From positions 2,620,036-2,684,035 of the forward strand of contig CP060501.1 in NCBI GenBank assembly GCA_024760545.1: a DNA stretch of 64,000 bases, written 5' to 3'. Positions 1-64,000 of the stretch are shown here, piece by piece. A model generated the notes under the pieces. The model was not told the origin of the DNA, did not search any database, and saw only the letters and a program-made list of their open reading frames with translations. Origin of the DNA: Nitrospira sp. (GTDB lineage Bacteria; Nitrospirota; Nitrospiria; Nitrospirales; Nitrospiraceae). The position numbers and the translations under genes are program-made. How positions within the stretch are numbered: the stretch's first letter is position 1; each line of letters opens with the position of its first letter.

Positions 1-163
1 CAGCCGAGCGCCTTCCTCGAACTAGGTACTTCAAAAGGGGGGGCGTCTGAAGAATTGATCCGGGCCGCTAGGGGCCCTTAAGGTCTTCCTGTCGGCGAGC
101 TGAGGACTAACAGGTTGGGGGTACAACAGCGTTCAGGTGATCACGCGAATCAACACAGCACGA

Positions 164-394
164 TCAGGGATTCGGTTGCCGCATCCGCTTGATCGAGCAG
201 TAAAGCCCATAGCCTTGGGCCATTGTCCCGGTCACGAGTAACCCAAGTGCGGTCGGAAGCCAATGCGAGGCAGGGTGATCGAGTCCGTACATTCCGAAGA
301 CGAACCCGAGTGCAATGGCGATGATTCCGACTGATCGCGCGATGACACCTCTCAGCCACCAATTGTGTGTTGGCGGGGTTTCAAGATGCGCCAT
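164..394 (-). CDS. Small two-helix membrane protein, function unknown
   Basis: This 76-residue product has a short polar N-terminus followed by two hydrophobic segments (about residues 15-38 and 43-66) joined by a short loop containing DHPASHW, and a basic C-terminus. That composition is typical of a small inner-membrane protein with both ends in the cytoplasm. I see no catalytic motif and do not recognise the family. There is no strong Shine-Dalgarno before the ATG at 394. The gene is divergent from the IscA-like gene at 656 with about 260 bp between them. The coherent hydrophobic pattern argues for a real gene, but the call rests on composition only. Confidence 0.55.
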   Translation of the reverse strand: MAHLETPPTHNWWLRGVIARSVGIIAIALGFVFGMYGLDHPASHWLPTALGLLVTGTMAQGYGLYCSIKRMRQPNP

Positions 395-655
395 GCGTCA
401 AGTCTACATCCACGTAGAAGGACAGTTCAATCGCACCCATGTGGACAGCAATGTCCGCATCAATACCTTGGATGAGACGGGGGCTACGATCTCTCTGGCT
501 GCTCCACCTGCATATCCGTGTACCAATGGCCCATCGCAGCCATGAGGGATTTCGTGACGTATCCCGCAGACACCTTGTGTTATCTTGGAGGACTCTGGCG
601 GTGAGGGACACGTTTCACTGACTGGTCCTTGGCTACGTAGGAATATGAGGAGGTC

Positions 656-964
656 ATGAAGCTCACACGGTCGGCCGTCGAGCGTTTGAAGGCGTTGATT
701 CTCGATCATCCGGAAGATCCCATCGTCCGCGTGCAGGTGAAGGACGTGGACGACCAACGGCTGGCCTTCAGCATCACGCTGGAGGATCGGGTGCTACCCG
801 ACGACGAAGCGCAGAGCGTCGACGGCTTGACCGTGGCGATCCCCGCTGCCAGCGCCGTGCGCATGAGCGGCATCACCATGGATTACCAGGACCCTGGCGG
901 CTTCAAATTCCTCCACACCGATGATCCGAACGATCTCCGGCTCGATCTCATCAATTTGAACTGA
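656..964 (+). CDS. IscA/HesB-fold protein lacking the cluster cysteines
   Basis: The 102-residue protein follows the A-type iron-sulfur carrier pattern: an N-terminal LTRSAVERLKALI helix, a VRVQVKDV strand, a central DGLTVAIPAASAVRMSG segment and a DYQDPGGFKFLHTDDP end. The three cysteines that bind iron or the cluster in IscA/ErpA (one central, two in a C-terminal CGC) are all absent; the protein has no cysteine. It is therefore unlikely to carry a cluster in the usual way. A good AGGAGG lies just before the ATG. It appears to be transcribed alone. Fold assignment is by eye and the function is unknown. Confidence 0.75.
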   Translation: MKLTRSAVERLKALILDHPEDPIVRVQVKDVDDQRLAFSITLEDRVLPDDEAQSVDGLTVAIPAASAVRMSGITMDYQDPGGFKFLHTDDPNDLRLDLINLN

Positions 965-1202
965 CTCTGCCTTACCTGTTTAGATCTTTGCCAGTTCACT
1001 AGTTTTCCAGGTACTTGCGCACAATTCGATGGTTATCAGACACTCTCTCCTGCCGAACCGTCTGGATGAGCTAATGAGGCTACATCAATTATGAGGGGGT
1101 CAAAAGCAGTAGCGTACAGCACTCTTATGCTATTAAGCGTTGACGGCATATGTATTAATAACATATTCTCTATTCAGCGACACTAAATAGGAGGGCTCAA
1201 CA

Positions 1203-2372
1203 GTGAACCGTGGCTTGTCCGGTCAGTATGAGACCTCCCAAATTGGCGGAGAGCAAGTAAGAGCCTTTATCCCGACCCCGCTTCCTCCCATACCGCCTCT
1301 CGATCTAACGGGTACGCGCCAAATACTCCTTGAGCAAGCACTGTTAGCTTTGGGGCGTCTTGATAGTGTTTCCACATTACTGCCAGATCCGCATCTATTT
1401 CTCTATGCTTACGTCAGAAAAGAAGCTCTGTTGTCCTCACAGATTGAAGGAACTCAATCGTCCCTGTCTGAACTGTTACTCTTCGAACTGGAGGAAGCAC
1501 CAGGGATACCACGGGATGAAGTTGTGGATGTCTCCAACTACGTTGCGGCATTGGAATATGGGCTTGAGCGATTGCGCGGACGGTTTCCTCTTTCCAATCG
1601 GCTCATTCGCGAGGTTCATACTCAACTTCTTTCACGTGGTCGGGGAAGTGACAAGCTACCTGGAGAGTTCCGCCGATCGCAGAATTGGATTGGTGGGACT
1701 CGGCCGGGAAATGCCCATTTCGTCCCACCGCCACATCGGGTCGTAGAAGATTGCATGGGACAACTGGAGCGGTTTCTTCATGACGAAACGATACCATTAC
1801 CCATGCTTGTCAAGGCTGCTCTTGCACACGTCCAGTTCGAAACGGTTCATCCGTTTCTGGATGGCAACGGTCGGGTCGGGCGGCTTCTCGTCACCCTCCT
1901 TCTGTGCCATGCCGGTGTCCTTACGCAGCCGCTTCTCTACCTAAGCCTATATTTCAAACAAAACCGGTCCACTTACTACAGGCTGCTTGATCAAGTCCGA
2001 ATGGATGGAGATTGGGAGTCTTGGATCGATTTCTTTTTGGAGGGTGTGCGGACGACCGCACAAGGAGCGGTCTCAGCGGCGCAACGTTTGGTGGAATTGT
2101 TCAGTAGTGATGAGGGGAAAATTCAGAAAAGTGGCCGCGCCGCGGGGTCAGCGCTTCGAGTCCATTCAGCGCTTCGCGAACGACCGATTATTTCCCTTAC
2201 AGATATATGCCGCCGCACAGGGCTTTCGTTTCCAGCAGCGACAAACGGCATGGCACTGCTTGAAAAGCTGGGAACTATTCGCGAGCTGACCGGCCGACAG
2301 CGGAACAGACTCTTCGCTTATGATCGCTATTTACAGATTCTCAGCGAGGGGACAGAACCGTTGTCAGCCTGA
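1203..2372 (+). CDS. Fic-domain protein (probable AMP-transferase, self-inhibited)
   Basis: The 389-residue protein starts at a GTG preceded by AGGAGG. The N-terminal part (about 10-90) matches the Fic_N region and holds S-S-Q-I-E-G near residues 78-83, which fits the (S/T)xxxE(G/N) inhibitory helix of class II Fic proteins. The catalytic loop HPFLDGNGRVGR begins at H216 and has all expected residues. The last 100 residues look like a winged helix that could bind DNA. Fic enzymes of this type transfer AMP from ATP to a hydroxyl group of a target protein, and the inhibitory helix normally keeps them silent. No antitoxin gene is adjacent, as expected for the self-inhibited class. The target is unknown. 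Confidence 0.88.
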   Translation: MNRGLSGQYETSQIGGEQVRAFIPTPLPPIPPLDLTGTRQILLEQALLALGRLDSVSTLLPDPHLFLYAYVRKEALLSSQIEGTQSSLSELLLFELEEAPGIPRDEVVDVSNYVAALEYGLERLRGRFPLSNRLIREVHTQLLSRGRGSDKLPGEFRRSQNWIGGTRPGNAHFVPPPHRVVEDCMGQLERFLHDETIPLPMLVKAALAHVQFETVHPFLDGNGRVGRLLVTLLLCHAGVLTQPLLYLSLYFKQNRSTYYRLLDQVRMDGDWESWIDFFLEGVRTTAQGAVSAAQRLVELFSSDEGKIQKSGRAAGSALRVHSALRERPIISLTDICRRTGLSFPAATNGMALLEKLGTIRELTGRQRNRLFAYDRYLQILSEGTEPLSA

Positions 2373-2520
2373 GTGCGCAGAATATTAACATTGCCCATCA
2401 GTTCCCATGCATCCATGCATGACGGATCTCCCTCCTCACGCATTGCACCGTCCTTCGAATCCCTTCTAGAATACTGATCTTGAAACGTGCCGGCTCTTTC
2501 GGTGTTCCGGATCGTGAACG

Positions 2521-3306
2521 ATGCCGTCCAACGACGATCACAAGGCCGCCGCTCGTGCCGGCGCTCGCCGCATTATCGAGCAGGCGCCAAAAGTATTGGC
2601 CGGTTTGTTTGGCATTAGCGGCGCGGCGTATCTTTCGGGGTCGATGTATACGAGATCATATTTTTCCGAATTTGGAGCCTCGTGGATATTGGATGAGGTT
2701 CCGGCGGCGATCTACTTCAGTCAAAGCTGGATTCCGTTGCTGCTGATTCTCCTCTTCGGATACCTTGCCACCACGAACCTGGCCTTGATCGAAAGCCACG
2801 GCGATCTGACAGCGACCAAACGATTCAAGGTTTCAGTCACGGTCGTCCAGTATGGTCCATGGGTCTTGGGCGGGGTCATGGCGATCACCACACTGCTGAC
2901 CACACTTGGTTACATTACCCCGGCAATCGTCCTGTCAGTCGTGGCTGTAACCTTTATTCTCTTGTTGTTTAGCTCGGCACTCGAACTCCTCGTCGTGCAG
3001 TTCAGCCAAGCCGACAAGGGTATTGATCCATTAATGGCATATCTCTCGCTCGTCGTGATTGCCGCCGGTCTGTATGTGGTTCCTACGCAGCTGGGGATGA
3101 ACTGGGCACGGGTCGATAAACAACCGTCATCCGCTCTACTGAACGTGTATCTTCGCGGTGATGAAAGAACGGAGTACAAACTTCTTTTCTCGGTCGGTGA
3201 GCGGTTGTATATCTTCCCGACCAGCTATGAGGGGAAATATCCTCCGGTCAAGCCCGCGGCAGCGGCCAATGTCACATTCATTCCGCTTGGGAGCAAATCT
3301 GACTGA
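2521..3306 (+). CDS. Unknown membrane protein with four helices and a C-terminal soluble tail
   Basis: The 261-residue product has a charged N-terminal stretch, then hydrophobic segments near residues 65-88, 112-132, 135-158 and 171-190, and a soluble tail (about 195-261) rich in charged residues. I do not recognise a family. The layout resembles a membrane anchor with a domain outside the helices. The ATG at 2521 has only a weak ribosome binding site. It lies 150 bp after the Fic gene and about 150 bp before the NtrC-type regulator, so it may be a separate unit. Confidence 0.7.
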   Translation: MPSNDDHKAAARAGARRIIEQAPKVLAGLFGISGAAYLSGSMYTRSYFSEFGASWILDEVPAAIYFSQSWIPLLLILLFGYLATTNLALIESHGDLTATKRFKVSVTVVQYGPWVLGGVMAITTLLTTLGYITPAIVLSVVAVTFILLLFSSALELLVVQFSQADKGIDPLMAYLSLVVIAAGLYVVPTQLGMNWARVDKQPSSALLNVYLRGDERTEYKLLFSVGERLYIFPTSYEGKYPPVKPAAAANVTFIPLGSKSD

Positions 3307-3351
3307 AGTCATACGCAGCGGCTTGCTCAGCTAAAAATCAAACCATTCTAT

Positions 3352-3367
3352 TGGTCCTGCACTTGCA
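3352..3367 (+). promoter_or_regulatory. Possible sigma-54 promoter before the NtrC-type regulator
   Basis: The site reads TGGTCC-TGCAC-TTGCA. The GG and GC are separated by 10 bases as sigma-54 requires. The -12 half matches the consensus TTGCA and the -24 half matches TGG..C. Transcription would start near 3378, 78 nt before the ATG at 3456. This would fit autoregulation of the regulator gene. The match is less complete than at 10749. Confidence 0.42.
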
Positions 3368-3455
3368 TTCATTGGCTTCCAGCGTTAAACAGACACAAAC
3401 TGATGCAGAATGCATCAGGCGCTGTGGCATTTTGGGACAGAGATGGGAGTCGGTC

Positions 3456-4835
3456 ATGACTGAAGAGTGGGGTGCGATCCTCGTCGTCGATGATGATGCA
3501 GATATGCGGGAATTGGCTCATGACATGTTGAAAGACCGTGGTCATCAAGTCGCCATGGCCGGCAGCGGAGAAGAAGCCCTGAAACGATTGGCAGAAGAGG
3601 ACTACGCGGTTGTCCTCACGGACCTCCGCATGAAAGGCATGGAGGGACTGGAATTGCTGGCCCAAATCAAGCGCCGAGATCCCGATATCAGTGTCATCCT
3701 CATGACGGCATTCGGGTCGGTGGAAACGGCCGTCGAGGCGATGAAGCACGGAGCCAGCGATTATCTCACCAAGCCTGTCCGGAAGGACGAGTTGATTCGC
3801 GTGGTCGAGCGCGTCATTCGAGAGGCATCCTTGCGGCGGGAAGTGAGCCGCCTTAGAAAAGAAGTCCGCAAGGAGTACAGCTTCCACCAGATTTTGGGAA
3901 AGAGCAAAGCGATCCAAATGGTCTTCGATCTCATTCGCCGGGTGGCCGATAGTCCGACCAATGTCCTGATCACGGGAGAGAGCGGCACCGGTAAGGAATT
4001 GGTCGCCAAAGCCATCCACTACAACAGTGACCGCAAAGACGCGCCGTTTACTCCCGTCAATTGCGCGGCGATTCCGGAACAGCTGTTGGAGAGTGAACTG
4101 TTCGGGCATATGCGGGGAGCCTTTACCGATGCCAAGATGGACAAGCGAGGGTTGTTTGAAGAGGCGCAGAAGGGCACGTTGTTTCTCGACGAGATCAGTG
4201 AGCTGCCGCTCATGCTGCAGGCCAAGATTCTTCGCGCGATTCAGGAAAAGGAAATCAGGCGGGTGGGCGCGACGAAGCCGATCTCGGTCGATGTGCGGAT
4301 TATTGCCGCCACCAATCTGAATCTCAGCGAGGAAGTAAAGAATAAGCGGTTCCGGGAGGACCTGTATTATCGGCTCAACGTCATCGAGCTCAAGCTGCCC
4401 CCCTTACGGGAGCGGCGCGAGGACATTCCCCTCTTAGTCGACGCTTTTCTTAAAAAGTGCGGCGCCGTCCGCGGGAAAGAGGTCAAGGGCGTGAGCGAGG
4501 CCGCGCTGGCCATGCTGATGGACTATACCTGGCCCGGCAACGTGCGAGAGCTGGAGAACGTCATCGAACGGGCGGTGACGCTCAGCCGCAGCGAGAAGAT
4601 TTCACCCGATGATTTGCCCTCGGCGGTGCAGGGAGCACGCGGCGAGCGCCGCGTGCTGGACGAAGCGGCCGAAAAGTCCCTGCCCTTGCATGAGTTGGAG
4701 AAGGAGTACATCAAGAAGATTCTCGAGAAGTCCGGCGGCAACAAGTACCAGACCGCTCATACCCTTGGCATCGATCGCAAGACCTTGTATCGTAAACTCG
4801 CCGAAATCGAGGGCAAGACTCATCCAGAAGAATGA
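3456..4835 (+). CDS. NtrC-family sigma-54 response regulator
   Basis: The 459-residue protein has an N-terminal receiver (phosphorylation site D56 in LTDLRM, conserved K in LTKP), a central AAA+ domain with Walker A GESGTGKE and Walker B GTLFLDEI, and a C-terminal Fis-type helix-turn-helix (NKYQTAHTLGIDRKTLYRKL). It would activate sigma-54 RNA polymerase when phosphorylated. The sigma-54 contact loop reads GAFTDA instead of GAFTGA; the threonine is kept. I chose the ATG at 3456 because GGGAG precedes it and the receiver starts at once; the reading frame is open upstream to 3351 but that stretch is unlike the family. The kinase at 5078 is its likely partner. Confidence 0.93.
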   Translation: MTEEWGAILVVDDDADMRELAHDMLKDRGHQVAMAGSGEEALKRLAEEDYAVVLTDLRMKGMEGLELLAQIKRRDPDISVILMTAFGSVETAVEAMKHGASDYLTKPVRKDELIRVVERVIREASLRREVSRLRKEVRKEYSFHQILGKSKAIQMVFDLIRRVADSPTNVLITGESGTGKELVAKAIHYNSDRKDAPFTPVNCAAIPEQLLESELFGHMRGAFTDAKMDKRGLFEEAQKGTLFLDEISELPLMLQAKILRAIQEKEIRRVGATKPISVDVRIIAATNLNLSEEVKNKRFREDLYYRLNVIELKLPPLRERREDIPLLVDAFLKKCGAVRGKEVKGVSEAALAMLMDYTWPGNVRELENVIERAVTLSRSEKISPDDLPSAVQGARGERRVLDEAAEKSLPLHELEKEYIKKILEKSGGNKYQTAHTLGIDRKTLYRKLAEIEGKTHPEE

Positions 4836-5077
4836 CAGCTTCCTCCGGTCATCGAGTCAGATTGAGACCGCATGCACATCGGGGATGAAATACGGTGCGT
4901 GCTATGCCGTGGGCTCTGCCCCTCCTCCGGGGAATGGTCGAAGTCCTGGTGTCTCACGGATTCAGCACGAATGATGACATCCACGTCACAATCATTGTGG
5001 TCGTTCCGTATTCGCGTGTTGCAGGGAGCCTGCTCTGGGTACGCGGATCCATCGACCAACGCTCTGTGAAGGAACAG

Positions 5078-6985
5078 ATGATGGAGGGACCAATCACGAG
5101 ATCGCTCGCCGATGTCACACGCTCCGAAGCGGACCGTCCGAAGGTAGAGGAGCAGCTCCTGATCAGCCGGCTGAGGCTGGAAGGCATCATCGAATCCGCG
5201 ATGGATGCGATCATCACGGTGGACGAGGATCAGAGAATCCTGTTGTTCAATCGCGCGGCGGAACAGATGTTCGTCTGCTCCATCCGAGAGGCAATCGGGC
5301 AGCCGCTCGATCGATTCTTGCCCGCACGTTTCCGCGAAGCCCATCGCCACGACGTTCATGCGTTTGGGCAGTCCGGTGTGACGAGTCGAAAGATGGGTCA
5401 ACTGGGAACGGTGATGGGGCTACGCTCGAACGGACAAGAGTTTCACATCGAAGCCTCCATCTCGCATATCTCGGTTGAGCAAAAGAAATACTATACCGTC
5501 ATTCTCCGAGACATCACCGAGCGCAAGCAGGCCGAGGAAGACCTGAGGGAGAGCCAGCGACAACTCAGCACTCTGATCGGCAATCTCCCGGGTTTCGTGT
5601 ATCGCAGCCGAAATGACCATGACCGGTCATTCACGTATCTCAGCGAAGGAGTATCCGATTTGACCGGGTACACCGTCGGAGAATATCTCCAACAGCGGAC
5701 CATCTCATTCGGGAACACGATACATGCGGGCGACCGTGAGCGAGTCTGGCAGGAGGTTCAGGAAGCCGTCACGCGACATGGTCCGTTCGAGACGACCTAT
5801 CGAATCCTGACCAAATCGGGAGAGGTCAAATCGGTTTGGGAAAGAGGGGAAGGGGTCTACGCACCGGACGGCACACTGAGTTACCTGGAAGGGTTCGTCA
5901 CCGACGTCACTGAACGCAAGCGAGCCGAGCACCTGCTTCGGCAAAGCGAAGAACGCTACCGGCGTCTGATCGCCGTCTCGCCCTATGCGATCTTTGTGAG
6001 CCGGGGCGACCGCGTTATCTTTGCGAACGACCAGGCCATCAAGCTGTTCGGCGCGGTGAAGGCCGATGAGGTTTTGGGAAAATCACTCCTGAGCCTCTTT
6101 CATCCCGAGTATCACGACGTCCTGAGAGAATGGACCCACGAATTGCTGGAAGGCCGATCACTGGTGCCGGTGGTCGAGGAGAAAATTGTGCGCCTGGATG
6201 GAATGTCGATCGATGTCGAGGTCAGCGCGGCCCGGTTGGTGGATGAGGAAGGGCCGGCCATCTTGGTCATGCTCCGAGACATCAGCGAGCGGAAGCGACT
6301 GCAGGACCAATTGCGCAAGACCGAGCGGGTTGCCGAACTCGGTACACTGGCGTCCGGCATGGCCCACGAGATCGGGACGCCGATGAACGTCATTCTCGGC
6401 CGTGCCGAGTACCTGATGGACCGTGTCACGGAGGAGCCGGTCAAGAAAGGGCTCCAGACCATCATTACACAGGTGGAGCGGATTACGAAGGTGATGAATC
6501 AGTTGCTGTCGTTCGCCCGACGCAAAGCTCCGGAGCGGCGCGCGCTGGACCTGCGAGAGGTCCTGGAAGATGCGATGGAAATGTTCCAAGAGCGTCTTGC
6601 TCGAAACCAGATTCAGGTCGAAACGGCATTGGCTGATTCTTGCCCGATGGCGATGGCCGATCCCGACCAAATGAGCCAGGTGTTCATCAATCTCGTCATG
6701 AATGCCGTGCATGCGATGCCGGACGGCGGGACCTTGCGAATCGGCCTGGCGCCGGAGAATCGAATGGTCAAACTCACGGTCGCTGATACGGGCCATGGCA
6801 TTCCCGGGCATGCGGTCGAGAAAATATTCGAACCGTTCTTTACGACGAAAGAATTCGGCAAAGGAACCGGATTAGGATTGACCGTCGTGAAAGGCATCAT
6901 TGAAGAGCATCAGGGTTCCATTGCCGTGAAAAGCGAAGAGGGCAAAGGCACGAAGTTTACGATTCTGCTTCCGCAGAGCCCATAG
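5078..6985 (+). CDS. Multi-PAS sensor histidine kinase (NtrB-like)
   Basis: From the ATG at 5078 (GAAGGAACAG before it) the protein has 635 residues. It carries three PAS/PAC units in series, each ending in a D-I-(T/S)-E-R-K type linker, then a HisKA domain with H430 in AHEIGTPMN and a HATPase domain with the N-box [10 protein letters not shown] and G-boxes DTGHGI and GKGTGLGL. No membrane helix is convincing in this version, so it probably senses a cytoplasmic signal. The frame stays open upstream to a GTG at 4895, and that extension holds one hydrophobic stretch; I cannot exclude it. It follows the NtrC regulator at 3456 and most likely phosphorylates it. Confidence 0.88.
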
Positions 6986-7240
6986 CAGCCGTCCGCCATG
7001 GGCTGAGTCCTGCGCGTGTAGTCCTGGGCCTTGTGAGAGGTTCAACCCGCCGAGCGCTGTAGCATCTCGCAACGGCGCCTTCCGCCTTGAGTGTGGTGTT
7101 TCTCATCACTGCCGCCCTGCCGGCATCAGCAACCCGCGGGATTTCTTTGAAATTAGACTTACCATGCCCATTGTTCTTATGGGCGGCCCTCTTGCCCGCT
7201 TCTTGCAGTCCACTGATACAGGGGCAGAGGTACAAAGAGG

Positions 7241-7639
7241 ATGACCACTGTGGCAACGGGAAAAGCTGATGTGGTGCTGATCGTCGAAGATGACCGGGAG
7301 ATGCGCAGTCTGCTTTGCGATGAACTGTGGGGCACCGGGTATCAGCTCCGTGAAGCCAGGGACGGAGACGAAGCCTTTCTGGCGGTTCTGCAATCGGTGC
7401 CAGACCTGATTTTAACCGATCTGCGTATGCCGGCCGGGGGGGCGGATTACATCAGTCGGTTGCGGACCGTGGCCCCTAGGTGCCCCATTGTCGTCATCAC
7501 GGCGTTCGGCGATGCGGCGTTGAAAGCCCAAGTGATACGAGCAGGGGCCAACGCCTACTTCGACAAACCGGTCCGCATTGCTGATCTCAAGAACTGTGTA
7601 CAACGACTGCTGGACCACAGACCGGAAGCTGATTGCTGA
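7241..7639 (+). CDS. Single-domain response regulator receiver
   Basis: The 132-residue protein is a receiver domain only: the acidic pair ED at 17-18, the phosphorylation site D60 in LILTDLRMP, the T/A switch region VITAFGD and the conserved lysine in FDKPVR. There is no output domain. It lies between the kinase at 5078 and the sigma-54 activator at 7693, which itself lacks a receiver. It may relay phosphate in the same pathway or titrate it from the kinase. The kinase-receiver gap of 255 bp contains a small hairpin (GCCCAT/ATGGGC at 7166-7184), so it may be transcribed separately. Confidence 0.9.
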   Translation: MTTVATGKADVVLIVEDDREMRSLLCDELWGTGYQLREARDGDEAFLAVLQSVPDLILTDLRMPAGGADYISRLRTVAPRCPIVVITAFGDAALKAQVIRAGANAYFDKPVRIADLKNCVQRLLDHRPEADC

Positions 7640-7692
7640 CATCAACGGCGTAAGGTCGTAGGAGACGCTTCACTCCAAGAAGCGAGACAAAC

Positions 7693-9072
7693 TTGTCTGA
7701 CGAAGAACTGTTCAACGCACCCCTCCCGAGCGATCCCATCATTGCCGCACGATTGGAAGCCATTCGACAGCTTGCAGGCGGACTGTCCGAACGGGTGGCG
7801 GTTATGGACCGAGCCTTCAACGTCGTGTACGCGAATGAAGCAGCGTGGATAGCCGGACAAACCAAAGCGACTCATCAGCACCGCGCCAAATGCTATGAAG
7901 CATTTGCACATCGAACCGATCCTTGCGAAGCCTGTCCGGCGACGAAGGTGTTCGAGGCACCGGAGGTGCAGTGCGTCTCCTGTGCGGGAGGAGGCGCCGG
8001 CGCCGCCTGCGGGATGCAGCAGGCGTTTCCTTTGGCCGATCAGCACGGAACGGTCGAGTCGATGCTGGTGCTGTTCACGCCGGTGCCGAAGTCCCTTCAT
8101 CGAGCAACGCCGCAGGAGCCTGCCGCTCCAGCCGAGGACGTTCGTCTAGGAAATTTGCTGGGCCGAAGTCCGGCTATGCGTCAGCTGTTCGATATGACAC
8201 GCCTGGTGTCGGAGAGTTCCGCCACGGTACTCATCCATGGTGAGAGCGGAACGGGCAAGGAACTCCTCGCGAGAACGATCCACGCACTCAGCAGCCGACG
8301 AGATCGGCCGTTCGTGGTCGTCGATTGCGGGTCATTGCCGGAAACACTGCTTGAAAGCGAGCTGTTCGGACATGTGAAAGGAGCCTTCACCGGAGCCGTG
8401 GCGAATAAACGGGGCTTGTTCGAAGAGGCAGAGGGCGGAACGATCTTCCTCGATGAAATTGCCGATACAAGGCCGGTCTTTCAGGCGAAGCTGCTCCGTG
8501 TGCTGCAGGAGGGCGAGATCAAACCGGTCGGTGGGACGAGATCGATCAAAATCCATGCGCGAGTCATCTCGGCATCGAACAAGGATTTGGCCGAATTGGT
8601 GAAGGCTAAGACGTTTCGAGAAGATCTCTACTATCGACTGGCGGTGTTGCCGCTGTATATACCGGCCTTGAGGGAACGGCGTGAAGATATCCCCTTGCTG
8701 GTGCAGTCCTTCGTCACCGCTTCTTGTGCACGACATCATCAAGCGGTTCGATCTGTCGATGAAAAAACGATGCGGGCATTATGCGAGGCCGAATGGCACG
8801 GTAATGTCCGAGAATTGCTGCACTATATCGAGCGCGCCGTCGTGACGACAGCCGGTCCGTGGCTCGTATGCGATGATCTTGTTTCAAGCGGAGCCGTTGC
8901 TGAACACGAGAGCTTGCGGTCAGCGTCGAGAGGGGTTGTGGCCAAGACGGAACGTACCCGGATTGTCGATGCCCTCAAGAAGACCGCGGGGAATCGATTG
9001 AAAGCAGCCAAGTTGCTCAAGATCAGCCGAGCGAGCCTCTACAACAAGCTGCGTGCCTATTCCATCGAGTAG
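7693..9072 (+). CDS. Sigma-54 activator with a cysteine-rich PAS-like sensor
   Basis: The 459-residue protein starts at TTG. Its N-terminal 120 residues form a PAS-like domain with a cysteine group: KCYEAF, then PCEACP, then VQCVSC and AACG. The AAA+ domain has Walker A GESGTGKE, an intact GAFTGA loop and Walker B GTIFLDEI, and a Fis-type helix-turn-helix closes the protein (NRLKAAKLLKISRASLYNKL). It has no receiver, so its own PAS-like domain probably takes the signal. The Cx2C pairs could bind metal, haem or an Fe-S cluster, or sense redox state; which one cannot be told from sequence. It ends 353 bp before amoC and is an obvious candidate regulator of the downstream sigma-54 promoters. Confidence 0.9.
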   Translation: MSDEELFNAPLPSDPIIAARLEAIRQLAGGLSERVAVMDRAFNVVYANEAAWIAGQTKATHQHRAKCYEAFAHRTDPCEACPATKVFEAPEVQCVSCAGGGAGAACGMQQAFPLADQHGTVESMLVLFTPVPKSLHRATPQEPAAPAEDVRLGNLLGRSPAMRQLFDMTRLVSESSATVLIHGESGTGKELLARTIHALSSRRDRPFVVVDCGSLPETLLESELFGHVKGAFTGAVANKRGLFEEAEGGTIFLDEIADTRPVFQAKLLRVLQEGEIKPVGGTRSIKIHARVISASNKDLAELVKAKTFREDLYYRLAVLPLYIPALRERREDIPLLVQSFVTASCARHHQAVRSVDEKTMRALCEAEWHGNVRELLHYIERAVVTTAGPWLVCDDLVSSGAVAEHESLRSASRGVVAKTERTRIVDALKKTAGNRLKAAKLLKISRASLYNKLRAYSIE

Positions 9073-9425
9073 CGTTCGTTTGCCCTTTTCCACCTCTTTC
9101 CTCGTCGCAACTGTCCAAGTATCTGGATTGTCTAACCCATTGAAGTCCTGGACAACGCTTCAGCCGCATGCCGGAACTGTCTATTTGTTTAGATTTTTGG
9201 ATCGGTCTGAAAAGGAATGACAGGGCTGAAACGTTGACGATCACCACTGCTACTCTGCTGACGCGCAATTCTTGATTCCTGCGCACAAAGCTTGCTCAAC
9301 CCATTCAACAGACGCAGAGCTGTCTGACTGTGAAAACGATGTGTCGTGTGAACACTCTCGCAAAGGGCCTGTGGTCGGCAAGGGTTGGTCATCATTTGTT
9401 TGTTTGACAGAAGGAGGGAGAGAGC
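9073..9425 (+). other. Intergenic region upstream of amoC
   Basis: No gene is supported in these 353 bases. A loose inverted repeat TGTCCA (9112-9117) / TGGACA (9149-9154) is present. AAGGAGGGAGAG directly before the amoC ATG is a strong ribosome binding site. I found no convincing sigma-70 or sigma-54 promoter, so the amoC start of transcription is not placed. Confidence 0.5.
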
Positions 9426-10232
9426 ATGGCTTCTGAACGTTCCAGGAAAATCGATGCGTTTTGGTATAACACGATGCCCCTCAAGGCAGGCTGGCTTGGG
9501 ATGCTGGCGATCGGTGTTTTCTGGGTTATGTACCAACGTATCTTCGGATATTCGCACGGGTTAGACTCCATGACCCCCGAGTTTGACTCGGTGTGGATGG
9601 GGCTGTGGCGCTTTAACATCATCGCCAACGCCATCTTCTTCGCTGTGTCCGTCGGATGGATTTGGACGACCCGTGATCGCAACTTGGCCAACTTGGATCC
9701 CAAGCTCGAGCTGAGGAGATATTTTTATTGGCTGAGCTGGCTGGTCTGTTACATCTGGGGCGTGTACTACGCGGGGAGCTATACGCTGGAACAGGACGCG
9801 GCCTGGCACCAGGTGATCATCCGAGACACGAGCTTCACCGCGAGCCATATCGTGGCGTTCTACGGAAGCTTCCCGTTGTACATTACGTGCGGCGTGTCCA
9901 GTTATCTCTACGCGCAGACCCGGTTGCCACTCTATGCGCAGGCGACGTCCTTCCCGTTGGTCGCGGCGGTGGTTGGACCGATGATGATTCTGCCGAACGT
10001 GGGGTTGAACGAGTGGGGCCATGCGTTCTGGTTCGTAGACGAACTGTTCTCGGCGCCCTTGCACTGGGGCTTCGTGACGTTGGGCTGGTGCGGATTGTTC
10101 GGCGCGGCCGGCGGGGTGGCGGCGCAGATCGTCTCGCGCATGTCAAACCTGGCGGACGTGATCTGGAATGGTGCTTCTAAAGATATCCTCGATCCGTTTT
10201 CCAAACAGGTGGGCACCAAGACTACGTACTAA
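9426..10232 (+). CDS. amoC: Ammonia monooxygenase subunit C, stand-alone copy
   Basis: The 268-residue membrane protein has about six hydrophobic segments and family-defining stretches such as [15 protein letters not shown] and [13 protein letters not shown]. AmoC is the third subunit of the copper membrane monooxygenase that oxidises ammonia to hydroxylamine. D124, H128 and H141 keep the D-x3-H-x12-H spacing of the copper site of particulate methane monooxygenase subunit C (Asp156, His160, His173 in Methylococcus). No amoA or amoB is adjacent: upstream is a sigma-54 activator and downstream about 760 bp of non-coding DNA. Extra single amoC copies are known in ammonia oxidisers, including comammox Nitrospira. 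The SD is strong and the copy is full length, so it is probably functional. Confidence 0.95.
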
Positions 10233-10293
10233 GCAGAGGCCAAGAAGTAGGGAAATTCCAGTGTCAGGCTAGCGCCTCTAATTGGTCTGACGA

Positions 10294-10325
10294 GGCCCGG
10301 TACTCCATGATCGAGGTACCGGGCC
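10294..10325 (+). terminator. Strong hairpin after amoC
   Basis: GGCCCGGTAC and GTACCGGGCC form a perfect 10-bp stem with a 12-nt loop, 61 nt after the amoC stop. The tail AAATAATG has no T run, so it may protect the mRNA 3' end or work in both directions rather than act as a classic intrinsic terminator. Confidence 0.6.
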
Positions 10326-10400
10326 AAATAATGTTCCGTGGTGGTCGTCGCACCAGTCGGTGGATCTTCCTTCACCTCATTCTTTCCTCACATGCGCGAT

Positions 10401-10437
10401 CGATGAGGGTATCCTCATCGTTCTGATTTCTTTTCGC
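10401..10437 (+). terminator. Probable intrinsic terminator downstream of amoC
   Basis: CGATGAGG and CCTCATCG form a perfect 8-bp stem with a GTAT loop (10401-10420), followed by the T-rich tail TTCTGATTTCTTTTC. It lies about 170 nt after amoC and would close that transcript before the next promoter at 10749. Confidence 0.55.
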
Positions 10438-10748
10438 ATCGATGAATGCGGAGTTTGAATCCCGCATATCGAAATGCGCATCCCATCGGCTTGAGGTACC
10501 TGCTCATACAGCGCCGAATAGTCCAGACGCCTCTTGTGTTCCATTTCTCCCTTTATCTCGCAGGTGGACGTCTATCGGTGTGGACAGCATAAGTGAATGA
10601 TATCTGAACAATTGAGCGAGGACCCTTTTGCGATTGTCCAAACTGATGGATTACGTGTGCATCGTCAACAGACGCTGATACTCAAGGTGAAAGCCCCTTT
10701 GTCGCTTCTGGCACGCGAATGATTAGGTTGAGTGACTAGGGACAATCA

Positions 10749-10763
10749 TGGCACGAACGTTGC
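10749..10763 (+). promoter_or_regulatory. Near-perfect sigma-54 promoter
   Basis: The sequence TGGCAC-GAACG-TTGC matches the sigma-54 consensus TGGCAC-N5-TTGC at every fixed base, with GG and GC 10 bases apart. The expected start is near 10775, giving a 218-nt leader before the ATG at 10993. An inverted repeat GATTGTCC (10632-10639) / GGACAATC (10740-10747) ends one base before the -24 element and might be an activator or repressor site. Confidence 0.85.
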
Positions 10764-10774
10764 GGAAGTCTGGG

Positions 10775-10992
10775 AAGCATACAGAGAGGCCAGGATCTGT
10801 GGGTGCTGGATAGTGAGACGCCCTGTCACTATCCAGCCCATTGTTTCAAGGTGAGCGGTTGCCCCGACCGCCACGTGTCAGCGGTGAGGGGGTCACACGT
10901 GAGAGTGGCCCCCTCATTTTCTATTCGCATGCGGCGCGTGTGTGTGATCGGTCTGTGGGGGTCGGACCGATCCTTATCATAGAGGAGGTCCC
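10775..10992 (+). promoter_or_regulatory. Structured 5' leader with three hairpins
   Basis: Three hairpins follow the sigma-54 promoter. Hairpin 1 pairs GCTGGATAGTGA (10805-10816) with TCACTATCCAGC (10826-10837), 12 bp perfect. Hairpin 2 pairs GAGGGGGTCAC (10886-10896) with GTGGCCCCCTC (10905-10915), with one G-U pair, and is followed by ATTTTCTATT, which resembles an intrinsic terminator. Hairpin 3 pairs GATCGGTC (10946-10953) with GACCGATC (10965-10972) just before GAGGAGG and the ATG. The arrangement suggests attenuation or translational control, or a separate small RNA ending at hairpin 2. Confidence 0.6.
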
Positions 10993-11853
10993 ATGCAGTG
11001 CAAGACGATCGATGTGGAGGATCACCTGAATCGCACGGTGGCGGGAATGGATCTTGAGCAGTCAGGCCGTATCTACTGGGAACAGAACGAATGCCTCATT
11101 CTTAATCGGTTCATCCCGAAAACAATCGTCAACCCCTGTCTCACCGAGGTCGAGCTGCTCCGGAAGAACATCTTTCGCAATTACGTTCCAGGCCACAAGC
11201 AGGGGGGCAGCGTCAGTTATTATGCGATTTGGAACGAGTTCCATGAGTCATCCGCCATTGTCTCGCTCTATCGCTCCCCGGCGTTGCGTCGGTTTCTGAG
11301 CACAATCGTGAAGGAGGAGTTGCTGCTCTGTCCGGAACACGATCCCCATTCCTGCGCGCTTTATTACTACACGAAGCCGGGTGACCACATCGGATTTCAT
11401 TACGATACCTCATACTACAAGGGCAAGCGGTACACAGTTCTGATGGGCTTGATCGAGCGATCCGAACAATGCCATCTCGTGGCCAACCTGCCTACGCCCG
11501 GAATGAAGGAGGAAGTACACGAGCAGCCCATCCTGCTCGATCCGGGGTCGCTCGTGATCTTCAATGGAGACAAGCTGTGGCATGCCGTCACGCCGCTCGG
11601 GTCCAGGGAAGAACGAATCGTGCTTACGCTGCAATATGTGACTGACCCGGAAATGGGCCCTTTTCAGCGCGCCTTTTCGAATCTGAAGGATGCCTTCGCC
11701 TACTTCGGGCCGGCCGCCATGATACATCGGTCCAGGACGCAGCCCGCATCGATGACGGGCACCGCGACGTCGCAGTGCGATGCGATGGCTGACCATCCGA
11801 TCTTACGATTTCTCGCTGGAGCCGCCGGTGCGTCTCTCAATCGCGATTCCTGA
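10993..11853 (+). CDS. 2-oxoglutarate/Fe(II)-dependent oxygenase family protein
   Basis: The 286-residue protein has the iron triad H136-x-D138 (in GFHYDTSYY) and H197 (in KLWHAVTPLG), and an arginine at 205 or 208 that could bind 2-oxoglutarate, all on a predicted double-stranded beta-helix. Because HxD is intact, a hydroxylase is more likely than a halogenase. The substrate is not known. About the last 50 residues are Ala-, Ser- and Arg-rich and overlap the next gene. It is the first gene after the sigma-54 promoter at 10749 and its structured leader, with a strong GAGGAGG site, so it is probably switched on by one of the NtrC-type activators. Confidence 0.78.
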   Translation: MQCKTIDVEDHLNRTVAGMDLEQSGRIYWEQNECLILNRFIPKTIVNPCLTEVELLRKNIFRNYVPGHKQGGSVSYYAIWNEFHESSAIVSLYRSPALRRFLSTIVKEELLLCPEHDPHSCALYYYTKPGDHIGFHYDTSYYKGKRYTVLMGLIERSEQCHLVANLPTPGMKEEVHEQPILLDPGSLVIFNGDKLWHAVTPLGSREERIVLTLQYVTDPEMGPFQRAFSNLKDAFAYFGPAAMIHRSRTQPASMTGTATSQCDAMADHPILRFLAGAAGASLNRDS

Positions 11854-12379
11854 GGCGCAGGTGGTCGAAGCCCCGGCCCTGTTGCGGCTTGTCCGGATGG
11901 CGCCGGCCTGTGAGGTTGAGGCTGGCGAACAGGGAGCGGCGTATGTGGCACTCTTCGAGGATTTCCCGAAATCGGTCGAGATCGTCGCGCAGCTGATCGA
12001 GGAGGCGTGGGACCTGCGTGATGTTCGAATCACACTCGAAGGCAGACCCGTCGTGAGCCGAATCAGCTTCTACCTCGCGCTCCTATGCTATCAGGAGAGT
12101 ATCAGTGCATCGGACCCGGAAGCCTTTTGTCGGCGACAGGCGGGAAAGGTCGGAAATGATGGAGGATGTCCTGATCGGTCGTGTGTGTCCCATTGTCAGT
12201 TTATTTGTTCCAGGTGTGTGGGATTGGTTCGCGAACGGGGAGGACCTGCGGTGTCGGCTCAACTTCAGGAAATCGCGCGCCAGGCTGAAGTCTATTGGTG
12301 TCCGAACCTGCACATCATGAAGTCCAATGCGTCAGGAGCGCCTCGCGTAGAACTCGTTCGGTTGGACAACGACCACTGA
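11780..12379 (+). CDS. Unknown protein with a cysteine cluster
   Basis: The 199-residue product overlaps the end of the oxygenase gene by 74 nt in another frame, which suggests coupled translation. I do not recognise the family. Residues 20-110 look like an ordinary soluble alpha/beta domain; then follows a cluster of cysteines (CPDRSCVSHC, FICSRC) that could bind zinc or an Fe-S cluster, and a further cysteine near the C-terminus (YWCPNL). The true start is uncertain, because an internal GTG would shorten the overlap. Association with the oxygenase makes a metal-linked role possible, but this is inference. Confidence 0.55.
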   Translation: MRWLTIRSYDFSLEPPVRLSIAIPEAQVVEAPALLRLVRMAPACEVEAGEQGAAYVALFEDFPKSVEIVAQLIEEAWDLRDVRITLEGRPVVSRISFYLALLCYQESISASDPEAFCRRQAGKVGNDGGCPDRSCVSHCQFICSRCVGLVRERGGPAVSAQLQEIARQAEVYWCPNLHIMKSNASGAPRVELVRLDNDH

Positions 12380-12486
12380 AGGGCCGACGAGAACGCGATG
12401 AATCGATCGTCACCGTATGGAGTCCATTCATCAAGCTGATGCCTTGGGCCGGCGAGTGCCAATCAGCGTAACCGTTAGGAGGCATC

Positions 12487-13179
12487 ATGCAGTATAGGAG
12501 GCGTACGTGGAACGTTGGAACGTGGGCTGTCGCGGTTGCGATTGTCGCGGGGTTGGCCACGTTTAATGCCTTGCCGGCTTCGGCCGAAGATACGACGTCG
12601 ACCGGGAACCGCGTGTTCTTTCGCGGGGGCGCCGCCGGACTTACCAGTGATCGTGCCGGCGAGTTGATCACCGACGGCCATGGCGTTGCCGGCAAGAACG
12701 ATGGGTCGTTCGGCTATTCCATCGGCGGAGGAACGGATCTTATGGTCACCAGAGATCTGTGGGGCATGATGAGCGGCGTCGCGGTCGTGGGCGAGATCGG
12801 ATTGGAATTCAAGCGGTGGGGTTCCAACAATGTCGCGAATGGAGATACCACCGGCGTGACGGGGGTGAGTAATGGCGGTCTGAGCAAGGTGCAACTGACC
12901 ATGTTGACCGTGAGCGTGGCGCCCAAGGTGAAGTTCCGGCAGGGGACTGATTTCCAACCATGGGTCATTCCGGCCGGGTTGGATTTCCACGTCATCAGCC
13001 CGACATCCAGTCAGATCAACTACTTGGATATCGGGGTCCAGTTCGGCGGCGGCGCCGAGTATCGCGTATGGAAAGAGCTGTGGCTGGGTCTCGACAGCCG
13101 ATTCCATCTGGCCTCCAATCAAACCAACACGGTAAACAATTTTTGGACGGCCGGTGTCTATGGGGCAATAGGGTTCTGA
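12487..13179 (+). CDS. Outer-membrane beta-barrel-like protein
   Basis: The 230-residue protein has a signal peptide (VAVAIVAGLATFNALPASAE, cleavage probably after residue 33). It then shows alternating hydrophobic and polar strands with many Gly and aromatic residues and ends in phenylalanine, as outer-membrane barrels do. The size suggests an eight-stranded OmpW/OmpX-like barrel. A perfect TAGGAGG precedes the ATG. It sits 107 bp after the Cys-cluster gene. The cargo or role is unknown. Confidence 0.75.
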   Translation: MQYRRRTWNVGTWAVAVAIVAGLATFNALPASAEDTTSTGNRVFFRGGAAGLTSDRAGELITDGHGVAGKNDGSFGYSIGGGTDLMVTRDLWGMMSGVAVVGEIGLEFKRWGSNNVANGDTTGVTGVSNGGLSKVQLTMLTVSVAPKVKFRQGTDFQPWVIPAGLDFHVISPTSSQINYLDIGVQFGGGAEYRVWKELWLGLDSRFHLASNQTNTVNNFWTAGVYGAIGF

Positions 13180-13232
13180 AGCAGCGTGATGTCGTAGGAG
13201 GTGCCGCCTGGTGCTCCAAGGAAGGAGTTTCG

Positions 13233-13955
13233 ATGTCCATCTCTGAACAAACCCCAGCGCTCCAGTCACCCAAACGCCAATATGTGAACTTCGTCTTCTA
13301 TAAAGTCGATCCAGCTTGGCGCCGTCTGCCGGAGGATGTGCGGACCAAAGGTAAGCATGAGTTCTTGCGGGCCGTGGAGGACTACACCGGAAACGTTCTA
13401 ATAGTGCCCTATTCCACCATCGGCATTCGGGGGGACTGCGACTTCATGCTCTGGCGCATCTGCTATGACCTGGCCCTCTTCCAAGACATGAGCGCCAAGA
13501 TCCTGGCCTCCGGCTTAGGCCAGTACCTCACGATCCCATACTCCTATCTGGCGATGACCAAGCGGTCCGTCTATGTCGACCATCATTCGCACGCGGGACA
13601 GGAAGGAAAACGGCTGACGGTGGTGCCCGGGAAGGGTAAGTACATCTTTGTGTATCCGTTTCTGAAGACACGGGAGTGGTTTCTGCTGACGAAAGCGGCG
13701 CGGCAGGGGATGATGGACGAGCATATTGAAATCGGTCATCGCTTCCCCTCGGTGAAGCTGAATACGAGCTATTCATTCGGGTTGGATGATCAGGAATGGG
13801 TGGTGGCGTTTGAGAGCGACCAGCCGGAAGACTTTCTGGAACTCGTGATGGCGCTGCGCGAAACCGAGGGTTCACGCTATACACTGCGCGATACGCCGAT
13901 TTTCACCTGCGTGCTCAAGAGCCTAAAGGAAATGCTCGACACACTCGGCGGTTGA
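13233..13955 (+). CDS. Chlorite dismutase/HemQ-family haem protein
   Basis: The 240-residue protein matches the Cld/coproheme-decarboxylase family, with KTREWF, MMDEH and SFGLDDQEWVVAFESD as landmarks. H164 in MMDEH is the expected proximal haem ligand. Thirteen residues later, where chlorite dismutases have the catalytic arginine and firmicute HemQ has glutamine, I read N177 (manual alignment). True chlorite splitting is therefore doubtful and a haem-related or unknown reaction is more likely. The ATG at 13233 follows AAGGAG; the open frame upstream overlaps the barrel gene and is rejected. The Rieske oxygenase gene starts 14 bp downstream, so the two are probably co-transcribed. Confidence 0.85.
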   Translation: MSISEQTPALQSPKRQYVNFVFYKVDPAWRRLPEDVRTKGKHEFLRAVEDYTGNVLIVPYSTIGIRGDCDFMLWRICYDLALFQDMSAKILASGLGQYLTIPYSYLAMTKRSVYVDHHSHAGQEGKRLTVVPGKGKYIFVYPFLKTREWFLLTKAARQGMMDEHIEIGHRFPSVKLNTSYSFGLDDQEWVVAFESDQPEDFLELVMALRETEGSRYTLRDTPIFTCVLKSLKEMLDTLGG

Positions 13956-13969
13956 GGCCACAAAACTGA

Positions 13970-15010
13970 ATGCTCGAAGGTTTCTGGTACATCGCCGGGG
14001 AAAGTACTGCGATCAGGGCCGGCCGGCCGTTCGCGTCGGTGCTCTGCAATCAGCCTCTGGTGCTGTTTCGGGATGGGCAGGGTCGCGTGCATGCGTTAGA
14101 AGACCGCTGTCCCCACAAGGGCATGCCGCTCTCGTCGGCCCGGCAGGAAGGGGATTCCTTGCGGTGCCCTTTTCATGGGTGGCGCTTCCTCGCTTCCGGC
14201 AAGTGTATAGAAGTTCCGGCCATCGGCAATGTGGCACATCCATCGTTGACCTCGGCTTGTGTGAAAGCCTTTCCAGTCCAGGAACTGGACGGATGGGTGT
14301 GGGTCTACATCGGCAACGATCGGTGCCCGACCCCTTCGTCTCTCCCACCATCGTTGCCGGTTCCTGATGACGGAAGTCCCATGGTTTCCGTGCGCGAGTC
14401 TGCCGAGGCGAAAGTCCGGTGGGATTTCGCGGTGGACAGTCTCATGGATCCGGCCCACGTCCCGTTCGTGCACCACAACTATTTTCGACGACGCGAGGCA
14501 GCCAGAAGAAAAGAAAAAGTGTTTACACGGCTGCCGCTGGGGTTTCGCACCATATCGCAGAATGTGTTGCTGCCGGACACCTTTATCTTTCGCGCCTTGT
14601 CTCCGAGACTGAGCTCGGCCACGACCACGGTCGATTTTCTCCTGCCGGGTATCCATCTGGAACGATGGGAGATTGGCAAACGGTTTGCGTCAGTCATGTT
14701 GGTTGCCACACCGCTCGCTGATGGACGAAGCCGGTTCGACATCTGCGTCGGGTGGAACTTCTTGCGCGGGCTACCCGTGGGATGGCTGGTCCGCCGGACT
14801 CTACGGACTATTCTTGGCCAGGACAGGGAAGTTCTGGAATTGCAGGAACAGGGGTTTGGCCAGAAGGGAACCATGTTGTTGAATTTGGAATCGGACACAC
14901 TGGCCGTGTGGTACCGGCGGCTGAAGAGATATCGTCTGGATCAATTGGCTGGTGTGCCTAACCCACAGCATCCGATTCCTGAGAAAGTCACGCTCAGCTG
15001 GATCACCTGA
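13970..15010 (+). CDS. Rieske-type ring oxygenase (PaO-like)
   Basis: The 346-residue protein has a Rieske [2Fe-2S] site C47-P-H49 ... C66-P-F-H69 and a mononuclear iron site in DSLMDPAHVPFVHH (D160, H163, H168 or H169). This is the layout of the oxygenase component of Rieske non-haem iron oxygenases; the short C-terminal domain is closest in style to the pheophorbide a oxygenase/vanillate demethylase group. The substrate is unknown. No reductase or ferredoxin gene is adjacent. Its neighbour, the Cld-family protein, suggests a haem or tetrapyrrole context, which is inference. Confidence 0.87.
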   Translation: MLEGFWYIAGESTAIRAGRPFASVLCNQPLVLFRDGQGRVHALEDRCPHKGMPLSSARQEGDSLRCPFHGWRFLASGKCIEVPAIGNVAHPSLTSACVKAFPVQELDGWVWVYIGNDRCPTPSSLPPSLPVPDDGSPMVSVRESAEAKVRWDFAVDSLMDPAHVPFVHHNYFRRREAARRKEKVFTRLPLGFRTISQNVLLPDTFIFRALSPRLSSATTTVDFLLPGIHLERWEIGKRFASVMLVATPLADGRSRFDICVGWNFLRGLPVGWLVRRTLRTILGQDREVLELQEQGFGQKGTMLLNLESDTLAVWYRRLKRYRLDQLAGVPNPQHPIPEKVTLSWIT

Positions 15011-15339
15011 GTCGAATCGTCCAGGACTGATCGCATGAGCACGACCCACCGGAACTGCTTGTGCAGAAGAGCCGGAACTACGGTGGCGCCTGGCCCAGAT
15101 GTTTCCTCCCCCGCGCTCCAATATTGCCCCGCCATGCCACAGTTTCCCGATAGACACTGTCCAATGAAATAGACAGCATAACCTCATGATTTTCATTCGA
15201 TCCCTCGATAGAGCTCCGTCGCTGTCTTATTCTGTAGAAGAGCTCCCCACCTCTGTTGATCGACGAGATAGGCCCCAGACTCTCTCTAACCTCTTGTCTC
15301 TATGTGAAAAGTTCTATTGATCCAAAATCTTGTTCGAGG
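15011..15339 (+). other. Intergenic region before the multicopper-oxidase promoter
   Basis: No gene is supported. Weak inverted repeats (CCACCG near 15047 / CGGTGG near 15078) may contribute to termination of the Rieske gene transcript, but there is no T tract. I see nothing else of note. Confidence 0.4.
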
Positions 15340-15354
15340 AGGCACGGCGATTGC
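15340..15354 (+). promoter_or_regulatory. Sigma-54 promoter for the multicopper oxidase
   Basis: AGGCAC-GGCGA-TTGC matches the sigma-54 consensus at all fixed bases except the first T, with GG and GC 10 bases apart. The expected start is near 15366, giving a leader of about 228 nt before the ATG at 15594. The structured element described separately begins only three bases after this predicted start, which supports the placement. Confidence 0.7.
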
Positions 15355-15365
15355 GCTATGCAGAA

Positions 15366-15593
15366 ATCGCTGGTGAGGGTTTGGGTGATTTTGGACCGGC
15401 CTCCGAATGACCCATTCCTTCGCGAGAAGGAGCCCTTCACCAGCTCTTAACCCTCCGGTGAATCAGGCCGGAAGTCCGTCGGAGGCCGGTTCTCTTTCCA
15501 AAGGACGACGAGAGGATTGTGAATGATTATCGATGAGCAGAAATCAACTAGCCGCCTGATGAGGCGGCTACACCAGGGAGAGGAGGCCGAGAC
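15366..15593 (+). promoter_or_regulatory. Structured leader RNA with competing stems
   Basis: Stem A pairs GCTGGTGAGGG (15369-15379) with CCCTTCACCAGC (15433-15444), 11 bp with one bulge, and encloses a TCCTTC-GCGA-GAAGGA tetraloop hairpin (15416-15431). Stem B pairs CCGGCCTCCGA (15396-15406) with TCGGAGGCCGG (15479-15489), 11 bp perfect, followed by TTCTCTTTCC. A and B interlock, so they exclude each other unless a pseudoknot forms. Stem C (CCTCCG 15452-15457 with CGGAGG 15480-15485) competes for the same 3' strand as B. A last hairpin AGCCGCCT-GATG-AGGCGGCT (15550-15569) sits before the GAGAGGAGG binding site. Confidence 0.6.
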
Positions 15594-18500
15594 ATGAGGT
15601 CCAATCAACTTGAACAAACGCGGAGGCAGAAGAACGCCAGCGTGATGCTGCGATTCCAAAGCCTGGCGTTGGCGAGCAGTTTAGCGTTCGCACCGATAGG
15701 CTTTGCTGCCGAGCAACATCGTCATCACGACAATGCGGGCCAGGCGTCGGCAGACAAGGTCATCTATCGCGAGGGCGGGTCGATCCTGCACGATCGAATG
15801 ATGGATGAGGTCAAGCGCCAGCAAGAGTTCATGGGAGAGAAAGGTGGTTATAGTAATGGGGCCAATAGTCACATGCTCCAGCAGGGCGTTCTACTGGTCG
15901 CAGAAGACCCGTCCAAGGTTGCTGTCAGCAGCGGCCAACGGTGTCCGGCCAACGCGCCTGTCAAAGAGTACCACGTTTCTGCGATCAACGTCGAAATCAC
16001 GTTGAGCCGGTTTCTCGACTACTTCCCGGGATACATGTACGTGTTGACCGAGAATGTTGAGAAGGTACGGGGCGAGGAAAAATCCAACAGTGACGCGCGA
16101 GAGAAAGAAAACGATCCCGGCGCGGTGTCGAACGGATTGCAAGGAGATATCATTCAGCCCTTGGTGATCCGCGCCAATCAAGGCGATTGCCTTAAGCTGA
16201 CCCTCCACAACCAGATCAACGATGAGCCGACCAATCTCGTCATCAACGGGTCGTCCATGGTCGTGACGACCACCGGCAAGCCGGCGACTCCTTCGAACCC
16301 CGATACGACGGTGGCGGCGGGAGGGGAGCGGAGTTTTGAATGGTACATCAAACCGGACACGCAAGAGGGCGCGCGATTCTTCCGGTCACATGCCTCGCGC
16401 GAGCAATTCAATCTGGGCTTGATCGGGATGCTCGTGGTGGAACCACGCGGATCGCGCTATCTGAGCCCATTCGATGGGCAGCCGATGCCGAGCGGTTGGG
16501 AGGCGATGATTGAAGATCCGAACGGAGCGGACTTCCGGGAGTTCGCGATCTTCTACCATGAAGCCGGTGACGAGGCCTTCCGGCTCTTGAACAAGAAAGG
16601 TGAGATGCTGCCGCAGCGCGATCCCCACACCGATTCGTATCGGCCGGGCGCCCGGCTGCTCAATTATCGCAGCGAGCCGCACGGCACGCGCATTGAGCTT
16701 CAGGCGCACATGGGATTCTACGGCGACGAGTCGATGGCGTACGGCTCCTACACGTTCGGTGACCCGGCGACGACGATTCCCAGATCCTACCTTGGCGATC
16801 CTGCCAAGTTCCGGATGGCAGGCGGGTCGGAAATCGTGCATTCGCATCATCTCCACGGCGGGTCCATCCGGTGGGCGCGCCAGCCGGGGAACAGCCAGCT
16901 CGACTTTGCGGTGTCGAAGAACGGCCCGGTGAAGTTCCCTCCGATCAGCGATACTTCAGATCGGTTGGACGTACAGTCCATTGGGCCGACGGAAGTGTAC
17001 GATCAGGTGATCGAGGGTGGATCCGGCGGGCTGCAGGCATTGGCCGGTGAGTTCGTGTTCCATTGCCATATCCCCCAACATTATGTGACGGGCATGTGGG
17101 GATTCTGGCGTGTCTACAATACGCTGCAAGCGCCGGGGTTCCAGACCGACGTCATGAAACCGCTCGTGGAACTTCCTGACCGTGCGGGCAAGATGAAGGG
17201 AGGCATTCCATCGGACAAGCTGGTCGGCACCACAGTGGATTGGTACGGTGGGAAGAAGTACGAGATCACGAAGGATCGGACTGATTGGAAAGCAGATCCG
17301 GTGAAGGTCTCCCTCAAGGACTGGGTCGAGATGATGCTTCCTCCGCAAGGCAAGCCGGGTAAGAAGAACAGCGAAAAGGAGCAGACGCTCGCGTACGATG
17401 CGACCGTGAATGATTGGGCTTGGGATGGCCACAAGGCGCTCACTGAGCTGGAGACCGCGTATGAGTGGGTGAACTACAAATCGGCCACGCCAGGAAAGCG
17501 GCAGGAAATTCTCTTCGATGCGCGATCCGGCAAACTCGCCTGGCCGTGGTTGCGGCCGCATCTGGGCCGTCGTGTCCCCTTCTCGCCAAGCCATAGCGGT
17601 GCCCCGTGGCTGGAACCGATCCATCGCCGCGACGACGGCAGCAACTCGACGGAGCCACCGAGGCCTGGAGAGCAGGGACCGTGGAGTCTATGTCCTGAAG
17701 GAGCGCCGCAAAAATTCTTCAACATCCATGCGATTACGTTGCCGATCACACTGAAGAGGGCGACCGCCAAGACACCGGCGATCGTGGACCCGGACGGCAT
17801 GCTCTATGTGCTGCATGAAGAAGAGCAGGACGTCCGGAAAACTTCCGCCAAGCAGATGCCATTGGTGATCCGCGGGAACGTGCAGGATTGCATCGACGTC
17901 GTCTACACGAGCGAGTTGAAGGACGATCAGCGTCAAGGGTTCTCCAGCAAGACGAACCTGCACCCGCACATGTTCCAGTTCGACACTCAGGCGTCGGATG
18001 GCCCCATCATCGGTTTCTCCTACGAGATGTCGCTGCGACCCTTCACCATCTTGAAGGACGAACACCCCGGCAAAGGTATGCCGGTGCCGATGAACACGAC
18101 GATCGAAGCCGATGCCGCCAAGGGAACCACCACCATTACGGTCAGGGATGCCTCGCGTTATCACGTGAAGACGGAACTCGGCGTGGGCATGGACGAGGTC
18201 GGTCGGTTTGAATCAGCACGAATCAGCAAGATCAGTGGAAACCAGATCACGTTTGAGCGGCCGCTCAAGTATCACCACAAGAAGGGCGAAATCGTCTCGG
18301 TGGAGTGGATCAGAGAACGGTGGTACGTGGACGCCGATTTCGGCACCACGTTCTGGCACGACCATGTGTTCGGATTGGATGGCTGGGGCCACGGCTTTTA
18401 CTCAACGTTTATTGCCGAGCCGCCGCGATCGACCTATCATGACCCGGTGACCGGTAAGGAAGTCCGGAGCGGACCGGTGGCCGACATTCACACGACCGAA

Positions 18501-20351
18501 CCGGTGTCCGCACATATCAAGGGTTCTTTCCGTGAGATCGTCACGCAGGTCATGGATTCCAACCCCAGAACGTCGGAATTGATTACCACTGACAATCCGC
18601 AGGCGAAGGTCGGCGCGATTTCTGTCGACGGGACCCCTTCCGCAGTGTACCCCGCCCGGCTCAATCTGTTGCCGATGAAATTCTTGAACGGCGGCGAAGC
18701 GACGACCGGCGGCGGCTACAACATGCGGGTTGAGCCGTTGTCTGTGCGGCTCGCCAACAACCCCGATCCATCGCAGTTGTTCCGCAGTGCGATTCACGGA
18801 GATCCCGAGACCCCGATGTTGCGGGCGTATCTGGGCGATCCGGTGGTCGTCCGGTTGATCGAAGGATCGGCCAACGAAGTGCATTCCTGGCACATCAGCG
18901 GCCATTGGTTCCCGATGGAGCGGTACAGCAAGGACTCGATCCCGCGCAGCACGTTGCACGTCGTGATCGGAGAGCGGTATGACGCAGCCATCCCGGCCGC
19001 AGGGGGACCGCAGCAGATGGCCGGAGACTATCTCTACTACAGCGGGCGCGCGTCTCACTTCGCGGAAGGCAGCTGGGGGATTTTCAGAGTGTTCGATAAG
19101 GCAGATGCGACACTGAAGCCGCTGCCGGGTCGGGCGGAGATTCCTCAATCGGCGAAGTCCGTCTGTCCGGCCGATGCGCCGGTCAAGACCTTCAATGTCG
19201 CCGCCATCGATAAGGCGATCCGTTACAACAAAGGAACGCCCGGTGTGATGGAAGTGGACTTGGAGCGGAAGATGGTGCTGGGCAACGAAACCGGAAAGAT
19301 GTACGTGCTCGAAGGTGAAAAGACGAAAGTTGCCTCGGGCAGCCTCGAACCGAGTCCGCTGACCCTGCATGTGAATGTCGGCGATTGCATCAAGGTCAAT
19401 CTGAAGAACGAAATGGCCAAAGATCGGGCCGGATTCCACGTCGATAATCTGGCCTATGATCCCAAGGAATCGATGGGGATCAACGCGGGCAACAACCCCG
19501 GCGACCAGACCGTCGCGCCGGGACAAAGCCGGACCTACACGTACTATGCCCATCCTGAATTCGGCGAAAACGCGGCCTTGATTCAGGACTGGGGAAACGT
19601 GATTGAAAATCCGCGAAACGGGCTCTTTGGCGCGATCATCATCGGTCCGAAGGGATCGCGTTATCGCGATCCGGCCAGCGGCGAAGATCTGAGCGACAAG
19701 AGCTCCTGGAAAGCGGATGTGATCGTCGATCGCACTCTGTCGGGAAATGAACATCGGCAGAACTATCGGTCGTTCGCGCTGCTGTTCCAGGATGAGGACA
19801 ATATCATCGGCACCAGCTTCATGCCGTACATCCAAAAAGTCGCGGGTGTGACGGCGGTGAACTATCGGTCCGAGCCGACGGATTACCGCACGGAGAAAGG
19901 CTGTGCATACAGCGAAATCTTCGTGTGCGTGAAGGCTGGGGAGCAGCCCGTGACGCCGACCATCGCCGCCCATGTCGGCGATCCGGTCGTGATTCATGTG
20001 CTAGGTGCGTTCAGCGAACAGGTCCAGCTGTTCAGCGTGTCCGGTCATGAATGGAAACATGAGCCCTACCTGACCGGGGCGGACCTTGTCAGCACCATGG
20101 AATTCGGCGGGTCCGAGGTCATTAATGCCTGGTTGCACGGCGGGGCCGGTGGGCCGAACGGTATCCCCGGGGACTATCTCTGGCTCAACCAGAGGCCCGG
20201 GTACCTTGATGCCGGTCACTGGGGAATGTTGAAGGTTTTGGATCGTGACAGCCGCGCGATTCTGCCGTTGAGCGGTCGGGGTCCGGCCACCCAACAGGCG
20301 GAAGAGCCATCGCCGGTGCAATCCCTACCGGTGTCCACGCAGTTCAAGTAG
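15594..20351 (+). CDS. Giant multidomain multicopper oxidase (MnxG/MofA-like size)
   Basis: The 1585-residue protein has an export signal (hydrophobic core near residues 22-38, cleavage near AFAPIGFAA) and serial cupredoxin units. Copper motifs recur: HSHHLHGG (from H416), HCHIPQH...M (H490-C491-H492, H496, M501), HPH (H790), HDH (H922) and HSWHISGH (H1097). The C-terminal third (about 1190-1550) keeps the cupredoxin pattern but has lost most ligands. Three- and four-domain laccases are far shorter; the length is closer to MofA or MnxG manganese oxidases, but no motif seen here proves a substrate. It probably acts in the periplasm or outside the cell. It follows its own sigma-54 promoter and structured leader and is closed by a terminator. 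Confidence 0.85.
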   Translation: MRSNQLEQTRRQKNASVMLRFQSLALASSLAFAPIGFAAEQHRHHDNAGQASADKVIYREGGSILHDRMMDEVKRQQEFMGEKGGYSNGANSHMLQQGVLLVAEDPSKVAVSSGQRCPANAPVKEYHVSAINVEITLSRFLDYFPGYMYVLTENVEKVRGEEKSNSDAREKENDPGAVSNGLQGDIIQPLVIRANQGDCLKLTLHNQINDEPTNLVINGSSMVVTTTGKPATPSNPDTTVAAGGERSFEWYIKPDTQEGARFFRSHASREQFNLGLIGMLVVEPRGSRYLSPFDGQPMPSGWEAMIEDPNGADFREFAIFYHEAGDEAFRLLNKKGEMLPQRDPHTDSYRPGARLLNYRSEPHGTRIELQAHMGFYGDESMAYGSYTFGDPATTIPRSYLGDPAKFRMAGGSEIVHSHHLHGGSIRWARQPGNSQLDFAVSKNGPVKFPPISDTSDRLDVQSIGPTEVYDQVIEGGSGGLQALAGEFVFHCHIPQHYVTGMWGFWRVYNTLQAPGFQTDVMKPLVELPDRAGKMKGGIPSDKLVGTTVDWYGGKKYEITKDRTDWKADPVKVSLKDWVEMMLPPQGKPGKKNSEKEQTLAYDATVNDWAWDGHKALTELETAYEWVNYKSATPGKRQEILFDARSGKLAWPWLRPHLGRRVPFSPSHSGAPWLEPIHRRDDGSNSTEPPRPGEQGPWSLCPEGAPQKFFNIHAITLPITLKRATAKTPAIVDPDGMLYVLHEEEQDVRKTSAKQMPLVIRGNVQDCIDVVYTSELKDDQRQGFSSKTNLHPHMFQFDTQASDGPIIGFSYEMSLRPFTILKDEHPGKGMPVPMNTTIEADAAKGTTTITVRDASRYHVKTELGVGMDEVGRFESARISKISGNQITFERPLKYHHKKGEIVSVEWIRERWYVDADFGTTFWHDHVFGLDGWGHGFYSTFIAEPPRSTYHDPVTGKEVRSGPVADIHTTEPVSAHIKGSFREIVTQVMDSNPRTSELITTDNPQAKVGAISVDGTPSAVYPARLNLLPMKFLNGGEATTGGGYNMRVEPLSVRLANNPDPSQLFRSAIHGDPETPMLRAYLGDPVVVRLIEGSANEVHSWHISGHWFPMERYSKDSIPRSTLHVVIGERYDAAIPAAGGPQQMAGDYLYYSGRASHFAEGSWGIFRVFDKADATLKPLPGRAEIPQSAKSVCPADAPVKTFNVAAIDKAIRYNKGTPGVMEVDLERKMVLGNETGKMYVLEGEKTKVASGSLEPSPLTLHVNVGDCIKVNLKNEMAKDRAGFHVDNLAYDPKESMGINAGNNPGDQTVAPGQSRTYTYYAHPEFGENAALIQDWGNVIENPRNGLFGAIIIGPKGSRYRDPASGEDLSDKSSWKADVIVDRTLSGNEHRQNYRSFALLFQDEDNIIGTSFMPYIQKVAGVTAVNYRSEPTDYRTEKGCAYSEIFVCVKAGEQPVTPTIAAHVGDPVVIHVLGAFSEQVQLFSVSGHEWKHEPYLTGADLVSTMEFGGSEVINAWLHGGAGGPNGIPGDYLWLNQRPGYLDAGHWGMLKVLDRDSRAILPLSGRGPATQQAEEPSPVQSLPVSTQFK

Positions 20352-20372
20352 GCCTGCATCATTGCAGACCTT

Positions 20373-20421
20373 GAGGGGGGGGAATCCGGTTGTAAAGCCG
20401 GATTTCCCCTCCTTCATTTTT
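20373..20421 (+). terminator. Intrinsic terminator after the multicopper oxidase
   Basis: GAGGGGGGGGAATCCGG and CCGGATTTCCCCTC form a GC-rich stem with small mismatches and the loop TTGTAAAG. It is followed by CTTCATTTTT. It starts about 22 nt after the stop codon. Confidence 0.8.
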
Positions 20422-20473
20422 GGCGGCCAACAATGCCTTGAACCGCATCTCATGCATGCGGTACAAACAAGAC

Positions 20474-21073
20474 ATGGACGTAAGCCGGAAGCGCACATTA
20501 GCCGGGTTGCCCGTCTTCTGGATCACATCGGTTGTTCTCGTATGCGGCCCGGTGGCGACGGCGACGGCGCTCGATTTTTCCGCCGACCGAATTGTCAAAG
20601 ATGGGACGTCTGCGGTCACCGCTCACGTCAATGCCAAAGATGATCGCTGGCGGTTCGAGTACACGGAACCACAAAGCGGTGCCAATATCATGATCGTTCG
20701 GATGGACAAGCAGCATTCGTGGCTCATCTTGTCGAAGCGCCGGCAATACCTTGAGGTACCGATTGCGAGCAGCCATTTGTTGACGGTCACTGAGAAGATG
20801 GAAGGAGAAGTCTTACGGGAGTTCGTGGGTGAAGAGATGCTGGACGGCCGCCCTACCGAATTGTTCGAGATCACGGTTGCCGAAAATGGCGAGACTCGCC
20901 AATATTATCGGTGGGTGACCAAAGCGGAGCGATTTCCCCTCAAGACCGTGAGCAAGCAGGGGAAGTGGTCAGAGGAGTTTCGCCGGTTGATTTTCACTCA
21001 GCAGTCTCCGTTCCTCTTCGAACTTCCGCGACGACTGGATAACGCGAATCCATCAGCAGGCACGCAACATTGA
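20474..21073 (+). CDS. Periplasmic protein with LolA/DUF4412-like fold, function unknown
   Basis: Read from the ATG at 20474 the protein has 199 residues. The signal peptide (GLPVFWITSVVLVCGPVATATA) is followed by a beta-rich domain with repeated patterns such as WRFEYTEPQSGANIMIVRMD and SWLILSKRRQYLEVP, typical of DUF4412 or outer-membrane lipoprotein-sorting-like proteins. There are no cysteines in the mature part. The start is uncertain, since ATG 20456 and TTG 20420 are in frame and no clear SD is seen. It follows the oxidase terminator and precedes a cupredoxin gene by 19 nt, so those two form an operon. Confidence 0.7.
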   Translation: MDVSRKRTLAGLPVFWITSVVLVCGPVATATALDFSADRIVKDGTSAVTAHVNAKDDRWRFEYTEPQSGANIMIVRMDKQHSWLILSKRRQYLEVPIASSHLLTVTEKMEGEVLREFVGEEMLDGRPTELFEITVAENGETRQYYRWVTKAERFPLKTVSKQGKWSEEFRRLIFTQQSPFLFELPRRLDNANPSAGTQH

Positions 21074-21092
21074 TCGCGTGACTGGAGGAGAT

Positions 21093-21866
21093 ATGAAACA
21101 AGCGATACAGGTAGGACTGTGGACCGTGGGTTGTCTGTCGGCCATGTTGACCTTGGGGCTCCGTGCGGATGCCGGAGCCTATGAGTCAGGAACCGTAACC
21201 GAGGCTGCGACGGTACGCGGCAAGGTGATGTTTGCGGGAACGGTTCCGCCTCCGAAAGAATTTGAGTTGCGGCGCTATGCCGATGAAGTGTTCTGCGGAG
21301 CGCTCTCGGACGGAAAGGGGCGCCGATTCTTGAAGGAGGTCAATATTGGAGGAGAAGGCGGACTCAAGGATGTGGTCGTGATCGTGGAGGGAATCGAGAG
21401 AGGGAAGCCGTTCACCTTCACGGATGCCCAGATGGAAGCGAACATTTGTCAGTTCCTCCCATTCGTGACCGTGGTCAGCGATAAGCGCCAAGTCACCGTC
21501 ACCAATCGGGATCCGGTTGCCCACGATATTCAAGGCTACGCCTATGACCAGGCTGGAGTGGATATCGTCCTCCATCGGCCGGCGCTGCAAGCCAGCGGGA
21601 CTACGGATGTGGTTCAGTTAGTGAAGGGACGAAAGGTCTTCACCATGCAGTGCGGGCGGCATCCCTACATGCAGAATTGGGGATATGCCATCGACAATCC
21701 CTATTATGCGGTGACGGATCTCGAGGGCTCATTCGCCATTGGAGATCTCCCGGCCGGCACCTACCGCATCAAGGCTTGGCACCCTATTTTGGGAATGCAA
21801 GAGCGGGAGATCACCGTGAAACCGAATGAGACGGTCTCCCTCGACCTGCTGTTTGAAAACAAGTAA
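21093..21866 (+). CDS. Secreted cupredoxin with carboxypeptidase-regulatory-like domain, copy 1
   Basis: The 257-residue protein starts at the ATG after GGAGGAGAT. It has a signal peptide, a plastocyanin-like domain with copper ligands H (DPVAHDIQGYA), C, H and M (MQCGRHPYMQ), and a C-terminal beta domain (GSFAIGDLPAGTYRIKAWHP) like carboxypeptidase regulatory domains. It is a likely periplasmic electron carrier or copper binder. It is a paralogue of the gene at 35231 with the same length. The N-terminal halves differ clearly, while the C-terminal parts are almost identical in DNA. Copy 1 has Arg where copy 2 has Met inside the copper loop (CGRHP against CGMHP). Confidence 0.82.
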   Translation: MKQAIQVGLWTVGCLSAMLTLGLRADAGAYESGTVTEAATVRGKVMFAGTVPPPKEFELRRYADEVFCGALSDGKGRRFLKEVNIGGEGGLKDVVVIVEGIERGKPFTFTDAQMEANICQFLPFVTVVSDKRQVTVTNRDPVAHDIQGYAYDQAGVDIVLHRPALQASGTTDVVQLVKGRKVFTMQCGRHPYMQNWGYAIDNPYYAVTDLEGSFAIGDLPAGTYRIKAWHPILGMQEREITVKPNETVSLDLLFENK

Positions 21867-21884
21867 TGGAACACGACGTGTGCA

Positions 21885-21957
21885 TTATCGGGGTGCAACC
21901 GGCGGGTGTTCCGATTGCGGCTTGAGTGGGCTGAGCGCGTTCTGATCTCGTCCAGGC
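21885..21957 (-). pseudogene. Relic of the 3' end of the PsbP-like gene
   Basis: Read on the minus strand this stretch encodes about 24 residues ending RDQNALSPLKPQSEHPPVAPR-stop. They match the C-terminus of the PsbP-like gene at 36023 (RDQNAVSPLKPQSEQSPVAPR). Homology stops near 21957 and no upstream part of that gene is present. It was evidently carried in with the duplicated cupredoxin 3' segment. Confidence 0.75.
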
Positions 21958-22049
21958 GGAGTTGAGAAGCTCCTACTTAGAGAAGGAAGGATACAATCAC
22001 TCGTGGGGAGTCAGGAATGACATTTCAATCGGAGCGACTCCTGGATGAT

Positions 22050-23363
22050 TCAGGCCGGTTTTTCGAATTCATCGGGTGCGGGGGGGGGCGTCCGGGGGCG
22101 GGTGGTGCGAAAGTGGACGAGGTCCTTCGAGAACAGCACATCTAAGGTCCAGTCCAAGGCCACGAGGAGTTTCTTCTCCAAGCGCGGGAGTTTCAGCAAA
22201 TAAATGGTGCGCCAGAGCCACCAGGCGAAGAAGCCGGAGAAGTTCACCCCGAGAATGTTGGCGACCCCGGTCCGTTTCCCGATGGGCGCCAGCAGCCCGA
22301 GCGTCGCGTAGCGGAAGGGTTTCATCGGGGCACCGCGCACGGTGGCGAGGATATTCCGCGCCGCCACCCGCCCTTCCCGCAACGCATGTTGCGCGGTGGG
22401 CGGATGGAAGGCGCCCGTCTGGCCATCCGGCACGAGCGCACAGTCCCCCAACGCCCACACGCCCGGCCACCCCGCCACTTCGAGATACTCATTGACGAGG
22501 ACCCGGCCCTTCGTTTTCGGGCACGGCAGGGTGGCCAAGAGGGCATGCGGGGTAATGCCGGCGGTCCAGACCAGCGTATTGGTCGTCACGGTGGTCCCAT
22601 CGCTGAGCATGACGTCGCGATCCGTCACGGCGGTGACTTTACAGTTCGCATGGATTTCCACCTGCTGCTCCCCAAGCTTGCGCTGAGCGTACGTGCCGAG
22701 CTTCTCCCCGAGTTCCGGTAAGATCACCGGCCCCGCACTGACCAGGATGAGCCGCAGCATGTCGCCCCGAAGATGTGGAAAGAACCGCACCGCCTCCCGC
22801 AAAAAGTCATTCATGGCCGCAATGGTTTCGACCCCCGCAAACCCGCCGCCGGCCACGACGAAGTTCAGCAGCGGCGCCCGGAAGCCCCCCCCACACTCAA
22901 AGTCCGCTTCCTCCAGATTGGCAATGAGATGGTTGCGGAGCACAATCGCGTCACTCAGGGACTTCATCGTGAACGCCCGGCTGGCCACCCCGGGAATGTT
23001 GAAGAAATTCGTGGTGGAGCCGAGGGCCAGCACGAGGTGGTCATAGGGCAGCGAGTGGCAATGCTGCTCGTGCCCATGCGACAGGCCGACGCGTTTCTGC
23101 ACGAGATCGATGGCCTCGATCTCGCCATGAAAGAACGTCACCCGACGCAGCAGCTTGCGGATCGGGCTGACGATATTGGTGATGTCCAGGTCGCTCGCGG
23201 CGACCTCGTGCAGCATCGGGGTGAAGAGGAAAAAGTTATCGTGGTTGACGAGCGTGACGTCGACGGCCGCGCCGCGCGCCAGCGCCTGTTCGAAGGCCAA
23301 CGCCGCATACATGCCCCCGAACCCCCCGCCCAAAATCACCACGCGCGCCTTACCGCTAGACAT
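22050..23363 (-). CDS. ndh: Type II NADH dehydrogenase (NDH-2)
   Basis: The 437-residue flavoprotein has an N-terminal FAD motif (VVILGGGFGGMYAAL), a second NAD(P)H-binding motif (FVVAGGGFAGVETI) and the FAD-closing motif VWALGDCA. NDH-2 enzymes pass electrons from NADH to quinone without pumping protons and sit on the inner membrane face. The C-terminal 60 residues, with hydrophobic stretches near WLWRTIYLL, probably anchor it. The ATG at 23363 follows AGGATAT and starts directly before the FAD motif; the upstream extension is rejected. The coding strand has long GC-rich runs unlike the adjacent genes. It lies 240 bp downstream of the hyf-like cluster in the same direction. Confidence 0.9.
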   Translation of the reverse strand: MSSGKARVVILGGGFGGMYAALAFEQALARGAAVDVTLVNHDNFFLFTPMLHEVAASDLDITNIVSPIRKLLRRVTFFHGEIEAIDLVQKRVGLSHGHEQHCHSLPYDHLVLALGSTTNFFNIPGVASRAFTMKSLSDAIVLRNHLIANLEEADFECGGGFRAPLLNFVVAGGGFAGVETIAAMNDFLREAVRFFPHLRGDMLRLILVSAGPVILPELGEKLGTYAQRKLGEQQVEIHANCKVTAVTDRDVMLSDGTTVTTNTLVWTAGITPHALLATLPCPKTKGRVLVNEYLEVAGWPGVWALGDCALVPDGQTGAFHPPTAQHALREGRVAARNILATVRGAPMKPFRYATLGLLAPIGKRTGVANILGVNFSGFFAWWLWRTIYLLKLPRLEKKLLVALDWTLDVLFSKDLVHFRTTRPRTPPPAPDEFEKPA

Positions 23364-23603
23364 ATATCCTGAGCCACAGGTGAAATGTTCTGGAGAGCAT
23401 GACGTTAGAAGCCTGTCCCACATGAGGGCAAGCCCATGCCTGTCATTTGTGGTAGAGAAGGAAGCTTTCGCCTCAGAGGATAGGGTGTTATTCGCTGACT
23501 TCCCGGACCTCCCGTCCCTTCGATCTCGAGGCCCTGTACCTGCTGCTAGGCCTTTTTCATCCATGAATTCGTCGCCCCTTCATAGGTGCTCTGCTGTTCT
23601 GCC

Positions 23604-24113
23604 TCATTCCGTCGGCTTGCGCAGTTCTGACAAGACTTCGAGAATGTCCGCCGGACGCGGCGGGCAGCCGGGTATACGGACGTCGACGGGAATGTGGCGC
23701 TCAACCGGACCCGTCACGGCATAGCTGCCTTTGAACATGCCGCAGTTCATCGCACAATCACCGAGCGCGATGACAATCTTCGGATCAGGCGTTTGCTTGT
23801 GCACGTCTCTCAACGCTCGCTCCATATTAATGGTGACCGGCCCCGTCACCACCAATGCGTCGGCGTGACGCGGCGAGGCCGCGATGTGAATGCCGAACCG
23901 CTCGGCATCGTACACGGGATTCAGAAGCGCGTTCATCTCCATCTCACAGGCGTTGCAGGAACCGGTATCGACTTCCCGGATTGCGAGAGATTGCCGAAAG
24001 ATCTTAGTCTTTTCCGTCACAGCCGGATTGATTGGTTCCGAGGGCGGTTCAGATTCTGGATATTGTCCCGTGACGACGCCCGTCTTAAGGCTCTTTTTGA
24101 TGATCCGAAACAT
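23604..24113 (-). CDS. HyfI/NuoB-like small subunit
   Basis: The 169-residue protein matches the 20-kDa subunit of complex I and of group 4 hydrogenases. It has C53 and C56 (GSCNACEME), C120 (GDC), C124 and C150 (PGCPP), enough for one N2-type [4Fe-4S] cluster. A basic N-terminus could dock on the membrane subunits. It follows the large subunit by 14 bp and ends the cluster. The cluster ligands are complete, unlike the metal ligands of its partner, so an electron path to this point is plausible. Confidence 0.88.
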   Translation of the reverse strand: MFRIIKKSLKTGVVTGQYPESEPPSEPINPAVTEKTKIFRQSLAIREVDTGSCNACEMEMNALLNPVYDAERFGIHIAASPRHADALVVTGPVTINMERALRDVHKQTPDPKIVIALGDCAMNCGMFKGSYAVTGPVERHIPVDVRIPGCPPRPADILEVLSELRKPTE

Positions 24114-24127
24114 GGCTCGCCCCTTTC

Positions 24128-25726
24128 TCAGAGGTCATTGCCCGCATACGACAGATTGAAGCTCTTGTTGATCAGTGGAAAATCAGGAATGATGTTCCCT
24201 AACACAGCCCATTGTATGGCAGGCCAATTGACGAATGAGGGATCGCGGACTTTGCAGCGATGAATCATTCCATCGTCTCCGGCCGATACGAAATAGAGAA
24301 TCTCGCCTCGCCATCCCTCCACGGCAGCGACTGCCCAGGTTCCAGGAGACGCCGATCGGCCTGGTTCAGCCGCTATGGGACCATCCGGAATTCGCGCGTG
24401 AATCTCGCGGATGAGTCGGATCGATTCGTGGATCTCATCGCCACGGACGCGCAATCTCGCTCGTGCGTCGCCATAGCGATACAGCGCCACGTTCACCGGC
24501 AGTTCGTCATACGCGGCGAAGGGGCGATCTCGTCGGACATCCTGATCCATCCCCGACGCCCGCCCGACCACTCCGGTCACAGCGTGATCCCGGGCGATCC
24601 GTTCCGTCAGGACTCCTGTGGTCTCAAGTCGATCGGTAAGTGAGGCATTGGCAAAGATGATCGCACCCACTTCGGAGAAGTCCTTCTGGATGCCGTTGAG
24701 TTCTTCAACGAGGTTGCTGAATAGGCCGCGATCGACGTCCCAACTGACTCCTCCTATCCGCATGACGCCCCGAAGAAACCGTGAACCTGTCAGCCGTTCA
24801 TTGAGTTGCATGACTCGCTCCTTCATCCGCCCACAATGCGCATGGGCCAGCGCATACGCCGTGTCATTGCACATCGCACCGATATCCCCGAGGTGATTGT
24901 ACAGTCGTTCCAGCTCTAGAAAGAGAGAACGGAGGTACCTGGCGCGTCGTGGCACATCGAGATGCAGGAGCGTTTCCACCGCTTGGCAGTAGGCCAGACT
25001 GTGCCCGATGGTCGTGTCCCCAGACACGCGTTCCGCCAGCAGTACCGCGTCAGTCAGCGTGAGTTGCTCGAACAGTTTTTCCACGCCACGATGTTTCCAG
25101 AAGTGGCGCACTTCCAACTGCATGATGGGCTCGCCGGCAACCGAAAAGCGGAAGTGTCCGGGTTCGATGATCCCAGCGTGAATCGGTCCGACCGGAACTT
25201 CAAAAACCCCTTCCCCTTCAATGTGGTGGAACCGGTATTCGCCCTGTTGGCGTTTCAGGATTGTGTTCCATAGAAAGTCTTTCCGTAACGGATGGGCTCC
25301 CTTCTCCCAATGCTCATGTCGGACCAGACGACGAAGATCAGGATGGCCTTGTGGGATCAAACCAAAGAGATCACGAATCTCCCGTTCATACCATTGCGCG
25401 GCATGAACCGACGGAGTGATCGACGTGAACAGACGGTCATCTCCGATCAATTCTGTCGTCAACAGCACAAATGGTTGGTGGGACTTGAACGCAAACAGAT
25501 ACTGCAACTCGTACTTCTCCTCCAGGGGTCGGCAATCGACCGCGAATAGCAGAGCCAGGCGGCCTTGCATCTTCTCATGAAGTAACTGGACGAGCTTCGG
25601 TAGTTGGAGTTTGTCGGTGCGGTAACGCGTCAGAGCCGTGCCTGAGGGGTAATCCGGGACCAAGCAGGGAAAAACTGTCCGTATCCGCTGTTCGATTGAT
25701 CGCTCCGGCGATGGACTGTCTGTCAC
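24128..25726 (-). CDS. HyfG/HycE-like large subunit without NiFe ligands
   Basis: The 532-residue protein fuses an N-terminal NuoC-like 30-kDa domain (WYEREIRDLFGLIPQGHPDLRR region) to a NuoD/hydrogenase-large-subunit domain. In NiFe hydrogenases the large subunit has two CxxC motifs; here they read RVSGDTTIGH at the first position and DPSFVNW at the second, with no cysteine. It cannot bind a NiFe centre, so the complex is a hydrogenase-related redox pump rather than a hydrogenase. I chose the GTG at 25726 because GGGAGGGACCA precedes it and the NuoC domain follows; an upstream open frame overlaps the next gene. What it oxidises or reduces is unknown. Confidence 0.88.
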   Translation of the reverse strand: MTDSPSPERSIEQRIRTVFPCLVPDYPSGTALTRYRTDKLQLPKLVQLLHEKMQGRLALLFAVDCRPLEEKYELQYLFAFKSHQPFVLLTTELIGDDRLFTSITPSVHAAQWYEREIRDLFGLIPQGHPDLRRLVRHEHWEKGAHPLRKDFLWNTILKRQQGEYRFHHIEGEGVFEVPVGPIHAGIIEPGHFRFSVAGEPIMQLEVRHFWKHRGVEKLFEQLTLTDAVLLAERVSGDTTIGHSLAYCQAVETLLHLDVPRRARYLRSLFLELERLYNHLGDIGAMCNDTAYALAHAHCGRMKERVMQLNERLTGSRFLRGVMRIGGVSWDVDRGLFSNLVEELNGIQKDFSEVGAIIFANASLTDRLETTGVLTERIARDHAVTGVVGRASGMDQDVRRDRPFAAYDELPVNVALYRYGDARARLRVRGDEIHESIRLIREIHARIPDGPIAAEPGRSASPGTWAVAAVEGWRGEILYFVSAGDDGMIHRCKVRDPSFVNWPAIQWAVLGNIIPDFPLINKSFNLSYAGNDL

Positions 25727-25739
25727 TGGTCCCTCCCGA

Positions 25740-27254
25740 CTACCGTTTGGCCAACAGGGTTGAGGCGGCTTCAAAGAGTTGCCGCAACGGAGGCGGCAGA
25801 GCCCAACAGAATCCCACGAGCACGGCTCCCAGGAGAATGATCGGAACGTGCCCCACAGACCACTGCTCCCCAGGGACGATGTCCTTGGGAGCGATGCCCC
25901 AGGCCATGCCAGTGATGCGATAGAGAAGGCCGGCGAAGGCAATGAGACTGCCGAGCAGGAGAATCACGACAAGAAATCGGGCACCCTGATTGGTCCAGGC
26001 ACCCGGGGGCCCCGAGGATCCAAGTGCCGTGACGATTTGCATCTCACTGGAGAAAAGCGCAAAGGGCGGAAGTGCGGCTAGAGCGAGTCCGGCAATGAGC
26101 AGCGCCAGAGCAGACCAGGGCAGTACGGTCGTCAGGCCGCGGACCTCATCGATCTCGACGGTCTTGAACCGGCGGTGGATATTGCCTGCCGCAAAGAAGG
26201 CAAGCGACTTCGCAAAGGCATGATTGACCAAATGGAACAAGCCGCCAAAATTACCGATGGGCCCGCCGACCCCGAACCCTACCATCGCCAATCCCATATG
26301 CTCAATGCTGGAGTAGGCAAACAAGCGCTTGTAATTGTGTTGCAAGAGAATAAAGAATGCCGCGAGCACGAACGACACCAGCCCGAAGCCGGCTAATAGA
26401 CCGCCAGTGAAATCAGGAGGTACGGCCTGGTCGACGATGCCCCGGCATCTCAAAATGGCATAGACTGCCACGGTTTCCAGCACGCCAGCCAGCATGGCCG
26501 CTACCGGTGCCGGTGCCTCTGTGTAGGCATCAGGCAACCAGCTGTGCATCGGCACGAGTCCAACTTTTGTGCCGTAGCCGACAAACAGAAACACGAAAGC
26601 CAATTTCAGGATGTGGGCATCCAGCTGATCGGCCACTTGTTGGAGTTCAGTGATATTGAGGGCCGAACTGACATCTCCCAACACACGCAGGGAGGAATAA
26701 TACAAGAGCACGACTCCGAACAGAGCCAGAGAGATCCCGACGGAACAGAGGATCAGGTATTTCCAGCCGGCTTCCAACGATTCACGCCGTCGCCAGAAGG
26801 CAATGAGAAAAGTTGTGGCAAGCGTCGTCGCCTCGATCGCTACCCATTGCACGCCTAAGCTGTTGGCAACGGTCGCGACAACCATGGCCAGCAGGAACAT
26901 ATGGAACAGGAAGAAAAACAGATTGAGGCGTTTGGACGCGATCACACCGCAGGCGATTTGTTCGTCCATATATGACCGCATATAGAGGGAACAGGCCAGA
27001 CCAACCGTGCCGATAATGAACAGAATGACCGATGAAAGCGCGTCGATGTAAATGATCTCACCGAGCGCCGTGACCGACCCTTGCGCGAAGACGGATCGCG
27101 CGATCATGCTTTCTGCGGCGATCAGCGTTCCAATGCTGATCAAATTAGTCACATGAAGCCAGCGCGAGCCGGTCAAAACCATGCTGAGCCCGCCGGCTAT
27201 CAGCGGCGCGAGCAGGAGCAGGCTGACGGGGATCGTCGTGGCGAAATCGCTCAT
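25740..27254 (-). CDS. HyfF/NuoN-like membrane antiporter subunit
   Basis: The 504-residue protein has about 13-14 hydrophobic helices and the landmarks of proton-translocating antiporter-like subunits: a glutamate in QWVAIEATTLA, a lysine in GYGTKVGLVPMHSWLP and FHLVNHAFAKSLAFF. In complex I and hydrogenase-4 such subunits pump protons or sodium. It overlaps the HyfE-like gene by 4 nt and precedes the large subunit by 13 nt, so translation is coupled. Confidence 0.9.
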   Translation of the reverse strand: MSDFATTIPVSLLLLAPLIAGGLSMVLTGSRWLHVTNLISIGTLIAAESMIARSVFAQGSVTALGEIIYIDALSSVILFIIGTVGLACSLYMRSYMDEQIACGVIASKRLNLFFFLFHMFLLAMVVATVANSLGVQWVAIEATTLATTFLIAFWRRRESLEAGWKYLILCSVGISLALFGVVLLYYSSLRVLGDVSSALNITELQQVADQLDAHILKLAFVFLFVGYGTKVGLVPMHSWLPDAYTEAPAPVAAMLAGVLETVAVYAILRCRGIVDQAVPPDFTGGLLAGFGLVSFVLAAFFILLQHNYKRLFAYSSIEHMGLAMVGFGVGGPIGNFGGLFHLVNHAFAKSLAFFAAGNIHRRFKTVEIDEVRGLTTVLPWSALALLIAGLALAALPPFALFSSEMQIVTALGSSGPPGAWTNQGARFLVVILLLGSLIAFAGLLYRITGMAWGIAPKDIVPGEQWSVGHVPIILLGAVLVGFCWALPPPLRQLFEAASTLLAKR

Positions 27255-27919
27255 TCCTTCAACTCACTGAGGTGGGCGGTATCTACGCTATCGAAGGCAT
27301 CTTGCAGCCGATTCGTATAGATGCCTGCGATCAAGGCGGCGACCAATACATCGAAGAACACGCCTAATTCAACGATCAGCGGCATGCCATAGGTTGCAGC
27401 CGTGGCTCCTAAGAAGAGGCCGTTTTCCATGACCAGGAACGCGATCATTTGCGTGACGGCCTTCTGGCGCGCGATCATCGTAAAGAAACCGATCAACACG
27501 ATCGCCAGCGCAATGGCCAGCGAATCCCGGGTCAGGAGATGTCCAAACGGAATGATCGGCTGTGTAATCAGGAAGGCGACCATGACCAGCGCACCGCAGA
27601 TAAGCAGGCTGGCCGGCACATTGATATTCATCACCAGTTCTCGTTTGACGTTGAGACGCTCGATCACCTTCTTCAGGATCCGCGGGATGACGATCGCCTT
27701 GATGAGGACGGTAAGGGCAGCAGCGATGTAAATGTGGTGTATCCCCGTCAGAAATGCGACAAGAGTCGCGGTGAGCGCAAGGAAAACCGATTGTAGAGCA
27801 AACAGATCGACACAGGCCGACAGCCGGCGCTGCGCCACAATTCCAAAACAGGTTAACAGCAAGAGTGCCGAACCCAAGTCCACCAGTTGCGATCCGATAG
27901 GGGGTGTGATCAGTGGCAC
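27251..27919 (-). CDS. HyfE-like membrane subunit
   Basis: The 222-residue protein has about six hydrophobic helices and the internal motif MENGLFLGA seen in HyfE/NuoK-type subunits, whose glutamate takes part in ion movement. HyfE-type subunits are the usual partner of HyfF in hydrogenase-4. It is separated from the HyfC-like gene by one base and overlaps the next gene by 4 nt. Confidence 0.85.
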   Translation of the reverse strand: MPLITPPIGSQLVDLGSALLLLTCFGIVAQRRLSACVDLFALQSVFLALTATLVAFLTGIHHIYIAAALTVLIKAIVIPRILKKVIERLNVKRELVMNINVPASLLICGALVMVAFLITQPIIPFGHLLTRDSLAIALAIVLIGFFTMIARQKAVTQMIAFLVMENGLFLGATAATYGMPLIVELGVFFDVLVAALIAGIYTNRLQDAFDSVDTAHLSELKE

Positions 27920-27920
27920 G

Positions 27921-28871
27921 TCAGCCTCGCAGGACGTAGAAGAAGACGAGTCCGAGCAGTGCCAGGATAAAGGCGGCTCCCAGCAAGTCCGTCACTCTGA
28001 ATAAACGTAACTTGGCAAACATCGATTCAAGGATGCCGATCAACACCGCCAATCCCGAGACCTTCACGAGATAGGCTGCCAAGCCGATACCGAGTGCGGC
28101 CGGCTCCATATTGGTTGCAATCCCCCAGGGAGCGGACACGTTGGCGATCAAGGTAAGAAATACCAAGAGCTTGAGTCCCGCCGCCCATTCGACCAGCGCC
28201 AGATACCGTCCCGAATATTCCAAAATCATCGCTTCGTGGATCATCGTGAGTTCGAGGTGGGTGGCTGGGTTGTCCACCGGCACTCGTCCTGTTTCGGCAA
28301 TGGCCACGATGACCAGCGCGGCGAACGCCATAAGATGAGGCGACGGATCGGTCACAATGCCTTCGAGTAGCGCCGTCTTGTGGACGATGGTGCTCAGATT
28401 CGTAGATCCTGCGGTGAGCGCGATCGCAAAGATCGAAAGCATCATGCCCGGTTCGGTTAACGACGCGACAATCGCTTCGCGGCTGCTCCCCATTCCTCCA
28501 AAGGACGAACCGGCGTCGAGACCGGCCAACATCAAAAAGAACGTGCCCAAGGCCAGCAAGTAGACGAGGGCGATGATGTTGCCTGCGAAGCTCAATGGGG
28601 TCCGAGATATGAACACCGGCACGAGCAGCCCTGCCGCCAGTGTTGAAGCAAAGAGGATGTAGGGGGTTGCGGTGAAAATCCACGACGTGGTGGATGAGAT
28701 AACCGGCTGTTTGCGGAGGAGCTTGACGAGATCCGCGTAGGGTTGAAAGACGGAGGCCCCCCGCCGACATTGCAGACGTGCCTTCACCTTCCTGATGAGG
28801 CCGACGATGAACGGAGCGACTGCCAATAAGACGATGGTCTGCATGACGATAAGAACGAGGGCGTCCAACAT
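27921..28871 (-). CDS. HyfC/NuoH-like membrane subunit
   Basis: The 316-residue protein has about eight hydrophobic helices and acidic loops typical of the NuoH/HycD family, such as EPGMMLS and TGRVPVDNPATHLELTMIHE. This subunit links the peripheral redox arm to the membrane pump and forms part of the quinone-facing region in complex I. I chose the ATG at 28871, 4 nt after the stop of the previous gene; an in-frame start at 28901 would overlap that gene and lacks a better binding site. Confidence 0.88.
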   Translation of the reverse strand: MLDALVLIVMQTIVLLAVAPFIVGLIRKVKARLQCRRGASVFQPYADLVKLLRKQPVISSTTSWIFTATPYILFASTLAAGLLVPVFISRTPLSFAGNIIALVYLLALGTFFLMLAGLDAGSSFGGMGSSREAIVASLTEPGMMLSIFAIALTAGSTNLSTIVHKTALLEGIVTDPSPHLMAFAALVIVAIAETGRVPVDNPATHLELTMIHEAMILEYSGRYLALVEWAAGLKLLVFLTLIANVSAPWGIATNMEPAALGIGLAAYLVKVSGLAVLIGILESMFAKLRLFRVTDLLGAAFILALLGLVFFYVLRG

Positions 28872-28875
28872 CGGC

Positions 28876-30903
28876 TTATACCGCGAACAATAACAAGACA
28901 ATCAGTGTGACAAAGATATAGGCTAGGTAGAGGTGCAGGCTCCCCGCCTGGATGATCCGCAGACGCCCGGCTAGGGCGGTAACGAACGCGAGCACCGGAT
29001 CATAGAGATACTTCTGAAAGACCGGCTCAACGTGAAATTCAAAGCGCCGTCGTTTGGCGAAATACTGTGACTCGTGGAGAAACTCCGTCTCGAGCTTCAC
29101 CGTCGGTTGATAAATCGAGCTGAATACTCGTTTGATGGGTTGCACAAATCCGGTCGCCGTATACTCCATGCGGGGCGTCAGATTGATCCCGCAGCCCCAC
29201 GTTTTGTAATAGCGCTTCCTCATGAGCCCGCCAAAGGCCGCCACGATCCCGAGCCCAAGCACTGAAAGCACTGTCAGAAGCAGGGCAAGGATCGATGGTG
29301 AGAGACTGGAAAACTCCACATCCACCGTGGCGAGCGCCCAGCCGTCAAGGGCCAGCACGTGGCCTTCGATCGACACACCCGTGAACGGCGCGACAACTCG
29401 GTCCAGCAGCGGCACGACCACCATCGGCACAAGACCAAGGGCGACACAGATTGTCGCCAAGAGGGCCATCCCTACGCGCATTGGAATCGGAACCTCTTTC
29501 GCATGTCGTGCGTGTGTGCTCCGTGGCAGGGCAAGAAATGAAATCCCGAACGCTTTCGCGAAGCAGGCCAAGGCGAGGGCTCCGGTCAGGGCCAGCATCG
29601 CCGCTGCAAGTGGGAGTATCAGCTTCAAGAAGGTGTCGGGAATGTGAAAGCTGAGAAAGAGGCTTTGGAACACCAGCCATTCGCTGACGAATCCGTTGGT
29701 CGGCGGCAGGGCGGCAATCGACACCGCCCCGATCAAGAAACAGGCACCGGTCCATGGCATGCGCCGGAGAAGACCGCCGTATTCCTCCATGTTGCGTGTG
29801 TGCGTCGTATAGAGCAGGGAACCGGCTCCCAGGAACAGCAGGGCCTTGAACATGGCGTGGTTGATCGTATGATACAGTCCGGCCAGCAAGCCCAGCGCGG
29901 CAAACTCCTTGAGTCCGTAGGTCTGAAAAATCATCCCCGCTCCGATCCCCAACAGAATGATGCCAATGTTCTCAACACTGTGGTAGGCGAGTAAGCTTTT
30001 CAAATCATGCTCCATCAGCGCATACATGACGCCGAGCAACGCAGACACTGCGCCGATCACGAGGACAACGAAGCCCCACCACCAGGGGAATTGCCCGCCG
30101 AGGAAATCGAAATACACCCGAATCAGGGCATAAATAGCGGTCTTGATCATGACGCCGGACATCAAGGCTGAAACATGCGACGGCGCCGCTGGATGTGCGT
30201 AGGGCAACCAGACGTGGAGCGGCACGATGCCCGCTTTGGTGCCGAAGCCGATCAGGGCTATCAGAAATGCGATCGTTCTCATGCTCTCCGGCAAGGGCTG
30301 CTCCGGATGTCGAAAAGCGTCGAACGCAAACGACCCGCCTTCTTGGAAAAAGATGAGGAACGTCAGGATGATGAAGGCGGTTCCCACATGCGTCATGATC
30401 AGGTAGAACAATCCCGCGTACCGCACCTCAGCGTTCTCGTGCTCCGTCACCACGAGGAAATAGGACAGCAACGACATGAGTTCCCAGGCGATGAGAAAAA
30501 AGATGCCGTTGTCTGCGAGGACCACCACGGTCATGGAACAAAGAAAACCGTTGAAGAGCGCTCCGAGCAGAGGGAGCGATGTGCGCCCGTCGAAATGCCG
30601 CATGTATCCAATGGCATAGATCGACGCGGCGAGACCGGCTAGGGAGATGGTCAACACGAAGAATGCTGCGAGTGGATCAATCCGAATGGCGAAGGTGAGC
30701 AGAGGTATTGTGGAGGCGAGCGATCCCGTGATGGGATCCGAAGACGTGAGGCCGAGCAGCCCCAGAACGACGCCTGCGCTGGTAGCCACGATAGCGGGGG
30801 CGGTGGTCGTGATAATTTGAGCTTTGGGCTGTCGAGGTAGACAAAGCGGAAGTAGTATCCCGGCTACATACCCACCGAGAAGGATCCATAACAGGTTCAA
30901 CAT
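28876..30903 (-). CDS. HyfB/NuoL-like membrane antiporter subunit
   Basis: The 675-residue protein is a NuoL/Mrp-type antiporter subunit with about 16 helices. Landmarks are the glutamate in LIAWELMSLLSYF, the lysine in GFGTKAGIVPLHVWLP, HPAAPSHVSALMSG and the second lysine in NHAMFKALLFL. The C-terminal extension carries a soluble stretch (about 560-650) before a final helix. It is the first core gene of the six-gene cluster, which encodes three pump-type membrane subunits but no ferredoxin-like HyfA or HyfH. Confidence 0.9.
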   Translation of the reverse strand: MLNLLWILLGGYVAGILLPLCLPRQPKAQIITTTAPAIVATSAGVVLGLLGLTSSDPITGSLASTIPLLTFAIRIDPLAAFFVLTISLAGLAASIYAIGYMRHFDGRTSLPLLGALFNGFLCSMTVVVLADNGIFFLIAWELMSLLSYFLVVTEHENAEVRYAGLFYLIMTHVGTAFIILTFLIFFQEGGSFAFDAFRHPEQPLPESMRTIAFLIALIGFGTKAGIVPLHVWLPYAHPAAPSHVSALMSGVMIKTAIYALIRVYFDFLGGQFPWWWGFVVLVIGAVSALLGVMYALMEHDLKSLLAYHSVENIGIILLGIGAGMIFQTYGLKEFAALGLLAGLYHTINHAMFKALLFLGAGSLLYTTHTRNMEEYGGLLRRMPWTGACFLIGAVSIAALPPTNGFVSEWLVFQSLFLSFHIPDTFLKLILPLAAAMLALTGALALACFAKAFGISFLALPRSTHARHAKEVPIPMRVGMALLATICVALGLVPMVVVPLLDRVVAPFTGVSIEGHVLALDGWALATVDVEFSSLSPSILALLLTVLSVLGLGIVAAFGGLMRKRYYKTWGCGINLTPRMEYTATGFVQPIKRVFSSIYQPTVKLETEFLHESQYFAKRRRFEFHVEPVFQKYLYDPVLAFVTALAGRLRIIQAGSLHLYLAYIFVTLIVLLLFAV

Positions 30904-31071
30904 TCGATCGATTCGAGCCTTGTAAACGAATCGGGTCTGCTCTTCATGCGTCAGCTTGGCCTAGATAGGGGATGGTTGATCACCTGATTCACACAGACCG
31001 ATCTTGATGCGGGAAACTCTCCCATCATCCTCTCGCCACCGGCTGCCTACCCGACCACAACATCTCATACC

Positions 31072-31179
31072 TCAACCCCCCAAAACCAAATGTGCGACGG
31101 TTACCAACAGCGCGATGATCAACACACCGTAGAACGTCGCCTTCCACCCCCGCCATGCCCGCGTTTCATCGTCTTTCAT
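31072..31179 (-). CDS. 35-residue single-helix membrane peptide
   Basis: The small gene starts at the ATG 31179 with a perfect GGAGG five to six bases upstream. The product has a charged N-terminus (KDDETRAWRGWK) and one hydrophobic helix (ATFYGVLIIALLVTVAHLVL). It begins two bases after the stop of the TPR gene and precedes the HyfB-like gene by 168 bp. It may be a small subunit or assembly factor of the membrane complex; that is inference. Confidence 0.65.
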   Translation of the reverse strand: MKDDETRAWRGWKATFYGVLIIALLVTVAHLVLGG

Positions 31180-31181
31180 GA

Positions 31182-31472
31182 TCAGCCTCCTGCTTGGAGG
31201 GACCGGTCCATCCGCTGCCGACAGCGAGCCGATCCTTCTCGTGCTATTAGATTGTTGGGATCGTAAGTCAGCACCGCGTTCCAATTGACCAACGCCTCTT
31301 CGTGTTGGTCGAGTCGCTCGAGCAACGTAGCCAGTTCGCATCGCGCTGTAATGTCAGTGGGACAGAGCACAAGCGCGTCCGACAGTTCTTGGAGTTGCGC
31401 CAGCCAATCTAGCGTCCGCTGACGGCTCGCGCACAGCCTGCAGTCCCGCCCGTCTCCCTTCTTAATGGTCAT
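31182..31472 (-). CDS. Short TPR-like protein
   Basis: The 96-residue protein has an N-terminal CRLCASRQ stretch with two cysteines and then a helix pair fitting a tetratricopeptide repeat (ARCELATLLERLDQHEEALVNWNAVLTYDP, shortened here to ELATLLERLDQHEEALVNW as the core). TPR proteins bind partners in assembly. As the first gene after the putative sigma-54 promoter at 31657, it may help assemble the hyf-like complex. A weak binding site precedes the ATG. Confidence 0.68.
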   Translation of the reverse strand: MTIKKGDGRDCRLCASRQRTLDWLAQLQELSDALVLCPTDITARCELATLLERLDQHEEALVNWNAVLTYDPNNLIAREGSARCRQRMDRSLQAGG

Positions 31473-31581
31473 GCCTAGCCCTTTGCTTTGTTGGCAGCCT
31501 CAAGTTGCTCGGCAGTCGGTTGCGCACAGCCAGGTATCACCAGCATCCTGGTTGCTGTCACAAGCCTGAAGGGATTCTTAT

Positions 31582-31600
31582 GTGAGAATCTGCATCTCAC
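31582..31600 (-). promoter_or_regulatory. Hairpin in the leader of the hyf-like transcript
   Basis: GTGAGA and TCTCAC flank ATCTGCA. The hairpin lies about 110 nt upstream of the TPR start codon, between it and the predicted sigma-54 start near 31647. Confidence 0.35.
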
Positions 31601-31656
31601 GACAACACCCTCCCTATCACCCCGCCGCTTTCTTTATTTCTCGCACACAGAAGCTA

Positions 31657-31673
31657 TTGCAGGGAGAGTGCCG
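31657..31673 (-). promoter_or_regulatory. Putative sigma-54 promoter of the TPR/hyf-like operon
   Basis: On the minus strand the site reads CGGCAC-TCTCC-CTGCA. GG and GC are 10 bases apart; the -24 half matches GGCAC and the -12 half TGCA. Transcription would start near 31647, 175 nt before the TPR gene. Two dyad sites with centres about 140 and 182 bp upstream strengthen the assignment. Confidence 0.6.
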
Positions 31674-31780
31674 CTGTTGAACAGGTACAGGGATATTATG
31701 CAAGGATGAAATCTATCGCGGGGTTATAGCTGGAGTGGGGAGGTGCTGGGACCGCAATCCTTCAGCCGAAAATTACGTTG

Positions 31781-31835
31781 TGCAAGAAGTGCAGTGTTTG
31801 ACTGCCCAGTAGTGACTTGAGGTGCATTTCTTGCG
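31781..31835 (-). promoter_or_regulatory. Paired dyads, likely NtrC-type activator sites
   Basis: TGCAAGAAGTGCA (31781-31793) and TGCATTTCTTGCG (31823-31835) are inverted versions of one site, TGCA-N5-TGC. Read on the same strand they agree at 11 of 13 positions. Their centres are 42 bp apart, four turns of the helix. They lie where enhancer sites of sigma-54 activators are expected for the 31657 promoter. The NtrC-type regulator encoded at 31935 is the natural candidate to bind. Confidence 0.55.
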
Positions 31836-31934
31836 GTATGAGTCATGACAAAACCTCATACCTCCCCGGCAGTGCTGAAAATACAAGACTACTAATCAGG
31901 TCGGGAATTAAGGCGAAGATTCGGGCGAGAGCAA

Positions 31935-33293
31935 TCAGTCACGAATTCCATATTCCTTGATCTTGTATTGGAGAGTCCTAAGGCTAATGCCCAATAGCCT
32001 TGCGGCATTTTCTCGATGGTTGGTGACTTCCTTTAGAGTTCGTTCAATGACCTGCCGCTCAATCTGTTCTATAGACGTTCCCAATGTGATCACCATGGTC
32101 CGTGCATCCTCTTTGCTAGTCTGAATCTCCTCAGGAAGATGCCCGGGTTGAATCGTAGTATCCTTCACCGTGACGACAAGCCGTTCCATGAGATTTCGCA
32201 ATTGCCGAACGTTTCCGGGCCACCCATAGAGCCGTAACAGCCGCATGGCCTCTCGCGAAACTTCTTTCCGTCCGCGGTGATGTTGTGCTGAAGACTCGGC
32301 CAGGTATCGATCCACAAGCAGCGGAACATCGTCTGCCCGTTCGCGGAGCGGCGGGAGGCGGATAGGCACGACATTGAGCCGATAGTAGAGATCTTCCCGA
32401 AACTCTCCCTGCTTTACCGCCTCTTCCAGGTTGCGATTTGTAGCCGCAAGGATTCTCGTATCGACTTTGATCAGTTTCGTGCCGCCCAGACGCCGAAATT
32501 CCTTCGTCTCAAGAACACGTAGAAAATCGACTTGCGACTTGAGCGAGAGTTCACCCACTTCATCCAGCAACAGCGTACCACCGTCCGCCAGTTCGAATCG
32601 CCCGACCTTGGTTGACATCGCTCCAGTGAAAGCGCCCTTCTCATACCCGAATAACTCGCTCTCAAAGAGGTTCTCGGGCAATGCACCACAGTTCATGGTA
32701 ATGAACGGCCCGTCGGCCCTCGGGCTCTTATGGTGTATTGCACGCGCGATGAGTTCCTTCCCAGTTCCACTTTCCCCCGTGAGCAAGACCGTCACATCGC
32801 TGTCCGCCACCATCTCCACCAAGCTATAGACTCCCTGCATGGCGTCACTCTCACCGACCATTTGATCAAAACGTATTCTCGTTTCAAGACGGTCACGGAG
32901 TTGCTTGTTCTCGGAGGTTAGGGTATGACGCTCCAGCGCTTTCTCCACGACCACTCCAAACCGCTCACGATCGATCGGTTTTGTCAGATAGTCATAGGCA
33001 CCCAGACGCATCGCTTCAACAGCTGTATCGATCGAACCAAATGCAGTCATGACGACGACTTCCGTGTCCGACCATTTGTCCTTCAGTTGACGCAGAAATT
33101 CTATACCACCCATCCCGGGCATCCGAAGATCGGTGATCACCAGATCCATTCGTGTTTCTTCGAGATGTCGCAGAGCTTCTTCTCCTGTGCCCAGCCCACA
33201 GACCCGGTAGCCCTTTTTCTCCAACATGGTCACCAGGGCATTGCGGATGTTGACTTCATCATCAACGATGAGAACCTGAAAGACCTGTGTCAT
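31935..33293 (-). CDS. NtrC-family sigma-54 response regulator (ZraR/AtoC-like)
   Basis: The 452-residue protein has a receiver with D55 (VITDLRMPGM) and a switch lysine (LTKP), an AAA+ domain with GESGTGKE, intact GAFTGA and GTLLLDEV, and a Fis-type helix-turn-helix (HRENAARLLGISLRTLQYKI). Its start overlaps the end of the kinase gene by 4 nt, so the pair is co-translated. It lies directly upstream of the hyf-like operon in the same direction, but the 462-bp gap with its own sigma-54 promoter indicates separate transcription with this protein as the likely activator. Confidence 0.93.
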   Translation of the reverse strand: MTQVFQVLIVDDEVNIRNALVTMLEKKGYRVCGLGTGEEALRHLEETRMDLVITDLRMPGMGGIEFLRQLKDKWSDTEVVVMTAFGSIDTAVEAMRLGAYDYLTKPIDRERFGVVVEKALERHTLTSENKQLRDRLETRIRFDQMVGESDAMQGVYSLVEMVADSDVTVLLTGESGTGKELIARAIHHKSPRADGPFITMNCGALPENLFESELFGYEKGAFTGAMSTKVGRFELADGGTLLLDEVGELSLKSQVDFLRVLETKEFRRLGGTKLIKVDTRILAATNRNLEEAVKQGEFREDLYYRLNVVPIRLPPLRERADDVPLLVDRYLAESSAQHHRGRKEVSREAMRLLRLYGWPGNVRQLRNLMERLVVTVKDTTIQPGHLPEEIQTSKEDARTMVITLGTSIEQIERQVIERTLKEVTNHRENAARLLGISLRTLQYKIKEYGIRD

Positions 33294-34687
33294 GATCCCA
33301 CACCAACCTTGTCCGGTTGACCAATCGACGCGGGGAATTGAGTCACCACCATCGTCCCGCCGCCAGGCACACTCGCAACCTGAATCGTACCGCCATGATC
33401 CTGCATAATGCGGTAAGCTATGGCAAGACCAAGTCCAGTGCCGCTCGACTTGGTTGTATAGAAGGGCTCAAACAGATGGGAGAGCTGCTCCTTCGTGATT
33501 CCGACTCCGCTATCCTTTACAGTAATGTCCACCCAATGTTTCCCTTCAGCCTCTCGTTGTACCGCTGAAATCTGACAGCGTCCGCCGTTGGGCATGGCAT
33601 GAAACGCGTTGACGACGATGTTTACCAATACTTGACTGATCTGAGTTGCATCGCCCAGCACAGGCGGTAAGTGATCTTCCATTACCTGTTCGAATCGAAT
33701 CCGGCGTTCCTCCGCCTCGAAGCGCATCAACGTCATGATGTGGTCGATAAGTGCCTTGACATCGACCTCGTGCAAACCAACAGATCCCGGGCGGGCAAAT
33801 TTCATAAAATTATCAAGAATCGCTGAGAGCCTGCGACATTCGGCGTTCACGACACCAAGGTACCGTGCCCCTGGTTCTGCCAGTGTTCCCCTCTCCGTAA
33901 GTTCCTCTTCCAGAAGATGGAGATTCAGATCCATGGCGCTCAAGGGGTTTCGCAGCTCGTGCGCTACCCCTGCAGACAGCGTGTGCAGCGCCGCTAACTT
34001 TTCTGCGACACGGACGCGTCGTTCAAGTGCTAACCGCTCCGAAACGTCTTGCGCCTGCAAAATCACCCCCGCCGGTTTCTTATCGTCCCCCGTGAGTTCC
34101 GCTGTACTCACGCGAATTGTCCTCGGGTTTAGGTCTCCGCATTCGTAGAGAAAGTCCTTGTGATTCAAATGACGGTGCTCTTTCAAGGCTCCGTCGAGTA
34201 TCTGGCGGATCGGGTCATCTTTAGGGAATACGGCATCATACCCTTTGCCGAGCAACTCCGATGTGGAGCGATTCAAAACCACCTCCGCTGTGGGATTCAC
34301 CGCGCTGATGATTCCTCCCCGGTTAATCGTAAGCACGCCTGTGGGAATACTGTGTAGAATATTCCGCGCCAGCCCTTTCACTTCTTCCAGTGTTTTTCGG
34401 GCAGTGTCGTAGTGAAGAAACGTGATGACTGCGGCAATACCTATCGAACTCACTAAGAAAACAAGGAGCGCCTCGACGAGCAGATCACTGCGTGACTGCC
34501 AGAGGGCATGGAACAATTCCGTGGGAGCCTTACCGCCCTCGGAAGAACCCCGAAGGAGGAGCTTTTCTCGTTCCAGGCTGAAAAGCAAAATGACGGAGGC
34601 GACCAAAGCGAGGACCAAGAGCACGGAAGCGACCAACCGATAGGGAATCCTTCGGAAGAGCGTCGTTTCTGGAATGGGTCTGAACAT
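33290..34687 (-). CDS. Membrane sensor histidine kinase partner of the NtrC-type regulator
   Basis: The 465-residue kinase has two membrane helices (about 17-36 and 69-91) enclosing a very short periplasmic loop of some 30 residues. A PAS domain (about 105-215), a HisKA domain with H243 in AHELRNPLSA and a HATPase domain (NIVVNAFHAM, DSGVGI, GTGLGLAI) follow. The short loop suggests that the signal is in the membrane or cytoplasm, for example through the PAS domain. It is co-translated with the regulator at 31935. Confidence 0.92.
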   Translation of the reverse strand: MFRPIPETTLFRRIPYRLVASVLLVLALVASVILLFSLEREKLLLRGSSEGGKAPTELFHALWQSRSDLLVEALLVFLVSSIGIAAVITFLHYDTARKTLEEVKGLARNILHSIPTGVLTINRGGIISAVNPTAEVVLNRSTSELLGKGYDAVFPKDDPIRQILDGALKEHRHLNHKDFLYECGDLNPRTIRVSTAELTGDDKKPAGVILQAQDVSERLALERRVRVAEKLAALHTLSAGVAHELRNPLSAMDLNLHLLEEELTERGTLAEPGARYLGVVNAECRRLSAILDNFMKFARPGSVGLHEVDVKALIDHIMTLMRFEAEERRIRFEQVMEDHLPPVLGDATQISQVLVNIVVNAFHAMPNGGRCQISAVQREAEGKHWVDITVKDSGVGITKEQLSHLFEPFYTTKSSGTGLGLAIAYRIMQDHGGTIQVASVPGGGTMVVTQFPASIGQPDKVGVGS

Positions 34688-35230
34688 CGCAATGTCACAT
34701 AGAAGCGCACACAGCCGCCATGCTTACACGCACACAATTTCCTGTGCAGGGAGCTTGATCACAGTAGGATTCTACACGAACTCAGTGTTTTCATCATGCG
34801 CGAGAATCAGGAGGTTCTCGGTGGAGCCATGGTCTAGGATCGCGGTTGGCGGTCCATCTTCGGATCAGAGCTTCAGAAAAAACGTCCACATGTAATCCAG
34901 CTCAAGAGGGAAGACCATCGTTCGCTGTCGTTTCAAATCTCACGATTTCGCTAAAAACTCGAATGCCACTAAGGATCATGGTGCAAACTTTGCACGTTTC
35001 CACTCCACTTGGAGTCATACATCCTCTAGTCTCACGACGGTTCTCCACTAAGCCTCTGAAAATCCAGCCTATGGCTTGTCTGTTTCACGAGGCATACGAG
35101 TTGCTTTTGAGATCTCCTGGGGCGGCTAGGTATCGTCAATTCTGAGCGGGACCTTACTAAGCCCATCACGATTGGATAAGGCCGATCCGTCGGCCGGTAT
35201 GCCACAGCAAACGCATGATCGGAGGGGGGC
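34688..35230. other. Intergenic region between the kinase and the second cupredoxin
   Basis: No gene is supported in these 543 bases between divergent transcripts. They hold the sigma-54-like site with palindrome at 34979-34995 and a leader hairpin GGCCGA-TCCG-TCGGCC (35180-35195) just before the GGAGGGGG binding site of the cupredoxin gene. No clear promoter for the kinase was found. Confidence 0.45.
34979..34995 (+). promoter_or_regulatory. Sigma-54-like site overlapping a perfect palindrome
   Basis: TGGTGC-AAACT-TTGCA has GG and GC 10 bases apart, a perfect -12 half and a partial -24 half. It also forms the 15-bp palindrome GTGCAAA-C-TTTGCAC, which has the same TGCA-N5-TGCA form as the dyads at 31781. 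It could be a promoter for the cupredoxin at 35231 (leader about 226 nt), an activator site serving the divergent kinase gene, or both. Confidence 0.45.
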
Positions 35231-36004
35231 ATGAGAAACACAATTCTGGCAGGAATGTGGGTGACAGTCTGTGCATCAGCGATACTGAGCTTCGGACTGT
35301 GCGCCGATGCCGAGGCGTATGAGTCGGGAACCGTCACAGATGGCGGGACAATGCGGGGTAAGATCACGTTTAAGGGTTCAGTGCCGGAGCCGAAAGAATT
35401 CAAACTGCATCGCTACCCAGATCGCGCATTTTGTGGAGAGCTATCGGATGGCAACGGGCATCGTCTCCTGAAGGAAGTCAATATCGGCCCGGACGGTGGG
35501 CTCAAGGATGTGGTGATAGTTGTGGATGACATTAAGAAAGGAAAGCCATTTACTTTCACCGATGCCGAAGTGGAAGCGACCATGTGCCAGTTCTTGCCGT
35601 TCGTGACCGTGGTCAGCGACAAGCGTCGAGTCACCGTCGTCAATCGGGATCCGGTTGCCCACGATATTCAAGGCTACGCCTATGACCAGGCTGGAGTGGA
35701 TATCGTCCTCCATCGGCCGGCGCTGAAAGTCAGCGGGACTACGGATGTCGTGCAGCTGGTCAAAGGGCGGAAAGTGTTTACCATGCAGTGTGGTATGCAT
35801 CCCTACATGCAGAATTGGGGATATGCCATCGACAATCCCTATTATGCGGTGACGGATCTCGAGGGCTCATTCGCCATAGGAGATCTCCCGGCCGGCACCT
35901 ACCGCATCAAGGCCTGGCACCCGATTTTGGGAATGCAAGAGCGGGAGATCACCGTGAAACCAAATGAGACGGTCTCCCTCGATCTGTTGTTTGAAAACAA
36001 GTAA
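35231..36004 (+). CDS. Secreted cupredoxin with carboxypeptidase-regulatory-like domain, copy 2
   Basis: The 257-residue protein has a signal peptide (about 1-27, ending ADAEA), a plastocyanin-like domain with a histidine in DPVAHDIQGYA and the loop MQCGMHPYMQ supplying Cys, His and Met, and a C-terminal GSFAIGDLPAGTYRI domain. GGAGGGGGC precedes the ATG. It is likely a periplasmic copper electron carrier. Its 3' end and the converging PsbP-like gene are the probable source of the segment copied into the 21-kb locus, because here the converging gene is intact. Confidence 0.82.
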   Translation: MRNTILAGMWVTVCASAILSFGLCADAEAYESGTVTDGGTMRGKITFKGSVPEPKEFKLHRYPDRAFCGELSDGNGHRLLKEVNIGPDGGLKDVVIVVDDIKKGKPFTFTDAEVEATMCQFLPFVTVVSDKRRVTVVNRDPVAHDIQGYAYDQAGVDIVLHRPALKVSGTTDVVQLVKGRKVFTMQCGMHPYMQNWGYAIDNPYYAVTDLEGSFAIGDLPAGTYRIKAWHPILGMQEREITVKPNETVSLDLLFENK

Positions 36005-36022
36005 TGGAGCACGACGTGTGCA

Positions 36023-36670
36023 TTATCGGGGTGCAACCGGCGATTGTTCCGATTGCGGCTTGAGCGGGCTGACCGCGTTCTGATCTCGCCCAGGCTGATA
36101 GGTCTCCAGCATTTTCTTGATCGTCGGCATGAGCCGATCTTCCGAGTGGAGCGGGACCTTCACCCGGATGCCCCGTCCTTCGTTGCGGCCAAGGGAGAAG
36201 ATGTGGTGTTCGATCATCTCGCCCTGTTTGTCGTCCTTGTACGTGAAGATCAATTGCTTCCCCGGGAATCCTGCCAGTGACCTCTCCTGGTCTTGCCGCC
36301 ACCGTACGGGGATGTTTTTCTTCCCATACAGTTCTGTGATGATGCGGCGATGAGCCGAGGCGAACTCATCGAGCGTCTGCCGTCCGTCCTGGCTGCTGCC
36401 GCCCACCACATTCATGTGACCGGATAAGGCGACGAGGGTGTGCTCAATGGAGGGGTAGAGCGTCACGCCGGTTCCATCAGGTAGCGGGTTGCCAAGGCGC
36501 CAGTCATCCGGATAGCGGACGGAAAAGCCGAAACGGGCGTTGGTGTAAAGTTTCCAACCCCGTTCTTCGTTCTCCAACGCTCCAGCCAAGGTGGTTTCGG
36601 TCATCACACCGAAACTCATCACTACTACCAGCGCCACCAAGAAACAAGTCTGGGTTATTCGAATCTTCAT
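36023..36670 (-). CDS. Secreted PsbP-like protein
   Basis: The 215-residue protein has a signal peptide (ITQTCFLVALVVVMSFGVMT) and then a PsbP/DUF1795-like domain beginning WKLYTNARFGFSVRYPDDW and ending IKKMLETYQ. Such domains occur in many exported proteins of unknown role. The open frame continues 135 codons further upstream, across the FGE-like gene, but the signal peptide marks ATG 36670 as the start. It converges on the cupredoxin with an 18-bp gap and follows the FGE-like gene by 31 bp in the same direction. Confidence 0.75.
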   Translation of the reverse strand: MKIRITQTCFLVALVVVMSFGVMTETTLAGALENEERGWKLYTNARFGFSVRYPDDWRLGNPLPDGTGVTLYPSIEHTLVALSGHMNVVGGSSQDGRQTLDEFASAHRRIITELYGKKNIPVRWRQDQERSLAGFPGKQLIFTYKDDKQGEMIEHHIFSLGRNEGRGIRVKVPLHSEDRLMPTIKKMLETYQPGRDQNAVSPLKPQSEQSPVAPR

Positions 36671-36701
36671 ACGCCGAAATGAATGTTGGCCATCGTGTGT
36701 G

Positions 36702-37577
36702 TTATCGCGCGGGTCTCGCACAGCGAAACCCGATAGTGGATGCCCGTTGTTGCGGTGCTGCTCCGCTTCGCGTGGCGGTACGGAGCAACACCGGCGCGCT
36801 CTTCCACGATCCACCCCGCACCACTTTATAGCGGCCCTGACCAACTCCGCGCGGATTGCGGTCGGGCATAGTCGCATAATAATCGATCCCAAACCAATCT
36901 TGGACCCACTCGGCGGCATTCCCGGCCATATGGTGCAGGCCATAGGGACTGCGGCCCTCCTCGCCGCTGTCAACTGCAGCCACGATCGGAATTTCGTGGA
37001 CATGGTACTGTCCGAACATGGCCACCCCCGGTGCAGGAGGCTGTTGCCCCCATGGAAACAGGTTGCCGTGATCACCCCGTGCCGCCTTTTCCCACTCGGC
37101 TTCGGTCGGAAGGCGCTTGTCTCGTGCGCGACAGAAATCCGAGGCCTCGGCCCATGTGACGTAGAGGGCCGGCCAACGGGTTAACGTCGCCGGCGATACG
37201 GCATGCACCGTCGTCATGTGATCGATCAGCTTGCGTATTTCTTCAGGAATAGGACGTTGCTGTTGTTGCAACCACAACAGGAATTCTCCGAGGCTGACCT
37301 CATCTCGGTCGATATCAAACCGATCAAGCCACACTCGGCGCTGTGGCTGTTCGGTGTCATCGTAAGGGAACTCGAGACTGAAAGATGTCTGGGCGGTCCT
37401 GGCGGTTCCGATGAGAAACAAGCCCTCGGCCACCGTCATCATGGGAGAACCGTGGGCGAGCGCGGCGATACGGCCGGATGACGACTCTTCTGTTGCGTCT
37501 CCGATCGCCGGCTTCGCCAAGAGTCCCACGAGCGTCGCAATGACGAGAAGCCCGAGAACGGCTCGATGACGGATCAT
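36702..37577 (-). CDS. Exported FGE/SUMF1-like domain protein, probably non-catalytic
   Basis: The 291-residue protein has an N-terminal signal or anchor (AVLGLLVIATLVGLLAKPAI) and a formylglycine-generating-enzyme fold with KRLPTEAEWEKAARG, MAGNAAEWVQDW, RGGSW and GFRCA. In the active enzymes two cysteines lie after RGGS; here that segment (KSAPVLLRTATRSGAAP) has none, so sulfatase maturation is unlikely. GAGGAAGAC before the ATG at 37577 supports that start. Such domains often serve as binding or structural modules in Nitrospira-like genomes. Confidence 0.85.
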   Translation of the reverse strand: MIRHRAVLGLLVIATLVGLLAKPAIGDATEESSSGRIAALAHGSPMMTVAEGLFLIGTARTAQTSFSLEFPYDDTEQPQRRVWLDRFDIDRDEVSLGEFLLWLQQQQRPIPEEIRKLIDHMTTVHAVSPATLTRWPALYVTWAEASDFCRARDKRLPTEAEWEKAARGDHGNLFPWGQQPPAPGVAMFGQYHVHEIPIVAAVDSGEEGRSPYGLHHMAGNAAEWVQDWFGIDYYATMPDRNPRGVGQGRYKVVRGGSWKSAPVLLRTATRSGAAPQQRASTIGFRCARPAR

Positions 37578-37729
37578 GTCTTCCTCTACCGATAACATCG
37601 GCTAGGAGTCAATGGTCGTCGTGAAAATGCCCCATCGATCGTCTTTCGAGAGAGCAGATGGCGACGTGGTTTCGAGTGACACGGGACACATGACGATTTT
37701 TCCTACCGGATCGATTATTATGCGGCGAT

Positions 37730-38206
37730 ATGTATTCAACCTTGGTGGTGCTGCACATCCTCGCCGCCGTCAGCTGGGTTGGGGGGATGATTTTCCTGTC
37801 CCTCGTTCTGGCGCCCTTGGTCCGGGGCCGCAAGGCGGCGCCGGAATTCATGGCCCTGTTCCGATCCGCCGCGCTTCGATTTCGCCCTGTCGTCTGGATC
37901 GCGATCGCGGTCCTCTTGGCCACCGGCCCGATGTTATTGTCCCAACGCGGCATCCATGTCATGGAGCCCGCCTCATGGACTGGTATTGTGACGGTGAAGC
38001 TGACTCTGGTAGGCCTTCTGTTATTTTTGACCATGCTGCACGATCTCGTACTTGGTCCCAATGTCAGTCGGGTCAGCGCGATTCCAGAACCTCAACGAAC
38101 GACAGGGGAGCAGATCGTGTTCAAGACCGCGCGCTGGATTCCCCGCCTTTCATTGTTCATCGCGCTGGCTGTGGTCATCGCGGCGACGGTACTGGCGCGA
38201 GGATAA
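37730..38206 (+). CDS. CopD-like four-helix membrane protein
   Basis: The 158-residue protein has four hydrophobic segments and the opening LHILAAVSWVGGMIFLSLV, which carries the histidine and tryptophan of the CopD domain. CopD proteins are linked to copper uptake or resistance. It lacks a clear SD. It starts 152 bp from the divergent FGE-like gene and 58 bp before the TonB-dependent receptor, and cupredoxin genes are nearby, so a copper role is plausible but not proven. Confidence 0.75.
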   Translation: MYSTLVVLHILAAVSWVGGMIFLSLVLAPLVRGRKAAPEFMALFRSAALRFRPVVWIAIAVLLATGPMLLSQRGIHVMEPASWTGIVTVKLTLVGLLLFLTMLHDLVLGPNVSRVSAIPEPQRTTGEQIVFKTARWIPRLSLFIALAVVIAATVLARG

Positions 38207-38264
38207 CATGCTCCGCTCATGACCTACCTGAAGGCTCTCCGCTGCCGTGGGTGCATCACAGGTC

Positions 38265-40310
38265 ATGGACGAATCAGCTGAGCGATACATCCGGCGACGT
38301 GTGAAGGCGGCGCTCGCTCTCGTTGTGTGGTGTTCTTTCGGTCAGATGTCCTATGCCGAAGGAGACGAGACGCTCCAGGCACGCGAAGTCGTCGTGGCCG
38401 CGACCAGAATTCCCATGGCTCCGTCGCGCATTTCAGCTGCGGCGACCATTTTGACGCAAGAAGACATCCGCCGCACGCCCTTTCAGAGCGGCACACAGAT
38501 CGATGACCTGTTGCGCTATGTGCCTGCAGTCCAGCCGAGTCTCCTTGGCAGTCGATACAACCATCCTACTGCCCAATTCGTCAGCATCCGAGGCTTGGGA
38601 ACCCGACGCGCCCTCGTGCTGCTGGACGGTGTGCCGTTGAACGATGGCTTTGGAGGGTGGATCAATTGGGGGCTTGTGCCTGACCGAGTCGAACGGGTCG
38701 AAATCATTCCCGGCGGCGGATCGAACCTCTACGGCACCTGGGCGATGGGTGGAGTCATCAATATCATTTCCGAATCCGGTCGTCCCAAGACCGGCGCAAA
38801 CGGTGAACTGAGTGGAGGGTCGCTTGGGACAAACATCCAATCCGTCAGAGCTCAATATGGGAATGACCGAACGGGGATGATCATCAGCTATCGCCGTTTT
38901 GATACAACGGGATTTCTCACAGTCCCGTCCTATCAACGAGGGCCTGTGGATCTACCCGTCGGGTCGGAGCATCATCAGTTCACCGGCCGAGTCTCCCATG
39001 AGCTGACCGCTCACACGACCGCCACGATCTCGGGCACCTATTATAGGGAAGACCGTTCCTTTGGAACTCCGTTCAGTCAGGGCGACCGCACGATCGGCAC
39101 AGTTTCATTCGGCTTGAAGGGAGATCAGGGCAGGTGGGGAGTGTGGGAAGCGAAAACCTTTGCTCAATGGCAAACGTTCAATAATCAGAGCGCTGTCGTG
39201 CTTCCCTCACCCTTCGTCCGCCTGTCCGATCAACCGGACCGGCTACAGACAATTCCTTCGAACGATATCGGCGGCATGGCGCAATGGAGCGCGCCACTTC
39301 TCTCGTTCTTCCGGATCGTGATGGGCGGTGACGCGCGTGCGATCATCGCACAATCCCAAGAAGTGCTTGTCGCTTCTCAGGCGCCGTTCATGACGCGCGG
39401 CAAACAGCTGGGGATGGGAACGTTCGGTGAATTGATCTTCGAGCCGCTCGATGCGTTGGTACTCACGGCCGGTGCGCGCTGGGATTGGTGGAAGAACTTC
39501 GGCGGGTCGCGTACGGCAGGATCAGGACCGATCAGCGCGACGCAGGACAATACCGCGAGCATCATCAATCCAAAGTTCAGCGTGCTGTACCGGATCAACG
39601 ACCGTGTACGCGTCGGGGGATCGGTCTACCAGGCGTTTCGCGCGCCGACTTTGAACGAATTGTACCGAGACTTCAGTTCGTCAGGGTTTACGTTTCTGAG
39701 CAACGACCGTCTGGAGCCGGAACGGCTCACCGGCGGTGATATGAAGGTCGAAGCGGAGCTACTGCCGGATGGCCTGCTCGGATTCCGCGCCACCGGCCAT
39801 TACGATGTGATCAAGGACCAGATCCTCTTCGTCACTCAAGGACCGGCGTCCGCGATGAGACAGAATATCGGAGAAGGTCGATCGGTCGGCACCGATGTCG
39901 AATTACGGAGCCGGCTGGACGACCGGCTTTATCTGACCGTCGGATATTCATTCGTGGATTCGGTGATGACGAGTTTCCCGGGGAACCCGTCCCACGAGGG
40001 CCTGCGCATTCCGAACGTCTCTCGACACCAGGTGACGGCCGCGCTCACGGTCGGCCAACCGAGCGTTGTGCAGTTCACGCTTCAGGCCCGATACCTGTCC
40101 CGGCAGTTCGCGGACGATCTGAACCGGCAACCCATCGCGGATTTCATCGTTCTCGATGCGTCACTGCGGAAACGAATCGCCTCATGGGCAGAACTGTTCA
40201 TTCATGGCGAGAATCTCACCGACAGGCACTACATCGCCACGCAAACGGGAGGGCTCAAAACACTCGGACAGCCGCTCCTCGTCCTTGGTGGACTCCGGAT
40301 TGATCTTTAG
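38265..40310 (+). CDS. TonB-dependent outer-membrane receptor
   Basis: The 681-residue protein has a signal peptide (about 15-32), a TonB-box-like stretch AREVVVAATRIP, a plug domain with SIRGLGTRRALVLLDGVPLNDGFGG broken here as IRGLGTRRALVLLDGVP, and a 22-strand barrel that ends in LRIDL. Such receptors import iron chelates, cobalamin or copper. The plug wording is close to BtuB/copper-receptor types. The CopD-like gene just upstream suggests copper; iron or cobalamin cannot be excluded. The ATG at 38265 is preferred over the GTG at 38247. Confidence 0.9.
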   Translation: MDESAERYIRRRVKAALALVVWCSFGQMSYAEGDETLQAREVVVAATRIPMAPSRISAAATILTQEDIRRTPFQSGTQIDDLLRYVPAVQPSLLGSRYNHPTAQFVSIRGLGTRRALVLLDGVPLNDGFGGWINWGLVPDRVERVEIIPGGGSNLYGTWAMGGVINIISESGRPKTGANGELSGGSLGTNIQSVRAQYGNDRTGMIISYRRFDTTGFLTVPSYQRGPVDLPVGSEHHQFTGRVSHELTAHTTATISGTYYREDRSFGTPFSQGDRTIGTVSFGLKGDQGRWGVWEAKTFAQWQTFNNQSAVVLPSPFVRLSDQPDRLQTIPSNDIGGMAQWSAPLLSFFRIVMGGDARAIIAQSQEVLVASQAPFMTRGKQLGMGTFGELIFEPLDALVLTAGARWDWWKNFGGSRTAGSGPISATQDNTASIINPKFSVLYRINDRVRVGGSVYQAFRAPTLNELYRDFSSSGFTFLSNDRLEPERLTGGDMKVEAELLPDGLLGFRATGHYDVIKDQILFVTQGPASAMRQNIGEGRSVGTDVELRSRLDDRLYLTVGYSFVDSVMTSFPGNPSHEGLRIPNVSRHQVTAALTVGQPSVVQFTLQARYLSRQFADDLNRQPIADFIVLDASLRKRIASWAELFIHGENLTDRHYIATQTGGLKTLGQPLLVLGGLRIDL

Positions 40311-40377
40311 CCGGGATAGTGAAGGAGATCCGCCGGGGTTCCATAGCAATCAACACACTTATCGAACCACCCCAAAG

Positions 40378-41616
40378 CTAGGAGTTCTTGGCGCAACGGA
40401 ACCCATAGCCGAACTGCCGACTGGATGGTTCGGCATTGAAGCGAAAGGAGGAACGCAGAAATTCCTGGATATACAGCCAATTACCGCCCCGCACGACTTT
40501 CGATTTACCTGTCGTCGGTCCTTGAGGATTCTTGGCCGGGCTCTTCTTGTAATAGTCATGGTCATACCAGTCGTTGACCCATTCCCAAGCATTACCGGCC
40601 ATGTCGTAGATGCCGTAGGGGCTCTTGCCCATCTCGAACATCCCCACCGGAACCAACGCCATATGGTTTGCCCATTCCTTTTTGCCGAAATTCGCGTGGA
40701 GCCTGGTGGGGGCCTCGTTGCCCCAGGGATAAAGGCGGCCATCCGTCCCTCGCGCCGCCTTTTCCCACTCCGCCTCGGTGGGTAGGCGCTTACCGGCCCA
40801 TTTGCAATACGTGGCGGCATCAGACCAACTGACATTGACGACGGGGCGCTTTTGATGTTGGGGTTGGTTCATGATATCCCATTCCGGCGGCGCCTCAAGG
40901 TCCGTCGCAACCAGATACTTGGCATACTGCCCAACCGTCACGTGGTACTTATCCATATAGAAGGCATTGAGGTAGACGCGATGCACCGGCCTTTCATCGG
41001 GGCTCATGGTGCTCCCCATGGTGAACTCTCCAGCCGGCACCAGCGCCATCGGCTGGTCGTCTGATTTGAGACTATCCAACACGGTGGTCGAGCGTCGACC
41101 AGGGAGTTGTGCTTCCAATTGTTGATAGGCAGTCAGTTGCTCACGGTTGAGCCCTAGCTCATTGGCACCGTCCAGGGCTTCCTCCGCCTTCTTGATTTGC
41201 TCGGGCTGAGCCTGCCCAGCCGCAATCAGACCTTTCGCTTCCTCCAACAACCGCCAGGCCGTCACTTCCTCCAGCGATCGCCACACCTCCATTTTGCGCA
41301 ACCGTACTTCCTTCGTCCCGGCTGTCCTGGATTTCGCATCCAAATGCAACGCGGTTTCGTAATGTTCTTCGGCGCAGGCCCAGGCAGCTAATCCCCGACA
41401 GGCCTCAGCCAAGTTAAAATGCGCCTGCACATTCGAGGAGTTGTTCGCGATGCCGACCTCCAGCGCCGCGCGCGCTTCCGCATACTGCTTCTTCTTCAGC
41501 AGCGTCTCCCCTTTGGCAAAATCCTGTTCGCCTGTCTCGGTTGCCGACGCCGCCATTGAGGCCGCGACTATTCTCAAGCATATGAGAAAACCCAGAGCCC
41601 TAAGGGTCTGCCTCAT
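40378..41616 (-). CDS. Exported TPR plus FGE-like domain protein
   Basis: The 412-residue protein has a signal peptide (about 1-25), TPR-like helices (about 30-130), a helical linker, and an FGE/SUMF1 domain from about 185 with PAGEFTMGS, KRLPTEAEWEKAARG, MAGNAWEWVNDW, RGGNW and GFRCAKNS. The two catalytic cysteines of true FGE are missing, as in the protein at 36702. GGGAGGGAAG precedes the ATG. It converges on the TonB receptor gene. A structural or binding role in the cell envelope is more likely than catalysis. Confidence 0.87.
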   Translation of the reverse strand: MRQTLRALGFLICLRIVAASMAASATETGEQDFAKGETLLKKKQYAEARAALEVGIANNSSNVQAHFNLAEACRGLAAWACAEEHYETALHLDAKSRTAGTKEVRLRKMEVWRSLEEVTAWRLLEEAKGLIAAGQAQPEQIKKAEEALDGANELGLNREQLTAYQQLEAQLPGRRSTTVLDSLKSDDQPMALVPAGEFTMGSTMSPDERPVHRVYLNAFYMDKYHVTVGQYAKYLVATDLEAPPEWDIMNQPQHQKRPVVNVSWSDAATYCKWAGKRLPTEAEWEKAARGTDGRLYPWGNEAPTRLHANFGKKEWANHMALVPVGMFEMGKSPYGIYDMAGNAWEWVNDWYDHDYYKKSPAKNPQGPTTGKSKVVRGGNWLYIQEFLRSSFRFNAEPSSRQFGYGFRCAKNS

Positions 41617-41866
41617 AATCGCTTCCCTCCCACTGGTAATGGTCTATGGCAGCGGGTCTTGTCTTCTATACAGAGTATCGGCCGTCGTGAACACAGCTTT
41701 CGTGACTCGGAACATAGCATAATGCAGCCCAAGCATAAAGGAGCCTCCGCGGTCGACTGAATTGTGTAGAGTGATGGTCGTGGATCGCGACAGATCTCCG
41801 GCAAGTTGCGCCCGGCGTCTCTCGGATCGATGCAGGAGTACGCCGGGCAAACGAAACGCACACGGC

Positions 41867-42319
41867 TTACGGCTGGGGGTGCGGCTTGTCCTTGTAAGCG
41901 CCGTGATCCCCCGGGCTCTTCATCAATTTTTCACCGGCGATTCGGGTGACTGAAATCTCCTGAGGAGTTCCCTCCCGCTTCACCGCCAATTTCACACTCG
42001 TCCCCGCTTCACCTCGAATCATCTTCACCACCTGCTCGTAAGTCTTTCCCGAGACTGCGACTCCGTCCACGCTCACCAGCTCGTCTCCGTGCTTCAGCCC
42101 AGCTTTTTGGGCCGGTCCCTCCTGATGCACTCTGCCGACATATAACGTTGCCGGGTCGCCGACACGGTCGGCCCCGAGGTGGAGCGAAATACCGATTACA
42201 CCGGCTCCCTCTGTAGGAGCAGGCGATGCCTGATCTTGTTGATCTGCAGCCCGAAGCGGACTGCTCAATAATAGACTGAATATGACACCTGCCATGACAG
42301 CAATGTATCTGTTCCGCAT
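41867..42319 (-). CDS. Exported single-PDZ-domain protein
   Basis: The 150-residue protein has a signal peptide (YIAVMAGVIFSLLLSSPLRA) and one PDZ domain (about 45-130) with the ligand-loop region GPAQKAGLKHGDELVSVDGV. No protease domain is present. PDZ domains of this kind bind protein C-termini in the periplasm. I chose ATG 42319, with CGGAGG eight bases upstream, over a TTG two codons earlier. Confidence 0.82.
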   Translation of the reverse strand: MRNRYIAVMAGVIFSLLLSSPLRAADQQDQASPAPTEGAGVIGISLHLGADRVGDPATLYVGRVHQEGPAQKAGLKHGDELVSVDGVAVSGKTYEQVVKMIRGEAGTSVKLAVKREGTPQEISVTRIAGEKLMKSPGDHGAYKDKPHPQP

Positions 42320-42616
42320 ATGCAATCCTCCGATTTGTTGTGGTTAAGAAAGTACGCTTTATCGATGTTCCCATTCGACCGGACCGTGGATAGGACCTTG
42401 ATCACGCTACCACGTGTCCATGAGAAGAAGGTTAAGTGGACATTAGAACGTCTACCGAGCTCAAAACCCAGCACCTTGGTGCCATCGTTCACCCCTTGCT
42501 AGGTGTTTGCCTAGGAACCTAGAATAGATTCCTTGGCCCAGGGTGCCAGGGTGTTCCATACGCTCTATTACGGTGGCCTCTGCCGGTGGAAGCTTATGGA
42601 GAAGGGGTAGTTTTTA

Positions 42617-44098
42617 ATGTCCAGCGATCGGACCACGGCACTGTTGGGGAGAGGAGCAGAACAAGTGACAGTTCCGGTAGATGGCATGCCGTCAAGAGGT
42701 TGGCTTGTCCCAACGGTAGTCACAACGATCGTCGTGTTTGTTTGCGATGTGTGGGCACCACCAGGCTATGCGGTACCGATTTTCTTTACGCTCCCAATCC
42801 TTCTCACTCGACTGAACCCTGAGTTACCAAGCACAATCGTCACAGCCAGTAGCACCGTCCTGCTCACATGGTTAGGAGCAGCACTAAGCCAGACCGTGGT
42901 CACGCAACACGATAGCCCAAATCGAGCGATGACGACGACCCTGCTCTTGGGCATCGCCTGGCTCGTCATCACTCAGAAACAATCTGCACGGCAGATCCAG
43001 ATGGCGCAACAGGCGAGGCATGAGAGTGAGGAGCGACTGCGCATCTTCATCGAACATGCGCCGGTGGCGCTTGCCATGTTCGACCGAGACATGCAATATC
43101 TCGCCGTCAGCCGCCGTTGGATAGACCACTATGGCTTATGGGACAAGCAGATTATCGGCCGTTCGCATTATGAAATCTTCCCCGACCTTCCGGCGCGATT
43201 GAAGGTCGCGCATAAGCAAGGGTTGGCCGGCGAGATTGTGCGTGAGGAAGAAGACCGCTTCGAGCGAGCCGATGGGTCTGAACAATGGCTCTGCTGGGAA
43301 GTGAGACCTTGGCAAATGCACTCTGGTCGTGTGGGCGGCATCGTCATTTTTACAGAGGACATCACCGACCGAAAAAAGGGCAGTCTGGCCTTACTGCAGA
43401 ACCAGAAAGAGCTGCGCATTCAGCAAGCACAGTTACAAGACCTCACGGAGAAACTTCTGACGGCGCAAGAACAGGAGCGGAAACGGATTGCCCGCGATCT
43501 GCACGACGATTTTACGCAGCGGCTCGCGGCGCTGACCATTGACCTTCAAAGCAGATCCATTCTTCAGGCTTCTGAGTCTGATGCATTGAACTCTTGGCAC
43601 CTCAAGCAGTTAGGGGATAAGGCGGAACAGCTCACGACCGATCTACAACGCCTGGCGCATCAACTTCATCCCTCCCTTCTCGAGCATGCGGGCCTGGAAG
43701 CAGCCGCCAGAGAATATGTGGAGGAGTTCTCCGCGAGAACCGGATTGGCCACGGAGATTGTCGTGCGAGACTTGCGAACTCCCATTCCGCTCGAGCACGC
43801 CACGTGCCTCTATCGCGTGTTGCAGGAAAGTCTGCAAAACGTCAGGAAACACGCCGAAGCCACCAACGTCCTGGTCCGTCTCATTCGAGCGGGGCGCACT
43901 GTTGGAATATCCGTTGTTGATGACGGGTGCGGGTTTGAGCAATTTCAGAACGTCGGTAAACTGGACGGGTTGGGCTTAACCAGCATGGCGGAGCGTGTGA
44001 AGGCCCTCCATGGCACATTTCACGTGAGAACGAAACCGGGAGATGGCACGGAGGTCGAGGCCTGGGTGTCGCTCCCTGACGTGATTGGCGACGACTGA
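42617..44098 (+). CDS. NarL-type sensor histidine kinase with membrane domain and PAS
   Basis: The 493-residue kinase has about four hydrophobic helices (25-115), a PAS/PAC domain (about 135-260), a coiled-coil stretch, a HisKA_3 domain with H296 in ARDLHDDFTQRL and a HATPase domain (DDGCGF, DGLGLTSMAERV). This is the kinase type that pairs with LuxR/NarL-type regulators. It lies 71 bp upstream of such a regulator and faces the divergent PDZ gene. The membrane part is reminiscent of MASE-type sensors, but the signal is unknown. Confidence 0.9.
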   Translation: MSSDRTTALLGRGAEQVTVPVDGMPSRGWLVPTVVTTIVVFVCDVWAPPGYAVPIFFTLPILLTRLNPELPSTIVTASSTVLLTWLGAALSQTVVTQHDSPNRAMTTTLLLGIAWLVITQKQSARQIQMAQQARHESEERLRIFIEHAPVALAMFDRDMQYLAVSRRWIDHYGLWDKQIIGRSHYEIFPDLPARLKVAHKQGLAGEIVREEEDRFERADGSEQWLCWEVRPWQMHSGRVGGIVIFTEDITDRKKGSLALLQNQKELRIQQAQLQDLTEKLLTAQEQERKRIARDLHDDFTQRLAALTIDLQSRSILQASESDALNSWHLKQLGDKAEQLTTDLQRLAHQLHPSLLEHAGLEAAAREYVEEFSARTGLATEIVVRDLRTPIPLEHATCLYRVLQESLQNVRKHAEATNVLVRLIRAGRTVGISVVDDGCGFEQFQNVGKLDGLGLTSMAERVKALHGTFHVRTKPGDGTEVEAWVSLPDVIGDD

Positions 44099-44169
44099 CT
44101 GCTTACAGAACAGGTACAGCGTGCATCAAGACAGGTGCCTCGTTAAATGGTGAGCCTAAGGGAGCAACC

Positions 44170-44826
44170 ATGATGAAGAAGCCTCGTGTGTTGATGGCTG
44201 ACGATCATTCCATCTTGCTGGCCGGTGTGCGTAAATTGCTCGAGGAACGGTACGACGTGGTGGGGATGGTAGAGGATGGCCGAGCCTTGCTCGAGGCGGC
44301 GGAGCGGTCTAAACCGGACTTGATTCTAGTCGATATATCCATGCCGCTCTTGAATGGTCTGGATGCGGTGCGGCGACTCAAGAAATTGCAGCCCGATGTG
44401 AAACTCCTTTTTCTCACCATGCATGCGAGTCCGCAGTATGCCACCGAAGCGTTCAAAGCCGGGGGCAACGGCTATCTGTTGAAACAATCCGCCGTCTCAG
44501 AATTACCGCAGGCGATCGAGGCCGTTCTGCAGGGAAAATACTATCTGACTCCGTCCATCGCCAAGCCGGTCATCGAGAAAGCCCTGAAGGCTGAAGAAGG
44601 ACCGTCCGTCAAGGGGTCCATTGCCGAATTGACACCTCGGCAGCGCGAAGTGTTGCAATTGATCGGCGAAGGCAAGAGAACAAAAGAGGTTGCCGAGCTA
44701 CTGAAGCTCTCCGTGAAGACCGTCGAGTTCCACAAAAACTGCTTGATGAAGGAGTTGGACATTCACACGACGACGGAGCTAGTGCGGTACGCCATTGCGC
44801 AAGGACTGACTCACGAACAGCCCTAG
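44170..44826 (+). CDS. LuxR/NarL-family response regulator
   Basis: The 218-residue protein has a receiver with D55 (LILVDISMP) and a C-terminal LuxR-type helix-turn-helix (LTPRQREVLQLIGEGKRTKE, then VKTVEFHK). It is the partner of the kinase at 42617. Two copies of the dyad AACTCCTAGTT lie in the gap after the gene and could be its binding sites, since NarL-type regulators bind short inverted repeats. Confidence 0.93.
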   Translation: MMKKPRVLMADDHSILLAGVRKLLEERYDVVGMVEDGRALLEAAERSKPDLILVDISMPLLNGLDAVRRLKKLQPDVKLLFLTMHASPQYATEAFKAGGNGYLLKQSAVSELPQAIEAVLQGKYYLTPSIAKPVIEKALKAEEGPSVKGSIAELTPRQREVLQLIGEGKRTKEVAELLKLSVKTVEFHKNCLMKELDIHTTTELVRYAIAQGLTHEQP

Positions 44827-45008
44827 CCCTGTTCGGTCACAGCTCCGGCTCCGCTGCGAGAAATAGTTCACCGAACGTGTGATTTTAGATTCAATCGCTA
44901 ACTGGACGCACTCTCCTGGCCTTAGCGTTGTCTCTCATAGACTGGCGACCAAGGGTGAAACCCAGGCATGTGACTCTACTCCCAGCAAAATTAGTGTTGG
45001 AAATAGAG

Positions 45009-45023
45009 CCAACTCCTAGTTGG
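45009..45023 (+). repeat. Dyad CCAACT-CCT-AGTTGG
   Basis: This perfect 6-bp inverted repeat with a CCT centre contains AACTCCTAGTT. It may be an operator for the NarL-type regulator at 44170 or a small RNA hairpin. Confidence 0.5.
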
Positions 45024-45191
45024 CGATATGGTGCTCTTGTAGGTTCGGCCCCCATAGAAGAAGCCAGGCATGAGAAGTCGACCGTTGGTTGCTCATATCC
45101 ACCACCCGATCATTTTTCATCCCATTTAATTAATACGCAGCAGAGCCCTCCCCTAGAAAGCCCGCTCGCACTGGCCGGCAACATTCGCCTT

Positions 45192-45217
45192 GAAAACTGG
45201 GGCAACTCCTAGTTTTC
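45192..45217 (+). repeat. Second AACTCCTAGTT element, inside a hairpin
   Basis: GAAAACT (45192-45198) and AGTTTTC (45211-45217) form a 7-bp stem, and the segment 45204-45214 repeats the 11-base dyad AACTCCTAGTT. It lies about 65 nt before the small gene at 45282, a good place for an operator or leader hairpin. Confidence 0.5.
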
Positions 45218-45281
45218 TACGTATTCCTCTCTGTATTAGAAAAGGTAAACCTCCCGAAGGCATGAGAAAGGTAGGTGACTC

Positions 45282-45551
45282 ATGGCTACAGACGCGTTCG
45301 TTGATCGAGTTCGAATCGCACTGGAGCAGCAGGGCACGGCGTGTCTCATGGAAGAAATTGTGGCACTCTGTCCGGACTTGACCTGGAATCAGGTGTTCCT
45401 AGCCATTGATCAGCTAAGCCGGAGGGAAGAGATCCGTGTGACATTGGATGCCGATAGGACCTACAGGATACAAACCTATCGTCCTGCAGGAGACACGCGT
45501 GTGGACGTTTCGCCTGTTCACCCTCGGATAGTTCAGCAGGGCATTACTTAG
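45282..45551 (+). CDS. Small winged-helix-like protein, function unknown
   Basis: The 89-residue protein has a predicted helix-rich N-terminal part (VDRVRIALEQQGTACLMEEI, then TWNQVFLAIDQLSRREEI) followed by a beta pair (RVTLDADRTYRIQTY), which fits a small winged helix. It may bind DNA or a regulator. AGGTAGGTGACTC precedes the ATG. It lies between two response-regulator genes. Confidence 0.68.
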   Translation: MATDAFVDRVRIALEQQGTACLMEEIVALCPDLTWNQVFLAIDQLSRREEIRVTLDADRTYRIQTYRPAGDTRVDVSPVHPRIVQQGIT

Positions 45552-45626
45552 TCTTACCGTAAGCGAGCACACGCCTTAGGATGTGTCGCTATTCGGCCTC
45601 ATGAGTACCTGGTCTGAGGATCTCCA

Positions 45627-45872
45627 GTGAACCGACATCTGCATGTACCCCAAAATGACAATGCGATTCGTGTGGAGATATTTGAGCCATCAATGGAAAT
45701 GCAGGTGATTCAGAACGCCGAACCGGAGATCGGTGTCGCCGCCCGAAAAATGGGCTGCACACATCAGCGCCTCATCGCTGATGTCCTAACCAGAAGCGGC
45801 AAACGAACGGGCAAGGTTCGTTGCCTTGAATGCTGCACCGAGATCGATGATCCGTATCTCAGTCAGAAGTAA
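45627..45872 (+). CDS. Small protein with C-terminal cysteine knuckle, function unknown
   Basis: The 81-residue product starts at GTG after GAGGATCTCCA. Its end carries CLECC and an earlier cysteine lies in KMGCTHQ, so one metal site is conceivable. I recognise no family. It is followed after 24 bp by the receiver gene at 45897 and may be co-transcribed with it. Confidence 0.55.
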   Translation: MNRHLHVPQNDNAIRVEIFEPSMEMQVIQNAEPEIGVAARKMGCTHQRLIADVLTRSGKRTGKVRCLECCTEIDDPYLSQK

Positions 45873-45896
45873 TTGCCTTACCGATAGGAGGTCCCT

Positions 45897-46364
45897 ATGC
45901 CGGCACATGCCGTCGCTCATCGTACTCAGCGTTCGACCTATCACCAGAAGCCACTGAGACCCATTCGTGTCCTCCTGGTGGATGACCACTTCCTCGTCCG
46001 CCAGGCATTGCGAAAGTCGCTTGATCGTTTCGTCGATATTAACCTAGTGGGTGAGGCGGCAAATGGAGAGGAGGCAGTGAAGCAGGTGGACCGGTTGAAG
46101 CCGGCGGTGGTCGTAATGGACATCAACATGCCGGGGATGGACGGGATTGAAGCGACAGGACGCATCATGCGAAAACATCCTGACTTGCATGTCATCGGCC
46201 TCTCATTCAACGTGGGAAAGAAGAATCAAGAGGCGATGTCGAATGCCGGTGCCCATACATTGCTCGACAAGGGGGCCGCGCATGAGCAGCTGTATCGTGT
46301 AATTTCTCAGGCGGTCAGCAAGGTCACCGACGCGAGTAGCTCCGGCATGCGTCACGCCGTGTAG
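45897..46364 (+). CDS. Receiver-domain response regulator without output domain
   Basis: The 155-residue protein has a 20-residue basic N-terminal extension and a receiver domain: DD at 29-30, phosphorylation site D75 (VVVMDINMPGMDG) and lysine K115 region. The NarL-type family receiver sequence is clear but the DNA-binding domain is missing. A perfect TAGGAGG precedes the ATG. It may compete with the full-length regulator at 44170 for the kinase at 42617. Confidence 0.87.
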   Translation: MPAHAVAHRTQRSTYHQKPLRPIRVLLVDDHFLVRQALRKSLDRFVDINLVGEAANGEEAVKQVDRLKPAVVVMDINMPGMDGIEATGRIMRKHPDLHVIGLSFNVGKKNQEAMSNAGAHTLLDKGAAHEQLYRVISQAVSKVTDASSSGMRHAV

Positions 46365-46802
46365 TAGACGATGGCTGGTCTTCCTTTCCTTCGGTACGCA
46401 AAACGCCCTCCTGGTCTATGGCCTTATGCAACAGCCATGGCTACCACTCAGTCCAAGTCTATTGGTTCTCAGGCCCACCGTCGGTAGGTCTCAACTCATC
46501 AATTGTCCAATCGAAATCCGCCATAGATGCCCTGTTTACCCCATCAACTCTCTCCTTGCAGTTCTCCCGGAAGCGTGGAAGACGTTCAACCAGTTTTCTG
46601 AAGGCGGATGACGACCTGCTCCGGTCGCACACTTTCTCCTGTCGATGATCGCCGCTGAGGAGTCCGAGATGCACCTTCTCGAACAAAAACTTTGACCTGT
46701 GCGGGGCCACTCAAGCAGCAATATCGATGTGGGAAGTGGTTCAGAGGCATCTGTATCGCAGTCGAAGCCGATGTTATGTACACTACGGATCAGGGAGTAA
46801 GC
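46365..46802 (+). other. Intergenic region before acetate kinase
   Basis: These 438 bases contain short open frames on both strands (for example 46459-46710 minus) with no family resemblance and no binding site. I cannot support a gene and see no strong hairpin. The promoter of the acetate kinase-phosphoketolase pair probably lies here. Confidence 0.4.
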
Positions 46803-48011
46803 ATGACACAGTCGGATTCTGTCGGTTCGATCTTAGCGATCAATGGAGGGTCGTCCTCACTCAAGTTCTCGCTCTTTCGAGCCGGGGATATGCCGGTCCG
46901 TGTTGTGTCCGGATCAATCGACCGCATCGGATCACCGGATGGAACATTGACATGGACGCGTAGCGACGCGGATGCCGCCGAAAGTCGGAGGTTCCAAGTT
47001 TCTCATCACTTGGCTTGTATCGACCCTTTATTGGATTGTGTCAAAGACATGCTCGCGGATCATCCACTCCGAGCGATTGGACATCGGGTCGTACATGGTG
47101 GCAGGCATTATCGTGAATCCCAAATGATAACCCCCGCTGTCATAGAAGAGTTGGAGCGATTGAGCCCTTTTGACCCAGAGCATCTCCCGGCTGAGATCGA
47201 ATTGATCAAGGGGTTTGCGCAGCGGTATCCTGATCTCCCGCAGGTTGCCTGTTTCGATACCGCCTTCCACCGTAGTATGCCGCGCATGGCCTACCGGCTG
47301 CCGATTCCCCGGCGATATGAGAAGCTGGGGCTACAACGATACGGATTCCACGGGTTGTCCTATGCCTTTCTCATGAAAGAGCTGGCCAGCGTTGGAAAGC
47401 CGGGTGAAGCAAACGGTCGTATCATTCTGGCTCATCTTGGAAACGGAGCAAGCATGGCCGCCGTCAACAATGGCCAGAGTGTCGATACGACGATGGGCTT
47501 CACTCCTGTTTCCGGCCTGCCGATGAGCCGTCGGTCCGGAGATCTTGATCCGGGGGTGCTTCCTTACTTGGCGCGAACAGAAGGCATGACCGTCGAGCGG
47601 TTTCACCGGATGGTGAATACCGAATCGGGCTTGCTCGGAGTTTCGGAGATCAGTTCTGATATGCGGGACTTGCTCAATCAAGAGCAGCGTGATCCGCGGG
47701 CAGCCGAGGCGGTTGAGTTGTTTTGTTATCAAGCTCGAAAATGGATCGGCGCGTTGGCAGCGGTGCTGGGCGGATTGGACACCTTGGTCTTCAGCGCCGG
47801 GATCGGAGAGCATGCTCCGGTGATTCGCGCACGCATCTGCGACGGCTTGGAATTTCTCGGCATCGTCGTCGATGCGACGCCCAACGAGGCTAACGCCCCG
47901 GTGATATCCAAACAGGGATCCCCCGTGACGATTCGCGTGATGCATACGGACGAAGAACGTGAGATTGCGGAATCGATCATTCGGTTGCTCGGAGTCAACC
48001 CTACAACGTAG
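46803..48011 (+). CDS. ackA: Acetate kinase
   Basis: The 402-residue protein has the acetokinase signatures NGGSSSLKF near the N-terminus and FDTAFH, YGFHGLSY and HLGNGAS in the middle. It interconverts acetyl phosphate plus ADP with acetate plus ATP in the cytoplasm. The ATG at 46803 follows CAGGGAGTAAGC; upstream in-frame starts give an unlike extension. The phosphoketolase gene begins 9 bp after the stop, so acetyl phosphate made by phosphoketolase can be used at once for ATP. Confidence 0.96.
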   Translation: MTQSDSVGSILAINGGSSSLKFSLFRAGDMPVRVVSGSIDRIGSPDGTLTWTRSDADAAESRRFQVSHHLACIDPLLDCVKDMLADHPLRAIGHRVVHGGRHYRESQMITPAVIEELERLSPFDPEHLPAEIELIKGFAQRYPDLPQVACFDTAFHRSMPRMAYRLPIPRRYEKLGLQRYGFHGLSYAFLMKELASVGKPGEANGRIILAHLGNGASMAAVNNGQSVDTTMGFTPVSGLPMSRRSGDLDPGVLPYLARTEGMTVERFHRMVNTESGLLGVSEISSDMRDLLNQEQRDPRAAEAVELFCYQARKWIGALAAVLGGLDTLVFSAGIGEHAPVIRARICDGLEFLGIVVDATPNEANAPVISKQGSPVTIRVMHTDEEREIAESIIRLLGVNPTT

Positions 48012-48020
48012 TGAGGAAGC

Positions 48021-50417
48021 ATGGCGCGCAAAACCAAGACATCAGTGAGTCCTGACCTCCTGAAGAAGATGGATGCCTATTGGCGGGCGGCGAATTATTT
48101 GTCCGTCGGTCAAATCTATCTGTACGACAATCCGCTGCTGACGAAACCGCTGACGCGCGCCCACATCAAACCGCGCTTGCTTGGTCATTGGGGAACGACG
48201 CCGGGCTTGAACTTCATCTATGTGCATCTCAACCGGATCATCAAGCAGCACGACCTCAACATGATCTATATCGCCGGGCCCGGCCATGGGGGGCCGGGGC
48301 TTGTCGCGAATACCTACCTCGAAGGGACCTACAGCGAAATCTATCCGAACGTGTCGCAGGATGAACAAGGCCTGAAGCGACTGTTCAAGCAATTTTCTTT
48401 TCCGGGAGGCATTCCCAGCCATGTGGCACCGGAAACGCCCGGTTCCATCCACGAAGGAGGCGAATTGGGATACTCGCTGTCCCACGCGTACGGGGCCGCA
48501 TTCGATAATCCCGACCTGATCGTCGCCTGCGTGGTCGGCGACGGCGAGGCCGAAACCGGTCCGCTCGCGACGAGCTGGCATTCCAACAAGTTTCTCAACC
48601 CGGTCACTGACGGCGTAGTTCTACCCATCCTCCATCTGAACGGGTACAAAATTGCGAGTCCTGCGGTCCTGGCGCGGATCAGCCGTGACGAATTGGAGGA
48701 CCTGTTTCGCGGTTACGGCTATCGTCCCTATTTCGTCGAGGGCAACGACCCCTCCGTCATGCATCACGTAATGGCCTCGACGCTCGACGCAGTAGTGACG
48801 GACCTCCGGCGGATAAGGGCCGCCGCCCGCAAAGGTGCAGAAAAGCGACCGATCTGGCCGATGATCGTGCTTCGAACACCCAAAGGCTGGACCTGTCCGC
48901 CGGAGATCGACGGCAAGCGGACCGAAGACTACTGGCGGTCCCATCAAGTCCCGATGGGCGACATGGACAAACAGGCCCACGTCAAGATTCTTGAGCAGTG
49001 GATGAAGAGTTATAAGCCGGAAACGCTGTTTGACAAAACAGGACGATTCAAGTCTGAACTCGCTGAGTTAGCGCCCAAGGGAGAACGCCGGATGAGCGCG
49101 AATCTCCACGCCAACGGCGGAGTTCTCCTTAAAGATTTGCGTCTGCCCGATTTCCGCCGATACGCCGTCACCGTGAAAAAACCGGGTGCCGTCGAAGCCC
49201 AGGCCACCCGCGTCATGGGGACATTTCTTCGGGACACCATGGCGCTCAATATGGACAGCCGGAACTTCCGTCTCTTCAGTCCCGACGAGAACAATTCCAA
49301 CCGCTGGCAGGACGTATTGGAGGTGACGAACCGAGCCTGGATGGCGGAGCGGTATCCATATGACGACCACCTGGCACCGGACGGTCGGGTCATGGAGATG
49401 CTGAGTGAGCACCAATGTCAGGGGTGGCTGGAAGGCTACCTGTTGACGGGCCGACACGGATTTTTTTCCTGTTATGAGGCCTTCATTCACATCATCGACT
49501 CGATGTTCAATCAGCATGCCAAGTGGCTGAAGGTCTGTGACCATATTCCGTGGCGAAGACCGATCGCCTCGCTGAACTATTTACTGTCGTCTCACGTCTG
49601 GCGGCAGGATCACAATGGTTTCAGCCATCAAGATCCAGGCTTCATCGATCATGTGGTGAATAAGAAGGCCGAGGTGATCAGAGTGTATCTGCCGCCCGAT
49701 GCCAATACACTGTTATGTGTCACGGATCACTGCTTGCGTAGCCGAAACCATGTCAACGTGATCGTGGCCGGCAAGCAATCGGCTCCCCAATGGCTCAATA
49801 TGAACGAGGCGATCGCTCATTGCACAGCGGGAATCGGCATTTGGGCATGGGCAAGTAACGACAAGGACAGCGAACCGGATATCGTGATGGCCTGTTGCGG
49901 CGATGTCCCGACGATGGAAACGCTGGCCGCTGTTTCCTTGCTGCGCCGATATTTACCGGACGTGAAGGTGCGCGTGGTCAACGTGGTGGATCTCATGAAG
50001 CTGCAGCCTCCGGCCGAGCATCCGAACGGATTGTCCGACCGGGATTTTGACGCGCTCTTTACGATCGACAAGCCGATCATTTTCGCCTTCCATGGTTATC
50101 CCTGGCTGATTCACCGGCTCACGTACCGGCGGACCAATCACAAGAACCTGCATGTACGTGGGTATAAGGAGGAGGGAACCACGACGACACCTTTCGACAT
50201 GGCGGTGATGAACGATATCGACCGGTTTCATCTGGTCGTCGACGTCATCGACCGGATACCCCTGCGCGGCTCGCGGGCCGACTATACCAAGCAGGCCATA
50301 CGAGACAAACGTGTGGAGCACAAGCAATACATCAGGGAGCATGGTGAAGATATGCCGGAGATCAGTCGATGGAAGTGGAGTGGGAATAGGAAGTCTGTAC
50401 GGCGGCCCCATGCATGA
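48021..50417 (+). CDS. xfp: Xylulose-5-phosphate/fructose-6-phosphate phosphoketolase
   Basis: The 798-residue thiamine diphosphate enzyme has the phosphoketolase signature [14 protein letters not shown] and the cofactor motif [17 protein letters not shown]. It splits xylulose 5-phosphate (and possibly fructose 6-phosphate) with phosphate to acetyl phosphate and a sugar phosphate. Its length is normal for the family. GAGGAAGC precedes the ATG. With acetate kinase it forms a short route from pentose phosphates to acetate and ATP. Confidence 0.96.
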
Positions 50418-50658
50418 CAAGGCAGTGATCCATGTGTCCGCCCGTTCGTGGATGCTGCGGTCATGGTCACCAGACCGGGTCTGCATTCTCGGAGTGCGAC
50501 GGAATGGCCATGTACACTCTGGATGTACTCAATGTGCCACCTTGGCACACCGCAAAATCGAAGCGAACCGCGACAAAACCATGTGAATTTCCCATCCGAA
50601 ATGTGCTATTGGAAGCGGCGTCCAGCCTGTACTGCACAATTTTGGATGGGAGGATTTC

Positions 50659-51636
50659 ATGGGTCGCAGAGTGTCTGTCGAACGATGGATTATCGGGATC
50701 GTGGTTATCGTCTGCCTGCTCGCAGGACAGGCCTATGCTGATGATTCGAACGAGAAGAAGCCGAATGACTCGACGCCGAAAGAGGTACTGGATTGCCGGT
50801 ACCAGCAACCTCCTGAACTCTCGGAAGGGGAAGCCACGAGTGAGATGTTTCCGTCGGACGATCTGTTTCGTCCCCTCTTGGCCGATCCGAAGCAGCCGCA
50901 ATTCTTTGCACTCTGGCAATCCATGCAATCTCGAAATGAACGGACCAATGCGAACATTGGGTCGGTCGGCATTGGAGAAAATTTTGGATTCTATACCAGG
51001 CGAAACGGATGTAATGGATGGCAAATCAGCCTCCTGACGGGGATTTTCGCGCAATTTGATTTGGATACGTCGAATTCCGCACTCATCAATGTCGACTTCA
51101 ACGTGGGCATCCCGCTGACCTGGCGCCATGGCAACTGGTCCGCACGCCTGCGCTTTTATCACCAGAGCAGTCACATTGGAGATGAGTTCCTGGGGGCTCA
51201 CCCTGGATTTCAGTCGATCGGCCTCCAGTTTGAAGAAGTCGATATGATTGTGTCCTATGATGTCCAGAAATGGCTGCGTCTGTACGGGGGAGGAGCGGTG
51301 ATGGTCAATCGACAACCCTCCCAGATCGACCGCAATACCGTGCAATGGGGTTTCGAAGCGCGGACACCGACGCCAGTGGGACGATCGTACCTGTTTGGTC
51401 TATTCTCGAATCCGATCCGCTTTTCGCCCGTCCTGACGGCGGACTTTAAGTCCGTCGAAGAGCAGGCCTGGTATATCAACACCAACTTGCTCATGGGCTT
51501 CGACATGTCTCGGGCCGGATCATTCAAGCGCCTGCGGATTCTTTTCAACTACTATCACGGATATAATCCTTATGGGCAGTTCTTCTACTCACAGAAGACC
51601 GAGTCGTTTGGAGCCGGCGCCTATTTTATGTTCTAG
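50659..51636 (+). CDS. DUF1207 outer-membrane-type protein
   Basis: The 325-residue protein has a signal peptide (WIIGIVVIVCLLAGQAYA), then the DUF1207 opening FPSDDLFRPLLADPKQPQFF and long alternating strands ending in YFMF, as in an outer-membrane barrel. The family's role is not known. GGGAGGATTTC precedes the ATG. The 240 bp after phosphoketolase indicate its own promoter. Confidence 0.85.
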   Translation: MGRRVSVERWIIGIVVIVCLLAGQAYADDSNEKKPNDSTPKEVLDCRYQQPPELSEGEATSEMFPSDDLFRPLLADPKQPQFFALWQSMQSRNERTNANIGSVGIGENFGFYTRRNGCNGWQISLLTGIFAQFDLDTSNSALINVDFNVGIPLTWRHGNWSARLRFYHQSSHIGDEFLGAHPGFQSIGLQFEEVDMIVSYDVQKWLRLYGGGAVMVNRQPSQIDRNTVQWGFEARTPTPVGRSYLFGLFSNPIRFSPVLTADFKSVEEQAWYINTNLLMGFDMSRAGSFKRLRILFNYYHGYNPYGQFFYSQKTESFGAGAYFMF

Positions 51637-51724
51637 AGTTACGCGTAGATGCTGAGAATCGGTCAATGTTCAAGCTGTCGGCGCTGGGGAAAGTCCCGCT
51701 CAGCACCCTGGAGGAGCAACGCCG

Positions 51725-53527
51725 ATGAATAAGAAAGTCTCCTTTTCAATCTGGTACGTGCTGCTCGCCGTCATGGCGGTGGTGATCGTGCATGACTTCA
51801 TCCACGCCCTCAGCAAGGTCGAAGAACTGCCGTACAGTGAATTCAAGAAGTTGGTGGCAACCGGGAAGGTAGCCGAGGTCTCGGTGACCAGCCAAGTGCT
51901 CACCGGAAAGTTGAAACCCGAGGGAGATTCGAAAGAGCAGAAGGTCTTTGCAACCGTGCGAGTCGAGGACCCGGACCTGGTCCGCGAACTCAATCAACAT
52001 GGCGTCACTTTTTCCGGAGTCATTGAATCCACGTTTTGGCGCGATCTTCTGTCGTGGATCATCCCGGTTGCTCTCTTTGTCGGTATCTGGTTCTTCATTT
52101 TTCGCCGATTGGGACAGGCCCAGGGCGGCTTCATGCAGGTCGGCCAGTCGAAGGCGAAGATCTACATGGAAAAGGACGTCAAGGTGACGTTCGCGGACGT
52201 GGCCGGGGTAGACGAGGCCAAAGACGAATTGCGCGAGGTGATCGAGTTCCTGAGGACACCGGAGAAGTTCACCAAGCTCGGAGGCAAGATTCCCAAGGGA
52301 ATCCTCCTCGTCGGCCCGCCTGGAACCGGCAAGACGCTGCTGGCGAGGGCGGTGGCGGGCGAGTCAGGAGTGCCGTTCTTCAGCATCAGTGGATCCGAGT
52401 TTGTCGAGATGTTCGTGGGGGTGGGGGCGGCCAGAGTCCGTGATCTGTTCGAACAGGCGAAGGGCAAAGCTCCCTGCATTATTTTCATCGACGAGTTGGA
52501 TGCACTGGGAAAAGCCCGCGGTGTCGGCCCCATGGCGCACGAGGAGCGTGAGCAAACCCTCAATCAGCTGCTGGTCGAGATGGATGGATTCGACCCTCGC
52601 GTCGGCGTAATTCTCATGGCCGCCACCAACCGTCCTGAAATTCTCGACCCTGCCCTGCTGCGCGCGGGTCGATTCGATCGCCATGTGACGGTGGATCGTC
52701 CAGACAAGAAAGGGCGTCTGGACGTGCTTCGAGTTCACGCCAAGAAGGTGGCGTTGAGCCAGGAGGCTGATCTGGAACAGATTGCAGCAATGACACCGGG
52801 ATTCTCCGGAGCCGATTTGGCAAATGTCATCAACGAGGCGGCGTTACTCGCGGTACGCCGAGGGAAAGATCAGGTGAGCTTCGCTGAGTTGCAGGAGGCC
52901 GTGGAGCGGGTCATCGCCGGATTAGAAAAGAAAAATCGCGTCCTGAACAAGATGGAAAAAGAGCGGGTCGCCTTTCACGAAACCGGCCACGCGCTCGTCG
53001 CCCTGTCCATACCAGGGTCAGATCAGGTGCAGAAGATCTCCATCATCCCACGCGGTGTGGCGGCACTCGGTTATACGCTGCAGCTTCCGACGGAAGACCG
53101 GTTTCTGATGACGAAATCGGAATTGGAGAATAAAGTCGCTGTATTGCTCGGCGGGCGGATTGCCGAAGAGACCATCTTCGGCGAGGCCTCGACGGGGGCG
53201 CAGAACGATCTCGTCAAGGCCACAGACATCGCGAAAAGTATGGTGAAGGCCTACGGAATGAGCGAAAAGCTCGGCACCATCACGTTGGAACGGGAACGAC
53301 AGCCTCAGTTCCTCCAACTTCCTGTCGCGTCTGAAAAAGGCGATTACTCCGAAGAGACTGCCCGTGAAATCGATTGCGAAGTGCGGCGGATCATCGAGGC
53401 GCAATATGGACGGGTGAAGCGATTGCTGGAAGATAAGAAGGCCGCTCTGGAACGAGGGGCGAAGCTCTTGTTGGAGCGAGAGGTCATTACCGGTGCGGAG
53501 CTGAAGGCGGTCATGGAAACTATGTGA
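51725..53527 (+). CDS. ftsH: ATP-dependent zinc metalloprotease FtsH
   Basis: The 600-residue protein has two N-terminal membrane helices (about 9-28 and 108-127) around a periplasmic domain, an AAA+ domain with GPPGTGKT (197-204) and [10 protein letters not shown], and an M41 protease domain with HETGH (H418-H422). FtsH degrades damaged membrane proteins and short-lived regulators. The C-terminal tail is short. GGAGGAG before the ATG is strong. It is followed after 77 bp by the lipid-transport operon. Confidence 0.96.
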
Positions 53528-53604
53528 GCGGTGTATGGAGCTGTCCTCGCGGCCTTTCGTGAGAATCCGAGTGGCTGTGATACTCAATCGCATGAAGAGT
53601 CGGG

Positions 53605-54738
53605 GTGACCGACGGAGTAGAGCCGGTGGAAGAACAGGCAACGATCTCTGTCGAGGATAATGTGATCCATTGCCGCGGGGCTTGGACTCTTCCGAACTTG
53701 GCTCAGCTGGAGCGGGGAGGTCGGGCGCTTCGATGGCCGGAGACTTCGACCGTCCTGTACGACGCCGGTGAAGTGACCGCCATGGATACGGGCGGCGCCC
53801 TCGTGCTGCAGCGCTGCATCGAAGGTGTGCGGCACAAGGGCCAACAGGCGTCACTTCAGGGGCTGAAGCCGGAATTTGCCGAACTGCTCAGGAAAATCGA
53901 GATGCAGTGGTCTCGACCCGAACGTGGAGTCCCTGTCCGCGGACCGGGGTGGGCTGAGAGCCTTTCGCGCGCCATACAGTCCCGGCAAGCGTCCACGATT
54001 CGCGCGCTCGCCTTTGTTGGGGAAAGTACCATCGCGTTCGGCCGGGCACTGATGCGGCCGAGTTCCATTCGATGGCGGGCGCTTTTGCGGTTCGTCGAAC
54101 TGGACGGCGTCAGGGCCTTGCCGATCACGGGCTTGCTGACGTTTCTCGTCGGAGTGGTGATTGCCTATCAAGGCGCGGAACAGTTGCGGAAGTTCGGCAC
54201 GAACATTTTTATCGTGGACTTGGTCGGCATCTCGCTGGTGCGTGAGATTGCGCCGTTGATCGTGGCGATCCTCATCGCCGGCCGTTCGGGATCAGCCTAT
54301 ACGGCGGAGATCGGCACCATGAAAGTGACGGAAGAACTGGATGCCGTACGGACATTGGGGATCTCACCCATGAATCTGCTCGTGCTGCCTCGGTCGCTTG
54401 CCTTGATCATCGCCCTGCCCCTATTAACAGTGTACGCAGATGTCGTGGGCGTATTCGGCGGCATGCTCATTGCCCTGGGAGAACTCAACGTGAGTTTCGC
54501 GGAGTTTATCGCGCGATTCGAAGAAGCCGTCCCTGTTCAACACTTTCTCATTGGGTTGGGGAAGGCACCATTTTTCGCGGCGATCATCGCCCTGGTGGGC
54601 TGCTATCAAGGATTTCAGATTCGTGGTGGTGTGGATGATGTCGGTCGACACACCACCATCAGTGTCGTGCAGGGAATCTTTCTCGTGATCGTGTTCGATG
54701 CAATCTGCAGCATCCTTCTCAATTGGTGGGACCTTTGA
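53605..54738 (+). CDS. MlaE-like lipid ABC permease with N-terminal STAS domain
   Basis: The 377-residue protein begins at GTG. Residues about 15-105 resemble a STAS domain (a MlaB-like unit fused to the permease), and the rest is an MlaE permease with GLLTFLVGVVIAYQGAEQL, REIAPLIVAILIAGRSGSAY and EELDAVRTLGISP. In E. coli the STAS protein MlaB is separate; fusion to the permease is common elsewhere. It is the first gene of a four-gene MCE transport operon for lipid movement between the membranes. Confidence 0.93.
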   Translation: MTDGVEPVEEQATISVEDNVIHCRGAWTLPNLAQLERGGRALRWPETSTVLYDAGEVTAMDTGGALVLQRCIEGVRHKGQQASLQGLKPEFAELLRKIEMQWSRPERGVPVRGPGWAESLSRAIQSRQASTIRALAFVGESTIAFGRALMRPSSIRWRALLRFVELDGVRALPITGLLTFLVGVVIAYQGAEQLRKFGTNIFIVDLVGISLVREIAPLIVAILIAGRSGSAYTAEIGTMKVTEELDAVRTLGISPMNLLVLPRSLALIIALPLLTVYADVVGVFGGMLIALGELNVSFAEFIARFEEAVPVQHFLIGLGKAPFFAAIIALVGCYQGFQIRGGVDDVGRHTTISVVQGIFLVIVFDAICSILLNWWDL

Positions 54739-54772
54739 CGAGACCGCATGGGTGTGTGGGAGATAGTTACTG

Positions 54773-55582
54773 ATGCCGTCTGCCATGAATGCAGAGACAC
54801 CGGTCATCGAAGTGAACCATGTCGCGACGAAGCTTGGACAGGCTGTCGTGCATGAGGACGTCAGTCTGTCCATTCGCCGGGGTGAAATTTTCGCGATTGC
54901 CGGAGGCAACGGGTCCGGCAAGACCACATTGTTACGGGAAATCATCGGTCTGATCACTCCCTCGGCTGGAACGATACGGCTGTTCGGATTGGACAGCCGG
55001 CGATTGGAAACGGGCAATGGCCATCCGGTCCACCGCCGATTCGGTGTGATGTTCCAGCATGGCGCACTGTTCAGCTCATTCACGCTGGCGGAGAATGTCG
55101 CGGTCCCGCTGAGGGAGCATACGACACTGAGTGCGGGGCTGATCCGCGACATGGTTGCCGCCAAAATCGCGATGGTAGGATTGCCGCCGGACAGCGCCGC
55201 GAAATATCCCAACGAGCTGAGTGGTGGCATGCGGAGGCGGGCTGCACTCGCCCGGGCGATCATCATGGATCCGGAATTGTTGTTTCTCGACGAGCCGACG
55301 GCCGGACTCGATCCGATCATCGCGGCTGGATTCGACGATCTCGTGCTCTCGTTGAAGAGTCTCTTGGGATTGACGGTGGTCATGGTCACGCACGATCTGG
55401 ATTCGCTATGGCGTATCGCCAATCGTGTGGCCGTCCTGGGCCGTGGGAAGGTGTTGGGTGTTGGAAGCATGCAGGAATTGTCCCGATCGGACGATCCCGT
55501 CGTCCGCGAATACTTCCACGGACCACGCGGGAGGGCGGCGAGCGAACAGGCGGCGTGGAATCACCGGGAACTTCAGCCGTGA
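54773..55582 (+). CDS. MlaF-like ATP-binding protein of the MCE transporter
   Basis: The 269-residue ATPase has Walker A GGNGSGKTT, signature LSGGMRRRAALARA and Walker B LLFLDEPTAGLD, followed by the H-loop histidine in VMVTHDLDSLW. It powers the permease at 53605, 34 bp upstream. The ATG at 54773 is followed by a second in-frame ATG five codons on; either could be used. Confidence 0.94.
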   Translation: MPSAMNAETPVIEVNHVATKLGQAVVHEDVSLSIRRGEIFAIAGGNGSGKTTLLREIIGLITPSAGTIRLFGLDSRRLETGNGHPVHRRFGVMFQHGALFSSFTLAENVAVPLREHTTLSAGLIRDMVAAKIAMVGLPPDSAAKYPNELSGGMRRRAALARAIIMDPELLFLDEPTAGLDPIIAAGFDDLVLSLKSLLGLTVVMVTHDLDSLWRIANRVAVLGRGKVLGVGSMQELSRSDDPVVREYFHGPRGRAASEQAAWNHRELQP

Positions 55583-55715
55583 AACGTGAAGCGTATCTCG
55601 TGAGTCAAGTCAATGAAGAGTTGCGAGTTCTGTGTTCGAGTTCTATAACTTGAAACGTGAAACTCGAAACTAGGAACTCAGGATCGAGATACGAGAGACG
55701 AATGACGAGATACTA
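55580..55715 (+). repeat. Intergenic repeat patch between transporter genes
   Basis: The short gap contains two direct copies of GAAACGTGAA (55581-55590 and 55652-55661), an inverted pair GTATCTCGT (55593-55601) / ACGAGATAC (55705-55713) and related GAGATACGAGAGACGA. The first copy overlaps the stop codon of the ATPase gene. The low-complexity purine-rich pattern is unlike coding DNA nearby. Confidence 0.6.
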
Positions 55716-55728
55716 AGAAGGCATCCGG

Positions 55729-56691
55729 ATGGAACCAAAGGTCAATTATATTCTGGTCGGCTCGTTCGTCGCGTTTCTCGGAGCGGCTGTCCTAGCCGGC
55801 ATTTTGTGGCTGGGAAAGACGGATTACCGAGGCTCTTACGACCGGTACTTGGCCTATATGCGGGAGTCGGTCGCAGGATTGAGCGTGAATTCTACCGTCA
55901 AGTATCGGGGCGTCGATGTAGGCCGGGTCAAGGCCATTGCCTTAAGCCCGGACAATCCGGAAGAAGTTCTGTTAACGATGGAAATAGTGCGCGGAACGCC
56001 GATCAAGACCGACACGATCGCCGTCCTGGAGACCCAGGGGCTCACGGGTCTTGCAACGGTCAATTTGACCGGAGGAAGCCGAGAGGCTCCTTCGTTGCAA
56101 GCCCAAGAGGGGCAAGCCTATCCGGTCATCAAGACCGGTCCATCCCTGTTCTTCCGCTTGGATGAAGCCGTCTCTCGTTTACTTTCTGAAGAAGGTCTGG
56201 CCCAACTCTTGGTCGATCTTGATACGGCGGCGAAGGGGGCGGCGAAGGTTTTGGATGAAGAAAATCGCGTGCTGCTCAAGAAGACGATCAAGGACCTCGC
56301 CGATGTCGCGCAGGCTGTCGCGGCTCATAAGACGCAGATCGAGCAAAGTCTGGACGGTGCCGCCAGAAGCGCCGACAACCTTGTCAAGTTGACGGCCTCG
56401 CTCAATGCGCAGGTTCCGACCTTACTCGCGGGGATTAACAAGAGCGTCGTCGCGCTGGGCACTGCGACGGACGAACTGGCTCGGACCAGCAAGACCGTGG
56501 GAACGGTCGTCAATGAGGCCAGACCCGAACTGCAACAGTTCACGCGGCGGACTCTTCCAGAAGCCGGCTCATTGGTCACGGAACTGAGACAGCTCACGAG
56601 TACGTTGACTCGGGTGGCGAGGGATTTTGAACGAGAGCCGAGCTCTCTGGTATTTGGACGAAAGACGCCGCCCCGCGGTCCGGGGGAGTAA
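55729..56691 (+). CDS. MCE-domain protein (MlaD-like)
   Basis: The 320-residue protein has one N-terminal helix (YILVGSFVAFLGAAVLAGIL) and an MCE domain (about 35-120) with SVAGLSVNSTVKYRGVDVG. The rest is a long helical region (about 140-300) that could form a channel or stalk. It binds lipids in the periplasm for the permease and ATPase encoded upstream. The repeat-containing gap of 146 bp does not obviously end transcription. Confidence 0.93.
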   Translation: MEPKVNYILVGSFVAFLGAAVLAGILWLGKTDYRGSYDRYLAYMRESVAGLSVNSTVKYRGVDVGRVKAIALSPDNPEEVLLTMEIVRGTPIKTDTIAVLETQGLTGLATVNLTGGSREAPSLQAQEGQAYPVIKTGPSLFFRLDEAVSRLLSEEGLAQLLVDLDTAAKGAAKVLDEENRVLLKKTIKDLADVAQAVAAHKTQIEQSLDGAARSADNLVKLTASLNAQVPTLLAGINKSVVALGTATDELARTSKTVGTVVNEARPELQQFTRRTLPEAGSLVTELRQLTSTLTRVARDFEREPSSLVFGRKTPPRGPGE

Positions 56692-56719
56692 GATCGGAAC
56701 GTGTCATCTTGATGAGATG

Positions 56720-57352
56720 ATGAAGGATCGGTTAATACAAGTCGCGTGTGCGCTCTTGATAGTAACCGCAGCCGGCTGTCTATCACTCGGCAAGGATTCT
56801 CAGGAGATTCGTACGTATCAGTTGAGCCTTGATGGCTGGCACAGCGCGGGCCGGCCTGACGGGAGCAACGGCCCGGTGTTGCTCGTGAGTCCGCCCCAAC
56901 CGGAGCCCGGATTTGAAACGCAACGCATGGTGTACGTCAAACGTCCGTACGAACTGGACTTCTATGCCGTGAATCAATGGGCCGATACCCCGGTGCGCAT
57001 GCTCACGCCGTTGATGGTTGAGGTGCTTAGCCGGAGTGGGGTGTGGCATTCCGTGATTCCACTGCCAAATTCGATCCGCGGAGACTATCGCCTGGATACC
57101 TATGGATTCTCCCTGCAACAGGAGTTTTTCCAGCAACCGAGCCGAGTCAGGGTGTCGATCCGCACACAATTGGTCGATCTCAAAGAATCCGAAATCGTGA
57201 GCACGCGGGCTTTTGAAGCGGTGGAGAATGCTCCGAGCGAGAACGCCTATGGAGGTGTGCTGGCTGCCAACCGAGCGGTTGCCGCCTTGCTTGATCAGGT
57301 CGGCTCATGGCTTGGGCAATGCGTGCAGCACTCGTCGGAATGTGGCCGTTAG
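56720..57352 (+). CDS. ABC-type transport auxiliary lipoprotein
   Basis: The protein of about 210 residues has a lipoprotein signal ending LLIVTAAGC, so it is probably anchored by a lipid on the cysteine. The domain that follows (YVKRPYELDFYAVNQWADTP and RVSIRTQLVDL) matches the auxiliary lipoprotein family found with MCE operons. Two adjacent ATG codons (56717, 56720) are possible starts; an open frame upstream overlaps the MCE gene. It completes the four-gene operon. Confidence 0.88.
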   Translation: MKDRLIQVACALLIVTAAGCLSLGKDSQEIRTYQLSLDGWHSAGRPDGSNGPVLLVSPPQPEPGFETQRMVYVKRPYELDFYAVNQWADTPVRMLTPLMVEVLSRSGVWHSVIPLPNSIRGDYRLDTYGFSLQQEFFQQPSRVRVSIRTQLVDLKESEIVSTRAFEAVENAPSENAYGGVLAANRAVAALLDQVGSWLGQCVQHSSECGR

Positions 57353-57412
57353 GGAAAGTGTTTGGCTGGTTCGACTTCTCCGCCTAGGGGTCAGCGGGTC
57401 TTTCCTGCTGCT

Positions 57413-58165
57413 CTAGGTCCACTGCTTTATCCTGTCTAATTCTTGGGCGGCCACTGCCGCTTCCCATCCATTCCCGCAAGAAAGAAAGCGAACCCTCACT
57501 TCATGTTGGACCGGAAAACCCGATCGGACTCCAACTTCCGCGTCCGCCGCCTCCGATCCAAAGACAATCTTGCACTCGGCCAGCCCTTGGAGACCGATGC
57601 CTTGTGCCTTGAGCGCCGCTTCTTTCGCAACCCAGTAGCGGAAGAATCTAGCCGCACGCTGTTCCTGGGGCAACCGCATGATCGCTGTATGTTCGGGGTC
57701 TGCAAAATAACGCTGGGATAGTTTTTCCGCCTCGACACCCAACCGAACGAATTCGAGATCGACTCCGACCTCTTGCGCGTTTGAAACCGCAATGAGCGCG
57801 CGGCCATGGGCATGGGACATATTGAACGTGATCGCGGATCGATCTCCCAATTTCGAAGTCACGAAGGGTTTGCCTGCTGCGCTCCGCTCCAGCGCCACGA
57901 CATCCGGGGAGACCCCAAGGTACCAGCTCAGCACCGCTCTGAGGCCACCATGAGCCAGCACGTAGTGCTGCCGATCCTCTTCTCGAACCAGGCGAGCCGC
58001 TCGCCCTCGCTCGACGTCGTCCAGCCATTGTGCGCATCTCGTGAGGCAGTCTGGCGACCCGTTGAGCTCAATACCCCAGAGATGCACGGCGTTCGGCTCA
58101 AGCGAGACGGGATCCTGCCGCTCTGTACTGGCTAGACGATCGATTGAATGGAATGAGATCCGCAC
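57413..58165 (-). CDS. Sfp-type 4'-phosphopantetheinyl transferase
   Basis: The 250-residue protein has the family motifs FNMSHAHGRALIA, GVDLEFV and WVAKEAALKAQG, including the magnesium-binding acidic residues and the WxxKEA stretch. It transfers phosphopantetheine from coenzyme A to carrier domains. It starts at GTG with AGGA upstream. The gene follows the NRPS by 57 bp in the same direction, so it very likely activates the two carrier domains of that enzyme. Confidence 0.93.
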   Translation of the reverse strand: MRISFHSIDRLASTERQDPVSLEPNAVHLWGIELNGSPDCLTRCAQWLDDVERGRAARLVREEDRQHYVLAHGGLRAVLSWYLGVSPDVVALERSAAGKPFVTSKLGDRSAITFNMSHAHGRALIAVSNAQEVGVDLEFVRLGVEAEKLSQRYFADPEHTAIMRLPQEQRAARFFRYWVAKEAALKAQGIGLQGLAECKIVFGSEAADAEVGVRSGFPVQHEVRVRFLSCGNGWEAAVAAQELDRIKQWT

Positions 58166-58222
58166 ATTGTTATCCTGATGCCGACAGCACCTTCGTTCCT
58201 CGGCAAACGGAGCTGGTGAAAA

Positions 58223-61200
58223 TCACGCTGCCCTATTCGTAGGTTGCACCGGAGTATCTTGAGAATGCTCGGCGATAAATCGCAGTATGCGCGAAGATGT
58301 TTCTTGGACATGCGGTGAAACGACGAGTTCTTCCGTTCGCCAGGCGGCGATTTCCAACGTCTCGCATCCTCCGCCCGCCAGGTCTCTCCACGCACGTCTG
58401 GTATCGTGCTCCATCACCCGGTTCGAAGCCACGACATTGAGTATGCGTCCGGAGTATGCGCGTATGGCATAGTGGGCGGCCGCATGGAACATTGCCTCCT
58501 CGATACGTTTGCCGAGCTGCTGTCTTCGTTCATTCCCAGTCGGCCCGTTGACAATGGACCATAGCGTCTCACATTTCCGTCGCACGACCGACAACCATTC
58601 GTTCATTGGTCTGCGCAGGAGGTCTCCAACAGTGCGCCAGGTCAGCCAGAGAACAGCCAGCGGCAATGGCAGTGGGCGAGGGTGCTCAGTTGCATCTGAG
58701 CGATACGAACTTGGGTGCCAGCTGTTCATAATAACCAGGGTAACCGACTCGCCTTGAGCCACCAATCGCTGGGCCATCTCATAGGCGACTAATCCGCCAA
58801 TGCATGTGCCAACGATCGCATAGGGCCCTTTTGGGAAACACGTACGGATTTCAGCGACGTACTGTTTTGCCATCTCCGTCACAGAGTCAAACGGTTCCGC
58901 TTTTCCGTCGAAACCTCGGGCTTGAAAGCCGTACACCGGATGAGTCCGACTCAGTAACCTCGCCAACTGAGCGAACCACAACACATCCCCTCCGATACCC
59001 GGAATCAAAAAGACAGGGACAGACGACCCGTTGGGATGAATGGTGACCAGCGATTGCCATGGTGATGACGATTGTTCCTGGGCAAGGAGTGATGTGAGAC
59101 TGGCGATAGTGGGTGCCTGAAACAATGTAGAAAGCGGAAGATGTCGGCCGTATACCTGTTCAATGAGATAGAAGAGCTGAGCGGCTTTAAGCGAATGACC
59201 GCCGAGATCGAAGAAGTTGTCGTGAAGGCCGACAGTGTTGATTCCGAATACCTGCTGCCACAAGGCAGCCATTTGTACATCTATTTGAGCGCTCGGTGCG
59301 ACATAAACCGCATCACTTGAGAGGGTGGAGGCTGGGGCCGGTAAGGCTTTCCTGTCGACCTTGTTATTGGCCGTCAAAGGCATGGCGCTCAGAGAGATGA
59401 AAAGCGAGGGAACCATATATTCCGGAATCTCAGCCCGCAGAAACGAGCGAAGTTCCATCTGGTTTGGAGCAGAGCCATCCTGGAAGACCACATACGCCAC
59501 TAACTGCTTATTACCATGCGGATCTTCCCGCGCCGTTACCACGGCCTGACGGACTGCTGGATGGCGGCTCAAGGCCGTTTCGATGTCGCCTAATTCGACC
59601 CTGAACCCTCTAATCTTGACCTGATGATCCAATCGTCCCAGATGCACGATGCGTCCATCGGCTCGATAACGAGCCAAATCTCCCGTTCGGTACAATTTCG
59701 CGAGGGAATCGGTTGAAAATGGATGATGGATGAACCGGTCCTGCGTCAACTCGGGCCGTCCACGATACCCTCTGGCTAACCCGTGGCCTCCGATATAGAG
59801 TTCCCCGGCAACCCCGATGGGAACCGGCTGGAGGAAGTGATCCAAGATATACACGTCTGTGTTGGCAATCGGCCGCCCAATGGTAATTTCCTGATCCGTG
59901 CGTTCTATTTTCTCGATCGTGGACCAAATCGTGGTTTCAGTCGGACCATACATATTCCACAGGGCGGAGCTGCGATCTCGCAACGACGTCGCAAGGTCTG
60001 GAGGAAGGGCTTCCCCTCCGCACAGCACCGTCAGTTTCTGACTGCCCAACCAACCCGCCTCGATCAACATTCGCCATGTTGCAGGGGTTGCTTGCATGAT
60101 CGTCGGCTGGACGGCTTCGCAGAGGGCACGTAATTGCCTCCCGTCCATCGTCACCGCGCGATCGGCGATCTCGACACGGGCGCCGACCAGCAACGGGACA
60201 TACAGCTCCAGCCCGGCAATATCGAAGGACAGTGTCGTGACGGATAACAGGATATCTTGAGTAGAACATCCCGGTTCTCGTCGTATCGAGCACAAGAAAT
60301 TCAGAAGCGCCCGGTGAGGAACTTCCACCCCTTTGGGCTGTCCCGTCGATCCCGATGTGTAAAGAATATACGCGAGATCTTGAGGCGTCGCGATCGGGGG
60401 AAGATTATTGTCGACCTGTTGTGCGATCCGTTCCCACTCTCGATCGAGACACAGCACACGGCAGGTCCGGGCATCAAACCGATCGGATAGTTCTTCGGAT
60501 GTAAGCAGGACCACGACCGATGCATCCTCTGTCATGAACCGAAGCCGATCCCGTGGATACTCAGGATCGAGCGGCACGTAGGTGCCACCGGCTTTGAGCA
60601 CCCCCATCAGCGCAACGACCATCTCCAGCGATCGCTCAAGACCAATGCCGACCGTCACACCGGGGCGAACGCCCAGTGTTTGGAGATAGCGCGCCAGCTG
60701 ATTCGCACGGGCATTAAGCTCACCGTACCGCAGCGCCTTCTGTCCCATCGACAAGGCGACGGCGTCGGGCGTCCTCTCGGCCTGGCATTCAAACAGCTGC
60801 GGGAAACATTCGGACTGCGGATAGTCTTGTTGCGTGCAGTTCCAGTCCTGCAACATCTGCTTGCGCTCGGGTTCCGTGAGCGTCGGAAGCTCGGAAAGCC
60901 TGGATTTGGGATTGCCCAAGGCGCTCTGAAGCAGGGCTTTGTATTGTCCCAACATACGCTCAGCGGTCTGAGGCTGAAAGAGATCGGTATTGAAGGTCAA
61001 ATAAGCTTTGCGGGAGATCTCCGTATCGATTGTCAAGCTCAAATCGAATTGTGCGGCTTGCGTCTCCACTTCGAACGGCACCCAGCTCAAACCATGGACG
61101 TCGATCTCTCCGATGGGAGCGTTCGGCAGATTGAAGAGGACTTGCACCAGTGGGGCCGAGCTATGGTCGCGGGACGAGTGCATCGTCTCGACCAATTTAT

Positions 61201-64000
61201 CGAACGGAAAGTCCTGATTGGCATAGGCGCCTAACGCCGTTTCGCGGACCTGCGCTACCAGTTCGACGAACGTCGGATCGCCGGAGAGATCGGTACGCAG
61301 CACCAGGGTGTTGACGAACGAACCGATGATCGATTCGACCGCAGATTGAGTCCGGTTGGCAATGGGAGACCCCACCGCGACATCGTGTTGTCCGGAATAG
61401 CGACTCAAAAGAACTTGAAAGCAGGCCAGCAGGGTCATGAACACCGTTGCATTGTGTTCCGCGCTGAATTGCTTCAGACGATCGATCAACGACGCGGGCC
61501 ATTCAAGCATGCAATGTGAGCCGTTGAATGTTTGCGCCGCTGGCCGTGGGTAATCGGTCGGCAAGGAAAGCCTGGAAAGACCTGCCAGCTTCTTCTGCCA
61601 GTAATCTGCCTGGGCCCTGAGCCGATCGTCGGTGAGACAACGCCGCTGCCACACCGCATAGTCAGCATACTGAAGCGGGATCGGCTTTGCAGAGGGAATC
61701 TCTCCGCAGCAAAACGCATTGTAGAACACTGCAAACTCATGCCCGATGATTCCGAACGACCACTGATCACCGATAATATGATGCATCGTGAGCACCAGCA
61801 CATGATCATCGGGCTCGATCGCAATCAATAGGAACCTCGCGAGCGGACCCTTCTCAAGATCGAACGGCTGGCTCGCCTCCTGCTCCACAAGCCGAGCCGC
61901 CTGCTGCTGTCGCTGCTCGTGGGGGAGCTGTGTCAGATCGACTTCGGTCCAATGAGGGGATTGAAAGGGACTAATGATCTGGACCGGCCCCTCACCCGTC
62001 ATCACGAACGTCGTTCGAAAAGCTTCATGGCGTTTACAGATGGCATCGATCGTACTCCGGAGGGCCGATTTGTTGAGCCGTCCCATCTGCCGCGACGCGA
62101 ACGGCATATTATAGGCCGTGCTCTCAGGGGCCAACCGATACATCAGCCACATCCGTTGCTGAGAATAGGAGAGAGGGAGCGGCCGATCTCTGGGAACCTG
62201 AATGATCGGTGGAAGCACGGAAACTTTCTGTTCCTGATCGCGTAAACGCGTCACGGCTTCGGCCAAGGCTTGGATAGTGGGTCGCTCAAAAAGCAGCGGG
62301 AGAGGGATGTCTACCTCAAAGAGCTCGCGTATGCGGGAGACGAGCTGAGTAGCCAACAGAGAGTGGCCTCCTCGTTCGAAGAAATTGTCCTGAATGCCGG
62401 CTTCCGGTACTGCAAGAACGGACTTCCACAGCTCAGCCAACGATTCTTCGACCTGATTCGTCGGAGCAATCTTGGCTGCGGTTTGGCCGGCTGAATCTTC
62501 GGGGGCGGGAAGAGCGCCGCGATTCACTTTTCCCGTCGCAGTGAGCGGCATCGCTTCCACCCACAGAATGACCGAGGGCACCATATAGTGCGGTAATCGC
62601 GAGAGGAGATAACTCCGAATCTGTTCGAGGCGTTCTTTGAGCGAATGCTGCCCGGTGACATAGGCGACCAACCGATGCTGGTCCGGTTTATCCTGTCGAA
62701 GCAGCACCGCCGTCTGATAGACGCCCGGGAAGTTGCTCAGCGCATATTCGACTTCGCCCAGTTCGATCCGATAGCCACGCAGCTTGACCTGCTGATCCAT
62801 CCGTCCAAGAAACTCCACATTGCCGTCCTCGCGACACCGAGCCAGATCTCCGGTTCGGTACAGCCTGGAACCGGTCACGAAAGGATTTACGAGAAACCGC
62901 TCGTGGGTCAACAGAGGTTGGTTCACATACCCGCGGGCCAGGCCATCCCCTGCGACGTAGAGCTCGCCCGGCACCCCAACCGGCATCGGCTGCAGGCGCG
63001 TATCCAGGACATAGAGCTGCATCGTATCGATCGATTTTCCGATCGGCACACGGGCTCCTGTCTCCTCGCGAGTCGTTTGATACACGCTGCACCAGACGGT
63101 CGCTTCCGTCGGCCCATACTCGTTGAAGAGCGTCGCGTGGGGCAGGAATTGGTAGTGCCTTCTCACGAGTTCAATGGGAAGGCTCTCGCCGGCAGTCACG
63201 ACGATGCGAAGAGATTCTAACTGAGCATTCACGGCCTCACCGAGCACGGCTTGATACAAGGAAGGCACCCACACAACATGCGAGATGCGGTGATGCGCGA
63301 TAAGCGTGGCAAGCTCTGTCGGACTGCGATGGGCGGCCTCTGAAGGAATGATTAACTCCCCTCCCTCCATCAGTGTCCAAAAGATACCCGTCACGGACCC
63401 ATCAAAGGCCAGGGAGAACGTCAGCAAGAACCGGGATACCTGTTCCCGATAATAAAGAAGTCTGGCATGAAGAGACGTCACTAGATTGCGGTGTGTTACC
63501 GCCACGCCTTTTGGCTGCCCGGTCGAACCGGAGGTGTACATGATATACGCGAGTTGATCTGGGGAGATTGAAACGGCGAGATTCTCGTCCTCTCCACGTA
63601 CTGCGGATCGACCGATGGTCTCCAGGTCACAGATGTGGCCGGTATAACCTTGTAAATGGCTGCCAAGATGCCGCTGAGTCACGACGATAGAAATCTTCGC
63701 ATCCTCCAGCATGAGCTGGAGGCGGTGACCGGGGAAGGATGGATCCAGGGGAACGTAGCCTCCCCCTGCTTTGAGAATGCCAAGGAGCCCCACAAGACCG
63801 TCTACCGAACGCTCGACACAAAGACCGACTGGAAGGTCGGCACGAACTCCCAACTTCTGTAAGGCGCGGGCCACTCGATTCGCTCGCCGGTTCAACTCTT
63901 GATAGCTGACGGACTGGTCCCCGCACGTGACCGCTGCTGCATGAGGAGTTCGCTCTACCTGTGCCTCGATGAGCGCATGGATACCGGAAGAACACGGAAC
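58223..64000 (-). CDS. Nonribosomal peptide synthetase, 3' part (A-T-C-A-T-TE)
   Basis: The frame is open to the window edge, so the 5' end is missing; about 1925 residues are seen. Order: adenylation 1 (64000 to about 62550; YTSGSTGQPKG), carrier 1 (DNFFERGGHSL, near 62390-62340), condensation (about 62240-60900; MHHIIGDQWS), adenylation 2 (about 60830-59330), carrier 2 (DNFFDLGGHSL, near 59220), thioesterase (about 59030-58250). By manual alignment the code of adenylation 2 reads DILQLGMIWK, close to the glycine code; that of adenylation 1 reads DGTWVAEVWK, which I cannot assign. The thioesterase has GTCIGG in place of GxSxG. The product is a small peptide, possibly a siderophore or signal; this is open. 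Confidence 0.92.
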   Translation of the reverse strand, partial: VPCSSGIHALIEAQVERTPHAAAVTCGDQSVSYQELNRRANRVARALQKLGVRADLPVGLCVERSVDGLVGLLGILKAGGGYVPLDPSFPGHRLQLMLEDAKISIVVTQRHLGSHLQGYTGHICDLETIGRSAVRGEDENLAVSISPDQLAYIMYTSGSTGQPKGVAVTHRNLVTSLHARLLYYREQVSRFLLTFSLAFDGSVTGIFWTLMEGGELIIPSEAAHRSPTELATLIAHHRISHVVWVPSLYQAVLGEAVNAQLESLRIVVTAGESLPIELVRRHYQFLPHATLFNEYGPTEATVWCSVYQTTREETGARVPIGKSIDTMQLYVLDTRLQPMPVGVPGELYVAGDGLARGYVNQPLLTHERFLVNPFVTGSRLYRTGDLARCREDGNVEFLGRMDQQVKLRGYRIELGEVEYALSNFPGVYQTAVLLRQDKPDQHRLVAYVTGQHSLKERLEQIRSYLLSRLPHYMVPSVILWVEAMPLTATGKVNRGALPAPEDSAGQTAAKIAPTNQVEESLAELWKSVLAVPEAGIQDNFFERGGHSLLATQLVSRIRELFEVDIPLPLLFERPTIQALAEAVTRLRDQEQKVSVLPPIIQVPRDRPLPLSYSQQRMWLMYRLAPESTAYNMPFASRQMGRLNKSALRSTIDAICKRHEAFRTTFVMTGEGPVQIISPFQSPHWTEVDLTQLPHEQRQQQAARLVEQEASQPFDLEKGPLARFLLIAIEPDDHVLVLTMHHIIGDQWSFGIIGHEFAVFYNAFCCGEIPSAKPIPLQYADYAVWQRRCLTDDRLRAQADYWQKKLAGLSRLSLPTDYPRPAAQTFNGSHCMLEWPASLIDRLKQFSAEHNATVFMTLLACFQVLLSRYSGQHDVAVGSPIANRTQSAVESIIGSFVNTLVLRTDLSGDPTFVELVAQVRETALGAYANQDFPFDKLVETMHSSRDHSSAPLVQVLFNLPNAPIGEIDVHGLSWVPFEVETQAAQFDLSLTIDTEISRKAYLTFNTDLFQPQTAERMLGQYKALLQSALGNPKSRLSELPTLTEPERKQMLQDWNCTQQDYPQSECFPQLFECQAERTPDAVALSMGQKALRYGELNARANQLARYLQTLGVRPGVTVGIGLERSLEMVVALMGVLKAGGTYVPLDPEYPRDRLRFMTEDASVVVLLTSEELSDRFDARTCRVLCLDREWERIAQQVDNNLPPIATPQDLAYILYTSGSTGQPKGVEVPHRALLNFLCSIRREPGCSTQDILLSVTTLSFDIAGLELYVPLLVGARVEIADRAVTMDGRQLRALCEAVQPTIMQATPATWRMLIEAGWLGSQKLTVLCGGEALPPDLATSLRDRSSALWNMYGPTETTIWSTIEKIERTDQEITIGRPIANTDVYILDHFLQPVPIGVAGELYIGGHGLARGYRGRPELTQDRFIHHPFSTDSLAKLYRTGDLARYRADGRIVHLGRLDHQVKIRGFRVELGDIETALSRHPAVRQAVVTAREDPHGNKQLVAYVVFQDGSAPNQMELRSFLRAEIPEYMVPSLFISLSAMPLTANNKVDRKALPAPASTLSSDAVYVAPSAQIDVQMAALWQQVFGINTVGLHDNFFDLGGHSLKAAQLFYLIEQVYGRHLPLSTLFQAPTIASLTSLLAQEQSSSPWQSLVTIHPNGSSVPVFLIPGIGGDVLWFAQLARLLSRTHPVYGFQARGFDGKAEPFDSVTEMAKQYVAEIRTCFPKGPYAIVGTCIGGLVAYEMAQRLVAQGESVTLVIMNSWHPSSYRSDATEHPRPLPLPLAVLWLTWRTVGDLLRRPMNEWLSVVRRKCETLWSIVNGPTGNERRQQLGKRIEEAMFHAAAHYAIRAYSGRILNVVASNRVMEHDTRRAWRDLAGGGCETLEIAAWRTEELVVSPHVQETSSRILRFIAEHSQDTPVQPTNRAA

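Follow-up and report, generated by a model that had tools for sequence, protein, structure and literature searches.

Leader RNAs that hide a Shine-Dalgarno (SD) sequence are of an already known kind, and in anti-SD/anti-anti-SD leaders the SD and a competitor that mimics it vie for the same strand. The sigma-54 promoters served by NtrC-type activators (EBPs), those of the NifA and NtrC class, combine a -24/-12 promoter and an upstream palindrome with a GAFTGA activator that carries a Fis HTH. SD-sequestering riboswitches, in which a loop or pseudoknot pairs with the SD, are represented by the preQ1, SAM-II, SAM-V and SAM/SAH classes (PMC11625349, PMC6061858).

The locus described here lies in a 64,000-nt stretch of DNA (the window) from the 4.8-Mb genome of a comammox Nitrospira, and it resembles each of these systems in part. 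As in the preQ1, SAM-II, SAM-V and SAM/SAH riboswitches, the SD can pair with structured upstream RNA, which suggests control at the level of translation; whereas those riboswitches are compact pseudoknots with known ligands, the Nitrospira leader is a three-way junction, its loop reaches an SD ~180 nt downstream, and SD-like decoys lie between the two. As in anti-SD/anti-anti-SD leaders, one strand would choose between the SD and an SD mimic, but here that strand is the exposed loop of a hairpin, belongs to a covarying domain and occurs with one gene class only. The -24/-12 promoter, upstream palindrome, GAFTGA activator and Fis HTH are those of the NtrC/NifA class, from which the Nitrospira module differs in its palindrome (TGTCYA-N6-TRGACA), its PAS-Cys sensor and an RNA element at +1 of the target. 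A literature search found no paper on such a leader, and what is new is that a three-way junction with an anti-SD loop of long reach is combined with decoys that mimic the SD and with an EBP/sigma-54 promoter of its own.

A covarying three-way-junction leader of a giant oxidase gene

The gene behind the leader had been taken for a giant multicopper oxidase in an earlier reading made from the letters of the window (the sequence-only reading), and this assignment was confirmed. The gene (15594-20351, plus strand) encodes 1585 aa with Pfam Cu-oxidase domains, and the protein is homologous across several stretches to the Mn-oxidising multicopper oxidase MnxG (PDB 9bxa; E 4.9e-101). Unlike MnxG, however, it gave a partial match to the NCBIfam MnxG model, with a score of 122.7 against a cutoff of 3100; naming therefore stops at 'MnxG-like', and Mn oxidation is putative.

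A structured leader just after the transcription start had likewise been proposed and was recovered; covariation shows that its first 76 nt (15369-15444) fold as a three-way junction of the stems P1, P2 and P3. P1, the stem A of the sequence-only reading, joins 15369-15379 with 15434-15444 through 11 bp including one G-U, and the hairpin with a GCGA tetraloop seen in that reading is P3 (15415-15432), which pairs 15415-15421 with 15426-15432; beyond the genus, this tetraloop is not conserved. The loop of P2, ACCGGCCU with the flanking CC (15395-15404), is near-invariant and, by its pairing statistics, an anti-SD. These elements, and the decoys, accessory hairpin and SD treated below, all lie on the plus strand. 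The 81-nt core folded at -41.6 kcal/mol (z = -5.0), no shuffle being equally good, and the full 235-nt leader gave z = -2.8. RNAalifold, run unguided on the homologs, returned P1, P2 and P3, and the most diverged copies, folded singly, adopted the same shape.

Compensatory changes in the homologous upstream regions, which the sequence-only reading had named as the test of its stems, were found in abundance. Among 88 aligned copies, 22 of the 29 pairs showed double compensatory changes (0 of 500 shuffles), with 143 double-change cells against 29.7 +/- 4.2 expected from shuffles, and every covariation measure collapsed in sliding-partner controls. Because the 88-copy alignment was fitted to the covariance model, the unfitted alignment counts too, and it gave 8 pairs with double changes and 21 cells vs 5.4. 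For P1, double changes were found in 9 of 11 pairs, with 99.8% of cells paired in 74 distinct sequences; along the oxidase tree its pairs changed state ~49 times with nearly every cell still paired, which argues for many events and not one change inherited widely. Mere sequence conservation without structure was ruled out by the covariation together with the sliding controls.

Covariance model R1, built from 33 sequences, matched 151 of the 175 Nitrospiraceae genomes, mostly with one copy each. When it was run on 396 genomes of the phylum, matches were confined to two families of the order Nitrospirales, 12 genomes of the sister family being added, and no element was found outside that order; the lack of matches in the remaining genomes thus provides a useful specificity control. 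The element was also absent upstream of the fetched Nitrospina-type oxidases. A known RNA family was ruled out, since a search of Rfam 15 yielded no family at gathering score, nor any match even when E values up to 5 were admitted. Each of the 88 copies examined lies ahead of a giant oxidase gene, at a constant place and on the same strand as befits a cis-regulatory leader, and the distance from core to oxidase frame start ranges from 75 to 697 nt (median ~152). Paralog leaders of a second sequence type (type 2; covariance model R2) take the same three-way shape. In the type-2 leaders L162-L167, the stems are unlike those of type 1 while the junction is the same and the loop is AUUGGCCU; some of them carry a GGAA-N8-TTGC-like site and an AGGCCGG-bearing hairpin upstream of the core.

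The P2 loop, the oxidase Shine-Dalgarno sequence and its mimics

Judged from comparative pairing, the main conserved partner of the P2 loop is the oxidase's own SD (15582-15589), which the sequence-only reading had missed. In the window, CGGCCUCC (15397-15404) and the extended SD GGAGGCCG are complementary over 8 perfect pairs. The loop with its closing pairs reads GGACCGGCCTCC / GGACCGGCCUCC in 84 of 88 copies, the SD reads GGAGGC(C/U) in 85 of 88 leaders, and the two are conserved together beyond the generic GGAGG. As GGAGG and CCUCC are complementary anyway, only SD positions 6-9 are informative. Of 80 distinct leaders, 77 can form a loop-SD helix of at least 7 bp, but of the 18 leaderless oxidase paralogs only 6 can, and SDs of leaderless paralogs have drifted, for example to GGAGGGUGA, GGAGGUUGA or GGAGGAGGA; a matching SD is still present in the leaderless paralogs L046, L050 and L183, and is missing from the leaders L145, L147 and L149. 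Against a background of 42 window genes, the median loop-SD energy of the leaders (-17.3 kcal/mol) was reached by the oxidase itself and by none of the other 41, the best other GGAGG gene attaining -13.2 kcal/mol. Both sides are altered in type-2 leaders (loop AUUGGCCUCC with SD GGAGGCUAA), whereas related paralogs have loop ACCGGCCUCC with SD GGAGGCUGG, and when SDs were shuffled among leaders the observed pairing was matched in 1 of 2000; this covariation is the weakest of the three controls, and few evolutionary events may stand behind it. The predicted helix is long-range, bridging the 75-697 nt between core and start codon, and the 8-nt loop must pair almost fully.

Two further features adjoin the SD. 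A motif resembling UCAAC(C) and, after it, a hairpin (window 15535-15570) recur with differing sequence in many leaders; in single-sequence folds the hairpin occupies 15549-15570, just upstream of the SD, and many leaders have this accessory part while others lack it. A 24-codon open frame, MIIDEQKSTSRLMRRLHQGEEAET (15524-15596), contains the SD, and its stop overlaps the oxidase start (ATGA); the closest relatives (L004, L006 and L057) preserve its frame, more distant ones do not, and its translational coupling with the oxidase is possible.

Between core and gene, two sequences imitate the SD: R1, AGGCCGG (15465-15471), and R2, TCGGAGGCCGGT (15479-15490). AGGCCGG recurs in 55 of 85 distinct spacers against 1.4 in shuffles, a count that takes in the copy inside R2, and GGAGGCCGG in 44 of 85 against 0.06. 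R2 is the 3' strand of the stem B of the sequence-only reading, which stands as a complementarity, now of 12 bp (15395-15406 with 15479-15490), its left strand being the P2 hairpin loop. Since the pairing with R2 runs on into the 3' strand of P2, no full R2 helix can form while P2 stands. Nested folding at 15492 gave -55.0 for the stem-B form vs -53.4 for the three-way-junction form, within ~2 kcal/mol, and these near-equal energies once R2 has been transcribed make the two forms competitors on paper. About half of the homologous spacers lack the right strand of stem B or have it in altered form, and the SD match persists in that part of the family where decoys are missing; R2, not being universal, is thus more plausibly a part for tuning than an essential platform.

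The sigma-54 promoter, its palindrome and a candidate activator

The sigma-54 match that the sequence-only reading placed before the leader held at its exact position. The -24/-12 promoter AGGCACGGCGATTGCG (15340-15355, plus strand), read in the window as aGGCACGgcgaTTGCg with GG at 15341-15342 and GC at 15353-15354, predicts a start at ~15366, and rpoN is present in the genome. The GG-N10-GC arrangement in its TGGCAC/TTGC context is conserved, with the consensus GGCA(C/T)-N5-TTGC in 83 of 88 homologous leaders; in these, the distance from the -12 GC to the RNA core is always 13-15 nt, and the core starts 1-3 nt past the predicted start in every copy. In the oxidase orthologs of the family, the promoter lies 216-281 nt ahead of the gene with the element directly after it.

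Farther upstream lies the putative enhancer palindrome TGTCCAATGAAATAGACA (TGTCYA-N6-TRGACA; 15158-15175), another feature that the sequence-only reading had overlooked. It scores 10-12 of 12 in all 83 sigma-54 leaders and is absent (score 7-8) in exactly the five of 88 leaders that are without a sigma-54 site. Its typical place is ~-212 from the core, mostly -206 to -215 and nearly always -201 to -227, with five copies at ~-140. The whole genome holds only five such sites; the other four all lack a convincing sigma-54 site followed by a gene, two of them adjoin ArsR-type genes, and hence no enhancer regulon was found. A second motif, the direct repeats ATTGCCCC / TGCCCCAA (window ~15122-15142), is found upstream of the palindrome in many leaders; in homologs the repeats lie around positions -247 and -235 relative to the core.

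The likely cognate activator, assigned from synteny, is a sigma-54 EBP (7693-9072, plus strand; the TTG start codon is a mechanical assignment), in which Pfam recognizes an AAA+ GAFTGA domain and a Fis-type HTH behind a PAS-like N-terminus; this protein would bind the palindrome. An EBP gene of the same family lies directly upstream of the leader in 20 of the 41 loci seen, ending about 240-500 nt before the core, and these locus-adjacent EBPs, sister family included, share 45-81% identity with the window activator over the full length. The activator genes of the window and of its closest kin lie several kb upstream of the leader with other genes intervening, which in the window are amoC (9426-10232; AmoC by Pfam) and 2OG-oxygenase-like, chlorite-dismutase-like and Rieske genes. 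The first of the latter encodes a HalD-like 2-oxoglutarate halogenase/oxygenase homolog (PF23169; 10993-11853, between amoC and the oxidase), and the chlorite-dismutase-like and Rieske oxygenase genes occupy 13227-15010, between the activator and its presumed target. The N-terminal domain of the activator contains a YAN motif and three invariant Cys, as PCxxC plus one C; a PAS_4 match in 9 of 10 family members and a structure search with PAS folds on top (E 2.6e-3) are suggestive of a PAS-like domain. At locus L144 (G409), a single activator gene is followed by two giant oxidase genes in tandem, both of which have a sigma-54 site and a leader of their own.

Proposed sequestration of the Shine-Dalgarno sequence and competing explanations

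Leader and promoter together have the look of a device that controls a manganese-oxidase-like enzyme at two levels, and on these comparative data the best explanation, and probably the right one, is a translational SD-sequestration leader inside a dedicated EBP/sigma-54 module. As motif, position and synteny suggest, the PAS-EBP would bind the palindrome near -212 and drive the -24/-12 promoter, so that the transcript would begin 1-3 nt before the RNA core. The initial 76 nt then form the P1/P2/P3 junction shown by covariation, and the P2 loop ACCGGCCUCC would pair long-range with the extended SD GGAGGCC(G) and block ribosome binding. In most leaders, the decoys R1 and R2, between core and start codon, could occupy this loop instead; a complete R2 helix would unzip the P2 hairpin and free the SD, and translation would proceed. 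The balance would be set by a signal acting on the junction, be it a metabolite, a metal, a protein or ribosome availability. The switching leader of the sequence-only reading is thus retained in its mutually exclusive pairings and given up in its terminator-like form; the evidence points to translation instead, since the competing strand is an anti-SD and stem B has, as its 3' half, a mimic of the gene's SD.

The strongest rival, although we think it rather unlikely, is a true metabolite or metal riboswitch with the junction as aptamer and the loop-SD/decoy pairings as expression platform. The compact junction, the strongly conserved P1 and loop, the mutually exclusive platform and the restriction to one gene class would suit it, but most of the invariant positions are in the loop that pairs with the SD and not in the junction, which leaves no evident ligand pocket, and such a restriction is no pointer to a metabolite; the name 'riboswitch' would need a ligand to back it, and copper, which the sequence-only reading put forward as a guess, is as conjectural as any other ligand. 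Equally tentative, and a shade more speculative, is the wider proposal of a new riboswitch class (three-way-junction aptamer, long-range loop-SD platform, SD-mimicking decoys) that senses a metal or nitrogen-cycle signal and, with the cysteine-PAS sigma-54 activator, would put the Mn/Cu oxidase under two-signal AND-control across Nitrospirales. Doubtful as well is a protein- or ribosome-controlled leader, whose loop would be the operator of an RNA-binding protein or a mimic of the 16S anti-SD, serving autoregulation and not ligand sensing. Only 22% of leaders pair SD position 9 with the loop, although the loop base opposite is nearly invariant, an invariance exceeding the need of SD pairing, but full-length R2 decoys would also explain it, and there is no candidate protein.

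That the leader is a 5' stability element only, its tight 5'-end structure protecting the 4.8-kb mRNA, appears improbable: the position of the core right behind the predicted start in all sigma-54 copies would fit, but the loop invariance and the loop-SD match are left unexplained, and paralog leaders without this promoter keep the loop and P1. Very improbable is a trans-acting small RNA cut from the leader to block other GGAGGCC ribosome-binding sites, despite the exposed anti-SD in its loop and the leaderless oxidase paralogs that keep a matching SD. A free-standing or trans small RNA was suspected as many copies seemed far from the closest oxidase orthologs, but every copy examined lies upstream of an oxidase; the 41 distant loci fetched had one every time, mostly of other clades (~50-57% identical), and among 30 loci fetched from the 33 genomic GGAGGCCG-ATG sites only a handful stood at convincing gene starts, so the free-RNA reading was rejected. 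No better placed is a transcription attenuator, to which a 12-bp stem B mutually exclusive with P2 would be suited: stem B is unlikely to be a terminator and was rejected as one, since the T-rich stretch reported after it proved to be the tail TTCTCTTTCC with no U-tract worth the name, the scan for a GC-rich stem followed by a U-run gave a trivial 5-bp match of weak score, and many leaders have no decoys and yet keep the SD match.

SD sequestration under a dedicated sigma-54 promoter therefore remains our preferred reading. As far as Rfam and literature searches show, the leader represents an undescribed structured RNA family, found in 151 of the 175 Nitrospiraceae genomes searched and tied to a giant MnxG-like oxidase. 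A whole testable circuit is in hand, comprising activator, enhancer site, promoter, RNA and ribosome-binding site, and the signal that works the switch would reveal the purpose of the oxidase.
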